Source: Rhodospirillaceae bacterium
GTDB lineage: Bacteria > Pseudomonadota > Alphaproteobacteria > Rhodospirillales > Rhodospirillaceae
Assembly: GCA_029245025.1 (NCBI GenBank)
Contig: JAQWQC010000006.1
Coordinates: forward strand, 124,001-188,000
Direction: 5' to 3'
DNA length: 64,000 nucleotides
Part shown: positions 1 through 64,000 of the stretch, one piece after another
Numbering within the stretch: the first letter of the stretch is position 1
Layout of the letters: the number at the start of each line of letters is the position of its first letter
Program-made: the position numbers and the translations under genes
The notes under the pieces: model-generated
Database searches by the model: none
The model's input: the letters and a program-made list of their open reading frames with translations, nothing else
Told to the model about the DNA's origin: nothing

Positions 1-31
1 AAACACACAACATTGGTGCCACTCACACGTC

Positions 32-1678
32 ATGCCTCTTGATACTTCAAAGACTGAAAATTGGCCCCTTGTGGTGGCCATCTTGTTGTTGTCAGCTTTT
101 TATTACGGGCTCTATTTAGGCTCCGGTTTCTCAGCCGCAGATGATGGCAATTACGCCCAAATCGCCTACGAACTGTACCTGGGGCGAGCGCCTGATGACC
201 TGTCCATAACATATGGCATCTTGTGGTTTAAGGTCGGCGAGGCTCTCTTCCATGCCTTTGGTGTGAATTACGCTCTGGTAAAAACGTTTTTCTTTACCGT
301 AATCACAATCACCAGCATCCTAATTTTTTATACTGTTCATATGATTTCTGGCAGTCGCTTGTTCGCCTTTGCAATGACGACCGTGCCACTCCTCGTTCCG
401 GCCTTTCCCGCCACCGGTTTCTACGGCCTGTGCATAATGATGAATGCCACAGCACAAATGCGCTTGGCTACCAATATAACTCGGGCAACTTGGGTCGACA
501 CCGCAATTGCTGGGGCCACGCTTTCATTATCTTTTCAGATTCGCCCCGACTTTGGCTACATATGGACCATACCCTTCGCCGCACTTTTACTGTTGGCCGC
601 ACTTAAAACCAGCCCAGCACAGAAAGCATGGTCATTATTGGGGAGCAGTCTGTTAGCATTTCTCGTTGTGCAGGCACCCATGCTGTTGAGCGCGTTAGCT
701 GACGGTTATGCTACGATGATACTGCAACAGTATATCAGCTACCCCGCAACCATGATCGACTACACGGTGAGTGGGTTGCGCGCTGTATTGACCGGCGACC
801 TTGCCACACCCGCTAGCCCGGGAAGCGCATCGCTGAAAAGGCCAGGACTTACGGCCATCATTTCAGGAAACACGAATGCGTCAGCTCTCGCAGTCTTGAT
901 TTACCTTCCTATCATCGCAATCGGTGGATTTGTTCTTTACAGCGCGTTAAGGGCGGGCAAACTCTGGCGCGACGGACGGTATGAAACTATTGGCCAGGCT
1001 CTCGTCGTTCTCTTTGCTGGTGCAGCTGCATTTCCCCACTATTTTTTTTATCGGCCTGACTTGTCACATGTCGCCAATTTCATGCCTGGCTACACTGTTC
1101 TAGCCGCAGCCATTATTTATCAACTCTACAGACAGGTCCATGTGAACGCTACTCCAATGCGGAAATGGGCCATTTCCGCAGGATTACTCACCGCTCTCTT
1201 ACATCTCACGTTTTATGTTTGGATCGGATTGCAGACACCCGGCACAGGATCTATTGCAGGGCATGCCAATCGCGTAGAGCCATTCAAAGCCGGAAACGGC
1301 ATTGACGTGAGAGTCTCCGCCGCCGAGAAATCTCGGCTCGACGTCGTGCGCAACCTCATTCTCGAAAACAGTGAGCCAGGTGATCGCATCGTTTGCGTTC
1401 CGTATTGTCCAGGTTTCGCGTTTATGTCGGAACGACAGATGTTGTTTAAGAATTTCTATGTGGACGATTCAACGCCCGTTCTTGAGCCAAATTGGATCTC
1501 GAAATCCATAGCGTTAACTCAAGAAGCTCAACCAGCTGTCGTTATTGTCCAGGACTGGGCGATCAATGGAACAGAAATATCTCGTTTCAATAACTGGGCA
1601 GCCGACTATATTACCGCAGTCAATAAACTATCTCGTGAAACAGTAAATCATCCTGGCCTCACCATCTACCTGCTGTAA
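32..1678 (+). CDS. polytopic membrane protein, possible GT-C/GT39-like glycosyltransferase
   Basis: Long ORF with many hydrophobic segments, placed directly upstream of the rfb genes; family assignment weak. Confidence 0.5.
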   Translation: MPLDTSKTENWPLVVAILLLSAFYYGLYLGSGFSAADDGNYAQIAYELYLGRAPDDLSITYGILWFKVGEALFHAFGVNYALVKTFFFTVITITSILIFYTVHMISGSRLFAFAMTTVPLLVPAFPATGFYGLCIMMNATAQMRLATNITRATWVDTAIAGATLSLSFQIRPDFGYIWTIPFAALLLLAALKTSPAQKAWSLLGSSLLAFLVVQAPMLLSALADGYATMILQQYISYPATMIDYTVSGLRAVLTGDLATPASPGSASLKRPGLTAIISGNTNASALAVLIYLPIIAIGGFVLYSALRAGKLWRDGRYETIGQALVVLFAGAAAFPHYFFYRPDLSHVANFMPGYTVLAAAIIYQLYRQVHVNATPMRKWAISAGLLTALLHLTFYVWIGLQTPGTGSIAGHANRVEPFKAGNGIDVRVSAAEKSRLDVVRNLILENSEPGDRIVCVPYCPGFAFMSERQMLFKNFYVDDSTPVLEPNWISKSIALTQEAQPAVVIVQDWAINGTEISRFNNWAADYITAVNKLSRETVNHPGLTIYLL

Positions 1679-1711
1679 ACTCTCTTCGATAAACCCCTAC
1701 TCGAGTGTCGC

Positions 1712-2281
1712 ATGACCGTTGTTTGCGAAAGCCTATCTATTCCAGAAGTAAAAGTTCTCCGGCCGACACGGCATGGCGATTACAGGGGATTTTTCTCTGA
1801 GGCTTATTCGCAAGCCTCGTTTTTTGAGGCTGGTATCGACATCACGTTTGTACAAGACAACCACTCCCTCTCCGCCGCGAAAGGAACCATACGCGGCCTG
1901 CATTTCCAAACCCCTCCATTTGCCCAAGATAAATTAGTACGGGTGCCACGAGGTGCAATTTTTGACGTGGCCGTCGATTTGCGCGTCGGCTCACCTACGT
2001 ATGGTCAGCATGTATCAACTATTGTGTCTGCCGATGAGTGGAACCAAATACTCATCCCCGTCGGATTTGCGCATGGTCTTATGACTCTAGAGTCCGATAC
2101 AGAGGTGCTCTACAAGGTGTCAAATCTATATAGCGCAGATTGTGACAAAGGTGTGCTTTGGAATGATCCGGCGATTGGTATTGAATGGCCCATAAATATC
2201 GAAGACGCGGTGTTGTCCGAAAAAGACAAAACCCAACCCACACTGGCTGAACTGCCGCAATACTTCACCTACGAGGAATAG
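1712..2281 (+). CDS. rfbC: dTDP-4-dehydrorhamnose 3,5-epimerase
   Basis: Motifs [46 protein letters not shown] typical of RmlC. Confidence 0.96.
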
Positions 2282-2286
2282 ATAGA

Positions 2287-3351
2287 GTGACAAAGGTTGT
2301 TGTAACAGGGGGTGCCGGTTTTATTGGGTCTGCCCTGGTCCGCTTGCTGATCAAAGAAATTGGCGCTGAGGTCGTGAACGTTGACGCCCTCACCTATGCC
2401 AGCAATAAGGATTCACTTGCTTCAGTTGCAGATAACCCAGCCTACACATTTATCCACGAGAATATTTGTGACCAAAAACGCATGGCGGACCTGTTCGAAT
2501 CAGAGCAGCCAGACGTGATTATGCATTTAGCTGCCGAGAGTCATGTTGACCGGTCAATCGATGGACCTGCCGCGTTTATGGAAACCAACATCATGGGCGC
2601 CTATGCGATGCTTGAAGCAGCGCGGGCCTATTGGTCTAAGCTTCCTACCACACGCAAGGATGCCTTTAGGTTTCATCACATCTCAACGGACGAAGTGTAT
2701 GGATCTTTGGGTGAGGAGGGGTTGTTCACCGAAACAACGCCCTACGCTCCGAACTCACCATACTCTGCATCAAAAGCTTCGTCAGACCATCTTGTTCGCG
2801 CGTGGCATCACACGTATGGGCTTCCGGTGGTGACAACTAATTGTTCGAATAATTATGGGCCTCACCAGTTTCCAGAAAAACTGATTCCGCTCATCATTCT
2901 AAACGGCTTGGAACGCAAAACTCTTCCGGTTTACGGCAAGGGGGATAATGTTCGCGACTGGTTGCACGTAGAAGACCATGTTCGAGCGCTTTGGTTGGTG
3001 GTGACCAAGGGCCGCCTTGGCGAGGTCTATAATATTGGCGGCGATGCAGAACGTAAGAATATCGATGTTGTTCACGGAATTTGCGATTTACTGGATGAGT
3101 TGGTTCGCCCAGACCAACCCACACAAAACCTCATTACTTATGTGACTGATCGTCCGGGACATGACGCGCGTTATGCAATGGATACGACGAAAATATTTGA
3201 AGAGCTCCACTGGCAACCACAAGAAACGTTTGAAAGCGGTTTACGCCAGACAGTGCAGTGGTATCTGGACAACAAGACATGGTGGGAAAGTATTCGCAGC
3301 GGCCATTATTCGGGCGAGCGCCTCGGTCTTTCCAAAAATACGCACACATGA
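2287..3351 (+). CDS. rfbB: dTDP-glucose 4,6-dehydratase (GTG start)
   Basis: [16 protein letters not shown] Rossmann motif, [47 protein letters not shown]. Confidence 0.97.
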
Positions 3352-4265
3352 CACCAGATGTCTTGATTACCGGCGCCAGCGGCCAACTGGGTTGGGAATT
3401 AGAGAGACGCGCCGCGACCAAAGACCGAACCGCAAAGGCTTTTGACCGTGCAAATCTGAACATCACAGACGCGGATTCGATTAAGCGCATAATTGAAACG
3501 AATGCGCCCAAAGTTGTGATCAACGCTGCAGCATACACGTCCGTCGACAAAGCAGAAACTGAGCCAGCCGCCGCATTTGCCGTTAATCGGGATGGTCCTG
3601 CCAATCTCGCAGCGGCGTGTTCCACCAACGACATTCCACTGATCCATGTTTCAACGGATTATGTTTTTGATGGCACGAAAACTGGCCCCTATAACGAAGA
3701 CGATGCTGTGGCAGCCCTGGGTGTGTACGGCGCCAGCAAATTGGCTGGGGAAGACGCCATTCGTAGACATCATACAAACCACGTTATTCTGCGAACCGCA
3801 TGGGTCTACGGCGTCAATGGTCAGAACTTTGTTAAGACTATGCTCCGATTGGCGGAGAAGCAAAGTGCTCTGAGGGTTGTTCAAGACCAGATTGGATGCC
3901 CAACCTTTGCCGGGGATTTGGCCGACGCTATACTCAATATTGCAGATCACTTTATGACGGATACCCGGCCAACTGAGGGGCTGGGGACATTCCACTGCAC
4001 AGGTATTGGCCAGACATCTTGGTGCGATTTTGCCCGAAAGATTTTTGAATTGGCTGCCCCAAGTATGGGCGATATACCGACCGTCGACGGCATTTCCACG
4101 GCAGATTATCCGACGCCTGCCCAGCGACCCGCCAATTCGGAATTAGACTGTGGCAAATTGAGTCGCATTTACGGTATCACCCTAAGGCCGTGGCAAGAGG
4201 CCTTGGCAGAAATGCTTCAAATCACATTGTCAGGCGATAGCCACGCTGCAAAGGAAACGCGATGA
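3348..4265 (+). CDS. rfbD: dTDP-4-dehydrorhamnose reductase; start moved from 3258 to the ATG overlapping the rfbB stop
   Basis: [50 protein letters not shown] overlap with rfbB. Confidence 0.95.
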
Positions 4266-5131
4266 AGGGGATCATCCTCGCCGGTGGATCAGGCACCAGA
4301 CTGCACCCAATTACCCACTCAGTGTCCAAGCAGATGCTGCCGGTCTACGACAAGCCAATGATCTATTATCCGCTCAGCACGCTGATGCTAGCCGGCATAC
4401 AAGATATACTCGTCATCACGACCCCGCAGGATGCACCAAGCTTTGAGCATCTGCTTGGTGATGGAGCCCGATGGGGGGTCAACATTCAATTTGCGCAGCA
4501 GCCAAGCCCCGATGGTTTGGCGCAGGCTTTTATTATCGGAAAAAACTTTGTCGGCCAGGACGCATGCGCTCTTGTCCTTGGCGACAATATTTTTTATGGC
4601 CAGGGGCTGACAGACACATTGCGGAAAACGTCCAAGCTTACATCTGGCGCTTCAGTCTTTGGCTATCGGGTCAAAGATCCCGAACGATACGGTGTTGTTT
4701 CTTTTGACGCAGAAGGGCGTGCGACCTCTATCGAAGAAAAGCCAAAAATTCCTAAATCAAAATGGGCTGTAACAGGGCTTTATTTCTACGACAATGACGT
4801 CATCGAGATCGCCAGTAACCTTAAACCCAGCGAGCGCGGAGAACTTGAGATCACCGACGTCAACAAGCATTACCTAGAGCGGGGAGATTTGAATGTCGCA
4901 TGCTTAAGTCGAGGTTTTGCATGGTTTGATACCGGCACCTGCGACAGCCTCGTTGAGGCAAGCGCTTTTGTACAGACCATTGAGCGACAGCAAGGTCAGC
5001 GCATCAGTGTGCCCGAAGAAATCGCCTTTGCTAATGGTTGGATCACTTTGGAATCTCTCGTTGAGTTAGGCTCGGCTTTGAAGAAAAGCGGCTACGGTGA
5101 ATATCTACTTCAACTGGCAGAAGATGCCTGA
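4262..5131 (+). CDS. rfbA: glucose-1-phosphate thymidylyltransferase
   Basis: [42 protein letters not shown]. Confidence 0.98.
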
Positions 5132-6339
5132 GCTTCAGCACTCTCACCATCTAATCTAAAACACAATACGACATTGCTCACCGTTAAACCGAGCACAGCA
5201 AGCCACCCCCCCTGCCAAATCCCAAAGCTCAACAACCAAATGGTCGCCGAAGCCGTCATGGTGCCGGCGGCAACTGCCAGTGACAAAGGCTTGGGTGAGC
5301 TTTCCAGAATTCGGCGCAGCGAAAATGCTGCTGTCGCTAGAAAAAGAAGTACGCCGATGAATCCAAGCTCAAGCCAAACCTGCAGCAGGCCATTGTGGGG
5401 ATGGAGAAAAGAAGTGCGCCCCGCCGGGTCAGGTAAAAGCCCCGCCGTTCCACCAACAATCCTGGACGAATCAAAGCCGTAGCCGATCAATGGATTCTGA
5501 CCAATGAACTCACTGACGCGACTCCATATGGTGATGCGGTAGCCCCAATTTGGATGAATAGTCTCGGTAAACCAGACATGAAATTCGGATGCTGTGGCAA
5601 AACTAGAGAGAGTTGGCCACGACACCGCGCCAATACCAATGAGTACAGCAAGAGCAACAAATGATGACGCACCCCATCTGTACACGATGAGGAAAGAGAT
5701 GAGCCCAGCACCCACGGCAACGGGCACGGCATCCATACGATAGCTTGCCGTAACCAAGATAACGGAGGCGAGAAACAGTGCAGGATTTATCCAGGATTTT
5801 GTTTTCACTCTCATAAGCCCAGCGGCGGAGAATGAACAACAGCACAGCAATACCAGCCCGCCATTCATGGCATTGAGCAGTTGGTCAGTAGTCTCGGATG
5901 ACCGAACTAGCCCGACAAGAAAGCCATTTGTTATACGTTCGACGAGCAACAAACCAAGTAATGTGGCAATAGCTATCAGCACTGCACCTGCAATGCGCTC
6001 AATCGCCTCTGCCGAGACACGGGACAAAGCCACTGCTAAGACGAAACCCAGAGCGATCGCCGTAAATGCCTTAGTCCAGGCGAGAGCGGGATCGCTGGGC
6101 GCCCACAGCAGGGATAAAAGGCTCCAGAGAACAAATAAGCATGCGAGCATCCCGGCAGGCGTTTTTACGGATGACAAAACATCTTTTAAAAGAACGGTAT
6201 GGTGGGACAGTAGGCTAGCAAGCACGCCCAGCGCCAGAACCGCAACAGCGGCGTCTTTGAACCACGTGACGAGGGGCACGAAGAAAAGGGCGCTGAAAGT
6301 GACGATGGTGGATCGGCTCACCTCTGACCACCCATGCAA
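5110..6339 (-). CDS. O-antigen ligase/polymerase family membrane protein (WaaL/Wzy-like)
   Basis: Multi-[18 protein letters not shown]...[21 protein letters not shown] typical of Wzy_C family; inside polysaccharide locus. Confidence 0.8.
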
Positions 6340-7388
6340 CCCTCAAAGACTTTGTGGAGGCAGTTGGCAGCAATCTCCGTGTCGTACTTTTCTTGCGCTT
6401 GAGATTGGGCACGGGCCCCCATCGACGCGCAGAGAGCGGGGTCTTGTTGCAATTGCATCAGACTGCCATACCACTCGTCTGCAGTGTTGCAGTGAAAACC
6501 AGTTCCACCCTGCGTCACCAGGTCATTTGCAATACCGACAGGAGACACGAGCGCCGGCTTTCCTGCGGCCATGTATTGAATGATTTTGTAACCACTTTTC
6601 CCTTGATTCCACTCCGTATCTTGTAACGGACAAATACCCACAGTCACTTCAGAAAAGAAATCGACTTCGCCAGATTCGCTCCACGGCAACCGATCAGCCA
6701 TAATGTCTTGGGCTGCGTCGTCGGCCCCACACAAAAGGAAACGAGACCCCGTCTCAGCCAAGAACTTCTCAAGCGGCTTCCGAATCAACGGCAAAGATTG
6801 TGTAGCTGTAACCGGGGTGCCAATCCAACCAACCGTGAAGGTCTTGGGCGCCCGCACTGCAGTTTTAAGTCGGGTGACGTCCACGGCGCTGGGTATCAGC
6901 GTCACTGAGTCAGCTCCGGAATTTCTGGCGTATTGCTCGAGCGTAGGATTACCAACAATCACAGCAGCCGCGTGACGCATAAGCGCTTCGATTTTGCCTG
7001 CGAACGCACCGCGGATGAGGTATGATCCTGCGTTTTTGTAATACAGGTGGTGGGCATCATCAAAATCGACAACAATCGGCTTTCCTGACAACAAAATTTT
7101 CTCGAGCACAAAAGGGAGGAACGGCAACACCTCCCTCTGTAACCAAATTACATCTACATCCCCTTTACGCAGCACACGCAAGAGACGGTTGATGAGAGAT
7201 GCAGCGACGGTAACCGAAGACCGAGTTCCATGAGCATATAGGCAAGTTAGGTACTCCCGTGGCAGCAACGGCTGCACTTCTACACGCAAACCCATTCGCT
7301 CAAGATACGGCACATATTGCAGAAACCGTACGCGGCTGCTGGCACCCATCCGATCATACCTGGTGAGAGCGAGGACAGAAATCGTCAT
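6318..7388 (-). CDS. glycosyltransferase, GT4-like; start trimmed to MTISVLALTRYDRMGASSRVRF
   Basis: Two-domain GT-B-like translation, GWIGTPVTATQ, SGYKIIQYMAAGKPALVSPVG. Confidence 0.8.
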   Translation of the reverse strand: MTISVLALTRYDRMGASSRVRFLQYVPYLERMGLRVEVQPLLPREYLTCLYAHGTRSSVTVAASLINRLLRVLRKGDVDVIWLQREVLPFLPFVLEKILLSGKPIVVDFDDAHHLYYKNAGSYLIRGAFAGKIEALMRHAAAVIVGNPTLEQYARNSGADSVTLIPSAVDVTRLKTAVRAPKTFTVGWIGTPVTATQSLPLIRKPLEKFLAETGSRFLLCGADDAAQDIMADRLPWSESGEVDFFSEVTVGICPLQDTEWNQGKSGYKIIQYMAAGKPALVSPVGIANDLVTQGGTGFHCNTADEWYGSLMQLQQDPALCASMGARAQSQAQEKYDTEIAANCLHKVFEGCMGGQR

Positions 7389-7398
7389 GACGCGGCGT

Positions 7399-8364
7399 TC
7401 AATACTGGCTTTGGGTTCGGTCTCGGGGTTTCGGAAGAGCCGTACCTGAAAAAATATATAGCGCCAACAGTTTATATGCCCGGAGTATACCCCGCACGCC
7501 GACAGCGCCTCTGCCAAGCATAGCCTGCAACAACCGAGCTGGGAACTCGATCGCTGAGCAAACCAGCAAAAGAAAGAACTGATAAAGCTGGCCAAAATGC
7601 AAGCCTGCGTAGGTCATTCGACTACGAACGTGAAGCGCCAGTGAGAAACCAGCATCCTGAGAACTGGAGATGCGCCCCACATGTGTCACGCAGGCATCCT
7701 TTAAATAATAGCTCTCTGCACCCATTGCCTTCGCGCGCGCTGAAATATCAACGTCTTCGTAGTACAGAAAGAATCGTTCATCAAACCCCCCAAGCTGTTC
7801 ATATAGAGACCGACGAATCATCAAAGCTGCCCCCATAACCTGACCGACGGCACGACTATGGGCATGGTCATCTAGAGGGGCATAGGGATAACTGGCCTTT
7901 TTATGTAGCAGGGCGTGCAGCCCCATTGACCTTGTAATGAGATCGAATCGCGACGGCAGGCGTGAACAGGAGGGAACTGTCGCCCCGTTGGAATTGCATA
8001 CCTCTGGTCCTACGATCCCCACTTGACCGTTACTCGGATCGTTCAGAAAAGATGTAAGCGCCTGCAACGCCCCCGAATGAATTAGGGCGTCAGGGTTCAG
8101 AAATAAAATGAAAGGCGCGTTGCCCAAACGTGCCCCGACATTTGAAGCGGTGGCAAATCCAAGGTTTTCTGAGTTAGTTGTAACCGTAGCTTGGCCTGCA
8201 TGTAGAACCTCAGTCTCAAAATCTGTGCTCTCGTCGCCATTGTTCACAACATAAACGTCAACGCCAACCCCGTCTTGATGCGCGGCTACATGCACGGCCG
8301 CCACGCATTTGACAGTGTGAGATGCAGATTTATAGTTTACGATAACGATGTCGACGTCCGGCAT
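7399..8364 (-). CDS. GT2 family glycosyltransferase (rhamnosyltransferase-like)
   Basis: VDIVIVNYKSASHT, LFLNPDALI, GGFDERFFLYYEDVDISARAKAMG. Confidence 0.88.
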   Translation of the reverse strand: MPDVDIVIVNYKSASHTVKCVAAVHVAAHQDGVGVDVYVVNNGDESTDFETEVLHAGQATVTTNSENLGFATASNVGARLGNAPFILFLNPDALIHSGALQALTSFLNDPSNGQVGIVGPEVCNSNGATVPSCSRLPSRFDLITRSMGLHALLHKKASYPYAPLDDHAHSRAVGQVMGAALMIRRSLYEQLGGFDERFFLYYEDVDISARAKAMGAESYYLKDACVTHVGRISSSQDAGFSLALHVRSRMTYAGLHFGQLYQFFLLLVCSAIEFPARLLQAMLGRGAVGVRGILRAYKLLALYIFSGTALPKPRDRTQSQY

Positions 8365-8423
8365 AGGACTCCCTGGGCGCTTCTTGGTCTTTAAATGCTA
8401 TACCTAACCATCACAAAAAAATC

Positions 8424-9419
8424 ATGAATGCACAAATGAGTGCTGAGAAAAAGCCACGTGTGTGCGTCGCCATTGTCAGCTTCAACTCATCGGCGACGCT
8501 TCCTCGCTGCCTTGATAGCCTGACAGCCCAGACTTACGGGGATTTTTCTGTTGTTTTGATCGACAATGCGTCGACAGAACGACCTGGGAATTTATTCTCA
8601 AAGTTGGGATTCCGTACCTTATACATTGAGATGGATGACAATTTGGGTTTCTCCCCGGCCATGAATGTGGCGCTCAATTCCACCGATTGCGAGTTCCTGG
8701 TTGCTTTGAATCCAGATGCCTTTCCCCATCCAAACTGGCTTGCAGAATTGGTCTCAGCTGCTGATCTACGCAAAGACTATGCGGCCTTTGGGTCATTACA
8801 AATCAGTGCATCCAACGACGCCCATATTGACGGCTTTGGTGACAATCTCCTTGCCTGGGGTCCAGCATGGCGGGGTCAATCACTACCAAAGGACGGAGCT
8901 GACAACGACCTCTATGAAAGCTTTGGGGTCTGTGCGGCCGCAGCCCTCTATCGAAGAGACGCTTTGAAACAGATTGGCGGATTCGATGATAGATTTTTCT
9001 GTTTCTACGAAGACGTTGACGTTTCCTTTCGCCTCCGTTTAGCCGGACATCGCTGCGCAATCGTGCGGTCTGCAGCGGTTGATCATGTGGGCGGTGCCAG
9101 CTTTGAAGGAAAATCTGAATTGGCAGAATTTCTGGTTGCACGAAATCAATGGTGGCTCTTGGTCAAGAACATGCCGACCGTTTTGCTGGTCGCTATTCTG
9201 CCAGGGTACATCCTGATGCAAGTCTATGCGTTGATCCGGTATCCGTTGTCGCCGCGCATAAAAGGGTTATGGGAGGGCTTTGCAAGAACGGGGGAAGCGG
9301 TGCGATCGCGTCGTGCAATTCAGTCAAAGAGGCGCGTTTCAGCATTTGCACTTAACAAATGGCTCACATGGAATCCGAGCGACTTTCGTGATCGCTTGAC
9401 CAAAGTCACGCGTCTATAA
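8424..9419 (+). CDS. GT2 family glycosyltransferase (rhamnosyltransferase-like)
   Basis: VCVAIVSFNSSATLPRCLDSL, VALNPDAFPHPNW, GGFDDRFFCFYEDVDVSFRLRLAG. Confidence 0.88.
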   Translation: MNAQMSAEKKPRVCVAIVSFNSSATLPRCLDSLTAQTYGDFSVVLIDNASTERPGNLFSKLGFRTLYIEMDDNLGFSPAMNVALNSTDCEFLVALNPDAFPHPNWLAELVSAADLRKDYAAFGSLQISASNDAHIDGFGDNLLAWGPAWRGQSLPKDGADNDLYESFGVCAAAALYRRDALKQIGGFDDRFFCFYEDVDVSFRLRLAGHRCAIVRSAAVDHVGGASFEGKSELAEFLVARNQWWLLVKNMPTVLLVAILPGYILMQVYALIRYPLSPRIKGLWEGFARTGEAVRSRRAIQSKRRVSAFALNKWLTWNPSDFRDRLTKVTRL

Positions 9420-9430
9420 GACTTACAATA

Positions 9431-10825
9431 TCAGAGAGAGCCACGATCAATCGCGACCTCGGATATGTTCAAACCGACCAGCCCATGCCGCGTTGCACTT
9501 GAGATAACGTCAAAAATAGCGGCGTCATGCATCCAATGGCGCTGAATGTGATCTTCCATTGATCCATCTGCAAGGGCGACGGTCAGAGCATAAGATCCGG
9601 TCGCCAGCGCGGGCCAACGAAACCTAAACCGGGCAGAAACAACTTCACCTGGCGCGATGGAAAACTCAGTTCCATCTTCTCGTGACGTATTTTCTCCAAG
9701 TAAATTTTGACCTAATCGGTCTTTGATGTAGAAACCGAATATTGGCCGCTCAACAGCCTCTTCGGCTTGCACCACAATACGTAGGTCGACCTCTTGTCCA
9801 TCGGTAACTTTCGTTAGTCGTTGACCACCTGCGACATCCCACAGTCCGGCGTCCACGACACTGGCGCCGCCGCTCCCAAAGTGGTGAGCATCTCTGTTGA
9901 ATGGCGAGCAATTGGTAAAGCCCGATGAAACAAAGGTCTTCATTGTCTCATCGCTTAGGAGAGTCGATTCACTTCCGGCGACAAATTCTGCTTTGGTCGT
10001 GATTGGCGGGGCCCGTTGTTCCAGCAGTGGTTCTGGGTCTGATAGAGCTTCAGGCACCTCTGGCTCACGAAACAAAGACTCAACATACTGCTCACAAATC
10101 CGACCCGCCTCACCCTCAGCCCGGACTCGACCGTGATCAAGCCAAAGCGCGCGATCACACAGACCGGTTACGGCGGCGAGGTCATGACTTACAAAAAGGA
10201 TTGAGCCATGGTTTCTGAAGTCTTTTAGAAATCGCATGCACTTCTGACTGAAACGGGCATCCCCGACCGACAGGGCCTCATCAATAATAAGTACGTCAGC
10301 ATCCACATGGGCAGCGACTGAAAAAGCAAGACGCATAAACATACCGCTTGAATAGGTTTTAACAGGCCGGTCGATGAACTCTTCGAGTTCTGAAAACGCG
10401 ATAATATCAGCGAGACGGTCATCTAGCTGAGTGCGACTAAGACCAAGAATTGTGCCGTTGAGGTAGATATTTTCTCGACCGGTAAAATCAGGTTCGAAAC
10501 CAGCGCCCAGTTCGAGAAGAGCAGCTACTCGGCCCTGAACAGACACTTCACCAGCAGTAGGCATAACCGTCCCGGTTATGATCTGCAGTAAGGTAGATTT
10601 GCCGGCGCCGTTGTCTCCGATGATACCCACAGTTTCACCGCGCTTCACGCCAAAAGAAACCTCATGCAGCGCCTTAAAACTCGGATACGTGCACCATGGC
10701 ATAAGGAGATGTAAGAGACGTTGGGCTGACCGGCGGTAGAGCGTATACGCCTTAGAAATGGCAATAGCCGAAATGACACTACCAGAAGACGAGGGGGTAT
10801 TGCCTGAGTCTCCATCAAAGGACAT
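9431..10825 (-). CDS. wzt: polysaccharide ABC transporter ATP-binding protein with C-terminal Wzt-like carbohydrate-binding domain; start trimmed
   Basis: GIIGDNGAGKSTLLQIITG Walker A, VDADVLIIDEALSVGD Walker B, C-terminal beta-rich extension (GLWDVAGGQRL...YALTVALADG). Confidence 0.92.
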   Translation of the reverse strand: MSFDGDSGNTPSSSGSVISAIAISKAYTLYRRSAQRLLHLLMPWCTYPSFKALHEVSFGVKRGETVGIIGDNGAGKSTLLQIITGTVMPTAGEVSVQGRVAALLELGAGFEPDFTGRENIYLNGTILGLSRTQLDDRLADIIAFSELEEFIDRPVKTYSSGMFMRLAFSVAAHVDADVLIIDEALSVGDARFSQKCMRFLKDFRNHGSILFVSHDLAAVTGLCDRALWLDHGRVRAEGEAGRICEQYVESLFREPEVPEALSDPEPLLEQRAPPITTKAEFVAGSESTLLSDETMKTFVSSGFTNCSPFNRDAHHFGSGGASVVDAGLWDVAGGQRLTKVTDGQEVDLRIVVQAEEAVERPIFGFYIKDRLGQNLLGENTSREDGTEFSIAPGEVVSARFRFRWPALATGSYALTVALADGSMEDHIQRHWMHDAAIFDVISSATRHGLVGLNISEVAIDRGSL

Positions 10826-11666
10826 CGGCAAAACCTTTGCGCGCATACCGGAAGAAAACGAGACCGGCGGATGCCACCAGCCAAGCCACAACAAAATATA
10901 TTCCTAAGCCAAACCAATCTGGTTGCTGGCCGTCCAATAAAATGCGCCGCATTTGCATGACGATAAATGTCACGGGATTCAGCATGATGAGGCTACGAAT
11001 ACTGGGACCAAGACGATCAATGGAATAGAAAATCGGCGATAGAAAAAGGACGCCGGTCATGAGCAGCCCGACGATATGCTGGATGTCACGGAAATAGGCA
11101 CCGATAGCTGACAGCAACCAACTGAAGCCCGCTAAAAGCAAAATGAATGGCGCTAACACAAAAGGTATCAGCAGCGCCGTCATCGGAATTTCCCCTTTGA
11201 TCACCCCTAAGGCGACAAGTAACACACTCGAACTAATTAACGCATGAAACACCGCACTACCAACAACGACTGGGGGTAACACTTCTAGGGGGAACACCGC
11301 CTTCTTAACGAGATTCGTGTAGTCGATAATTGCACTAGGCGCACCCCCAACCACGTCTGCCATCAACCAAAACACCAACAGGCCAACAAATAAATAGAGT
11401 CCGAACGAGGTGGTATCCCCACCACCATCAACACCTGACCACCGGCTTTGTAGAATTATACCAAAAACAAGGGTGTAGATAAGCAACGTAAACAGCGGCA
11501 CCATAACGGTCCAAAGAAGACCAAACACACTTAACCGATAACGAGAAGCGATTGACCGAGCCAGAAACTGGCGAAACACAAGGCGGTGGCGGAAAACAGG
11601 CAAGGTCGGCAGAATAACATCGATTGCATGCCCATACAGAGAAGAACGAGTACTATTAGATGTCAT
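10815..11666 (-). CDS. wzm: polysaccharide ABC transporter permease (ABC-2 type)
   Basis: Six-TM-type ORF, FLARSIASRYRLSVFGLLWTVMVPLFTLLIYTLVFG; overlaps wzt start. Confidence 0.9.
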   Translation of the reverse strand: MTSNSTRSSLYGHAIDVILPTLPVFRHRLVFRQFLARSIASRYRLSVFGLLWTVMVPLFTLLIYTLVFGIILQSRWSGVDGGGDTTSFGLYLFVGLLVFWLMADVVGGAPSAIIDYTNLVKKAVFPLEVLPPVVVGSAVFHALISSSVLLVALGVIKGEIPMTALLIPFVLAPFILLLAGFSWLLSAIGAYFRDIQHIVGLLMTGVLFLSPIFYSIDRLGPSIRSLIMLNPVTFIVMQMRRILLDGQQPDWFGLGIYFVVAWLVASAGLVFFRYARKGFADVL

Positions 11667-11684
11667 ACATATACGCCCATCTGG

Positions 11685-12557
11685 TCACACACCCTTAGTG
11701 ACGCGATCAACAACCTCACGGATGGTGGCCATCTCATTCGGATCTGATATTTCTAGAGACCTTTGCACCTCTTTGGATACAAAAGTAGTGCGACGCCGCA
11801 CCTCTATCCTCGCAATAACGGCATCAAACCGAACCTGGGCTTCCCCTTTAAAACCTCCAGTATTTGGAACCGTGTTGCTGCCGTCCGTCTTGTAATAGTA
11901 ATCACCAACTCTTGTGTTGATGAGAGTGAAATCAGATAGGTGCCGCGCGCAAAGACGTAAGAGCCAATCATAGTCCTCCTGCATAGTCATTGTTATTTCA
12001 AAGAACAGCGGATCATCCGCCATCATCTCACGATCAATCGCATAGCTGTGCAGCGGACAGAAATTGTTGCGGAACAAATCGATAAGCCCAGCCCCTCTGT
12101 AACCCGGGATGATTTCTTCTGTGGCATACAGATACCGATCATAGACATCCAATTGCATGATCCGCACGGACGCAAAGGCAATGGCAGCCCGGCTTTCTTT
12201 GAGTTGAGTCACCAATAACTCATAGGCTTCTGGATACAGGACATCATCGTAATCGAGAAAAGCTACATAGCGACCCGTTGCCCCTCTGAGCCCCAAATTC
12301 AGTAACTCTGAGCGGGCGTCTACTGGCTCAGCCTGAGCCCAATTCAATATTGTAAGCGTGACATCATCTTCATCATCAATCATGTCGGCTAATACGGCGC
12401 GGGTCGCGGCAATATCTTCTTCAGAAAACCTTTGAGTAGTTAGGATGATGTTAAGTGGACGATAGCTTTGACCAACAAGTGAGAAAATACACCGCTCAAG
12501 CTCCATGGTCCGGCCAACGTCATGATATCGAACGATTGTGTCCATTTGATCCGACAT
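11685..12557 (-). CDS. GT2-like glycosyltransferase
   Basis: IILTTQRFSEED, RSELLNLGLRGATGRYVAFLDYDDVLYPEAYELL. Confidence 0.78.
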   Translation of the reverse strand: MSDQMDTIVRYHDVGRTMELERCIFSLVGQSYRPLNIILTTQRFSEEDIAATRAVLADMIDDEDDVTLTILNWAQAEPVDARSELLNLGLRGATGRYVAFLDYDDVLYPEAYELLVTQLKESRAAIAFASVRIMQLDVYDRYLYATEEIIPGYRGAGLIDLFRNNFCPLHSYAIDREMMADDPLFFEITMTMQEDYDWLLRLCARHLSDFTLINTRVGDYYYKTDGSNTVPNTGGFKGEAQVRFDAVIARIEVRRRTTFVSKEVQRSLEISDPNEMATIREVVDRVTKGV

Positions 12558-12562
12558 AGCGT

Positions 12563-15500
12563 CTACCAACGCGCCTCGGAGAAACTAAAGTCATGGTCGA
12601 AGTCTGCGTGACATTTCCAGTCATCGGGCACGCACACCAGCTCTTCCTCCGTCAGCGGGAAACCTTGCTCTCTTAGTTTGTTGACCAATGACGCCTCGAA
12701 TTTCTGATCGCCCCACCGTTGCGCAAGACGAACGCCGGAGGTGTAAATCATTCTCAAAATAGCAGCATCCTGCTGACGGTTACTCACCTCATGAAAGAAC
12801 ATAGCGCGCGGGCAAACACGCAATACAAAACCGTTAGCCCGGGCGCGCCAAGATAAATCAACGTCCTCACAGTACATAAAAAACGCTTCATCAAAGCCGC
12901 CAATCTCGGCATAGGCGCAGCGCGGGATAGCGAGACAAGCACCCGACACCCAAGGCGTCTCAAAGGTGAATGGATCGTATTGCTTAGGATGCTCCGACGG
13001 AAACTGTATAGCCTCAACAAGGGCACGCTTGTCATTTGCTTCGATCATTTGAAGGATCGACTGTATAGCATCATGATGGAAAGCCCCGTCTGGGTTGGCT
13101 GCAATATAGACATCGCCACCTTTATTGAAAGCGGCTGTCATCAATCTATTGTGCCCAGAGCCGAAACCGATGTTGCCCTCGCCGGGAACATGAAACACCG
13201 CATCGTTGCCTCTGGTGACCGTTTCAGTAGAGGCACCGTTATCGATTAATAAAATGCGACCGGCAGTTTTTAGGCCAGCGCGCTCGAGTGCTTTTTGCGC
13301 ACTCTTCACAACCCGCCTAATCTGCCGCTCCGAATTGTTGTAGGTCACGACCCCCACGAAAACGTTTGTGGCTGTATCAATTTCTATATCGAATCCCAAT
13401 GCCTTATCCTGTAACCGAGACACCAATCCCGCGGCCGGGGCTGGAATGGCTACTGGATGGGTGACCCGTGGCGCCGTCAAGTCTAGACCGGTGAGTGCCA
13501 AATTGTGCTCGCACAAAAACAGATTGAGCGATTCATGGTGGTCGATCGGCACAATCGCTGGTGTGCTTCCCATTAGGGGGTGGTGAGACATTTTCAACCA
13601 TTTGAATCCGGCGTGCTCACAGACATAGAAGTAAAGGCGCTCAATCGCGTGGGCTAACGTCTTATCGATCTGATTGCGTTCCTCCGCAAAGTCGTCAAAT
13701 GAGAGATTAAGATCAAGCAGTGGCTTCAATGCCGCTGTCCGCGCCCAAAACATTGAGCCAGATGGAAAATCAAGGACCTTCCTGTCCGATGTCAGATTGA
13801 GACCCATGCGCTTACCCAGAGCTTTGGCCATTTTGAAATTGCCACCCCAATTAATCCAGTGGCGCACGGGTTCAAAGTGCTGAGCCGCCACAAAACCAAG
13901 ATCGGGCGTTCGGCCAAAGGCCTCGAAAACGCTATGCACAATTTCTTTCGAGCCGAGAAGCGTCTCCAACAGATACCCGCGCCAATTGGCGAGGACACCG
14001 GCGTGACCTGACCATTTGGAATGTAGGTGCAGGACGTAATCGTACTTTTTGTAGATATCGCTAAAGACAATCAGCTTCGGTGCGATATCCCGGCCTCGAT
14101 TCTCAGTGACACGAACATCTACTGCGCCCACTCTCCAGTTTTGGAAAAACTGCTCGATGATTGATTTCTTTGCCGCTGTATCTGTCGATATAAAAATATC
14201 GAATGGAAACGGAATGTTTCTGAAGTAGCGTTGAAACTCCGGTGTCATATGTTCGTAGTACATATGAACAATGACAGCGAGACGAGGAGGCGTAGGGGTG
14301 CAATTAAAACTAAACGGCACCGCGACGCTATAGTCGCTCTCAATGGGACGTGCGACTTCCCATGGGGTTGTCTTGTTAGGTAACCGCTGGCGCCGACGCT
14401 TAGGGTTAAATTTCTTTTTGTGCCGCGTTGCCGCCCAGTCTTGGTATATCGCCGTGCGGCCAAAAATCGGCCGCGCTACGACGAAGATGCTTTCGGCAAT
14501 ACGGTGCTTATTCGCGTCCGATAGAGGGGTGAGGTCATAGAGTGTACGGATGGAAATCTCGACCCCACGACCTAAAGCGCCCAATACCCAGTTTGGAATG
14601 CGCCGGAACGACCGGATGGGCGCGGTGATTCTCCAGCTGGTAGAGGTCTTTAGTCCTTTAATTGTTAGCTCACGGGCTTGAAGCTGCGCCTCCAGAGCGA
14701 CGCGCCAGGATTTCTCCGCCTCAAGCTTTTCCATAGCATCTGCGTAGCGCCGATCGGACCGTCGATCTGCCGCGGCTACTTTCTCGGTGAGCTCCACCTC
14801 AACGTTGTACGCCCTCTCAGCTGCCGCTTTCGATTCTTTGAGTTGCACCGCCAATTGACCCTCCATGGCAGCCAATTGATCTGCTATGTGAGATTGGGTT
14901 CGCGTCGCCTCATATGCCGCTTTAAAAGCTGCACCCAGCCGCGCATAACTTTGTTTGATATCAATAGCGGCGCCTGTGTCCTTGGCAGTATTTAGGAACG
15001 TCTTCATTGCCGCCGGCAAGTTGGCGCCAAATCCCAGCACCCCAAGACCATGGCCATGAACAAATTCGAAGGACGGGAACTCATCTTCCAGTTTTTCCCA
15101 AAGGCGAAATACACCAAAGCCCTGCTCGCGGACATTGGTGTCATGGAACAATACCACCGCATGGTCCGATAACTTCGGACGCCACGTTTCAAAATCATGA
15201 ACAACATCATCGTAAAAATGCCGGCCATCGATATGTAATAAATCGACCGAGCCATCTTCGAAATGCTCTACCGCTTCATCGAAGCTCGTCCGCACCAAAC
15301 GCGAAAATGCTGAGTAATGGGCGTCGTTATGGCTCGACACCCGTTTAAATATGTCTTCTTCGTAGTGACCCGCGTGTTCATCGCCTCTCCAGTGATCGAC
15401 CGCGTAACACCGGGTCTCCAAATTTAGGGCTTTCACCGCCTGACAAAAGGTGAAGTAGGAGTATCCTCCGTGGGTGCCAAGCTCGACTAAGGTGCGAGGC

Positions 15501-15703
15501 TTCAAAGCTTCGATCAGCCAGAACGCAAAAGGGCCATGATCGAGCCAGGCAGATTGTTCGATGTACTGGGGCGCCCAAAAAGAGAGCGGCGAAAGGTAAT
15601 CACCCAAACGTAACCTACTGGCATCAAGACTGTCTGTCCTCACGCCGCCCTGGTCCGATGCCTCTGCGGCGCCTGTAGTGTCTGGTGTCATACGTCTCAT
15701 CAA
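12563..15703 (-). CDS. multidomain polysaccharide enzyme: class I methyltransferase + coiled coil + RgpF-like + GT2
   Basis: N-term [19 protein letters not shown] / [20 protein letters not shown]; heptad region; RgpF-like [13 protein letters not shown]...[14 protein letters not shown]...[11 protein letters not shown]-term GT2 [13 protein letters not shown]...[24 protein letters not shown]. Confidence 0.88.
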
Positions 15704-15772
15704 ATCGGCTGGAAACCAGGGTTATAAGCCATTTCCAGCCTAAAACTATGCCAATTTATGCTGGCACCCTAG

Positions 15773-16939
15773 TTAGCGCCCCTCCGAATTGGCGATAAAT
15801 TCGCGATATAGCGCGACATGTTGGGTTCGGATCAATTCGGATGAGAATTCACCCAATACTTTTTCTCGGGCCGCTTTTCCCCAGTGCGCACGATCCTCTG
15901 GGTGTGTGGCCATATGCGCCATGGCGCCTGCTAAAGCATCCGGATCGTCTGGTTTAACAAGCATGCCTGTCTCCCATGGAACAACGATTTCCCGATTGCC
16001 CCCGATATCCGTGGCAAGCAAAGGCCGCCCCATTGCTGCACCCTCGAGCAGAGCCCTTGGCAGACCCTCTCCGCCGAGTGCGGGTAGCATCACGACATGG
16101 CTAGACACAATCACCGGTCTGACGTCGTCGAACTGACCTTTGAAATTGACATGTGGCTTGCTCGACCAGTCCTGAATGCGTGATTCGGGAATAGATGACG
16201 GATTTCCAGGATCTGGGGCCCCGCATATCACCAGCTCAGCCTCCACGCCTCCCTTACGCAACAGATCAAGCGCGGCTATCGCAACCGCGATCCCTTTCAT
16301 ATGCAAAAGGCGAGCAAGAATGAGAAAGCGGATCGGCGAGCTTTGAGGCTCCGGCTGTGAGGCAAAGTGTTGCACATCGATCCCTGATCCACGGATCAAC
16401 CGAACATGCCCTGCGTCGATACCCATGCCCTCGCGGGCATAGGACGCATCCTCCCTATTTTGAAGAACAATCCGTGCAGCGTTTCGTTCCGTTGCTAGAC
16501 GCAAGATTATCCTGCATCCAATTTGAACAGCTTTCGCCAAAATTGATCGCGCATAGAAAACGTAGCCAAATCCGTTGATGGAATTGATGACCTTCGTTTT
16601 GCGGCAGAGCATGGCGATAGAGCCGATAATCGCTGGCTTGAGTGAAATATTGTGAACGACGTCCGGCTTTACCTGGGTAATCACTTTTCGTACGCGCAAA
16701 AGATCAGCGGACAATGCGCCAATCGCCGCCAAAATAGACCCGGTTCTTTTCCAGGCCAACGGAACGACGGCAAATCCCGCGTCGATAAACATATTGGGGT
16801 CATCACACCGAGCAGCAACAGTGACCTCAAAGCCCGCTTCAACCGCTGCAGCAGCAAGCTCCATCTTGTGGGAGGCGAAGTACGAAGACTCCGTGACCAA
16901 GAACAAAAGGCGTGGTTTGGGAGGGGTGTTTACGGTCAT
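15773..16939 (-). CDS. GT4 family glycosyltransferase
   Basis: LARLLHMKGIAVAIAALDLL, LPALGGEGLPRALLEGAAMGRPLLATDIGGNREIV. Confidence 0.9.
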   Translation of the reverse strand: MTVNTPPKPRLLFLVTESSYFASHKMELAAAAVEAGFEVTVAARCDDPNMFIDAGFAVVPLAWKRTGSILAAIGALSADLLRVRKVITQVKPDVVHNISLKPAIIGSIAMLCRKTKVINSINGFGYVFYARSILAKAVQIGCRIILRLATERNAARIVLQNREDASYAREGMGIDAGHVRLIRGSGIDVQHFASQPEPQSSPIRFLILARLLHMKGIAVAIAALDLLRKGGVEAELVICGAPDPGNPSSIPESRIQDWSSKPHVNFKGQFDDVRPVIVSSHVVMLPALGGEGLPRALLEGAAMGRPLLATDIGGNREIVVPWETGMLVKPDDPDALAGAMAHMATHPEDRAHWGKAAREKVLGEFSSELIRTQHVALYREFIANSEGR

Positions 16940-17153
16940 GCCACTTTAGAAATGATGTCCATCCGGCGACGCCAAACCCTGTAAGCCGGGCGCATCAAAG
17001 ATCATATAGCACAACAGGGGGATTGCAGACCCTCAAGTAACAAGACAAAGGCGGGTTTCTAGCGGCTTAGGAAAATGCCGTTGCTTGCCTTTCCCTGAAT
17101 AAATCGTCCTCTATTATGGGGTGCTCAAAGCGATTCGCGTAGGAGCCATAAAG

Positions 17154-19037
17154 ATGGAACGGAGAACACAGTGGCCCTTATCATCTTACATCGCCGCTGG
17201 TGTGGGCCTGGCGCTTGTTTCGTTGATTTCCATCCCAACACATGCCGCAGAAAACAAAACTCTAGGCTTTGTAGTGCGGGATTGGTTCACCGCCGTCTAT
17301 AACACTAAGTTCATGGACGAGTGCCCCGCGGGCCTAGCGACTAGTAATGATGAACTATGGTGGCGGAGCCTCGCAAAGGACGAGCGGGCACGGCTGACGA
17401 ACAACGGACGAATATCCAAACTGCAACGCTACCCCATCGCAATGCGCCGCGGACCCGATGGTGAAAATGTGTGCCTCAATCCCACTGTTGTTACTGACCC
17501 ACCCATGCAGGTGGTCGAAGGCATGTATTCCTATGGCGCTAATCTTGATCGCAACATCGACGGCCGCGCGACGCTTAAGACCTGCAGCCATGAAAACTTC
17601 ACCCATCCAGACAGCACACCTGGAATCGACAATCAAATGTACAGGCTTGTCGGCTGCGTGCCCGGCTGGCGCAGGGGCGGCCTTACAGAAAACATCGCCA
17701 ATGAGCGCCGGCTCCAAAACGGCATGGGCATTATTTTGATTGAGATCATGGGGGTCGAGGATGCGTACAACGATGACGATGTTACGGTGGCGTTTTACCG
17801 GTCTGCGGATCCGTTCGCCATAGGTGGCGACGGTCAACCTTTACCCCATTCCAGCTACACGATCGACATGGCCGACGCCACGCCGCGCTACGGTGATTCT
17901 CTGAAAGGACGCATTACGGATGGCGTGCTGACCACGGATCGCGGTGATGTAAGTCTGCCCTTCTACGCCAACTACACCTTTATGCACCCCGTCATTAAGG
18001 ACATGGGCCTGCGCTTAGAGATCGCCGCAGATCGGACGTCGGCCACAGGACTCATCACCGGCTACTATAACGTGGACGCTTTTCTCCATTATATCGGCGG
18101 CATGCAAGGACACACCTCATCGGGGGCCAGTTGTCCCGCCATGGTGACGGCGGCCCACGAGCTGGCCGACGGATATCCTGATCCGGTCACGGGACAGTGC
18201 ACACACCTGTCCAGCGCCTTCGAGATCGGCGCCATTGCCGCGTTCATTGTTCATCCCGATGTCAGAGCGTCTGGTGAGATACCCCAAACAACAAGACAGA
18301 TATTATGGTCCGACAAGGTCAAACTGCCGTCGCTGCCACCTGGGTTCAAAACTTTGAGAACAGAACACGGGACACTGCTCACCGACTCGCAAAGTATGAC
18401 GCTCTACATTTCAACCACAGACCCGCCAGGTGTGTCAGCCTGCACCGACGATTGCCTCAGCAGCTGGCTACCTGTGACGGCGTGGTTACAAGCGCGGTCA
18501 GCTCTTGATGAGTGGTCTATTATCGACCGCGGGAACGGTTCCAGACTTTGGGCATATAGTGGCCGGCCATTGTATCGGTACGCAGGAGACGTCTGGCCAG
18601 AAGACTTGAGCGGTGATGGTCTGGAAACGTTTTCTGCCGTTGTCCTAAAACCACCACCGCCGAACCCCAGCTGGGTCACCATTCAATATTCAGATGCTGG
18701 CCCCCTGCTGGCAAATGCAAACGGGATGACTTTGTATGTCTATGATTTGCCAGAGAACAGGGCCTTCAATACACCGTTCGACAGGGGCACCAGCCGCGAT
18801 ATGGCCACCCCTCACATGTGGACACCGGTTTATGCACATGATGATGCCGCGCCCGTCGGCCATTGGACCATCGCATTCCTAGACGATGATCTGCGCCAAT
18901 GGGCATACAAACACATGAAAGTTTTCATCTACAAAGCGGACACAGAACCCGGAGAACTCAACGGCCAACGCGGGACAGATCGCTACTGGCGTACCATCAT
19001 GAGGAACGGCAAGAACATGGCTGGAGCTGGCCGTTAA
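17154..19037 (+). CDS. exported protein with C-terminal PF03640-like secreted repeats; N-terminal domain unknown; start trimmed from 17121
   Basis: Signal peptide MERRTQWPLSSYIAAGVGLALVSLISIPTHAAE; two repeats (HGTLLTDSQSMTLYISTTD..CTDDCLSSWLPV; AGPLLANANGMTLYVYD). Confidence 0.7.
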   Translation: MERRTQWPLSSYIAAGVGLALVSLISIPTHAAENKTLGFVVRDWFTAVYNTKFMDECPAGLATSNDELWWRSLAKDERARLTNNGRISKLQRYPIAMRRGPDGENVCLNPTVVTDPPMQVVEGMYSYGANLDRNIDGRATLKTCSHENFTHPDSTPGIDNQMYRLVGCVPGWRRGGLTENIANERRLQNGMGIILIEIMGVEDAYNDDDVTVAFYRSADPFAIGGDGQPLPHSSYTIDMADATPRYGDSLKGRITDGVLTTDRGDVSLPFYANYTFMHPVIKDMGLRLEIAADRTSATGLITGYYNVDAFLHYIGGMQGHTSSGASCPAMVTAAHELADGYPDPVTGQCTHLSSAFEIGAIAAFIVHPDVRASGEIPQTTRQILWSDKVKLPSLPPGFKTLRTEHGTLLTDSQSMTLYISTTDPPGVSACTDDCLSSWLPVTAWLQARSALDEWSIIDRGNGSRLWAYSGRPLYRYAGDVWPEDLSGDGLETFSAVVLKPPPPNPSWVTIQYSDAGPLLANANGMTLYVYDLPENRAFNTPFDRGTSRDMATPHMWTPVYAHDDAAPVGHWTIAFLDDDLRQWAYKHMKVFIYKADTEPGELNGQRGTDRYWRTIMRNGKNMAGAGR

Positions 19038-19159
19038 CCTTAAATTCGTGACCTATCCGTTTGCGGCGACCGGAATTTCTAAGTTACCCTCCCTCACCTT
19101 AATGTGATGAGCTGGCTAGATTCGTGGCCCAGACTATGAACAGCTAAACGGAGTTCCTA

Positions 19160-20455
19160 ATGAACCTTTTCAAGTCCGTCGCCACCACAGTGGCCTTCGC
19201 GCTGTATGCAACTCTTGGACAGGCAGACCCCATTTCCCCTATCGACCATATAGCCGTCGCACCTGACATCGCCATCAACGATATCGGGGATATCGCTGTA
19301 ATATGGGTTGATCGGTCACCAGAACTCAGCGGCGAGCACAGCGGCCATGACAGGCACCTGTCGTATACCGATCTGTATATGGCAATCTCCAAAGACGGGG
19401 GCAACACCTTCGACACGCCGGCCAAGGTTAATCATGATGACGGCGTGGTCTGGGGGCAGTCGGTGAGCCGGCCACGTATTATCAGTGCAGTGGATGGCAC
19501 ATGGCACATTTCCTACGCGGCCAATGAAATTCATCCGGATATGCATAAACCGGTGCTGACCTCTCACTACACGCGCTCCACAGACGGCGGTGTTACTTTC
19601 GATGCGCCTCGCCGGCTCTCGACACTGACAAACTCAGATTTGAGCGACATGATCCATGGCGGGTTCACCAGTGCTGCTGCCTTCCAAACCATCACCCGCG
19701 CTAACGACGGAAGCGTCCATCTGTTCTGGATCGACACGCGACATATGTCGCCCCAAGAAAGCACAGGCGCACTTTATTCGGCCGTATCTCGGAACGGCGG
19801 CGCGACCTTCGATGGCGACAGAGAAATTTTTGCGGCGAATGTTTGCCCCTGTTGTCAGTTGATGGCCACGACCTCTGCCGGGGCTGACGTGTTGGTCTCC
19901 ATGCGGGATGTCTCGGACGATGGACATCGCCAAGCCACCGTCACGCGAATTGGACCAGATAGCACAATCACCCACGACCGTGTTGATATCGGCACCGCGC
20001 CTTGGCAAATCGAAGGGTGTCCGCTTAAGCCCACAGCCTTGGCAGTTAAGGACGATGCCGTGTTCACAGCGGTATACAGCGGCGGTGAGGCAGAACCGGG
20101 CGTCTTCTTTTCCTGGTCCACCGATGGCGGAAAGTCTTTCGCTCGTGCTATCCCCGTACATTCAGATGCCCTTGTGTCCGACGCACCCACGGTTACCGCC
20201 AACGACAATCATTTACTGGTCGCTTGGCATGGAAAAACCGGAGGACCGCGCCGCGTGTTCTATCGCATGTATGACTTTGCCGGAGCCCCCGTCGGTGATA
20301 TTAGGTCGGTCGACTCGGGTCCCGGTAACGCGTCCAGTCCTGTTGTCGTGGCGCTGCCCAACGGAAGTTTCCGGGTGGTCTGGGAGCAAGATGACCGCAT
20401 TCACACAACCGTGCTGCCGAGTTCACCTGTAGAAATCGAAGTTGGATTGCGGTGA
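19160..20455 (+). CDS. exported BNR-repeat/sialidase-like beta-propeller protein
   Basis: Signal peptide; repeats SKDGGNTFDTPAKV, STDGGVTFDAPRRL, SRNGGATFDGDRE, STDGGKSFARAIPV; CPCC motif. Confidence 0.8.
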   Translation: MNLFKSVATTVAFALYATLGQADPISPIDHIAVAPDIAINDIGDIAVIWVDRSPELSGEHSGHDRHLSYTDLYMAISKDGGNTFDTPAKVNHDDGVVWGQSVSRPRIISAVDGTWHISYAANEIHPDMHKPVLTSHYTRSTDGGVTFDAPRRLSTLTNSDLSDMIHGGFTSAAAFQTITRANDGSVHLFWIDTRHMSPQESTGALYSAVSRNGGATFDGDREIFAANVCPCCQLMATTSAGADVLVSMRDVSDDGHRQATVTRIGPDSTITHDRVDIGTAPWQIEGCPLKPTALAVKDDAVFTAVYSGGEAEPGVFFSWSTDGGKSFARAIPVHSDALVSDAPTVTANDNHLLVAWHGKTGGPRRVFYRMYDFAGAPVGDIRSVDSGPGNASSPVVVALPNGSFRVVWEQDDRIHTTVLPSSPVEIEVGLR

Positions 20456-20459
20456 GCTC

Positions 20460-20975
20460 ATGACTGCTTGCTTAAGACGATATTTAACCACAGCGGCTCT
20501 TTTTGGCACCGTCGCCTTATTCTGCTTTGCTAGGCTGGCCTCGGGCAGTGACCCCGTGCGACAAATCAGCCCTGATGAATTTGAAGCGATCTTGGCTGAG
20601 CAACAGGGCAATATTGTCATTCTTAATCTTTGGGCGACGTGGTGTGCCCCTTGCCTGGTTGAAATTCCGGACCTGTTAAAAGTTGAGTCAGAATTAAAGC
20701 ATCGCAACGTTAGCCTGATTGGCGTATCCGTTGACGAGCCAGCATTTAACACGAACAACATCACCAGAATGCGCGACAAGCGCTTCCCTGACTTTCTTAC
20801 TTATGCGCGGGACAACCGGGACACGGACTATCTGATAAGTGTAGTCGACCCGGCGTGGAATGAGGTTGTGCCCACGACCTACATCATTGATCGGGCCGGC
20901 GAAATCCACACACGCATTCAGGGCAAGAAGTCACTCAAGGAATTCAAAGCAGCGGTTTTGGCGGCGATTGAGTGA
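20460..20975 (+). CDS. TlpA-like thioredoxin-fold protein; ATG start preferred over TTG 20442
   Basis: N-terminal signal/anchor, NLWATWCAPCLVEIPDLL active site, VVPTTYIIDRAGEI cis-Pro region. Confidence 0.9.
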   Translation: MTACLRRYLTTAALFGTVALFCFARLASGSDPVRQISPDEFEAILAEQQGNIVILNLWATWCAPCLVEIPDLLKVESELKHRNVSLIGVSVDEPAFNTNNITRMRDKRFPDFLTYARDNRDTDYLISVVDPAWNEVVPTTYIIDRAGEIHTRIQGKKSLKEFKAAVLAAIE

Positions 20976-21004
20976 TTACGAACTTTTTGAAAGGATAGAC
21001 GATC

Positions 21005-21574
21005 ATGAAACGCACACTGCTCATTAGTCTGCTTTTATCTTTTTGGAGCTCGGCCCCGGCCAGCGCTCAAACCACAAACATTCCAGATGGCTTTAAAGTC
21101 ACGCCCTTGATGCGGTCAACCCACTTCGTGCGCGACGTCGATGAATCCCTGAAACTCTATCGCGACATCCTTGGGCTTCGCGTCCGCTTCGAACAAACAT
21201 TCAAGAGCGATGAATGGGACGACATTCTCGGAATTGGAGACAAGACCACACGGGTAGTACACCTTCAGTCCGGTGACTATGTATTTGCCAATGTGGCGTT
21301 CTTTCAATTCTTGGGCGACACACAACCGCCAGCTCCAGAGCCACGCAACTTCGTTAAAACCGGTGATGCAGCGCTAGTCTTCGTCACCAATGATATTTTT
21401 ACGATCAACAAACAAGTGAAAGCGGCGGGCTATACCATCGTCTCTGAGCCGATTATTCTGTTCCCACAAGAGGGGGCTGACACGCAAGCATACGAAAGCC
21501 TATTCTTCGACCGAGACGGCATTTTGGTAAACCTCACCCAGTTTGACGTGCCAAATTCAGAGGTACCGAAGTAA
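21005..21574 (+). CDS. exported VOC (glyoxalase/bleomycin-resistance-like) protein
   Basis: Signal peptide MKRTLLISLLLSFWSSAPASAQ; STHFVRDVDESLKLYRDILGLRV, FFDRDGILVNLTQF. Confidence 0.8.
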   Translation: MKRTLLISLLLSFWSSAPASAQTTNIPDGFKVTPLMRSTHFVRDVDESLKLYRDILGLRVRFEQTFKSDEWDDILGIGDKTTRVVHLQSGDYVFANVAFFQFLGDTQPPAPEPRNFVKTGDAALVFVTNDIFTINKQVKAAGYTIVSEPIILFPQEGADTQAYESLFFDRDGILVNLTQFDVPNSEVPK

Positions 21575-21588
21575 AGCGGAGTCTCACC

Positions 21589-22704
21589 ATGTTGCATTTT
21601 CCACCGAAACTCGGCCGGCGTGAGGCGCTCAAAGCTGGCGCAGCCGTCGCCACAGCGTCTGCTTGGGCCGCTCCGCAAACAGCACGAGCGCAGACGCGCC
21701 CTATCTCTGGCGGACCGACAGATGAACCGAGGAAAGTGCAAGGCTCGGCTTTCACACCAGCCGCAGAGTCAAATCCGCTCGAAGCCAAGATTGTCACCTT
21801 TACGACAGTTTCGCCGGACGTAGAGGCCAGCATAAAGTTCTATCGCGATGTCATAGGAATGACAGTTCATAGTGACACCTCGTTGCCAAGCGGACTCACA
21901 GACGCACCTGGTATCGGTGTTGCAGGGCGCCGTCATGTGTTGCTGATCATGCCGGACTCACCTTTTGGTCAGGCGGTGCGCATCTTGGAAGCTCCGCCCG
22001 GCGCTACACCAATTCGGCCTCGGCCAGACTCAGGTCCCAATGACCCAGGTCTTTTGGTTATGGAAGGCGGCACACGCGACCCGGCAGAATCTTACCACAC
22101 ACTGGCCAGTGCAGGGACGCAGATGATCTCACCGCCGCGCTACTACTATTTCCGCAACACAATGTGGAATACCGATATAGACGTCATGAGTTATGCACCG
22201 TTCGGGCCTGGCGGAGAGCAAATGTTCATCACCGCGAGCATCCGGAGCGACCAACAATTGGTGAAGTCGACTGGCATTCACAATGGGTTTGGCAGCGCGT
22301 CCGTAACGGCCTTAGATCAACGGCCCGTAAATGCGTTTTTTGAACAAGCCTTGGGCCTCAAACGCTCGTCACAAATGGAGTGCTACCAAGACAACGTCAA
22401 TGAATTGATTGGCGCCCCCAAAGGCTCTTACTTCCTTTGGGGCAACGTCGGCACCGGCGTCGCAATCGAAGTTTGGGAAGTGAAAGCCGAGAGCGGGACG
22501 GTCTACCCCTGCTCTTTAGATAAAACCGGTCTCGCCATGCTAACCCTGCGGGTCAACGATCTTGGCAAATGCCGAGCCATGTGCGCGGAAGCAGGGATAG
22601 AACCTGTGGGCGAGGGGGCACTGCCCTACCCAGACAACGCCCGACCAGACGGCTTCACCCTGCGCGGCGCAGTGGGTGAATTGTATGAAGTGGTGCAAGC
22701 TTAA
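21589..22704 (+). CDS. Tat-exported two-domain VOC-like protein
   Basis: RREALKAGAAVATASAWAAP Tat-type leader; VSPDVEASIKFYRDVIGMTV and SASVTALDQRPVNAFFEQALGLKR domains. Confidence 0.78.
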   Translation: MLHFPPKLGRREALKAGAAVATASAWAAPQTARAQTRPISGGPTDEPRKVQGSAFTPAAESNPLEAKIVTFTTVSPDVEASIKFYRDVIGMTVHSDTSLPSGLTDAPGIGVAGRRHVLLIMPDSPFGQAVRILEAPPGATPIRPRPDSGPNDPGLLVMEGGTRDPAESYHTLASAGTQMISPPRYYYFRNTMWNTDIDVMSYAPFGPGGEQMFITASIRSDQQLVKSTGIHNGFGSASVTALDQRPVNAFFEQALGLKRSSQMECYQDNVNELIGAPKGSYFLWGNVGTGVAIEVWEVKAESGTVYPCSLDKTGLAMLTLRVNDLGKCRAMCAEAGIEPVGEGALPYPDNARPDGFTLRGAVGELYEVVQA

Positions 22705-22714
22705 CTGAGCAAAT

Positions 22715-22791
22715 TGGCGCGCCCGAGAAGATTCGAACTCCTAACCTCCTGATCCGTAGTCAGGTGCTCTATCCAGTTGAGCTACGGGCGC
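22715..22791 (-). tRNA. tRNA-Arg, anticodon ACG, CCA encoded
   Basis: Minus strand GCGCCCGTAGCTCAACTGGATAGAGCACCTGACTACGGATCAGGAGGTTAGGAGTTCGAATCTTCTCGGGCGCGCCA; GCGCCCG/CGGGCGC acceptor, GTTCGAATC T-arm. Confidence 0.97.
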
Positions 22792-23127
22792 CCCATCGCT
22801 GACGGGAGCGGATGTCCTACTCAACCACTTTCCCTCTGTCCAGGGAAAATACTGAAAATTTCCGGCCTTAGCACCGGTCTGGAACCTCCCAGGGTCGCCA
22901 AGAGGCCAGCCTGGGTAAAGCCAGTAGGTGGCCAAATCCAGCTTGTTCCGTTACCGCACTTTGCGTACACTCGCTGCCGGCACGGGATGAAATTGATTTT
23001 TGTTTCTGCCTCAACACCTTGGGGGACACCCGTTGAGAAAATACGGACGCTCTTCTCGCTGTTGCAAAACCGACCAAAACACCAACCGTCTGGTCTACAA
23101 AACTTGAGACAGGGGACAGACAAAGGG

Positions 23128-24243
23128 ATGAATGTAATGGGGCTGTCCGCACGTCATATTATTTCCGTTAGCGCACTATTGAGTTTAGGGGGGTGTTCGT
23201 TCGCGACGGACGCTTTGTTCCCGGTGTTTGGAGAGGACGAAGCCACGGCCGCGCCACCAGCACCAATCGCATCGAGCAACACCACGTCGAATGAATTCCG
23301 GCCAGCGCCAGTTGCATCGTCTTCTGTCGCCCAGTTCAGTGGAAGCGCAATGGGCACGGGAACCTTTGTCAGCCAGAAGGTTAGCCAATTTAATTCCGAA
23401 TTGAACCAGCTGCGGAACACACTCTCAGTTCGCAACAATCAGTTGGAATCCATCCGCGCCCAAACTGTGAGCAACGCCTCGGCCTATCATGGCATGGTGG
23501 GCGGAATTAAGAGCCGCCTGCAGGTTGGCGCCACGCCAGGCAATCCACAGCTGATGGGACAATGGCGTTCGTCGCAGGAACAGTTGAACCGAATCGAAGG
23601 CGATGTTTCCAACATGAACCAGCTCGCCGCCCAGGTAGCTGCGGATTCGGCAATGTCCTCTTACCTGCTGGATAGCGTCCGCGCTGCCTATAGCCTGTCC
23701 GGTGCGGTCGATGATGATCACCGCCGGTTGCGGGGTCTGGAAGACGAGGTCAACCAGAGCACTGTAACCATCCAACGCTTGCTCAATGAACTGACTGCCG
23801 ACATAGGTCGGCAGCAGCAGTTTGTAGCCAGTGAGCGAGAAAACCTGATCGAACTGGCTAGCGACATTAACACCGGTCAGCTATACGGATCTCAGCAAAC
23901 TTCAAGCACGAGCCCGCAAATGGCCTCTGCTGCGCCGGGTGATTTTTCGCAGCGGCGGCCTTTGGTGGTTATCCGTTTTGATCGGCAAGACGTGGCCTAC
24001 GAGCCCGCCCTTTACCAAGCCGTGAGCCGCGTCCTGGAGCGTCGCCCCGATGCCGTCTTTGACCTGGTGGCTGTGAGCCCAGGCACTGGTAATCAGAACC
24101 TGTCGTCCGGGTCTGCCCGCAGGAATGCCGAGCAAGTACTCGGATCATTGGCCGGAATGGGCTTGCCGTCAGACCGCGTCATGCTGTCAGCTATGGCCAG
24201 CCCGACTGCGCAATCCTCTGAAGTACATATCTACGTCCGCTAA
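23128..24243 (+). CDS. lipoprotein with coiled-coil middle and OmpA-like C-terminal region; start trimmed from 22777
   Basis: MNVMGLSARHIISVSALLSLGGC lipobox; C-term NAEQVLGSLAGMGLPSDRVMLSAMASP. Confidence 0.65.
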   Translation: MNVMGLSARHIISVSALLSLGGCSFATDALFPVFGEDEATAAPPAPIASSNTTSNEFRPAPVASSSVAQFSGSAMGTGTFVSQKVSQFNSELNQLRNTLSVRNNQLESIRAQTVSNASAYHGMVGGIKSRLQVGATPGNPQLMGQWRSSQEQLNRIEGDVSNMNQLAAQVAADSAMSSYLLDSVRAAYSLSGAVDDDHRRLRGLEDEVNQSTVTIQRLLNELTADIGRQQQFVASERENLIELASDINTGQLYGSQQTSSTSPQMASAAPGDFSQRRPLVVIRFDRQDVAYEPALYQAVSRVLERRPDAVFDLVAVSPGTGNQNLSSGSARRNAEQVLGSLAGMGLPSDRVMLSAMASPTAQSSEVHIYVR

Positions 24244-24257
24244 CACGCGAACGGACG

Positions 24258-25118
24258 CTAGTGCACCGGCACATTATCGATTAATCGCGCTTTCCCGAGT
24301 GTGACCGCCGCTAAAACGCGTGCGGGTTTGCCCTGGCTGGTGAGGGGTGCCAGTGTTGCCGCATCGCGGGCATCGACATATTCAACAGTGTCGAACCCGG
24401 CCTTAAGCAGAGCGTCAGCCGCTTGCGAGCAGCGTTCAGAACTTCGAGCTCCGTTTGCAATGTCAAATGCAACAGCTGAAAGCTCTTTGTACAGAACCGG
24501 TGCAATCGCCCGCTCATCCTCGGAGAGATACGCATTGCGCGACGACAGTGCGAGGCCATCGGTTTCACGTACCGTGGGTAAACCGACAATGTCGACGGGG
24601 ATATCGAGGTCCCTCACCAGGCGCTTGATGACTACTAGTTGCTGGTAATCCTTTTCACCGAACACCGCGTAGTCGGGCAAGGCTTGCAGAAGCAATTTGG
24701 TGACAACCGTTGCTACACCGTCGAAGTGACCGGGCCGATGATCTCCACACAGACCCTGACTAACTTTTGTGACTTTTACGTACGTCTGGAAGTGCTCGGG
24801 ATACATCACTGGGGCGTCAGGCATATAAAGCAGTTCGACATCAGCGGCGGCGAGCAATTCCCAATCTTCGGACGCTGGTCGAGGATACGCGGCTAAATCT
24901 TCATCAGGCCCAAATTGCTTTGGATTAACAAAGATCGACACCACAACCTCATCGGCCAGCGCCTTGGCGTGCTCTACCAAAGCCATATGACCCGCGTGCA
25001 ACGCGCCCATGGTCGGTACGAGCGCGATAGTGCGGTTGGCCAAACGCCAATCCTTGAGACGGTGGCGCAAGCTGCCAATGTCGCGGACAACCGTGATAGA
25101 AGATGCCGGATCAACCAT
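24258..25118 (-). CDS. panC: pantothenate synthetase
   Basis: VPTMGALHAGHMALVEHAK, VSIFVNPKQFGPDEDLAAYPR, GEKDYQQLVVI. Confidence 0.97.
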   Translation of the reverse strand: MVDPASSITVVRDIGSLRHRLKDWRLANRTIALVPTMGALHAGHMALVEHAKALADEVVVSIFVNPKQFGPDEDLAAYPRPASEDWELLAAADVELLYMPDAPVMYPEHFQTYVKVTKVSQGLCGDHRPGHFDGVATVVTKLLLQALPDYAVFGEKDYQQLVVIKRLVRDLDIPVDIVGLPTVRETDGLALSSRNAYLSEDERAIAPVLYKELSAVAFDIANGARSSERCSQAADALLKAGFDTVEYVDARDAATLAPLTSQGKPARVLAAVTLGKARLIDNVPVH

Positions 25119-25126
25119 GGGTGGCG

Positions 25127-25957
25127 TCAGCTCTTTTTAGGACCGTACACATGATCTGGAGCTGGGAATTTTCGCGCCCGAACGTCATCGGCATAGCTTT
25201 TAACCGCATCGGAAATCTCAGCGCCCAGCTCTGCGTAGCGTTTGACGAATTTAGGCGTGAAATCTTGGAAAATACCAAGGATATCTTCCGCTACGATGAT
25301 CTGGCCATCACACTCCAGAGAAGCCCCAATACCGATCGTCGGGATGGACACCTCTTCCGTAATGCGCCGCGCAACGGGCTCAATGGTTTGCTCAATGACC
25401 ACGGAGAATGCGCCGGCCCCTTCGACAGCTTTGGCATCTTCCAAAACAGTTTTAGCGCCGTCTTCAGATTTTCCTTGGGTCTTAAATCCGCCGAACACAT
25501 TTGCCGATTGCGGCGTCATCCCAACATGTCCCATCACGGGAATACCGCGGGTAACCAGAAACTCAGTAGTCTCTGCCATAACGCAGCCGCCCTCAAGCTT
25601 GACGCCAGCACACCCGGTTTCCGCCATGATGTGTGCTGCGGCTTCAAAGGCCTCTTCCGGCGAAACCTGATAAGAACCAAAGGGCATATCAACAATGACA
25701 CAGGACGTTTGCGACCCACGTACAACAGCCGCGCCGTGATTGACCATCATATCAACGGAGACAGCAAGGGTGTTTTCCAACCCATAAAGCACCATACCCA
25801 TGGTGTCGCCAACCAATAGAACGTCAACATGCTCATCCATAAGCTTGGCCATTGGGGCGGAATATGACGTAATGCAGACGATGGGATCACCGCCTTTTCG
25901 TGCCTCAATGTCGCGCACGGACAAGCGCGTGTGATGTGTCGGCAAAACCGTGCTCAT
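25127..25957 (-). CDS. panB: 3-methyl-2-oxobutanoate hydroxymethyltransferase
   Basis: CITSYSAPMAKLMDEHVDVLLVGDTMGMVLYGLENTL, GHVGMTPQSAN, GIGASLECDGQIIVAEDILG. Confidence 0.97.
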   Translation of the reverse strand: MSTVLPTHHTRLSVRDIEARKGGDPIVCITSYSAPMAKLMDEHVDVLLVGDTMGMVLYGLENTLAVSVDMMVNHGAAVVRGSQTSCVIVDMPFGSYQVSPEEAFEAAAHIMAETGCAGVKLEGGCVMAETTEFLVTRGIPVMGHVGMTPQSANVFGGFKTQGKSEDGAKTVLEDAKAVEGAGAFSVVIEQTIEPVARRITEEVSIPTIGIGASLECDGQIIVAEDILGIFQDFTPKFVKRYAELGAEISDAVKSYADDVRARKFPAPDHVYGPKKS

Positions 25958-26061
25958 CGTTCATCTCCGTCTGGGGAGCAAGTCGCTCCGTTTATGCGGC
26001 GGGGTTTAGCCCATTTACAGCTGATTTGGTAGAGGCACGGCCTGGGATGATGACAGCGTGC

Positions 26062-27468
26062 TTACCCTGGCAATCTAATTTCAAAGATCGCGCCTGTATC
26101 AGAGGAGTCACGCAAAACCATATCGCCCCCTTGAGCCCGCATTGCTTCTCGAGAAATGGGCAAGCCTAGACCTGAACCCCCAGAGCGTGCAGAACCGGAG
26201 AACGGCACAAACAGATTCTCCATTGCTTTAGACGGAAGACCGGGGCCATTGTCTGTTACGATAACGCTTAAACCCGTCGAGTCGATCTCAACCGAAATTG
26301 CTAATTTGGACGCCCCGGCCTCGGCCGCGTTACGCACAAGGTTTTCAATAGTGCGGCGTAATAAATCTGAATCGGCACGGACATGACAGTTAGGTGTAAC
26401 GCTGACCGTGAGGTCACAGGTCTCAAGAATAGGCGCCAGTCCGGATTGGATCTCAACGAGAAACGAATTCATATCAATGTCAGATCGCTCAACGAGGGGC
26501 GGCCCCTCTTTGGCAAAGCGCAGGGTCTTGGTGCATAGATGGATTGCCCGGCTGATCGCCTTGACGAGTCCTGAGGTAATGCGCCGCACTTCCGGATCTT
26601 CTGATTGATCCAACCGGTCGGACTCCAACATTGCCGTCGCAAGTATATTCTTAAGATCGTGAGAGACCTTGGTGACCGCCGTACCAACACCGGCCAAACG
26701 CTCTTTCTGAGTTAATGCTGTGCGCAATTGGTTCTGCATGTCAGCCAGTGCGCGCTCAGCAATCCCCACTTCGTCTCGGCGATCACCGGGTTGCATAACC
26801 TTGTCAGCATCCTGTGGCGCCCCTTGAAAAGAGATCATGTTAGCCGTGAGACGGCGCATGGGGCGCACGGCAAGCCATTGCATCGAAAGATACACTAGCG
26901 TCGCCGTCACTACCGAAATCAACAAACTCAAAAGAAAAATACGCATGCCATAGTCGAGCAAAGCCTTCCGCAATGGCGCCTCTGGGACAATGACTTCTAC
27001 CAGCACTTTGGGATCTGACGGTGACCGGCCTGTTGCACCAAGCACCATATCTTTCGACTGAAGCATGCATAACAACGCATCTCGAATAAGAGACAAAGGC
27101 GTCGCATCGCGCAAATCAAACAACAACGGAATGCGTGCGGGCATATCCGGACCAAGAGTTCGCTGGGGCATGCCAGGACGAATAACCGTCATGCCGAGCA
27201 CGCCAGCTTGATTGAGCAAGCGACGCTGCAACTCGGGATCAACCATGTCCGCTGCTTCGAGAGCGGTGAGAGTCAGATGCGCGGCTTCAAACTTCATTTC
27301 AAAATACTGAACACGGAACCGCGCGATGGAAGGAGCGAAGATGAAAACTTCGCAAAGCATGATGAAGGCGACTGTAAGCCAGAGTAGGCGGGCAGAAAGA
27401 CCCGTAAAGAACACGCTTTGGGCTTCTGCGGCTTTTGGTGTTCCGGATTGGGAGTTGTGATCCACCAT
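26062..27468 (-). CDS. HAMP-containing sensor histidine kinase; start trimmed
   Basis: TM segments, VSHDLKNILATAMLESDRL H-box, VRNAAEAGASKLAISVE N-box, VTDNGPGLPSKAM. Confidence 0.88.
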   Translation of the reverse strand: MVDHNSQSGTPKAAEAQSVFFTGLSARLLWLTVAFIMLCEVFIFAPSIARFRVQYFEMKFEAAHLTLTALEAADMVDPELQRRLLNQAGVLGMTVIRPGMPQRTLGPDMPARIPLLFDLRDATPLSLIRDALLCMLQSKDMVLGATGRSPSDPKVLVEVIVPEAPLRKALLDYGMRIFLLSLLISVVTATLVYLSMQWLAVRPMRRLTANMISFQGAPQDADKVMQPGDRRDEVGIAERALADMQNQLRTALTQKERLAGVGTAVTKVSHDLKNILATAMLESDRLDQSEDPEVRRITSGLVKAISRAIHLCTKTLRFAKEGPPLVERSDIDMNSFLVEIQSGLAPILETCDLTVSVTPNCHVRADSDLLRRTIENLVRNAAEAGASKLAISVEIDSTGLSVIVTDNGPGLPSKAMENLFVPFSGSARSGGSGLGLPISREAMRAQGGDMVLRDSSDTGAIFEIRLPG

Positions 27469-27475
27469 CCCGGGG

Positions 27476-28903
27476 TTATCCGAATTTCGACAAGAAACGC
27501 ACAACCCATTTTGTGCGAGCACTAAATAACGACGGTGTGTAAAACGAACCAGCTGCCCGCTTGGACACCTCACCCAACGTCGGATAGGGCGTAATCATAC
27601 TCGCCAAGGCGCCAATTTTCAGATTTTGAGACATGGCAAGTACCCAGGTTTGAATTAACTCTCCCGCCTGAGGGCCAGCCATACCACATCCCAGAATACG
27701 ACCATTCTTTGCCACCACAGCTTTCACAAGCCCGGTTATTTGACGTTCCGCTCTGGCGCGATCATTTTCCGCGAACGGCCAGGTCAGCACCCGAATAGAG
27801 TCGCCGTGCTTGTCTCGCGCCTCTTGCTCCGTCAAACCGACCTGCGCCAACTCCGGGTCTGTATAGGTCACCCAAGGCACAGCGGTGTGGTCAGCTTTGG
27901 CGGGCAAACGAAATAGCGCACTGCGAATCACGATGCCCGCGTGATAGCCGGCAACGTGGGTAAACTGGAGCCCTCCCGCGCAGTCTCCGATGGCATAGAC
28001 CTTACGGTTTGAAGTTCTCAATCCGGAATCAACCTCGATGCCCCGCGGGCTATAGGTGATTCTGGCCGCATCCAATCCGAGACCGTCGACCGTCGCTTTC
28101 CGACCCACAGCAATCAGCAGATGAGAGCCGTTGATCGTCTCGGCTTTACCATCACGCTCGAAGGTTACTGCTACACCGCTATCAGCTGCAGCCGTGCCAG
28201 TGACCTTCGCACCCTCAATGACGGCGACATCTTGATCGACGAGGGACTGGCGCACAATATTGGCGAGATCTGGATCGTCTTTGGGCAATATCTTTGCCGC
28301 TTCGACCACCGTAACGCGACAACCCAGTTGGCGATGAGCTTGCGCCAACTCGCAGCCAATTGGCCCACCCCCAACAACAATGAGGTGACCAGGAGCTTGG
28401 GTGATATCGAACACAGTTTCATTGGTCAGATATGGGGTATCCGACAAGCCCTTGATCGGCGGAACAAAGGCGGATGATCCAGTTGCAACAACGAAGCGTC
28501 GTGCGCGAATGGTAACGCCGTTGGCCGTAACTTCTTTCGGCGATGTAAATTTTACTGCGCCTTGAATAACTGTGACACCCAAGCCCTCGAATCGCTCGAC
28601 AGAATCATGAGGTGCGATTCCCGCGATGACATCATGAACATGATCATGGACCGCTTGAAAATCGACAACGGGCTTTGACTGCGAAACTCCAAAAGAGCCC
28701 GCGTTGGCATGAGTATACGCCGCATGACCTGCAGCGAGCAGAGCCTTAGAGGGCACACACCCAAAGTTCAAGCAATCACCACCCATTGGTCCCTTCTCGA
28801 TCAGAACCACAGACGAGCCCATCTGCACCGCTCCAGCGGCGACCGACAGGCCACCAGAACCAGCTCCTATAACGCAGAGATCTGGCTTTAGAACTTCAGT
28901 CAC
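27476..28903 (-). CDS. FAD-dependent pyridine nucleotide-disulfide oxidoreductase (dihydrolipoamide dehydrogenase/mercuric reductase-like); GTG start
   Basis: DLCVIGAGSGGLSVAAGAVQMG, GGDCLNFGCVPSKALL redox disulfide, VVGGGPIGCELAQAHRQLG. Confidence 0.92.
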   Translation of the reverse strand: MTEVLKPDLCVIGAGSGGLSVAAGAVQMGSSVVLIEKGPMGGDCLNFGCVPSKALLAAGHAAYTHANAGSFGVSQSKPVVDFQAVHDHVHDVIAGIAPHDSVERFEGLGVTVIQGAVKFTSPKEVTANGVTIRARRFVVATGSSAFVPPIKGLSDTPYLTNETVFDITQAPGHLIVVGGGPIGCELAQAHRQLGCRVTVVEAAKILPKDDPDLANIVRQSLVDQDVAVIEGAKVTGTAAADSGVAVTFERDGKAETINGSHLLIAVGRKATVDGLGLDAARITYSPRGIEVDSGLRTSNRKVYAIGDCAGGLQFTHVAGYHAGIVIRSALFRLPAKADHTAVPWVTYTDPELAQVGLTEQEARDKHGDSIRVLTWPFAENDRARAERQITGLVKAVVAKNGRILGCGMAGPQAGELIQTWVLAMSQNLKIGALASMITPYPTLGEVSKRAAGSFYTPSLFSARTKWVVRFLSKFG

Positions 28904-29654
28904 GGCCGGATGTCCGCAGACGTTTATAGGCAACAGGAATAAGCGCAAGAACAGCCAGCCCGACGAGAGACCCTATGACTTCAGGACGGAACAAGACTGC
29001 CCCCGGGTCCACATTTCCGCCAGCATCAAACACAGTGCCAAGGCCGCTTCCAACCAAAGCAAAAACAAATGCCCCTGGAATAATGCCGAGTGCTGTTCCA
29101 GCGACGTAGATACGAAGGGGCACACTCAAGAAAGCCGGTACTAGATTAACAATGAAAAATGGAAACAACGGAACGAGGCGTAAAACCAGCATGTAACTAA
29201 AAGCATCTTGTTGAAACCCAAACCGCATACGCTCTATCGCGCCGCCTGCTTTGCTTCTCAACAGGTCTCCAAGAACATATCTGGCTAGAAGGAAAACAAA
29301 GGTCGCGCCAATCGTCGCTGCGACAACAATGTAGACTGTGCCCAACCCAGCCGAAAAAACAAATCCACCAGAGATAGAGAGCCAAACCGCTCCAGGAATA
29401 GAGAACGTTACCGCAAGCACATATACGAGTATGAACGTGAGAACAGCGCCCACATAGTTGCTGGCCACAAAACCGAGAAGCTCCTGCCGATTGTCCCTCA
29501 AAGAGTCGAGTGTGAGAAAATCCTGCACTCCTGTGGATAGTGTAATGCCGATCAAAGCCACAAAAAGGGTAAGCACCGCGGCACGTTTCCCCAAAGATTT
29601 GGCTTGGGTGCCAGCGTCCGGTGCGGCAACGTCAGATGGAGGGGTATCAATCAT
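28896..29654 (-). CDS. TVP38/TMEM64 (VTT domain) membrane protein
   Basis: Multi-TM; FSIPGAVWLSISGGFVFSAGLGTVYIVVAATIGATFVFLLARY. Confidence 0.88.
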   Translation of the reverse strand: MIDTPPSDVAAPDAGTQAKSLGKRAAVLTLFVALIGITLSTGVQDFLTLDSLRDNRQELLGFVASNYVGAVLTFILVYVLAVTFSIPGAVWLSISGGFVFSAGLGTVYIVVAATIGATFVFLLARYVLGDLLRSKAGGAIERMRFGFQQDAFSYMLVLRLVPLFPFFIVNLVPAFLSVPLRIYVAGTALGIIPGAFVFALVGSGLGTVFDAGGNVDPGAVLFRPEVIGSLVGLAVLALIPVAYKRLRTSGRD

Positions 29655-29889
29655 AAGAAAACAACACGTTTTTTATTAAGATATCAGCTGAATCTTGCCA
29701 GTTTTTAAGTATATCCAAGGGGATATCACCGGTCGGCCGCGCTGACTACTCAGGTTTACGTGAGTAGATCAACAGAAACGATTGAAATCAGAGACCTATC
29801 TGTTGATCTCATGGAGCCCAGCCCACCGTCAGGATACATTGACAGTCTGGCACCCCACCGCTATACACCCCTCCGGCTTTGGCCGAAAC

Positions 29890-29920
29890 CCGCCACTTTC
29901 CGGTGGCGGAACCCTTTTTT
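29890..29920 (+). terminator. terminator-like hairpin plus T-tract just upstream of rpmH (possible attenuator)
   Basis: CCGCCAC-TTTCCG-GTGGCGG followed by AACCCTTTTTT, 23 nt before the rpmH GTG. Confidence 0.55.
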
Positions 29921-29943
29921 GAGACCGACAGCGGAGAGATCTC

Positions 29944-30078
29944 GTGAAACAGACGTTTCAACCGAGCAGATTGGTACGAAAGCGTCGCCACGGCTTCCGC
30001 GCCCGCATGGCAACAAAGGGCGGCCGCAAGGTCCTGGCCAGCCGTCGTGCCAAGGGCCGTAAGCGCCTTTCTGCATAA
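29944..30078 (+). CDS. rpmH: 50S ribosomal protein L34 (GTG start; absent from ORF track because short)
   Basis: [44 protein letters not shown]; precedes rnpA. Confidence 0.98.
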
Positions 30079-30104
30079 CCCCTGATCTGGCGAGGCCTCG
30101 GACC

Positions 30105-30464
30105 ATGGGACACCCCTTGGGACGCCTTAAGCGCCGGGAAGATTTTCTTCGAGTCGCAGCAGCCCGTAAAAAGTGCGTAACCAATGGATTCGTGCTTCAA
30201 GCCTGTGCCAGCCCAGATAATTCTGACGACCTTCGGGTCGGCTTTACCGCCAGCCGTAAGGTCGGAGGTGCCGTTGACCGCAACAGAACAAAGCGTCGGC
30301 TCCGCGTTGCCGCCGCCCGTGTCTTGCCCGAACTAGGTAAACCCGGCACAGATTACGTCCTCATTGGCCGACGGGATACAGCGACCATGCCGTTCGCAAC
30401 ACTAGAGAATGACCTACGGCAGGCCGTAGCAAAAATCTCTGAAGCAAGGCCCATTCAGAAATGA
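30105..30464 (+). CDS. rnpA: ribonuclease P protein component
   Basis: LGRLKRREDFLRVAAARKK, RVGFTASRKVGGAVDRNRTKRRLRVAA. Confidence 0.97.
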   Translation: MGHPLGRLKRREDFLRVAAARKKCVTNGFVLQACASPDNSDDLRVGFTASRKVGGAVDRNRTKRRLRVAAARVLPELGKPGTDYVLIGRRDTATMPFATLENDLRQAVAKISEARPIQK

Positions 30465-30730
30465 CGATTGCACAGCGTTTGATAAGAGTAGTGGTAAGGG
30501 GATATCAAGTTTTGCTATCACCTCTACTTGGTGCGCGTTGCCGATACCACCCCACTTGCTCCGCTTATATGACTGACGCCGTTACAACACATGGAACGAT
30601 GTATGGCCTCTTCCTGGGAATGAAAAGAATTCTCCGCTGCCACCCATGTGCCGATGGCGGACATGACCCCGTACCCTGCGTCTCATCGCACACACACCCT
30701 CCACCCTTGAGCACGAAGGCCGAGCAATGA
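30461..30730 (+). CDS. yidD: membrane protein insertion efficiency factor YidD
   Basis: YQVLLSPLLGARCRYHPTCSAYMTDAV, HPCADGGHDPVP. Confidence 0.96.
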   Translation: MTIAQRLIRVVVRGYQVLLSPLLGARCRYHPTCSAYMTDAVTTHGTMYGLFLGMKRILRCHPCADGGHDPVPCVSSHTHPPPLSTKAEQ

Positions 30731-32448
30731 CCGATCAACGTAATATGTTTCTGGCAATTGTGCTGTCCATGGCCATCCTTTTTGGATGGGACTACTTCTT
30801 CGCCATTGATCCAGTACCACCGCAACAAAAAGACATAATGGTCGGCCAAGACTTGCCTGCACCCGCTCCTGACGCAGCATTGCCTATGGCTCAAGGTCTA
30901 GTAGCCGCTGTTGCAGACCCGATTGCTGATCGCGCTAGAACGATCAACGCTTCGAAGCGAGCCCTTATCAATACAGAAAGCTTGCATGGCTCCTTAGCAT
31001 TGACAGGTTTGCGGTTCGACGATCTGACGCTGGCGAAGTATCAGGAAAGGAATGACCCGGAGAGCCCAGAGATAACGCTGTTCTCGCCAGCCAGCGCACC
31101 CAAGCCCTATTACGCAGAGATCGGTTGGCTTAGTGCTGACTCGTCCCTTGCGCTGCCTTCCTCTGACACGACCTGGTCAACGGAAATGGAGGTGCCGCGG
31201 CTCTCGACTGATTCCCCGCTGGTGATGACTTGGGACAATAGCGCCGGACTTACGTTCCGGCGGACTGTGACACTCGATGAGGATTATCTCTTTACAATCT
31301 ATGACGAAGTAGAGAACACAACCGACACAGCAGTCTCGCTCTTTCCGTATGGCCTAGTCGCCAGAACCGACACACCCGAGATACTTGGATTTTTTATCCT
31401 ACATGAAGGCCCGCTGGGCGTTTTTGACGAAACATTAAAAGAAGTCGATTATGACGAACTCCAAGACACACCACTGGAGACTATAAGTTCTACAGGTGGG
31501 TGGGTTGGCTTCACAGACAAGTACTGGCTCGCCGCAGTGGCCCATGAGCAAGATCAACAAATTGAAGCCGCATTCCGGTATAGCAAACCCAATGCTAGGG
31601 ATCGTTATCAAACAGATTTTCGAACAATGAATGCGGTTGTGGTGCAGCCTGGAATGACCGCGGGCGCCAAGACCTATCTGTTCGCCGGCGCTAAAGAAGT
31701 TGAACTGTTAGACGGCTACACAGAATCACTTGGCATAAAGAGATTCGATCTGGCTATCGATTTTGGCTGGTTCTACTTCCTGACCAAACCCTTCTTTTAT
31801 TGCCTTATTTGGCTGCAGGGGATTCTAGGGAATTTCGGGTTAGCGATTCTTGGCTTAACAGTCGGCTTACGCCTCCTGCTCTACCCGCTCGCCGATAAAC
31901 AATTCCGCGCGATGACCAAGCTGAAAAAATTACAGCCGGAAATGAAGAAGCTGCAGGAAAAATATTCCGACGACCGCACACGAATGAATCAAGAGTTGAT
32001 GGAGCTTTACAAGCGAGAGAAGGCTAACCCAGCCGCTGGGTGCCTTCCGATCCTTATTCAAATTCCAATCTTTTTTGCGCTTTACAAAGTTTTGTTCGTC
32101 ACCATCGAAATGCGTCATGAACCTTTTTATGGCTGGATCAAAGATTTGTCGGCACCAGACCCAACCAGCATATTCAATCTGTTTGGCTTAATTCCCATCG
32201 ACCTGCCGTCGTTTCTGGTCATCGGGGCCTGGCCGATCATCATGGGCGTCACCATGTATCTTCAGCAAAAGCTGAACCCAGCACCGACAGATCCGATGCA
32301 AGCCAAGATCATGAGCTTCCTGCCTTTAATATTCACCTTCCTGCTGGCGACTTTCCCAGCTGGGCTGGTGATTTATTGGGCCTGGAGCAACGCGCTGGGT
32401 ATCCTGCAACAGTGGGTCATTATGCGTAAGGCCGGAGTTAAAGCCTGA
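30727..32448 (+). CDS. yidC: membrane protein insertase YidC
   Basis: MTDQRNMFLAIVLSMAILFGWDYFF; KKLQEKYSDDRTRMNQELMELYKREKANPAAGCLPILIQIPIFFALYKVL. Confidence 0.98.
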   Translation: MTDQRNMFLAIVLSMAILFGWDYFFAIDPVPPQQKDIMVGQDLPAPAPDAALPMAQGLVAAVADPIADRARTINASKRALINTESLHGSLALTGLRFDDLTLAKYQERNDPESPEITLFSPASAPKPYYAEIGWLSADSSLALPSSDTTWSTEMEVPRLSTDSPLVMTWDNSAGLTFRRTVTLDEDYLFTIYDEVENTTDTAVSLFPYGLVARTDTPEILGFFILHEGPLGVFDETLKEVDYDELQDTPLETISSTGGWVGFTDKYWLAAVAHEQDQQIEAAFRYSKPNARDRYQTDFRTMNAVVVQPGMTAGAKTYLFAGAKEVELLDGYTESLGIKRFDLAIDFGWFYFLTKPFFYCLIWLQGILGNFGLAILGLTVGLRLLLYPLADKQFRAMTKLKKLQPEMKKLQEKYSDDRTRMNQELMELYKREKANPAAGCLPILIQIPIFFALYKVLFVTIEMRHEPFYGWIKDLSAPDPTSIFNLFGLIPIDLPSFLVIGAWPIIMGVTMYLQQKLNPAPTDPMQAKIMSFLPLIFTFLLATFPAGLVIYWAWSNALGILQQWVIMRKAGVKA

Positions 32449-32465
32449 TCCGATGACAGCTATCC

Positions 32466-33104
32466 ATGCCAGAGGCTAACAACGACGCGCGCATGCTCGA
32501 GCAGGGGCGAAAATTTTTCGCGGGCGAATGCACCTTTATCTTGGGAGCCGCCGCTCTGACCCAGGTACCCGATAGCGATTTGCCTGAAATCGCCTTTGCG
32601 GGGCGTTCGAATGTTGGTAAATCCAGCTTGGTAAACAGTTTAACCGGTCGCAAAACCTTGGCGCGCACCTCAGTGACACCGGGTCGTACCCAGCAGCTGA
32701 ACTTCTTTAACATTGGTGACCGGTTGTTATTGGCTGATCTTCCCGGCTACGGATATGCCCGGGCACCAAAGAGCGAGGTGGATGCGTGGACCAAATTAGT
32801 CAAATCCTACTTGATGGGACGACCGCAATTAAGGCGGGTGTGTATGTTGGTTGATAGCCGACATGGCCTTAAAACCAACGACCGAGAAGTTATGAAAGAC
32901 CTAGATGAAGCAGCCGTCAGTTATCAGATCGTGATGACCAAGGCGGACAAGGTTAAACCCGCCGAGTTAGCAAAGACAGTGGGGGCGGTCTCTGTAGAAG
33001 CCGCAACACATGCTGCAGCATTTCCCGAAATTTCTGTTACAAGTTCACATGAGGGAACGGGGCTTGCCGAGCTTCGGGCTGCCCTGTCACAATTGGCCAA
33101 CTAG
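32466..33104 (+). CDS. engB: ribosome biogenesis GTPase YihA/YsxC/EngB
   Basis: EIAFAGRSNVGKSSLVNSLTGRKTLARTSVTPGRTQQLNFF, ADLPGYGYA. Confidence 0.96.
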   Translation: MPEANNDARMLEQGRKFFAGECTFILGAAALTQVPDSDLPEIAFAGRSNVGKSSLVNSLTGRKTLARTSVTPGRTQQLNFFNIGDRLLLADLPGYGYARAPKSEVDAWTKLVKSYLMGRPQLRRVCMLVDSRHGLKTNDREVMKDLDEAAVSYQIVMTKADKVKPAELAKTVGAVSVEAATHAAAFPEISVTSSHEGTGLAELRAALSQLAN

Positions 33105-33144
33105 ACAGAACTTAGTGTTTACTGCGAAGGGGCCCTGAGGGTTC

Positions 33145-34041
33145 ATGTCAAAGATTGATGATCATGCCGAATGGCTAGAGAAAGCGGGCATTCTTTCAGA
33201 TGCCCTGCCCTATATGCGCGAGTTTGCCGGGGAAACCGTTGTCGTAAAATACGGCGGTCACGCGATGGGCGACGCGGCGTTGGCGGCTGACTTTGCAAGA
33301 GACATCGTTTTACTGAAGCAGGTGGGTATGAACCCGGTCATCGTCCATGGGGGTGGGCCTCAGATTGGGGAGATGCTTGACCGGCTTAAAATACAAAGCA
33401 CCTTTGTCGACGGCCTACGGGTAACCGATGCCGCAACGGTGGATATCGTGGAAATGGTGCTGTGTGGGTCCATCAACAAACAGATCGTGACCGCCATCAA
33501 TGGAGCCGGTGGCTTTGCCGTCGGTCTATCTGGCAAGGACGGCAATCTTGTCACGGCCAGGAAGTTGCGGCGTTCAAAAAAAGATCCGGACTCAAATATT
33601 GAGAAGATTCTCGATCTTGGGTTTGTCGGTGAGCCTGAGCATGTTGACCCCCATATCCTCCAGACTTTTGAAGAATCAGACATCATTCCTGTAATTGCGC
33701 CCATCGGTGTTGGCAGCAATGGAGAGACCTACAACATCAACGCTGACACTTCGGCAGGCGCTATAGCGTCCGCCTTAGGAGCGGCGAGGCTGCTGATGCT
33801 AACAGATGTCCCTGGCGTACTTAGCGATACCAAGCAGTTAATGCCTGAAATTACCGTCGAGCGGGCCCGGACGTTGATCCAAGCCGGAACGATTTCTGGC
33901 GGCATGATTCCAAAAGTTGAGACCTGTCTGCGCGCTGTTGAGCGCGGCGTGAATGCAGCGGTTATATTGGATGGCCGCGTCCCCCATGCCGTTCTCCTGG
34001 AGCTCTTCACTCCGCATGGCGCGGGAACGCTGATCCGATAG
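33145..34041 (+). CDS. argB: acetylglutamate kinase
   Basis: [40 protein letters not shown]. Confidence 0.97.
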
Positions 34042-34048
34042 TGAAGTA

Positions 34049-34729
34049 ATGCCGAGCGGCCCCGATTTATCTCACATCGATACCTGGGTATTCGATCTGG
34101 ACAATACGCTATACCCGGTATCTACCAATTTGTTTCCGCAGATTGATGTGCGCATGAAGACCTTCATCGCCGATTTGCTTGGCGTCAGCTTGGACGAAGC
34201 CTTCAAAATACAAAAGTTGTACTACCATGAGCACGGCACGACGTTACGTGGGTTGATGATCAATCACACGGTCGAACCGGACGCCTTTCTCGACTACGTT
34301 CACGATATCGACTACACCATCCTCGAGCCAAACCCGGAATTACGACGCGTGATCAAAGAGCTTCCGGGCCGCAAATTGATCCACACCAATGGGTCCGAGA
34401 GTCATGCAGAAGGTGTTCTCGACGCACTCAGCCTGGAAGGCTGCTTTGAGGCCATTTTTGATATCAGGGCCGGCGCCTACATCCCCAAGCCAGACCCCAA
34501 CTCATACGAACGGTTGCTGAGAAGCCATGCCCTTACTCCTGAATCTGCCATCATGTTTGAAGACTTAGTGAAAAACCTAAAACCAGCTGCGGAGCTCGGA
34601 ATGGTGACGGTTCTTGTAAAACATGATAGCGATGCAGCCTCTTCCAATCCCGACATCCACTGCCATCACGTTATTGAAGATCTGACCGACTGGCTTAAGC
34701 AAGCCGTCTACCCTCGAACAGTTAGTTAG
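34049..34729 (+). CDS. HAD family pyrimidine 5'-nucleotidase-like hydrolase
   Basis: VFDLDNTLYPVSTNLFPQIDVRM, KLIHTNGSESHAEGVL, MFEDLVKNLKPAAELGM. Confidence 0.88.
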   Translation: MPSGPDLSHIDTWVFDLDNTLYPVSTNLFPQIDVRMKTFIADLLGVSLDEAFKIQKLYYHEHGTTLRGLMINHTVEPDAFLDYVHDIDYTILEPNPELRRVIKELPGRKLIHTNGSESHAEGVLDALSLEGCFEAIFDIRAGAYIPKPDPNSYERLLRSHALTPESAIMFEDLVKNLKPAAELGMVTVLVKHDSDAASSNPDIHCHHVIEDLTDWLKQAVYPRTVS

Positions 34730-35028
34730 TCTTGTTCGCTTCTTCCATAAATAATTCGATTTGCCAGATCGTCTATAATGTCGATGCCGAAACTTTTCCG
34801 TCCGGCGCAGGAGGGATAATATCGTCAGGCGGAACCCAGCCAAACCCCAACTGCATTCTTATTTTTTTATGCAGAAGCCTGAGAAATATGCTTTTTTTAT
34901 ACTCACGGTGGGCAGTATCGTGAAATGGTTTTCGTGTACATCAAAGCGAATAACAGGTTTGTATCGGAAACGACCCTGGCCGATCAGATGACGTTGACTT
35001 GAAACTGCCTGTGACTATGGTCTGCCAC
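34726..35028 (-). pseudogene. candidate small-gene remnant with three -1 frameshifts, family unknown
   Basis: Composite translation across frames: [14 protein letters not shown] / IGQGRFRYKPVIRFDVHENHFTILPTVSIKKAYFSGFCIKK / IRMQLGFGWVPPDDIIPPAPDGK / SFGIDIIDDLANRIIYGRSEQD-stop; two of the breaks lie at poly-A runs. Confidence 0.45.
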
Positions 35029-35083
35029 CTTTAGAATGAAATGCCGCCAAGGATTTTGGCTGGCCCAGAGGAGCTATATCAGA

Positions 35084-35926
35084 ATGAACATCAAAGCCTT
35101 GCAGGACCGAGTCGAAGCGGCCTGGGATGCACGTGACGATATCTCACCGGCCACTGTGGGTGATCAGCGCGAATCGGTAATAGAGACCTTAGCCTTACTG
35201 GATAGTGGCACGATCAGGGTTGCGGAAAAGAGTAATGGCGCATGGCATGTAAACGAATGGTGCAAAAAAGCGGTTCTTTTGTCATTCCGACTTAATGATA
35301 TGGCGATCCAGAACGGCGGGCCCGACGACGGTGTTTGGTGGGACAAGGTACCATCCAAGTTTAAAGGGTGGACTGAATCCGAATTTAAAAAAGCCGGATT
35401 CCGCGCTGTGCCTACAAGTGTGGTGAGACATTCTGCCTACGTTGCACCTGGCGTTGTGATCATGCCTAGCTTCGTCAACCTTGGCGCTTATATCGATGAA
35501 GGTGTCATGGTCGACACCTGGGCCACTGTAGGGAGCTGCGCCCAGATTGGTAAGAACGTTCACCTCTCCGGTGGCGCAGGTATTGGCGGTGTGCTTGAGC
35601 CCCTTCAAGCAGGCCCGGTTATTATTGAAGACAATTGTTTTATCGGTGCGCGATCAGAAGTGGTGGAAGGCGTCGTTGTTGAGGAGGGCGCTGTACTCTC
35701 CATGGGAGTGTTCATTGGATCATCTACAAAGATCATTGATCGCGCCACGGGCGAAGTGTTCTTCGGTCGCATCCCTGCATATTCCGTAGTTGTTCCGGGG
35801 ACGTTACCCGGCAAACCCTTACCCGATGGATCTCAAGGACCAAGTTTGTACTGCGCGGTCATTGTGAAACGCGTTGACGCCAAGACCCGGTCAAAGGTCT
35901 CTATAAACGAACTGCTGCGCGAATGA
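35084..35926 (+). CDS. dapD: 2,3,4,5-tetrahydropyridine-2,6-dicarboxylate N-succinyltransferase; start trimmed
   Basis: [70 protein letters not shown]. Confidence 0.98.
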
Positions 35927-37101
35927 CGAAATCGGCCACCCCCTCCAACACCGCGGCCTTTTTAGACCCGCTGCCCTTAGCGCGGGACCTGATCCGCTGC
36001 CCAAGCGTAACACCAGAAGACGCAGGGGCTCTTGATGTACTTGAGTCAGCACTCACAGATCTCGGGTTTGAGTGTCACAGATTAAAGTTTGACGAACCAG
36101 GCACCACATCTGTGGAAAATCTTTACGCCCGCCTAGGCAAAAGCGAGCCCAATCTTTGTTTCGCCGGACACACGGATGTGGTCCCGGCTGGAAATGGATG
36201 GACAGTTGATCCCTTCTCTGCGGATGTGATCGATGATCACCTCTATGGTCGTGGCGCCGCTGATATGAAGGGGGCGATTTCATGCTTTACGGCCGCCGTA
36301 GCCCGCACCCTCCAAGACTCAGGCCAACCCAACGGGTCCATCAGCTTGCTTATCACAGGCGACGAAGAAGGACCTGCCATCAATGGGACGAAAAAGGTCC
36401 TGGACTGGGTCGCAGAACGTGGCGAGAAAATAGATGCCTGCATAGTCGGCGAGCCCACAAACCCTAAGCGGCTCGGCGAGATGATCAAAATTGGGCGCCG
36501 CGGCAGCCTTAATGGACAGATCACAGTTCATGGCACACAAGGCCATGCTGCCTACCCGCACCTTTCAGATAATCCTATCAACTCATTGCTACGCCTTCTC
36601 TCAGCGTTGACGGCTGCGCCGCTCGACAAAGGCACGGATACGTTTCAACCTTCAACCCTTACACTGACATCTGTGGATGTAGGCAATGAAGCCACCAATG
36701 TAATCCCTGCTCAGGCGCGGGCGGCTTTCAATATTCGATTTAACGATAACCACAGCGGCGAGAGCTTAACGGCTTGGCTGAATGAAAAATTGAGAGACGC
36801 GGCTAAGGGGGCTGACTTTGAGCTAGACGTCACAATTAGTGGCGAATCATTTGTGACTCCCCCTGGCCCTTTGAGCGATCTGGTATCCCAAGCAGTGACA
36901 GAAGTGACCGGCGAAACGCCAGAGCTATCAACCAGCGGCGGGACATCAGACGCCCGGTTTATTCGGTCCGTTTGTCCCGTGTGTGAATTCGGCATGGTCG
37001 GCCTAACAATGCACAAAACAGATGAGCGCGTCGCAATTGCTGACCTCAACAATCTGGCAAAAATCTATCACCTTATTCTGACTCGTTTCTTCACCGCATG
37101 A
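35923..37101 (+). CDS. dapE: succinyl-diaminopimelate desuccinylase
   Basis: [49 protein letters not shown]. Confidence 0.97.
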
Positions 37102-37667
37102 TCGACGCCAAAGAGGTCGCGGGCGCTCTTTATGGATTGTGGCGTTTGGTGCGATGGGACGAGAAAGCCCTTGGCTTTTTTAACGCAACGGAAGACGGGT
37201 TCTGGCGCTCGTTTATGGCAGCTGTTTTTGTTGCGCCGCTTCAGACCACCTATCAAGTAAGCGTTTATCTGACCATGGATGAACCACCTTCGGCCTGGCG
37301 CATGGTGGCCATTGAGAGCATTGAGTACGTTATTCTATGGACGCTTTATCCGCTGTTCATGTTTTACGTCGTCAAGCTACTGGACCGTGAAACAGAATTC
37401 TTTGGCTACGCCGTAGCCTACAACTGGTTTCAGCTAGGCGTTGGTTTTGTAGCCATGCCGGTCGTCATATTGTCTCAATTGCAAGTCTTACCACTCGCTA
37501 TCGCTGGCTTCTTCGACAGCATGATCTTCGTGGCATATTTGACCTACGCTGCTTTTATCGCCAGGGCCGGACTCAAAGTTTCGATCGGCACTGGGATTGG
37601 TATCGTTGTAATCGATATTCTTCTGACCTTGATGGTCGGCCAGGTGACACTCCGGATGCTGTCTTAG
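37098..37667 (+). CDS. conserved multi-TM membrane protein, function unknown
   Basis: Hydrophobic ORF overlapping the dapE stop (ATGA). Confidence 0.75.
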
Positions 37668-37671
37668 CAGA

Positions 37672-38415
37672 CTAATCCGGATATCGGACAGCAGCGAGAT
37701 ACAAGCCTTCGGGCGGTGCCGTCGGTCCACCGGCAGGCCTGCTTTTGGCATTGAGCGCATCAGTCACATCATCGGCCGTCCACTTGCCCTCGCCGACCAG
37801 CGACAAGGTTCCAACCATGTTGCGCACCTGATGATGTAGGAATGACCTGGCTTGCGCTCGAATCTCGACGGTGTCTCCAGTCCGCTCCACATCTAGACTG
37901 TAGAGAGTCTTAACAGGTGTCTTGGCCTGACATTCTGTGGCGCGGAAACTGGTAAAATCGTTCTGGCCGACAAGTCTTTGGGCAGCCTCATGCATCGCCA
38001 CCGCATTTAAATCTCTGGGCAACCACCAAGCACGGTTTTTCTCCAACGCCACCGGCGCACGGCGCGTGACGATTCGATAGACATAAGAACGTTCAATAGC
38101 CTGGAAACGGGAATGAAAATCCTCGGATACTTCTTCTGCTTCAATAACAGCCACTGGATGAGGGCGGAGATGGGCGTTAAACGCATCCCGAACTTTTCGG
38201 CCATCGTCATGGCGAGGCAGATCAACATGGGCAACTTGAGATAGAGCGTGCACACCCGCATCTGTTCGTCCGGCGCCATGAACGATGATTTTGGTCTGAC
38301 AATAGGCAAGAGCTGCCTCTTCCATGACCTGCTGCACCGATAGCCCGTTGATTTGGCGCTGCCACCCGACAAAGTCCGTACCATCGTACTCAATTGTAAG
38401 CTTAAACCGAGGCAT
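37672..38415 (-). CDS. truA: tRNA pseudouridine(38-40) synthase
   Basis: RFKLTIEYDGTDFVGWQRQ, VHGAGRTDAGVHALSQVAH, SFLHHQVRNMVGTL. Confidence 0.97.
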   Translation of the reverse strand: MPRFKLTIEYDGTDFVGWQRQINGLSVQQVMEEAALAYCQTKIIVHGAGRTDAGVHALSQVAHVDLPRHDDGRKVRDAFNAHLRPHPVAVIEAEEVSEDFHSRFQAIERSYVYRIVTRRAPVALEKNRAWWLPRDLNAVAMHEAAQRLVGQNDFTSFRATECQAKTPVKTLYSLDVERTGDTVEIRAQARSFLHHQVRNMVGTLSLVGEGKWTADDVTDALNAKSRPAGGPTAPPEGLYLAAVRYPD

Positions 38416-38418
38416 GGA

Positions 38419-38979
38419 TCAGTATTGTCCCGACGCTACAAGCCATTCTTCGGCAAGAATGGCCCACCGCTCATGGTCACGCCATATGTTGTCGATCTGA
38501 ATAAATTTCGGTGAAAACCCTTCCTTACGAAAGCCGAGTTTGCGCACTAGCGCTATCGATGCCGCGTTTGCTGGCTGAATATTTGACTCAAGCCGATTGA
38601 GATTGAGCACGGCAAAAGCATGGTCGAGTACGAGGGCAAGACCTTCCGTCATGTACCCGGAACCAGCCAACTCAATATCGGCATAGTATCCGAGAGAACC
38701 GGATCGAAACCCGCCCATAACAACGTCATTTATATTCACGACGCCGACAAGCCGGTCGTCTTCATTTCTCCCGACGAAAAATCCAAAGGTCCGGCCGTTG
38801 TTTACCCGGTCGAGGTAAAGCCGATATCGCCTCATATCCGTTGCTGGATAGACCCAAGGACGATGGTAGTCCTTGCTCGTTTGTGTCATGGCGATAAATT
38901 CTACGGCGGAGTCTCGATTAGGAGCGAAAAGATGAACGCGGTCTCCCCGAGCGATATCTTTGCGGCGACGTCCGAACAT
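38419..38979 (-). CDS. GNAT family N-acetyltransferase (RimJ-like); start trimmed
   Basis: SGYMTEGLALVLDHAFAVLNLNRLESNIQPANAASIALVRKLGFRKEG. Confidence 0.88.
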   Translation of the reverse strand: MFGRRRKDIARGDRVHLFAPNRDSAVEFIAMTQTSKDYHRPWVYPATDMRRYRLYLDRVNNGRTFGFFVGRNEDDRLVGVVNINDVVMGGFRSGSLGYYADIELAGSGYMTEGLALVLDHAFAVLNLNRLESNIQPANAASIALVRKLGFRKEGFSPKFIQIDNIWRDHERWAILAEEWLVASGQY

Positions 38980-39025
38980 GACGATGGTTCCGATACACGG
39001 GTGGGAGAACTCTAAGAAGGGTTGT

Positions 39026-39949
39026 CTACCCGAGACGGGTCCCTGGACGCAACTCAAAGCCCCTCAAGAAGCTGGCCACATCAACAGGGCCCTTGCCGGC
39101 GCGCTGGACTCTGAGAGGCCGCACCGCGCCTGTTTCACAGGCGACTGTGAAATGATCATCCAGCACCGTCCCTGCTTCTTCTCCGGAAGAGCTTGGGCCG
39201 TTAATGGCCTCCGCCCGCAAAATTTTAATGCGTTGGCCATCCACATCTACAAACGCACCGGGGAAAGGGGATAGCCCATGAATGTGGCGAACGACGGCCG
39301 GCGCCGTTGCATCAAAGGTCACAGCGGCCTCGGCCTTGTCAATTTTGTCGGCATAAGTCACGCCGTCTTCTGGCTGTGGTCGCGGTTTAGTAGAGCCCGC
39401 ACCGATATCGATCAACGCCCGACAAATCAGTTGGGCGCCCATTGCTGACAAGCCGTCGTGCAGGTCACCGGCCGTGGCCGACTCGTCTATCGGCAGCTTC
39501 TCCATCATCAACATGGAGCCTGTATCGAGCCCGGCATCCATCTGCATGATAGTCACACCGGTTTCAGTGTCGCCAGCCATAATAGCCCGTTGGATAGGTG
39601 CAGCACCGCGCCACCGTGGCAACAAGGATGCATGAACATTGATACAGCCGAAACGCGGCGCATCGAGAACAGCCTGGGGAAGGATTAAACCGTACGCCGC
39701 AACCACCACGATATCTGCGTTGTGGGCACTGAACTCTTTTTGAGCAGCAGGTTTCTTAAGGCTCTTCGGCGTCGAAACCGGAAGCCCCAGGTCATTCGCA
39801 CGGGCATGCACAGGACTAACACGTTCTTTTTGTCCCCGACCCGCAGCACGTGGCGGCTGAGCGTATACAGCAACAACATCATGATTGGCACAAAGGGCAT
39901 TAAGAATAGGAACCGAGAAATCGGGCGTACCCATAAAGACCAGACGCAT
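39026..39949 (-). CDS. fmt: methionyl-tRNA formyltransferase
   Basis: [58 protein letters not shown]. Confidence 0.97.
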
Positions 39950-39952
39950 GAT

Positions 39953-40477
39953 CTAATTTGACTCCTGGGCCATCTGTTTTTTGGTCTTTTTTAGTTTGCG
40001 TAAGATCATACCGCGCTTAAGGCTCGAAATATGATCAACAAAGAGAACACCATCGAGGTGATCCATCTCATGCTGAATCACAACCGAGAAAAATCCGTCA
40101 GCCTCTAGTTCGCACTTTTCATTGTTTTCATTCAGATACTGAAGACGAATGCGATCTGGTCGCACGACTTCTTCATAATATTGCGGCAAAGAAAGACAGC
40201 CTTCTTCGTGGACTTTTGTATCCTCTGACGACCATACAATCTCAGGGTTCGCAATCATGTGAGGGTTCGGGGACTCTTTGCCACGGGCTGGGTCAACCAC
40301 AATGATTCGCTTCGACACACCAACCTGAGGCGCTGCAAGACCGACGCCGGGAGCGGCATACATGGTTTCCAACATATCTGTCATTAAGGTTGCGGTTTCT
40401 GAATCGATCTTATCGACCGGGGTGCAAACCTTTTTTAGCCTTGGATCAGGCGCGATGATGATGTCTCGTTTAGCCAT
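39953..40477 (-). CDS. def: peptide deformylase; start trimmed
   Basis: APGVGLAAPQVGV, EEGCLSLPQYYEEV, VVIQHEMDHLDGVLFVDHIS. Confidence 0.97.
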   Translation of the reverse strand: MAKRDIIIAPDPRLKKVCTPVDKIDSETATLMTDMLETMYAAPGVGLAAPQVGVSKRIIVVDPARGKESPNPHMIANPEIVWSSEDTKVHEEGCLSLPQYYEEVVRPDRIRLQYLNENNEKCELEADGFFSVVIQHEMDHLDGVLFVDHISSLKRGMILRKLKKTKKQMAQESN

Positions 40478-40535
40478 AGAGTGCGGTCTCAATGCAGCGC
40501 ATGTCCTCGTGACATAGTCCCCAGGGCAGCAGTGG

Positions 40536-40928
40536 TCAACCTACGGACCTCAACACATGAACACAGAGCACACCCCCGATGACAACCAAAGCAACCCCCA
40601 TGCCCCGAATGACACCCCCTCTGGTGTCATCATCCACCTCTGACAGACCCGCCAAGCCAGCGCGTGGTAGAACTAGGCACAAAGCGCTCTCCAGCAAAAG
40701 AAGCCAGCCCAACAGAGTGAGAAGCAAAGGCGGGCCGGACCAGATGTTGTGCAAAATCACGATCGGCCCACCGATCACCAGGCTCACCAACCCGTTCAGT
40801 CGCACACCAGTCTGACCTAGGGATCCGAGCATGCGGTAGTAGGACTGCCATTTGTGGGTGACGTACATCTGGCTCACACCGAGGCCGACAAGAATAGGCG
40901 CCGCTATCAAAACCATCGTGTTCGCCAT
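40536..40928 (-). CDS. small membrane protein, unknown function; start trimmed
   Basis: MANTMVLIAAPILVGLGVSQMY; hydrophobic, no family recognised. Confidence 0.6.
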   Translation of the reverse strand: MANTMVLIAAPILVGLGVSQMYVTHKWQSYYRMLGSLGQTGVRLNGLVSLVIGGPIVILHNIWSGPPLLLTLLGWLLLLESALCLVLPRAGLAGLSEVDDDTRGGVIRGMGVALVVIGGVLCVHVLRSVG

Positions 40929-40958
40929 CACGCACCCACCCCCTGTACGCAATGCCGT

Positions 40959-42371
40959 TTAAAAACGAACCCGGACTCGATACTCAACTTGAACGTCTTC
41001 ACCGGCAGGCACATCAACCACCCATTCAGCTTCGCCAAGCACTTTGGTATGGGCAGCACTTTCCTCAACAATTTCCCAATCCCCTTGCATACGCTCCGCA
41101 AGACGTACCGTCACGGCAGAGTCTTTCGCATTACTAACTGTTATTCTGTTCGAAGAAATGGTGATGCGATTAGAAGCGCGCAGGAATTCCAGCTGTTCTC
41201 GAACCACCGTAACATCGAAATCACGACCGAGGGTAAGCCTCACATCTTGCCCTTTTGGTGTATGCGCCACACCGTCTTCACCAAGTAATTGGAGGGCTCC
41301 TGAAGAATCCTGGCCGTACACACGAACCGTACCCGCAGGTAACGGCGTACCTAAGCCTTCGTCTTCGGTATTTTCGAAAACCAACGACCGTGTCGCTTGT
41401 GCTTTGCGTTGTTGACCCATCATCGGCCCACGGGAGGCAAACGAGTCGCCACGGCTCACCAGATCTGTTTGAACGATGACATTATTGGCGGACAACAGGG
41501 CCAGTTGCTTGGTTTGATGGTCCCTTAAAGTGACTGGTTTATCGATAACGTAAAGATGAAAGGCGGCGAGACTTTGCTGCATGACGTCAGCGGCCATCTT
41601 TGGTCCGCGCGATGCCGTTTCCAGCGCCCTCATCATCTGCGGCTGCGGTACGGCACGATTAATATCACCTGCGACAAGCTTTAACGTTGCATTGGGAAAA
41701 TCTGTACCCGTCGTGTTTGAAATGGTCGCCCAAGCAGATAGGTCTATTGATATCCCATCATCACTTAACTCAGCGACGTAATCGGCGCGCCAGGTCAAGC
41801 CATTAGTTAGGTAGCTCAAATCGGCATCGACCTCACCGGACGTCTCAATGGTAATAGATGCAGCCAAGGTGGGTTGAGTCCGGACACCGGGGGGCAAAGA
41901 ATCAAAAACTACGCGACCAGGGATTTCCGTGGTAATTCGCCCGTCAATTTCGAGTACCACGCCATTGGCTACGGACAGCACAGTCGCCCGTGTCTCAACA
42001 TCTTTCCCGGACTCAGGGTTAAACCGGACGACGCTGACCTCCTTCCCGACTGAGGCTTGCAAGAGAGAAGATTGGCTGACCACATCAAAGTCAAAGACTT
42101 GCTCCCTCACCTCAAACGCCCCCCGCGATGATTGCAGCAGTACGGTGTTGGGTTGCAGCCGCGTGCTGACGTCCGCAAAGGCGAGGTCTGTATCCCCCGC
42201 AGGCAAATCGACCTGGCGGCTATCCCTCACCAAGGCCAAGTCGCCGTTATAGACAGTCACCGCCAATCCAGTGCGAGCCGCTGGCAGAACATTCAGCTCT
42301 TCAGCTAGGGCGGGAACGGCGACAAATGTGGTTAAAAGGAAGCCTAGAGCGATTTTTTTATGCGTCAGCAT
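40959..42371 (-). CDS. exported DUF4139-type protein
   Basis: Signal peptide; YLTNGLTWRADYVAELSDDGISIDLSAWATISNTTGTDFPNATLKLVAGDIN; C-term WVVDVPAGEDVQVEYRVRVRF. Confidence 0.8.
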   Translation of the reverse strand: MLTHKKIALGFLLTTFVAVPALAEELNVLPAARTGLAVTVYNGDLALVRDSRQVDLPAGDTDLAFADVSTRLQPNTVLLQSSRGAFEVREQVFDFDVVSQSSLLQASVGKEVSVVRFNPESGKDVETRATVLSVANGVVLEIDGRITTEIPGRVVFDSLPPGVRTQPTLAASITIETSGEVDADLSYLTNGLTWRADYVAELSDDGISIDLSAWATISNTTGTDFPNATLKLVAGDINRAVPQPQMMRALETASRGPKMAADVMQQSLAAFHLYVIDKPVTLRDHQTKQLALLSANNVIVQTDLVSRGDSFASRGPMMGQQRKAQATRSLVFENTEDEGLGTPLPAGTVRVYGQDSSGALQLLGEDGVAHTPKGQDVRLTLGRDFDVTVVREQLEFLRASNRITISSNRITVSNAKDSAVTVRLAERMQGDWEIVEESAAHTKVLGEAEWVVDVPAGEDVQVEYRVRVRF

Positions 42372-42438
42372 GGTCAACGGTCTCTCGGTCGTGGTTTCAG
42401 GATGCCGCGTAAGCTAGTCTGGGGATCATGGCACGGGT

Positions 42439-43665
42439 ATGGCAGGGCGCAAGCCTATGAATTTTTTAACTGATTTTGGGGTCACAACAGGGCAGTTCGC
42501 CCTAGGCATCATGTTGATTGGTGGCATCGCACTCGGTGTCATCATCGCCGTGCGAAGCGGTAAGCCCGATGGGGCAGCAGCGGAGAACATGACCACCTTA
42601 ATCGAGTCTTTGACCAAGCTGTCCTCAGACCAGGCGGAATTACGAGGACAAATATCTCAGATTGCAGCCAGCCAAGAGACCGGCCGCAAACTGGTCGCGG
42701 AACAGCTTCAAGCACAAGAACGAGAGATCGGCAAAACACTGAATGAGCGGCTCGAGAACGTGACGCAACGGGTCGGTGAGACCATACAAAAAACGACAGA
42801 CAAAACGTCTGAGTCATTGTCTGAATTACAAAAACGCCTGGCGGTTATCGATTCAGCGCAAAAAAACATTACAGACCTGTCGACGGATATTGTGGGTCTG
42901 CAGGACATACTCTCGAACAAACAAGCGCGAGGCGCCTTCGGTCAAGCACAGATGGAAGACATTGTCCGCGACATGTTACCAGCGGAGTATTTTCGGTTTG
43001 AAGCCACGCTTTCAAACAGAAACCGTGTTGACTGTCTCATCACCTTGCCGGGAGAGCAGGGTGACATCGGGGTAGACTCTAAATATCCTCATGAAGGGTT
43101 TGTGCGCTTGATGGAAGCGCAAAATGAGAATGAACGGAAAGCAGCAGGTCAGGCTTTCACGCGAGATGTGATTAGGCACGTTCAGGCCATAGGAGATAAG
43201 TACATCATTCCGGGGGAAACATCCGATTGGGCGCTGATGTTTGTGCCCGCCGAATCAATTTATATGGAACTGCACACTAATTTCCAGAATGTCATTCAAG
43301 AAGGGTATCGCCGCAAAATTATTATCGCTTCACCATCTTCTTTCTGGGCGATTCTTCATTCCGTACGGGCTCTTATTCGCGATACCAAAATGCGTGAACA
43401 TGCCGGCATCATTCAGAAAGAAGTCGGACTCCTGATGGAAGACGTCACTCGCCTTGACAAGCGTGTTGGGTCCCTCTCCAAACATTTCGAGCAGACCAGC
43501 AAGGACATTGATCTAATACAAAAATCAACAACCGGAATTATGCGTCACGGGTTGAGAATCAAGCAAGTTGATCTCGAAGGCCATGCTGATGATGGTCCCG
43601 CTAATTTAGCAGATGAGAGCGGTGCATCGGTTACCAGCCTGGAGAGTCCCCGAACCCTTTTGTGA
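42439..43665 (+). CDS. rmuC: DNA recombination protein RmuC
   Basis: RGAFGQAQMEDIVRDMLP, VDSKYPHEGFVRLMEAQNE, LMFVPAESIYMELHTNF. Confidence 0.93.
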   Translation: MAGRKPMNFLTDFGVTTGQFALGIMLIGGIALGVIIAVRSGKPDGAAAENMTTLIESLTKLSSDQAELRGQISQIAASQETGRKLVAEQLQAQEREIGKTLNERLENVTQRVGETIQKTTDKTSESLSELQKRLAVIDSAQKNITDLSTDIVGLQDILSNKQARGAFGQAQMEDIVRDMLPAEYFRFEATLSNRNRVDCLITLPGEQGDIGVDSKYPHEGFVRLMEAQNENERKAAGQAFTRDVIRHVQAIGDKYIIPGETSDWALMFVPAESIYMELHTNFQNVIQEGYRRKIIIASPSSFWAILHSVRALIRDTKMREHAGIIQKEVGLLMEDVTRLDKRVGSLSKHFEQTSKDIDLIQKSTTGIMRHGLRIKQVDLEGHADDGPANLADESGASVTSLESPRTLL

Positions 43666-43794
43666 TACAATATTGACTGTTGTCTGTTTAACTTGACATA
43701 CCTATTGCAAACCCCGTAGCGGGTGCAATCTGGAAAAAGTAAACACGCCCAATTACTTAGGGGCGCACGCGTTAGTAGTTATAGGAGGATTTAT

Positions 43795-44757
43795 ATGTCT
43801 GAGGCCTTTTCAATTATCTTCGTATTGCTGGGCATCGCCATCGTTTTCAAAGCAGTGGTTGTTGTGCCTCAGGGCTGGAACTACACGATTGAACGGTTTG
43901 GCAAATTCACCCGAACGTTTTCTCCAGGGCTACAGTTAATCACGCCGTTCATCGAAACTGTCGGCAGCAAGATGAATATGATGGAACAAGTCTTAGACGT
44001 TCCATCTCAAGAAATTATCACCAAAGACAACGCCATGGTTACCGTCGATGGCGTTGTATTTTTTCAGGTTCTTAATGCGGGCAAAGCGGCCTACGAAGTG
44101 CGTGGTCTGCAGGTCGCAATACTCAACCTCACTATGACCAATATACGCACAGTGATGGGTGGAATGGATTTGGATGAACTCCTGTCACAACGGGACGCCA
44201 TCAACGCCCGTTTATTGACTGTCGTTGACGAGGCAACTAACCCCTGGGGCATTAAGGTCACTCGTATTGAGATTAAAGATATCTCGCCGCCGCGCGACCT
44301 GGTTGAGGCAATGGCACGGCAGATGAAAGCGGAACGCCTTAAGCGAGCTGAGATTTTAGAAGCAGAAGGGGATCGCCAGTCCGCGATCCTGCGCTCAGAA
44401 GGCGACAAGCAATCTCAAATTCTTCAAGCTGAAGGTGAGAAAGAGGCTGCCTTCCGGGAGGCAGAAGCACGAGAACGCCTTGCCGAGGCTGAAGCAAAGG
44501 CAACAAGCATGGTGTCTGAAGCAATCGCCAAAGGCGACGTGCAAGCCATCAACTACTTTGTTGCACAAAAATACATAGAAGCGATCAGTGGGTTTGCCTC
44601 TTCGTCAAATGAGAAACTGGTGCTGATGCCACTGGAGGCCTCAGGAGTCATTGGTGCCATCGGCGGCATCGCTGAACTTGCTAAATCTGCCTTGGAAGAG
44701 TCTAAGGCCGAAACGGTGGACGCTCGCTCCAACCGTATTCCTGACAGCGGAGCCTAA
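43795..44757 (+). CDS. qmcA: SPFH/band 7 protein (QmcA/paraslipin-like); start trimmed, strong AGGAGG RBS
   Basis: [36 protein letters not shown]; heptad [46 protein letters not shown]. Confidence 0.93.
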
Positions 44758-44762
44758 AAGCG

Positions 44763-45209
44763 ATGGAGGGTTTTCTAGTAAATTTCGACCATTGGAACTG
44801 GTGGATACTGGCGTTGCTGATGTTTGTGATCGAATTGATAATGCCCGGTGTCATATTCTTGTGGCTAGCTATCTCAGCAACATTGACCGGCGCGCTGGTA
44901 TGGATCATGCCGGAACTTGGATGGCCGGTGAGCTTCGTTATTTTTGCCGTCTTAAGCGTCATCTCTATCGTTGTCGGCCGTAAGGTTTGGCGCCCCGGTC
45001 ACGTTGAATCGGAAGACCCCACACTCAACCTCCGCGCTGAACAATATGTAGGGCAGGTGTTTACCCTGGACACGGCTATAGAGAATGGGCGTGGACGCTT
45101 GAATGTCGGTGACAGTTCGTGGCTGGCCTCAGGCCCAGACTTACCGGCCGGTACAAAGGTTAAAGTAAGCGGCGCTGATGGCTCAATCTTACAAGTTGAG
45201 CAGGCGTAG
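44763..45209 (+). CDS. nfeD: NfeD family protein (short form)
   Basis: Follows the SPFH gene; TM segments plus C-terminal OB-like domain VGQVFTLDTAIENGRGRLNVGDSSWLASGPDLPAGTKVKV. Confidence 0.88.
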   Translation: MEGFLVNFDHWNWWILALLMFVIELIMPGVIFLWLAISATLTGALVWIMPELGWPVSFVIFAVLSVISIVVGRKVWRPGHVESEDPTLNLRAEQYVGQVFTLDTAIENGRGRLNVGDSSWLASGPDLPAGTKVKVSGADGSILQVEQA

Positions 45210-45896
45210 CTACTTCGCCGATCTCGAATTGAAGTGACCGGTGTTTACCGCTTCAGAATCAGGGGGCACCTCTACCCGAACGGTACGCGTTTCACCCGAC
45301 GCACCTGGAAAGTGATCAAAGATTGCCTGAACGATATACGGCATCACCGGATCAATCTGGCCATTGGTCCCAGTGCTCACGGCAGACCCTTCGAATACCC
45401 GGGTTGGATTTTCCGTGTTGTAGGTCGTGCCATCGTAAATAACGAGATCCACATGACGCACATATATCTGTTTTGTTGATGTGCGGTTTTCATACGGACT
45501 GCCAAAGCCATAGCCAAGGGGGCCATCGCGATACCCAAAGCCATAGCCAAATCCGGCACCGACACCCGTACTGCGAGATTTAACGTCAGGGCTAGGGCCC
45601 TCGACAGACCACTTCAGCGTAACCATTAGGTCAGGGGTAACGCTTTCCCCATTGAATGGCGTTAGTCCAAGCGCTGACAAACGTTGGCTGACGAGAGCTG
45701 CGTAGACCTCAAATGCAAGACTTTCTTCCTGCTCTTCATCCGATGATACAACAATAAACGATTCTCCGGATGGCGTGAGCGGCAAGCTGTGATGGCGCGT
45801 GATATCCGAGACGACATATTTTGGGCTCACGCATGCTGATAAACCAAATATTAAAATAATGAGCGCGAAGATGCGTGTGGCTATCGTGGTTCCCAT
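45210..45896 (-). CDS. DUF4136-like lipoprotein
   Basis: Lipobox IFGLSAC; FEVYAALVSQRLSALGLTPF, GVGAGFGYGFGYRDGPLGYGFGSPY. Confidence 0.7.
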   Translation of the reverse strand: MGTTIATRIFALIILIFGLSACVSPKYVVSDITRHHSLPLTPSGESFIVVSSDEEQEESLAFEVYAALVSQRLSALGLTPFNGESVTPDLMVTLKWSVEGPSPDVKSRSTGVGAGFGYGFGYRDGPLGYGFGSPYENRTSTKQIYVRHVDLVIYDGTTYNTENPTRVFEGSAVSTGTNGQIDPVMPYIVQAIFDHFPGASGETRTVRVEVPPDSEAVNTGHFNSRSAK

Positions 45897-46048
45897 GGCG
45901 TCAATGCTCCAGTTTAGTTTCGCGCTACGGCTATGTTTGGCGAACAGTGTACACAGTAGGACTAAATTTCCAACTCACAGTCACGTCAATTTTTCAATGA
46001 GCTTTTGCTAAGGTAAAAATATGGCGGGGCCATGGCGGCGGCTGATGT

Positions 46049-46642
46049 TTAAACAGGGCGCCTGGCTTTCATGGCCGCAGATAAAGTGCCATCGTCCAGG
46101 TAGTCGAGTTCACCGCCGACCGGCACCCCATGCGCGAGACCAGACAAAGCTACGTGCGTACCATCGAGCCGGTCCGCCAAATAGTGCACCGTGCTTTGTC
46201 CATCTACCGTTGCACTGAGAGCAAAAACGATCTCTTTGACCTCGTCGGCGCCGGCACGGGCCACAAGTCCACTTATATTAAGGTCATCAGGGCCCACTCC
46301 ATCAAGCGGAGACAACAAGCCACCCGTCACATGATACAAACCACGAAAGGACACGCTGCGCTCCAGCGCCCAAAGGTCAGCGACATCTTCAACCACACAA
46401 ATAACGGAACGATCCCGTTTTGGATCAAGGCACAAAGCGCAAGGGTCCTGGCCATCAAAGTTACCACACGTGCTGCAAATTTTTACGCTCTCGACCGCGC
46501 GCTCCATGGATTGAATAAGCGGCACCATCAGTGATTCTTTTTTCTTGATAAGGTCGAGCACGGCCCTGCGAGCCGAGCGCGGACCCAAGCCCGGCAGCTT
46601 AGCGAGTTGCCTGATGAGTGCCTCAATGTCGGGACCAGCCAC
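46049..46642 (-). CDS. recR: recombination protein RecR
   Basis: [40 protein letters not shown], Toprim [14 protein letters not shown]. Confidence 0.97.
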
Positions 46643-46657
46643 CGTAAATAAATACCG

Positions 46658-46981
46658 CTAGAACGGCAGCTTCATGCCGGGTGGAATATTTAAACCACCG
46701 GTGACCCTGCTCATTTCTTCCTGCGTCTTTGTTTCCAGGCGTGCGCGAGCATCATTGGTTGCAGCAACGATCAAATCTTCAAGAACTTCCGCTTCATCGG
46801 GCTTAAGTAATGTGGAGTCTATTTTAATGCTACGCATGTCTGATTTTCCTGAAAGCGTCACGGATACCATCCCAGCACCCGATGATCCGTCCACTTCAAT
46901 TTCGGCAAGGCGTTCTTGCATCTCGCCCATCTTTTGCTGCATCTCTTGCGCCTGTTTCATCAGGGCACCGATGTTCTTCAT
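46658..46981 (-). CDS. YbaB/EbfC family nucleoid-associated protein
   Basis: [39 protein letters not shown]. Confidence 0.95.
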
Positions 46982-47018
46982 AACTTATGGTCCATTCTTA
47001 ATACTTGGCATTGGTTCA

Positions 47019-48740
47019 TTATTCCTGGTCTTTAATCGCGCGGACCCGCTCGATGGTTGAACCGGGAAACGACTCCAAAATCGATTTAACAAAAGGATCG
47101 GCTGATGCTTTCGCAATCTCTTGTTCATGCAATGTCGCCTCACCGGGTTCATTGGAAATACTGACAACCCAGCGCTCACCGGTCTCTTCTTTAAGAAAAG
47201 CTCCAAGTTTGCCCGCAACTTCTTGAGGTGTGCCTTCCTTTGGGCGGATTTCAATCCGACCGGTTTCGAATCGGACCAAGTGCACGGTGTGGGTCAGCTG
47301 ACCCGCGAGAGTCGCCTGCCGCTGCGCCTCACAAAGCGCTACGACATCAGTTAAGGACTCCAGAGCAGGAGTTTGTGTCTGTGGCGCTTTCGCCGTAACA
47401 ACCGGCAGAGTCTCTGGGGGGGGGTCGGGTAGGGTCGCTGAAACAGCTGCAGCAGACCCGGACGGCGTGACGGATGCGGTGGCGTGGACGGCTGGCACCT
47501 TGTTCGGTGAAGACGATGCGGGGCACGGAGACGTAGTCGCGGCTCCCCCTTGCGATTCTATTGCTTTTACAGCCTCTTCCGGTGTTGGGAGATCAGCAGA
47601 GTAGGCTAAACGGACCAGGGTCATTTCCACAGCTTGCAGCGGCATTGGGGCGGTGCGCGCCTCGCCCAAACCTTTGAGCAATATCTGCCAAGTCCGCGTC
47701 AATACGGGCATAGACAGAGTAGCCGCCATATCCTTGCCACGGGTGCGTTCCGCTTCAGCGACCAACGCATCATCCGCTCCGTCGGGTGCAACTTTAAGGC
47801 GCGTCAGCCAATGGGCAAGTTCGAGCAAATCTTGCAGCACGACCAGAGGGTCAGCACCCGATGCGTACTGGTTGGCGAGAAGATCAAGGCCACTCTTTAC
47901 GTTACCCCGCATGACTGCATCGAGCAGATCAAACACCTGTACTCGGTCGGCCAAGCCGAGCATGTCGCGCACTTGCGCTTCATCTACACTTGGTGCGTCG
48001 TCGCCCGCAGATGATTGCGAAATCGCTTGGTCGAGAATAGACAAGCCGTCACGAGCTGACCCGTCTGCTGCACGTGAGATGAGGACTAAGGCGTCATCGG
48101 CGATAGTTGCGCCTTCTTTGTCGGCAACCTCTTTGAATAGTCCGCTCAAATGCTCCGCACTGATCCGCCGCAAATCAAATCTCTGACAACGGGACAAGAC
48201 CGTCACTGGAACTTTTCGAATTTCCGTTGTAGCGAAAATAAACTTCACATGTTCTGGGGGCTCTTCAAGCGTCTTCAACAAAGCATTAAACGCCTGGTTC
48301 GACAGCATGTGTATTTCATCGATGATGTAGATTTTGGTGCGCGCGGACGTTGGCCGATACCTCACCCCATCAAGTAACTCTCTTATGTCATCGACACCAG
48401 TGCGGCTTGCCGCATCCATCTCCAAGACATCTACATGGCGGTCTTCCGCTATCGAGCGACAATGCTCGCAAACACCACAGGGTGAAGCTGTGGGACCACC
48501 CGTGCCATCTTCACCGATACAGTTGAGTGCACGTGCGATCAACCGTGCAGTTGTCGTTTTACCTGTGCCCCGCACCCCTGTGAGCATATACGCCTGGGCA
48601 AGGCGTCCAGAGGCGATGGCATTCGTCAGGGTGCGAACGACGGTTTCTTGTCCAACAAGTTCATCGAAAGTGGCTGGGCGGTATTTCCGCGCCAGCACCT
48701 GATAAGCCGCCTTTAGTGACGGGGCAGACTCGTCGTTCAT
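47019..48740 (-). CDS. dnaX: DNA polymerase III subunit gamma/tau
   Basis: YRPATFDELVGQETVVRTLTNAIASGRLAQAYMLTGVRGTGKTTTARLIARALNC. Confidence 0.97.
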   Translation of the reverse strand: MNDESAPSLKAAYQVLARKYRPATFDELVGQETVVRTLTNAIASGRLAQAYMLTGVRGTGKTTTARLIARALNCIGEDGTGGPTASPCGVCEHCRSIAEDRHVDVLEMDAASRTGVDDIRELLDGVRYRPTSARTKIYIIDEIHMLSNQAFNALLKTLEEPPEHVKFIFATTEIRKVPVTVLSRCQRFDLRRISAEHLSGLFKEVADKEGATIADDALVLISRAADGSARDGLSILDQAISQSSAGDDAPSVDEAQVRDMLGLADRVQVFDLLDAVMRGNVKSGLDLLANQYASGADPLVVLQDLLELAHWLTRLKVAPDGADDALVAEAERTRGKDMAATLSMPVLTRTWQILLKGLGEARTAPMPLQAVEMTLVRLAYSADLPTPEEAVKAIESQGGAATTSPCPASSSPNKVPAVHATASVTPSGSAAAVSATLPDPPPETLPVVTAKAPQTQTPALESLTDVVALCEAQRQATLAGQLTHTVHLVRFETGRIEIRPKEGTPQEVAGKLGAFLKEETGERWVVSISNEPGEATLHEQEIAKASADPFVKSILESFPGSTIERVRAIKDQE

Positions 48741-48780
48741 TGCGCGTTCATCCGTAAGATCAATCCTGGCGGGATTAAAA

Positions 48781-48878
48781 GGTGAGGTCCTGACGGCGAC
48801 CCAGGCGGAAACTCGTTACGGCTGCTTCCTTCCGGACCTGACCGGGTTAGCGAGGCGCCCGTCCACCGCCAGTCCCTC
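48781..48878 (-). ncRNA. ffs: 4.5S/SRP RNA (small bacterial type)
   Basis: Minus strand ...CCCGGTCAGGTCCGGAAGGAAGCAGCCGTAACGAG..., the conserved SRP RNA apical loop; upstream of dnaX. Confidence 0.94.
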
Positions 48879-49002
48879 TAGGTTACTATATCAAACGTCC
48901 AGCAGCCCGACGCAAGAGGTTCTGGGGTCGAGACTTGCCAAAGCGGCTCTAACACTTCAAATAACTGCTTTAATCCTGTTTACGAGAAGTTATCCACAGG
49001 CC

Positions 49003-50589
49003 ATGAGCGATCAGAATAAGCAGAACGGCAATGCGAAACCGGTGGTTCTTTGTATCCTCGACGGCTGGGGCCATAGAGAGGAGCGTGAGAACAACGCCAT
49101 CGCTTTGGCGGCTACTCCAACGTGGGATCGTTGGATGGCGGAGACTGGCCGCCCCCATGCTCTTGTAGAAACCAGCGGCCTTGATGTCGGTTTACCCGAT
49201 GGCCAGATGGGCAACTCTGAAGTCGGTCATATGAATATCGGCGCGGGCAGAGTCGCACTCCAAGATCTTCCGCAAATTGATGCCGCCATTGCAGACGAAA
49301 CCTTCACAACACGACCCGCACTATCGAATTTTATAGCAGCCTTAAAATCAAGCGGCGGCACGTGCCATTTGATGGGTCTGGTGTCTCCAGGAGGGGTTCA
49401 CTCGCACCAAGATCATATGGTCGCCTTGGCCCAAGCCGCATCTGCGAGCGGCATTCCCGTCCGTATTCATGCGTTCTTGGATGGGCGCGATACGCCGCCA
49501 AAGTCAGCTGCGGATTACATGACCCAGTTCGTAGCAGATATTGAAAATTTAAAAGACGTATCTGTCGCGACCGTGTCAGGCCGGTACTACGCCATGGATC
49601 GGGATAATCGGTGGGATCGAGTCTCTCAGGCATACTCCATATTGGTGGACGGATCTGACGCGTCAGCGACCGACGCCTTAACCGCGATCAAAGACTCATA
49701 CGCAAACAACATCACAGACGAATTTGTCGAGCCCATAGCCATCTCTGGTTATGCCGGGATGGCGGACGGTGATGGCGTGATGATGGCGAATTTCCGTGCG
49801 GACCGGGCGCGCGAGATATTGTTCGCATTGGTCGAACCAGATTTCGAGGGGTTTGAACGCGACCGGGTGCCACAGTTTGCCGCAGCCTTGGGCATGACGG
49901 AGTACTCAACGGTCCTAGCAGCCCGAATGGCTGTGATGTTTCCAACCAAAGCGCCGCAGAACGGTCTAGGCCAGGTGGTCGCTGACGCAGGTTTAACTCA
50001 ACTCCGCATTGCGGAAACGGAAAAGTATGCGCACGTCACCTTCTTTTTAAATGGCGGCCTCGAGACCGAGTTCCCGGGCGAGCAGCGGATACTGGTGCCA
50101 AGTCCGAAAGTTACCACCTACGACCTACAACCCGCCATGTCAGCAACGAAAGTCACGGACAAACTGGTCGAAGCTATTGATTCCGGCGAATTCGATCTGA
50201 TTGTCGTGAATTACGCCAATGGTGACATGGTTGGGCACACCGGTGTTCTATCTGCCGCGATTAGTGCGGCAGAAACTATCGACGCGTGCCTGGCGCGATT
50301 AGAGAAGGCCGTGGAGAACGCGAGGGGCGCCATGCTGGTCACGGCTGACCATGGCAACTGTGAAATGATGGTCGACCCGCATACCAACGCGCCACACACC
50401 GCACATACCATCGGCACTGTGCCAGTGGTTCTGGTCAGCACGACACCACAATCTGGCCTTCATGACGGACGGCTGGCTGACCTCGCGCCTACAGTTCTTG
50501 ACCTAATGAACCTGCGCCAACCAGCGGCTATGACAGGACGCTCTCTCCTCCATCAGGATAACGATGCGCGGCGCCGTGCCGCCGAGTAA
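49003..50589 (+). CDS. gpmI: 2,3-bisphosphoglycerate-independent phosphoglycerate mutase
   Basis: VVLCILDGWGHREERENNAIALA, GQMGNSEVGHMNIGAGR, HAFLDGRDTPPKS. Confidence 0.97.
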   Translation: MSDQNKQNGNAKPVVLCILDGWGHREERENNAIALAATPTWDRWMAETGRPHALVETSGLDVGLPDGQMGNSEVGHMNIGAGRVALQDLPQIDAAIADETFTTRPALSNFIAALKSSGGTCHLMGLVSPGGVHSHQDHMVALAQAASASGIPVRIHAFLDGRDTPPKSAADYMTQFVADIENLKDVSVATVSGRYYAMDRDNRWDRVSQAYSILVDGSDASATDALTAIKDSYANNITDEFVEPIAISGYAGMADGDGVMMANFRADRAREILFALVEPDFEGFERDRVPQFAAALGMTEYSTVLAARMAVMFPTKAPQNGLGQVVADAGLTQLRIAETEKYAHVTFFLNGGLETEFPGEQRILVPSPKVTTYDLQPAMSATKVTDKLVEAIDSGEFDLIVVNYANGDMVGHTGVLSAAISAAETIDACLARLEKAVENARGAMLVTADHGNCEMMVDPHTNAPHTAHTIGTVPVVLVSTTPQSGLHDGRLADLAPTVLDLMNLRQPAAMTGRSLLHQDNDARRRAAE

Positions 50590-51859
50590 ATCAACCCAAC
50601 TTGCGTCACTTATTATTACTGGGGCGGCGTGGGCCTCAGTCTTCGTCCAACCAATTGTTGCTGCGGCTCAGGACGACCCGAGCGCGCCCCGAACCGCCGA
50701 CCTTCAAGCGATAGAGCAAGATCTCCAACGGGAACAGACAGTAAAAGATGACGCGACACGAATGGCAGAGCGGGCCGCTGCGGACACTGCCAAGGTCCAA
50801 AACGATATGGTCGAAGCCGCCCGCCGTATTCAAGACCGGGAACGCGCGCTAACAGATCTAGAAGCGCAATTGAGTCATCTAGAAGACCAACGTGCTGAAA
50901 TGGCCTCTGCGTTGGTCAACAAAGACGCCCAAATGCGCGAAGCGCTTCTTGCCCTTGAACGGCTCGCCTTGCGGCCGACGGATGCCTTACTCCTGCAACC
51001 GTTGCGACCCGCAGATGCCATTCGATCAGGCTTGGTCTTGTCGGCAGCCATTCCCGCTCTGACCGAAAACGCCGCCCGTTTACAGATTGAGCTTGAGGCG
51101 CTGTATACGACCCGCACCAAAATTGTTGGCCGGCGATCAACGTTCGCGTTGGAGACCCTAAGCCTTATTGAGGATCAGGCCCGTTTAGAAAAACTCCATG
51201 CAGAGAAAGCCTCCATGCAAAAGGGCTTTGAACGCCAGGCAACAGATTCAGAAGAACGAATCGCCGCCCTTGCCCGGGAGGCCAATGACCTACGTGAGCT
51301 CCTGGACAGTGTGATCGCTGAACGCAAACGCCGGGGTGAAGAAGAAGCGAAAAGAGTGGCACGAGCAGCTCCCATTCTTACACAGCCAGACGAAGCCACA
51401 CCCACCCCAGACATTGTGGCGGCTCGCCGACCAACACCGCCCGCACCCGCGCGGTCCTTCTCAAAAGCACGCGGAACATTGCCGTTTCCGGCAGAGGGGC
51501 GGTTATCACAGCGATATGGTGAAGGCACAGAAAGCGAAGTGCTCGCTAAAGGTATTGTCATTACAACCCGAACAGCCGCTCACGTGGTCTCTCCTTTTGA
51601 CGGAGTCGTTGCGTTCGCGGGTCCATTTCGCGGCTATGGCCAACTCTTGATCCTGGAACACAGCGAGGGATACCATACGCTTCTGGCTGGGATGAGCCGA
51701 CTGGATGGCGCCGTTGGACAGCGCGTTTTGGCTGGAGAACCGGTGGGTGTAATGTCACCGGACGGCGACCCCTCACTTTATGTTGAATTGCGGCGGGACG
51801 GCCAACCCATTAATCCGTTGCCTTGGCTGGCAACTCGAACCAATGAGAAGAGTGGATGA
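50564..51859 (+). CDS. envC: EnvC-like murein hydrolase activator (coiled coil + M23/LytM)
   Basis: Signal peptide, long coiled coil, C-term PFDGVVAFAGPFRGYGQLLILEHSEGYHTLLAGMSRLD; follows gpmI. Confidence 0.92.
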   Translation: MRGAVPPSKSTQLASLIITGAAWASVFVQPIVAAAQDDPSAPRTADLQAIEQDLQREQTVKDDATRMAERAAADTAKVQNDMVEAARRIQDRERALTDLEAQLSHLEDQRAEMASALVNKDAQMREALLALERLALRPTDALLLQPLRPADAIRSGLVLSAAIPALTENAARLQIELEALYTTRTKIVGRRSTFALETLSLIEDQARLEKLHAEKASMQKGFERQATDSEERIAALAREANDLRELLDSVIAERKRRGEEEAKRVARAAPILTQPDEATPTPDIVAARRPTPPAPARSFSKARGTLPFPAEGRLSQRYGEGTESEVLAKGIVITTRTAAHVVSPFDGVVAFAGPFRGYGQLLILEHSEGYHTLLAGMSRLDGAVGQRVLAGEPVGVMSPDGDPSLYVELRRDGQPINPLPWLATRTNEKSG

Positions 51860-53139
51860 CCCGTATTTATTTAGCTTCCTTTTGCGCTGTTGTGTTTGGT
51901 GCCTCGATGGCATTGACGGCAAATGCCGATGACAAATTCTCAGATGACACCTACCGACAGCTTGAGCTGTTTGGAAACGTCTTTGAGCGCGTTCGCAAGG
52001 ATTACGTTGAAAACATATCGGATCAAGATCTGATCGAAGCGGCAATCAACGGTATGCTGACATCGCTGGATCCGCACTCGAGCTTCCTGTCGGCAAAAAG
52101 CTTTGAAGACATGCAGGAGCAAACCAAGGGTGAATTTGGGGGCCTTGGCATTGAAGTCACCATGGAGAACGGCTTTGTAAAAGTGGTTACTCCCATTGAT
52201 GACACCCCGGCTTATCGCGCTGGCATGCAACCAAATGACTACATCACCACTATCGATGGCGATAGTGTTCTCGGCTTGACCCTTAACGACGCTGTCGAAT
52301 TGATGCGTGGCTTAGTTGATACGGACATCACAATCGGTGTCAGGCGGGAAGGTGCTGAGCCCTTTGATGTGACTCTCACACGCGCGGTGATCAAAATCCG
52401 GTCCGTGCGATATCGGGCGGAAGGCGATGTCGGATATATCCGCATCACCTCCTTCAATGAACAAACGCAACGCGGCCTGGAAGAAGGCATCGCCAGCATC
52501 AAAGAAGAGCTGGGCGGAACATTAAAAGGATACGTCCTAGATTTACGCAACAACCCTGGCGGCTTACTTGACCAAGCGGAGTCTGTGTCAGATTCCTTTT
52601 TAGAACGTGGTGAGATTGTCTCCACCCGCACGCGCTATAGTGAAGAGACGAAGCGCACAACGGCCAAGAAAGGTGACTTGGCCGATGGTATGCCTCTGGT
52701 GGTGTTGATCAATGATGGCTCGGCTTCAGCCTCAGAGATTGTCGCTGGGGCTCTGCAGGATCATGGCCGGGCTATTATTCTCGGCACCAAATCCTTCGGT
52801 AAAGGGTCTGTGCAGACCATTATTCCGATGCAAGACAACAGCGCGATGCGCTTGACCACAGCCCGATACTACACCCCCTCTGGGCGGTCTATTCAGGGCA
52901 CGGGGATTGAGCCAGATATCCTAGTCGCACCTGCAACAATTGAGCGACTGGCACAACGAGGCCAGCGCAGCGAAGCAAATTTGAGGGGATCCCTCGAGAA
53001 CGACACCGTGGATGACGGTATCGAGGACGAAGAGGCGACGAACGAGCGAACCACCCAAGATGTAGATGATTATCAACTCGCCCGCGCTATCGACCTCATT
53101 CAGGGCCTGGCCTTGTATCGCCAGACTTTGACGAACTAA
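51856..53139 (+). CDS. ctpA: C-terminal processing peptidase, S41 family
   Basis: GEFGGLGIEVTMENGFVKVVTPIDDTPAYRAGMQPNDYI (PDZ), LINDGSASASEIVAGALQDHGRAIILGTKSFGKGSVQT. Confidence 0.96.
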   Translation: MTRIYLASFCAVVFGASMALTANADDKFSDDTYRQLELFGNVFERVRKDYVENISDQDLIEAAINGMLTSLDPHSSFLSAKSFEDMQEQTKGEFGGLGIEVTMENGFVKVVTPIDDTPAYRAGMQPNDYITTIDGDSVLGLTLNDAVELMRGLVDTDITIGVRREGAEPFDVTLTRAVIKIRSVRYRAEGDVGYIRITSFNEQTQRGLEEGIASIKEELGGTLKGYVLDLRNNPGGLLDQAESVSDSFLERGEIVSTRTRYSEETKRTTAKKGDLADGMPLVVLINDGSASASEIVAGALQDHGRAIILGTKSFGKGSVQTIIPMQDNSAMRLTTARYYTPSGRSIQGTGIEPDILVAPATIERLAQRGQRSEANLRGSLENDTVDDGIEDEEATNERTTQDVDDYQLARAIDLIQGLALYRQTLTN

Positions 53140-53231
53140 GGCCCAAAATGGCGCTTATACTCGGTTAAGGCCCTGTTAACGGCGGTAGTACTTGCGTGAG
53201 GGAATGCGAGCTACCCAATACGGTGGTGGAG

Positions 53232-54025
53232 ATGACCATGGCCTTTTCTATTTCGTCAATAAAGGACCTTCTCAAGCGCAATGAGAAGGCGAAGGATCTA
53301 TTTGGCGCTGACGACGATGAAGATTTTTACGACGATGACATGTTCTATGATGAGTCGGACGGTGGGACTTTAGTTAGAAAAACTTTCATTTGGATCAGCG
53401 GCGCCTTAGGTCTTCTCATCGTTGGGTTTGTCACCACTGCGATTATCACCGCTGATGAGACAGCTGGACCGCTGACCGGGGTCATTCCGACAGAAATTGC
53501 ACAGACCGTCTCCGAAGACGGAGAAATTTTACAGATGATCGACATGCCCGAGGCAACGTCAAGCCAGCGTCGAGGCGCCTCAGCAACCCGTAGACCGAGC
53601 GCTTTGCCACCATTGTCATCAGACGCACCATCCGACGGTGCATCTATACCCATGCCGTCTAAAGCCATTGCTGACGACTCAACGGCAAAAACCTACTATA
53701 GATCATCTTCACGCCGACCTTGGTTGGGTGGCGGCGCTGAGCCCCCTGCTGGAACCCGCGGGACCCGTGAACAACCCATGACCAATGCTGCGCCGGGACG
53801 CGCGGGTACAAACAGCAACAGCGGATATCGTTATCGATGCGCGCCTTTAAAGCGGCCATTTATGGCTACCTGGATTACATTAATTGCTTGGCAAAATACC
53901 AAGGCAGCTCAGTCGCAGTGGCCTCTGCAAAGCCCGTCAACTTCGAGCACATCGTTTTGTGGCTGGACGAAGTCGTTCGTCGTGGTATCGCTGTGGAACC
54001 GACTTCCCAAGTCGTTATTCAATAG
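53232..54025 (+). pseudogene. degraded divergent polysaccharide deacetylase (YibQ-like)
   Basis: Intact N-terminal TM region (frame of ORF 53196), then fragments in other frames: ATADIVIDARL-stop (53812-53853 region) and KAAIYGYLDYINCLAKYQGSSVAVASAKPVNFEHIVLWLDEVVRRGIAVEPTSQVV (ends 54025); catalytic NodB core not found; syntenic slot gpmI-envC-ctpA-x-rppH. Confidence 0.78.
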
Positions 54026-54037
54026 CACAACGTCATC

Positions 54038-54517
54038 ATGACGGCGTCTGAAAAACCCTATCGCCGGGGCGTGGGTGTCGTCCTCATGAATAATGACGGT
54101 AAGGTATTTGTCGCCCAGCGGATCGACACAAGCGAGCCTGCATGGCAGTTGCCTCAGGGCGGCATTGATAAGGGTGAAGATCCGTATGCCGCCGCAATTC
54201 GCGAGCTTGAAGAAGAAACTGGGATTGTAAGCGCGACCCTCATGGCTGAAACAAATGATTGGCTCCGCTACGATTTCCCTCCTGACCTTCAGAGCAAAAT
54301 CTGGAAAGGCTGGTTCAGGGGCCAAGAGCAGAAATGGTACCTCATGCGTTTCACCGGCACCGACGATGAGATCAATTTGGATACAGAGCACCCTGAATTT
54401 TCGGCATGGAAATGGGCGGACTTTAAGACGGTCCCTGAGCTCATTGTCGATTTTAAACAGGGTCTCTATTGGCAGATCGTTGACGCTTTCTCAGATCACG
54501 TCAGGCCTGTTCTTTAG
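54038..54517 (+). CDS. rppH: RNA pyrophosphohydrolase (Nudix)
   Basis: YRRGVGVVLMNNDGKVFVAQRID, WQLPQGGIDKGEDPYAAAIRELEEETGI. Confidence 0.96.
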   Translation: MTASEKPYRRGVGVVLMNNDGKVFVAQRIDTSEPAWQLPQGGIDKGEDPYAAAIRELEEETGIVSATLMAETNDWLRYDFPPDLQSKIWKGWFRGQEQKWYLMRFTGTDDEINLDTEHPEFSAWKWADFKTVPELIVDFKQGLYWQIVDAFSDHVRPVL

Positions 54518-55336
54518 TTAAAGAGCTACTATGCTTGCACAGAACTTACGGCCTTTTAGCGCAACACCCCGCCACAACAAATGAGTAAGAACGCAGGTCA
54601 ACCATCCCTCAGGTGCCAGGCCTGCAGCCTTTGCCATTATAAAGCCAGCACTGCGAACATGGTCGCTTGTATGCAACGCCATCGCCCGTATCGCGTAAGC
54701 ATCGCTGGCATGCTTGCAGTTATACGAATCCTCACTGGGGTTTCCGGCGTGATAGGCAGAGGCTACTTCATCATCTGACGTCTCTCAGAAACGCGACAAC
54801 ACTACCTTGAGTCGCTGCCGTACGGTTAAGGGCTCAAGGGTTTGATAGCACGCCAGATGACGAGGAAATAATTGGTAGTGCTTATATTCGTCGGACGCAA
54901 TATATAGACAAATGGCTCGTAAGACCGGTTTATGGACAGCATCGGGAATTGCCGAGTAAAACGAGCTTGTACCGCTCTTAACAACACAGCGGGTACACAG
55001 CTCAACTGATCGAGACCCACAGACGGAGTGCGTGGCATGTACCGGTATTCGATGAAGGTCTTTAAAGTGGGTAAAAGCCTCATCGAAATTAAAAGTTGAG
55101 TCTACCAAATCTGCCCACCAGCCCAGCGAGATGCCGTGCTGCTTTTCTTCGTGGGCCCAAATCGCAGCGTCAGCTTGAAAAGCTTGATCGTCGGTCAAGA
55201 CGTTACTCAACTACTGACCGCAGTCTGCACCATTGCGCTCAACCACAGCCGCAGCCTTGATAACCTTCAGAACGTAGGGGTAATTTTTGCGGGGTCAAAG
55301 TCTTGACCTCGGAATGTCATCGAGTGTCCAAGACAT
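54518..55336 (-). pseudogene. ferritin-like domain protein gene interrupted by three in-frame stops
   Basis: Single 273-codon frame: MSWTLDDIPRSRL*PRKNYPYVLKVIKAAAVVERNGADCGQ*LSNVLTDDQAFQADAAIWAHEEKQHG...IASDEYKHYQLF...RLKVVLSRF*ETSDDEVASAYHAGNPSEDSYNCKHASDAYAIRAMALHTSDHVRSAGFIMAKAAGL...; stops TGA 55295-55297, TAG 55211-55213, TGA 54785-54787, natural TAA 54518-54520. Confidence 0.85.
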
Positions 55337-55404
55337 AATGGCGATCCGTTTCTCTTGAGTGAGGCTAGGTCTCCCGCGCGTTTGGGGAGGTGTGAAGGTG
55401 GCTG

Positions 55405-55824
55405 TTAAGCCGCGGCCTCGGACATTGCTCGCGCCATTTCATCAACAATGAACAGAGCTTTGTTAGCTGCTGTTCGGTCTTCGTCTGTTGCCGCAGACTG
55501 AACCTGCTCTTCGGCGACCGTGCGGCGTTCAGCTATGTCATCAGACGTCAATTCGTCAACGGAGATCGCCTCATCCACCAATAGCGTGCAGCCTTCTGGA
55601 TTCACTTCCGCAAAGCCGCCGTTGACAAAAAATTTCTTAGCCGGTGCGTCATTCACACCGTCATGCACGGAAACCACCCCAGGACGCAGGGTCGACAGCA
55701 GCGGCATATGACTTGGCAGCACGCCGAAATACCCTTCGATACCCGGCACCACGACCATACCAACGGACTCCGACATAAGGAGTTTCGCTGGTGATACGAG
55801 ATCGAGTTGAAGTGTATCCGCCAT
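55405..55824 (-). CDS. atpC: ATP synthase F1 epsilon subunit
   Basis: LQLDLVSPAKLLMSESVGMVVVPGIEGYFGVLPSHMPLLSTLRPGVV. Confidence 0.96.
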   Translation of the reverse strand: MADTLQLDLVSPAKLLMSESVGMVVVPGIEGYFGVLPSHMPLLSTLRPGVVSVHDGVNDAPAKKFFVNGGFAEVNPEGCTLLVDEAISVDELTSDDIAERRTVAEEQVQSAATDEDRTAANKALFIVDEMARAMSEAAA

Positions 55825-55853
55825 AACCGGTGCGTTCCTGTCTCAGTTCCGAC

Positions 55854-58210
<2,357 letters not shown>

Positions 58211-58242
58211 AACGCGGGCCTTTCCCTATCCGGTCCCAAGTC

Positions 58243-59775
58243 TCAACTAAACGACTTAGCAAAATCATCGAGGAAGCTTGTAAGTTTTTCCTCGTTGTCT
58301 TTGGTCAGAGCTTTTTCAGACTCAATGCTGGCCATGATCTCTGGCGCTTTTTCTTGCACGGCCCCAATCAACGATTTTTCAAAGCGCTGCACATGCTTGA
58401 CGTCGATGGCATCAAGATAGCCTTTAGTGCCAGCGTAGATGGACACAACCTGCTCCGGCACAGACATCGGTACGTATTGGTCTTGCTTAAGCAGTTCTGT
58501 CAGACGCACACCCCGCGCCAATAACTTTTGTGTCGCAGGATCAAGGTCAGACGCGAACTGAGCAAAGGCCGCCATTTCACGATACTGAGCCAAATCAAGC
58601 TTGATACCGCCGGACACTGACTTCATAGCTTTGGTCTGCGCTGCAGACCCCACACGCGACACCGACAAACCGACGTTCACGGCGGGACGAATACCTTGAT
58701 AGAATAGTTCCGTTTCCAGAAAGATCTGACCATCGGTAATCGAAATCACGTTGGTCGGAATGTACGCAGACACGTCGTTGGCCTGGGTTTCCACAACCGG
58801 CAAAGCCGTTAAAGAACCGGAACCATTCTCTGGGTTCATTTTGGCGGCACGCTCAAGCAAACGGGAGTGCAGGTAAAACACGTCTCCTGGGAAAGCTTCA
58901 CGACCAGGTGGGCGACGCAAGAGAAGTGACATCTGACGATAAGCAACAGCTTGCTTGGTCAAATCATCGTAGAAAATGACCGCATGCTTACCGTTGTCAC
59001 GGAACCATTCACCGATCGTGCAACCAGAGTACGGCGCAAGAAACTGCATGGGCGCAGGATCAGAGGCGGTCGCCCCGACAATACATGTGTATTCGAGCGC
59101 ACCGTAGTCAGAGAGTGTCTTTACAACTTGCGCAACGGTGGAACGCTTTTGACCGACAGCAACGTAAACGCAGTACAGCTTTTCGGACTCATCTTTGGCA
59201 GCGTCGTTGATCTTCTTCTGATTGATGATGGTGTCGAGAATAACAGCGGTCTTACCGGTTTGGCGGTCACCAATGATCAGCTCACGTTGACCACGGCCAA
59301 CAGGGATCAATGAATCGATCGCTTTGAGGCCGGTTTGAACCGGTTCATTCACAGATTGGCGGGGAATAATTCCGGGCGCCTTAAGCTCTGCAAGACGCCG
59401 CTCGGAGCCCTCAATGTCACCCTTGCCGTCGATGGGATTGCCAAGAGCATCAACCACACGACCGAGGAGCCCCATGCCGACAGGAATATCAACGATATCC
59501 CCTGTCCGCTTAACAACGTCACCTTCTTTAATGCCGCTGTCGTCACCGAAAATCACGATCCCGACGTTGTCGGTCTCAAGGTTCAAGGTCATCCCCTTGA
59601 TGCCGCCGGGGAACTCAACCATCTCACCGGCCTGGACATTGTCGAGACCGTAGACACGGGCGATCCCGTCACCGACAGACAGAACCTGACCGACTTCGGC
59701 TGATTCTGCTTCAGTGCCGAAATTGGCGATCTGATCTTTGAGGATTGCGGAAATTTCTGCGGCGCGGATTTCCAT
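58243..59775 (-). CDS. atpA: ATP synthase F1 alpha subunit
   Basis: [58 protein letters not shown]. Confidence 0.99.
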
Positions 59776-60336
59776 TTATCCGACCCCTTTCATTGACAGC
59801 TTAAGGCGTTGCAACTTGGATTTAAGCGAACTATCGACCATGCGTGATCCAACACGCACGACCAACCCACCAAGAATGGTTGAATCAACTTTAGTAGTAA
59901 CCGCCACGGACTTTCCGACGGCGGTTTTAAGAGCTTCAGCAAGTGACTGGCTTTGCCCATCGGACAATTCAGCAGCAGACGTAACATATGCGGTCACTTG
60001 GCCACGCCGGGCGGCAAGTATTTCTTGATACGCCCGGATCATATTCGGCAGCGCAAAGAGGCGCCGATTGCTGGCCACAAGACCGAGAAACTTTACGGTG
60101 ATATCTGAGAGACCGGATTTGGCTGCAATGGCAGCAATACCTTCGGTCTGGTCGTCTCGGGTGAGGACCGGACTCTTAATGAAGCGGGAAAAATCAGTGC
60201 TTTCTTGAATGAGAGTCTCAAGCCCGGACAAATCAGCGGCGACTGTATCGAGAGCGCCGGACCCATCCGCGAGGTCATAAAGGGCCGAGGCATATCGCGC
60301 GGCTAATCCGCCAACACCTGCTCCGTCCGATGCCAT
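59776..60336 (-). CDS. atpH: ATP synthase F1 delta subunit
   Basis: GLAARYASALYDLADGSGALDTV; C-term DSTILGGLVVRVGSRMVDSSLKSKLQRL. Confidence 0.97.
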   Translation of the reverse strand: MASDGAGVGGLAARYASALYDLADGSGALDTVAADLSGLETLIQESTDFSRFIKSPVLTRDDQTEGIAAIAAKSGLSDITVKFLGLVASNRRLFALPNMIRAYQEILAARRGQVTAYVTSAAELSDGQSQSLAEALKTAVGKSVAVTTKVDSTILGGLVVRVGSRMVDSSLKSKLQRLKLSMKGVG

Positions 60337-60547
60337 CCCAAAGTCCCTTCAAGGCGACGGTTCTGACCGACCCACGCGAGGCGTGTTTCTAAGCCTGTTT
60401 GACCCGTCTTTTTTCTCACGAAGATGAGAACTAAACGTTTGATTTTATTAGCGAACTCGGAACCCAGAACAGGTCCCTCGGCCACCGCGATTGGGGTGGT
60501 ATCATACCAGAGTGTGCGTTGCAACAGAGTCCCAGTGTGCTGCGGTT

Positions 60548-62791
60548 TTAATAGAAACTATAGGGGTCGACATCGACCTGAATTCGCACCGAGGACGGCA
60601 GCTTCACAGACCCTAGCCAAGCCCGGATGAAGGGTTGCAACAGGCGATTACGTGGTCCCTTTACGAGGAACCGGTGGCGGTGGCGGCCACGCAGCAGAGC
60701 CATAAACGCAGGCGCCGGTCCGAGCACCTCAATATCTGACGCCGCTGGCACGGCACGAGCCAGCTGTTGCCCACCCTGTCTCACCGCGTCCTCTTTCGTA
60801 CCCGAGAGAATAACAGCGACCAATCGACCGAAAGGCGGCATCCCCAAGCTTTGGCGGCCGTCGGTTTCAGCCTCAAGAAAGGCATCAGCATCGGCTACTT
60901 TGAGGGCCTGAAGGACAGGATGATTGGGATCATGAGTTTGTAGGTACACGCGGCCTCGCTTGCGCGCGCGCCCAGCCCGGCCGGACACTTGGCTGAGAAG
61001 CTGATGGGTGCGCTCTCCTGCCCGCAAATCCCAACTCGACAATCCCAGGTCTGCATCAACGACACCGACCAACGTCAATCCGGGAAAGTGGTGACCCTTC
61101 GCCAGTACCTGGGTGCCAACAACAATATCGATCTGATGCCGCTCAACAGCATCGACCAAAGCCGCCATGGCCGATGGGCTCTCAAGCGTATCACTTGCAA
61201 CAGCGACTACGCGGGCTTTAGGCCAACGCGCGGCGGCCTCCTCGGCCACACGTTCAATGCCTGGTCCACAAGGCACAAAGCTCTCGGCCTTGCCGCAAGA
61301 CGGGCATGCTTCTGGGCGAGGCGCCACAAAGCCACAGTGATGACACTGCAAACGTTTCGCCACACGGTGCTCAACCAACCACGCTGTGCAACTGGGGCAG
61401 TGAAGACGATGGCCACAGGTGGAGCACAGGGTCAGGGGGGCATAACCGCGCCGATTTAGAAAAAGCAGCGATTGTTCACCAGCAGCTAGGGTCTTATTGA
61501 CGGCTTCGACCAGCGGGGGCGCCAACCAGGAGCGACCCCACTCGCCTTTCTCAGGCGGCGTGCGCACCATATTGACGAGCGTCACCTCTGGCATCACCGC
61601 GCCGCCGACCCGCGACTCAAGACGCACATGGCGATAACGCCCAGCCTGAGCATTGAGGAGAGATTCCAACGACGGTGTCGCCGATGCCAGAATGATAGGG
61701 ACTCTCCCTTCCCGAGCACGAACAATAGCCATGTCTCGGGCGTGATAGATCACACCGTCCTCTTGCTTGAAACCGCCGTCGTGCTCTTCATCAACGACGA
61801 TTAAACCTAAGTCCGTCAAGGGCAGGAACAACGCTGATCGGGCACCGACAACCACAGATGCCTCGCCGGTTGCTGCCGCCCGCCAGGTCTCACGGCGGAC
61901 CTTGCCTGTAACGTCGGAATGCCAGACGGCTGGATCAACACCGAATCGATTGCGGAACCGTTCCAGCCATTGAGTCGTCAACGAAATTTCCGGTACCAGA
62001 ACAAGAATTTGGCGCTTCATCTTGAGCGCGGCTGCGACCGGTTCGAAATAAACTTCGGTCTTTCCCGAGCCGGTTACACCTTCCAACAACGAAACAGAGA
62101 ACCCCTGGCCGACGGCGCCAACGAGGTCTTCCGAGGCAGATTTCTGATCCGGCTCAAGCACAACGCCTGGGTGATCAGGGTCTGGCGGAGAGAACATCGG
62201 CGGCGGCGCGGCAAGCACCGCGTCAATCGCGCCCGCATCGACCAATCCTTTGATGACGGAAGCGCTAACCCCAGCGGTTTTTGCAAGTAAGCCCGCGCCA
62301 GCAAACGTGCGAGTACCAAGTGTATCCAAAACTTTGCGGCGGGCGTCTGTGAGTTTGAGTTTCGGCGGTAAATCTTTTGCCTGGATCAAGTGGGTTTCAG
62401 AAACCTGTGGTTTTAGACCCCGCGAAGATCGCAGTGCCATTCGCAACACCACACCCCTGGGCTGTACTGTGTAATCGGCGACCCAATCTATAAAAGACAG
62501 AAGAGCTTTTGGCAGGCGCGGCAGATCAAGGCAGTGAACGACCTCTTTTAATTTTGCGGGGTCGATCCCTCCGTCTCCAGCGCCCCACACCACACCAACG
62601 TCAAATCGACGGCCGAGAGGCACTTCCACGAGATCACCAGCGGCGACAGAAACACCCTCCGGGACCAAATAGTCATAGGCGCCCTCGACCGGCAGCGGCA
62701 GAAGTACCGCCACACGGTCGCCAGGACCGAATGAGACTGGTATATCCTGTGGCACAGGGGTCGGGTCTAAGGGAGCACTTGATTGTATCAT
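60548..62791 (-). CDS. priA: primosomal protein N' (replication restart helicase)
   Basis: [46 protein letters not shown], zinc-binding [17 protein letters not shown]...CHHCG. Confidence 0.97.
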
Positions 62792-62854
62792 GGTGCCCTG
62801 GTCATATCACATCGAGCCGCTTTTCGAGACAGAGGGATCACTTCAGGAACTGCC

Positions 62855-63514
62855 ATGAAATTTTTTATCGACACTGCTGACATTGAAGAAATTAAAGACC
62901 TGGCCTCAACCGGTATGGTTGACGGGGTCACAACCAATCCCTCTCTGGCGGCGGCGTCCGGAAAGTCTTTTCTCGATTTGATTAGTGAAATCTGTGCCGT
63001 AGTTGATGGACCGGTCAGCGCCGAAGTGACCGCTACAGACTTCGAAACGATGATGAAAGAAGCCGCAGTGCTGCGGAAGATCGCGCCTAATGTCGCGATT
63101 AAGGTGCCGCTGATTCCAGATGGTCTGAAGTGCTGTAAGGCTTTGTCTGATGACGGCGTAATGGTGAATGTCACTTTGTGCTTCTCGGCCAACCAAGCTT
63201 TGCTTGCCGCCAAAGCGGGGGCCGCATTCATTTCGCCGTTTGTCGGACGATTGGACGACATCGGCACCGACGGCATGAGCCTGATCGACGACATTTGTGA
63301 CATCTATGCCAATTACAATTTCTCAACCGAAGTCCTGGTCGCATCAATCCGTCACCCGATGCATATTCTTGAAGCTGCCCGTCTGGGCGCTCATGTCGCC
63401 ACTATGCCGCCTAAGACGCTACGGCAGCTGTATAAGCACCCTTTGACAGACAAAGGGCTGGACGCCTTTCTCGCTGATTGGGCCAAATCTGGCCAATCGA
63501 TTTTGGACAGCTAA
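62855..63514 (+). CDS. transaldolase / fructose-6-phosphate aldolase family; start trimmed
   Basis: [70 protein letters not shown]. Confidence 0.96.
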
Positions 63515-63517
63515 TCG

Positions 63518-64000
63518 GTGACCGATAAAACGTCAGATACAGCGCCACCTGAGAAAGAGGGTCCGACTGAAATTGAGGTGCTGAACTACCTCACAGCGCA
63601 TCCAAAACTGTTACTCGACAATCCTAAGCTGCTTGCAGAAATTGCACCAGACCGTAGATTTGAGTCTGGAACCGTTGTCGACATGCAACGCTTTATCGTG
63701 CAGCGCCTGCGGCGACAAGTCGATGAGCTGAAAGCGTCAAGCAAACACCTTATCACCACCACCCGCGACAATATGTCGATTTTAGAAAAAACGCACGACT
63801 GCGCCCTAGCTATTCTTTTCGCAAAAGACTTTGTAGAGCTCGAACGGGTGTTGGCGGAAGAGATCCCGTTGTTTCTCGGTGTTGATGCGGCTGCTATCGG
63901 CATCGAAGTGAACCCGGAAGACAATGCCATGCTGCCAGAGGGCGCAGACACTACTCTTCGGCTCATGACACCTGGAACCATCGACATGCTGATCGGCACG
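63518..64000 (+). CDS. DUF484 family protein (GTG start), truncated by window end
   Basis: VTDKTSDTAPPEKEGPTEIEVLNYLTAHPKLLLDNPKLLAEIAPDRRFESGTVVDMQRFIVQRLRRQVDELK; open to window end, no ORF listed because of GTG start/no stop. Confidence 0.85.
   Translation, partial: MTDKTSDTAPPEKEGPTEIEVLNYLTAHPKLLLDNPKLLAEIAPDRRFESGTVVDMQRFIVQRLRRQVDELKASSKHLITTTRDNMSILEKTHDCALAILFAKDFVELERVLAEEIPLFLGVDAAAIGIEVNPEDNAMLPEGADTTLRLMTPGTIDMLIGT

Follow-up and report, generated by a model that had tools for sequence, protein, structure and literature searches.

The window, as we call the whole 64,000-nucleotide stretch analysed here, carries a conserved gpmI-envC-ctpA-x-rppH block on the forward strand, in which the gene junctions overlap or nearly so (Table 1). 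The position between ctpA and rppH, hereafter the slot, holds a 281-aa ORF, and the question it raises is whether this ORF encodes a protein or is the wreck of a divergent polysaccharide deacetylase. An earlier note, made from the letters alone, proposed the latter: a real N-terminus running into an out-of-frame tail, with pieces of the deacetylase C-terminus in the other two frames. The ORF and both out-of-frame fragments are present in the ORF list and translations. The neighbouring ctpA is 97% identical to that of the sister genome G006, with a dN/dS of 0.03.

Table 1. The block around the slot, in positions of the window.
Feature	Position	Strand	Evidence or remark
gpmI	49003..50589	+	528-aa ORF; heads conserved block; name from gene order and the earlier note's reading
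envC (LytM amidase activator), intact	50564..51859	+	PF01551 E 3.8e-19; 90% identity to G006
ctpA, intact	51856..53139	+	PF03572 E 1.6e-58; ATGA overlap with envC
281-aa chimeric ORF as annotated	53196..54041	+	its TGA overlaps the rppH ATG
True N-terminal remnant: acidic cytoplasmic segment, TM helix, start of linker	53232..53802	+	in-frame alignment with G002–G004
842-bp deletion junction	53802..53803	+	alignment; removed remaining linker and most of PF04748 core
Short core fragment RVQTATADIVID, second frame	53803..53838	+	alignment with relatives
Secondary 2-bp deletion	53839..53840	+	alignment with relatives
C-terminal remnant, third frame (AFKAAIYGYLDYINCLAKYQ...SQVVIQ*)	53840..54025	+	PF04748 157-212; substitutions not in sister G006
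rppH (Nudix), intact	54038..54517	+	PF00293 E 6.1e-26

In its own frame, the 281-aa ORF has no match in a Pfam search. Another frame, at 53840-54022, matches positions 157-212 of the polysaccharide deacetylase family PF04748 (E = 3.9e-4). This partial match reaches 20 bits against a cut-off of 27.5, as expected for a relic, whereas intact copies from congeners match positions 1-211 well above the cut-off. A profile of slot orthologues finds the same remnant in the genome through its positions 142-210 with E = 3e-13, so the resemblance to PF04748 is not due to chance and the suspected deacetylase C-terminus is genuine.

Syntenic loci in relatives were located by searching with the CtpA of the window. 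The slot anticipated in the earlier note is occupied there by intact PF04748 orthologues, of 541–550 aa in the congeners G002, G003 and G004 and 533 aa in G001. The annotated frame is homologous to these proteins (RRPWLGGG...TREQPM...APGRA) until about 53802, which confirms the proposed N-terminus and the wrong-frame tail but moves the start of the frame drift downstream from the suggested 53690. Compared with the genes of G002 and G003, an 842-bp stretch that starts in the linker and reaches the last third of the PF04748 domain is missing from the window, and the alignment of sister loci reveals a further deletion of 2 bp downstream (GATG--CGCGCC versus GATGAACGTGCC). Together, the two deletions, whose boundaries this alignment mapped, account for exactly the three frames noted earlier. 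The segments shared at the breakpoints (about 6 nt at the G005 junction and only 1–3 nt at that of the window) are too short to indicate a deletion mechanism.

The C-terminal remnant has also decayed on the branch leading to the window. Its last 60 codons differ by 18 nonsynonymous changes between the window and G006, compared with 1 between G006 and G002, and the corresponding dN values are 0.147 and 0.008. With two disabling deletions and this excess of nonsynonymous change over the orthologue, the locus taken on its own is a pseudogene of the ordinary kind, and the 281-aa ORF is a chimera of the real N-terminus and an out-of-frame tail, as such probably not a protein. The stop-free N-terminal remnant may still be expressed as a short membrane fragment.

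A single frame stays open between the true start and the ATG of rppH, and its N-terminal part contains no stops. These features could instead describe a functional membrane protein that is new, its tail refashioned and its translation coupled to that of rppH via the ATGA overlap, a reading that we consider improbable. The wrong-frame tail is open in G006 too, where the true C-terminal frame is undamaged, and its openness is thus a chance property of the sequence. In a neutral simulation, the N-terminus stays free of stops in 16–48% of runs at 110–40 substitutions, so that its integrity is no evidence for selection; simulation and sister comparison together dispose of the open ORF as a sign of selection. 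Moreover, N-terminal dN from the window to G002 or G003 is about twice the G002–G003 value or more, and in no relative found does the 281-aa frame occur intact or the 281-aa protein exist. An assembly or binning artefact is less probable still. The nearest relatives are metagenome-assembled genomes, and the lesions are known from assemblies alone, which lends this explanation some initial appeal. However, the decay substitutions and the separate 2-bp deletion lie outside the 842-bp junction, three loci in the genome of the window combine deletions with decayed stumps, and the same slot gene is damaged differently in other assemblies. We therefore retain the pseudogene reading.

The identity of the lost protein emerges from comparison with SddA (YibQ) of Escherichia coli, whose deacetylation of denuded strands at the septum was demonstrated only lately and which requires D31, D32, H78 and H123 (PMC12440217). 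SddA belongs to the same PF04748 family, and its gene order, gpmM-envC-sddA (PMC12440217), recalls the gpmI-envC-ctpA-x-rppH order found here, where envC stands in the same block as the relic. Unlike SddA, which has these four catalytic residues and a signal peptide, the alphaproteobacterial slot proteins examined lack the ligands; in this genus they have a long linker and are anchored by a TM helix, and the window copy is destroyed. At the Zn-ligand positions, the intact slot orthologues of this genus read EGET, EGEN or QGET, so that all four SddA ligands are replaced. The absence of the catalytic core, which the earlier note had emphasized, holds for the window, where the region for the two Asp and two His is missing, but it does not distinguish the window from its relatives, whose core is without all four ligands.

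This pattern extends across the class as sampled. Among 76 distinct slot proteins, including the truncated one of locus L040, 44 have none of the four ligands and 32 have one, while all 36 distinct unlinked copies carry the full D-D-H-H set (DDHH). A class-wide sample, which overlaps slightly with the former, contains no DDHH protein among 34 linked to ctpA or rppH (two of the four ligands at most), whereas the intact unlinked copies are DDHH in 29 of 29 cases. Overall, D-D-H-H occurs in 0 of about 100 sampled ctpA/rppH-linked PF04748 proteins of Alphaproteobacteria and in all 60-odd intact unlinked copies. In Omnitrophota, a ctpA neighbour (L082) has kept DDHH. Azospirillum brasilense is among the species with an undamaged slot gene. 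A literature search, with preprints and subscription papers outside its scope, returned no paper on this class-wide difference between linked and unlinked copies.

The best solved relative of the intact G003 slot protein is Atu2773 of Agrobacterium (PDB 2QV5; E 4.5e-32), the one envC-linked member whose lack of Zn ligands had been remarked by the SddA authors (PMC12440217). With BH1492 of Bacillus halodurans (PDB 2NLY) as the root, the tree separates a clade of slot proteins and Atu2773 (local support 0.88) from a clade of DDHH copies (0.87); the slot clade includes the intact congeners, the window remnant being too short for placement. Atu2773 likewise lacks all four ligands, yet it is intact, in contrast to the window pseudogene. 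BH1492 shares the PF04748 domain but coordinates Zn with two Asp and two His (PMC12440217), and in this respect resembles the paralogue beside trpE described below, not the slot protein. Pseudomonas aeruginosa has the same envC-ctpA-PF04748 order in its envC-ctpA-PA5135 operon; PA5135 is, however, called an SddA orthologue (PMC12569750), and our comparison with it is by gene order and description, not by ligands.

The core of the slot protein has a dN/dS of 0.017 between G002 and G003 (dS near saturation), which indicates that the ligand-less protein is kept by purifying selection where intact. Judged by sequence, the slot appears to encode a conserved pseudo-deacetylase, an inactive-looking SddA paralogue found throughout the Alphaproteobacteria as sampled, and the loss here would be of that paralogue, not of an enzyme. 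Its intact members look membrane-anchored: a short acidic stretch in the cytoplasm is followed by a single TM helix, a long linker and, in the periplasm, a PF04748 domain devoid of the Zn ligands. We assign a probability of about 0.85 to the relic, which sits at the ctpA–rppH position typical of this paralogue, being its pseudogene.

In four further genomes of the family, the slot gene carries deletions that differ from this one and arose independently. The G006 deletion runs from just past the ctpA stop into the core, and in G005 the rppH start is gone and the 30-odd N-terminal residues of the slot protein read in frame into RppH (L076, about 6340-6930). In G009, the TM half runs in frame into the final 45 residues; in G061, whose contig is shared with L040, the N-terminus is joined to mid-core. 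A ctpA+rppH tree places the window with G006 and G004 with G005 as sister pairs (100% support). The window and G006 each keep slot sequence missing from the other, and the slot of G004 is intact, so these losses are independent events. The G005 deletion yields a predicted slot-RppH fusion protein. No PF04748 gene was found in the family members G014 and G032; both are strongly reduced (1.3–1.4 Mb) and count for little. Their loci (L200, L201) keep the gpmI, envC, ctpA order, with an rppH-like gene in L201. In G004, which is 83% complete, envC consists of two overlapping pieces with a TGA (C1:143283-144480), possibly a frameshift or an assembly error.

Congeners have a second PF04748 copy, beside trpE, with the Zn ligands. 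The earlier note had raised the possibility of another deacetylase elsewhere; such a copy exists in the congeners but is deleted in the genome of the window (G000 in the family counts). A search of this genome with the DDHH protein gave no match. The trpE locus is present, with about 500 bp left between trpE and an FGE-like gene, compared with about 1.6 kb in G006, and about 20 C-terminal deacetylase residues remain beside trpE. At L106:5480-5977 (G000:C16), the DDHH gene and an adjoining cyclic-nucleotide-binding gene are both decayed remnants. A weak PF04748 match in the same genome (C20:330213, E 0.31) falls in an unrelated 330-aa ORF.

Across 54 family genomes of at least 90% completeness, both PF04748 copies are missing or remnants in G000, G009, G014 and G032, the slot alone is broken in G005, G006 and G061, and the DDHH copy alone in G076. 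By Fisher's test, which takes no account of phylogeny, slot loss and DDHH loss go together (p 5e-4; p 3e-3 if G014 and G032 are counted as one). The DDHH copy of G076 lies in two frames with a stop (L199:2361-3450, C20) beside an intact slot, reversing the usual order of loss.

A SPOR-domain lipoprotein follows the same pattern. SPOR domains bind denuded glycan strands, as is established (PMC12440217). The lipoprotein is full-length in the slot-intact congeners G001–G003, and among 55 family genomes it is found in 41 of 48 with an intact slot and in 0 of 7 that have lost it. The seven slot-intact exceptions, where it is missing, broken or unresolved, are G004, G071, G072, G076, G079, G081 and G082. 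At the syntenic place, the genome of the window keeps a short piece from the start of the gene and a C-terminus that is frameshifted and contains a stop (L225:1627-1905, G000:C23). The slot losers retain an intact EnvC and an intact Amidase_3 protein. The slot gene has been lost alongside other parts that act, or possibly act, on denuded glycan strands.

This correlation ignores kinship, and genome size is a real confounder: the loser genomes measure 2.9–3.5 Mb or 1.3–1.4 Mb, mostly smaller than their slot-intact relatives. Plain genome reduction, with the slot protein, the DDHH copy and the SPOR lipoprotein functionally unlinked, has about an even chance of explaining the losses, and it fits the observation that some small genomes (G079, G082) lack the SPOR lipoprotein only. 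On the other hand, G010, G019, G027 and G062 retain all three genes at 2.3–2.7 Mb, slot loss with an intact SPOR lipoprotein is a combination never seen in the 55 genomes, and the slot and DDHH losses are associated as above. Genome reduction does not conflict with the pseudogene reading; its only rival is the linked pathway considered next.

For the intact slot protein, we infer a septal and non-catalytic role, in which it would act with EnvC, the amidases and the DDHH SddA paralogue, perhaps as a binder of denuded glycan strands or a modulator of amidase activation. The slot gene of this lineage lost its core by deletion and acquired the 2-bp frameshift, and the DDHH paralogue and the SPOR lipoprotein have gone as well, while EnvC, CtpA, RppH and the amidase were retained; the SddA branch hence appears dispensable here. 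A functional link among the three losses is likewise conjectural. It is possible, though rather doubtful, that Alphaproteobacteria have a two-protein SddA system, an anchored pseudo-deacetylase fixed in the envC-ctpA-rppH block and a DDHH enzyme encoded elsewhere, forming one septal pathway with a SPOR lipoprotein that would bind denuded glycan strands, a pathway that is lost stepwise (SPOR lipoprotein, pseudo-deacetylase, enzyme). The genome of the window would then be a triple null arisen in nature, its EnvC-amidase machine intact.

The interest lies in the class-wide pair of dead and live deacetylases and in the nested losses, rather than in the locus. The oddity of Atu2773 is the norm among the sampled Alphaproteobacteria, where the slot copy is ligand-poor and the other copies are ligand-complete. 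Repeated natural losses, nested with that of the SPOR lipoprotein, point to a candidate partner, and the role of a dead deacetylase beside EnvC becomes a directly testable question.
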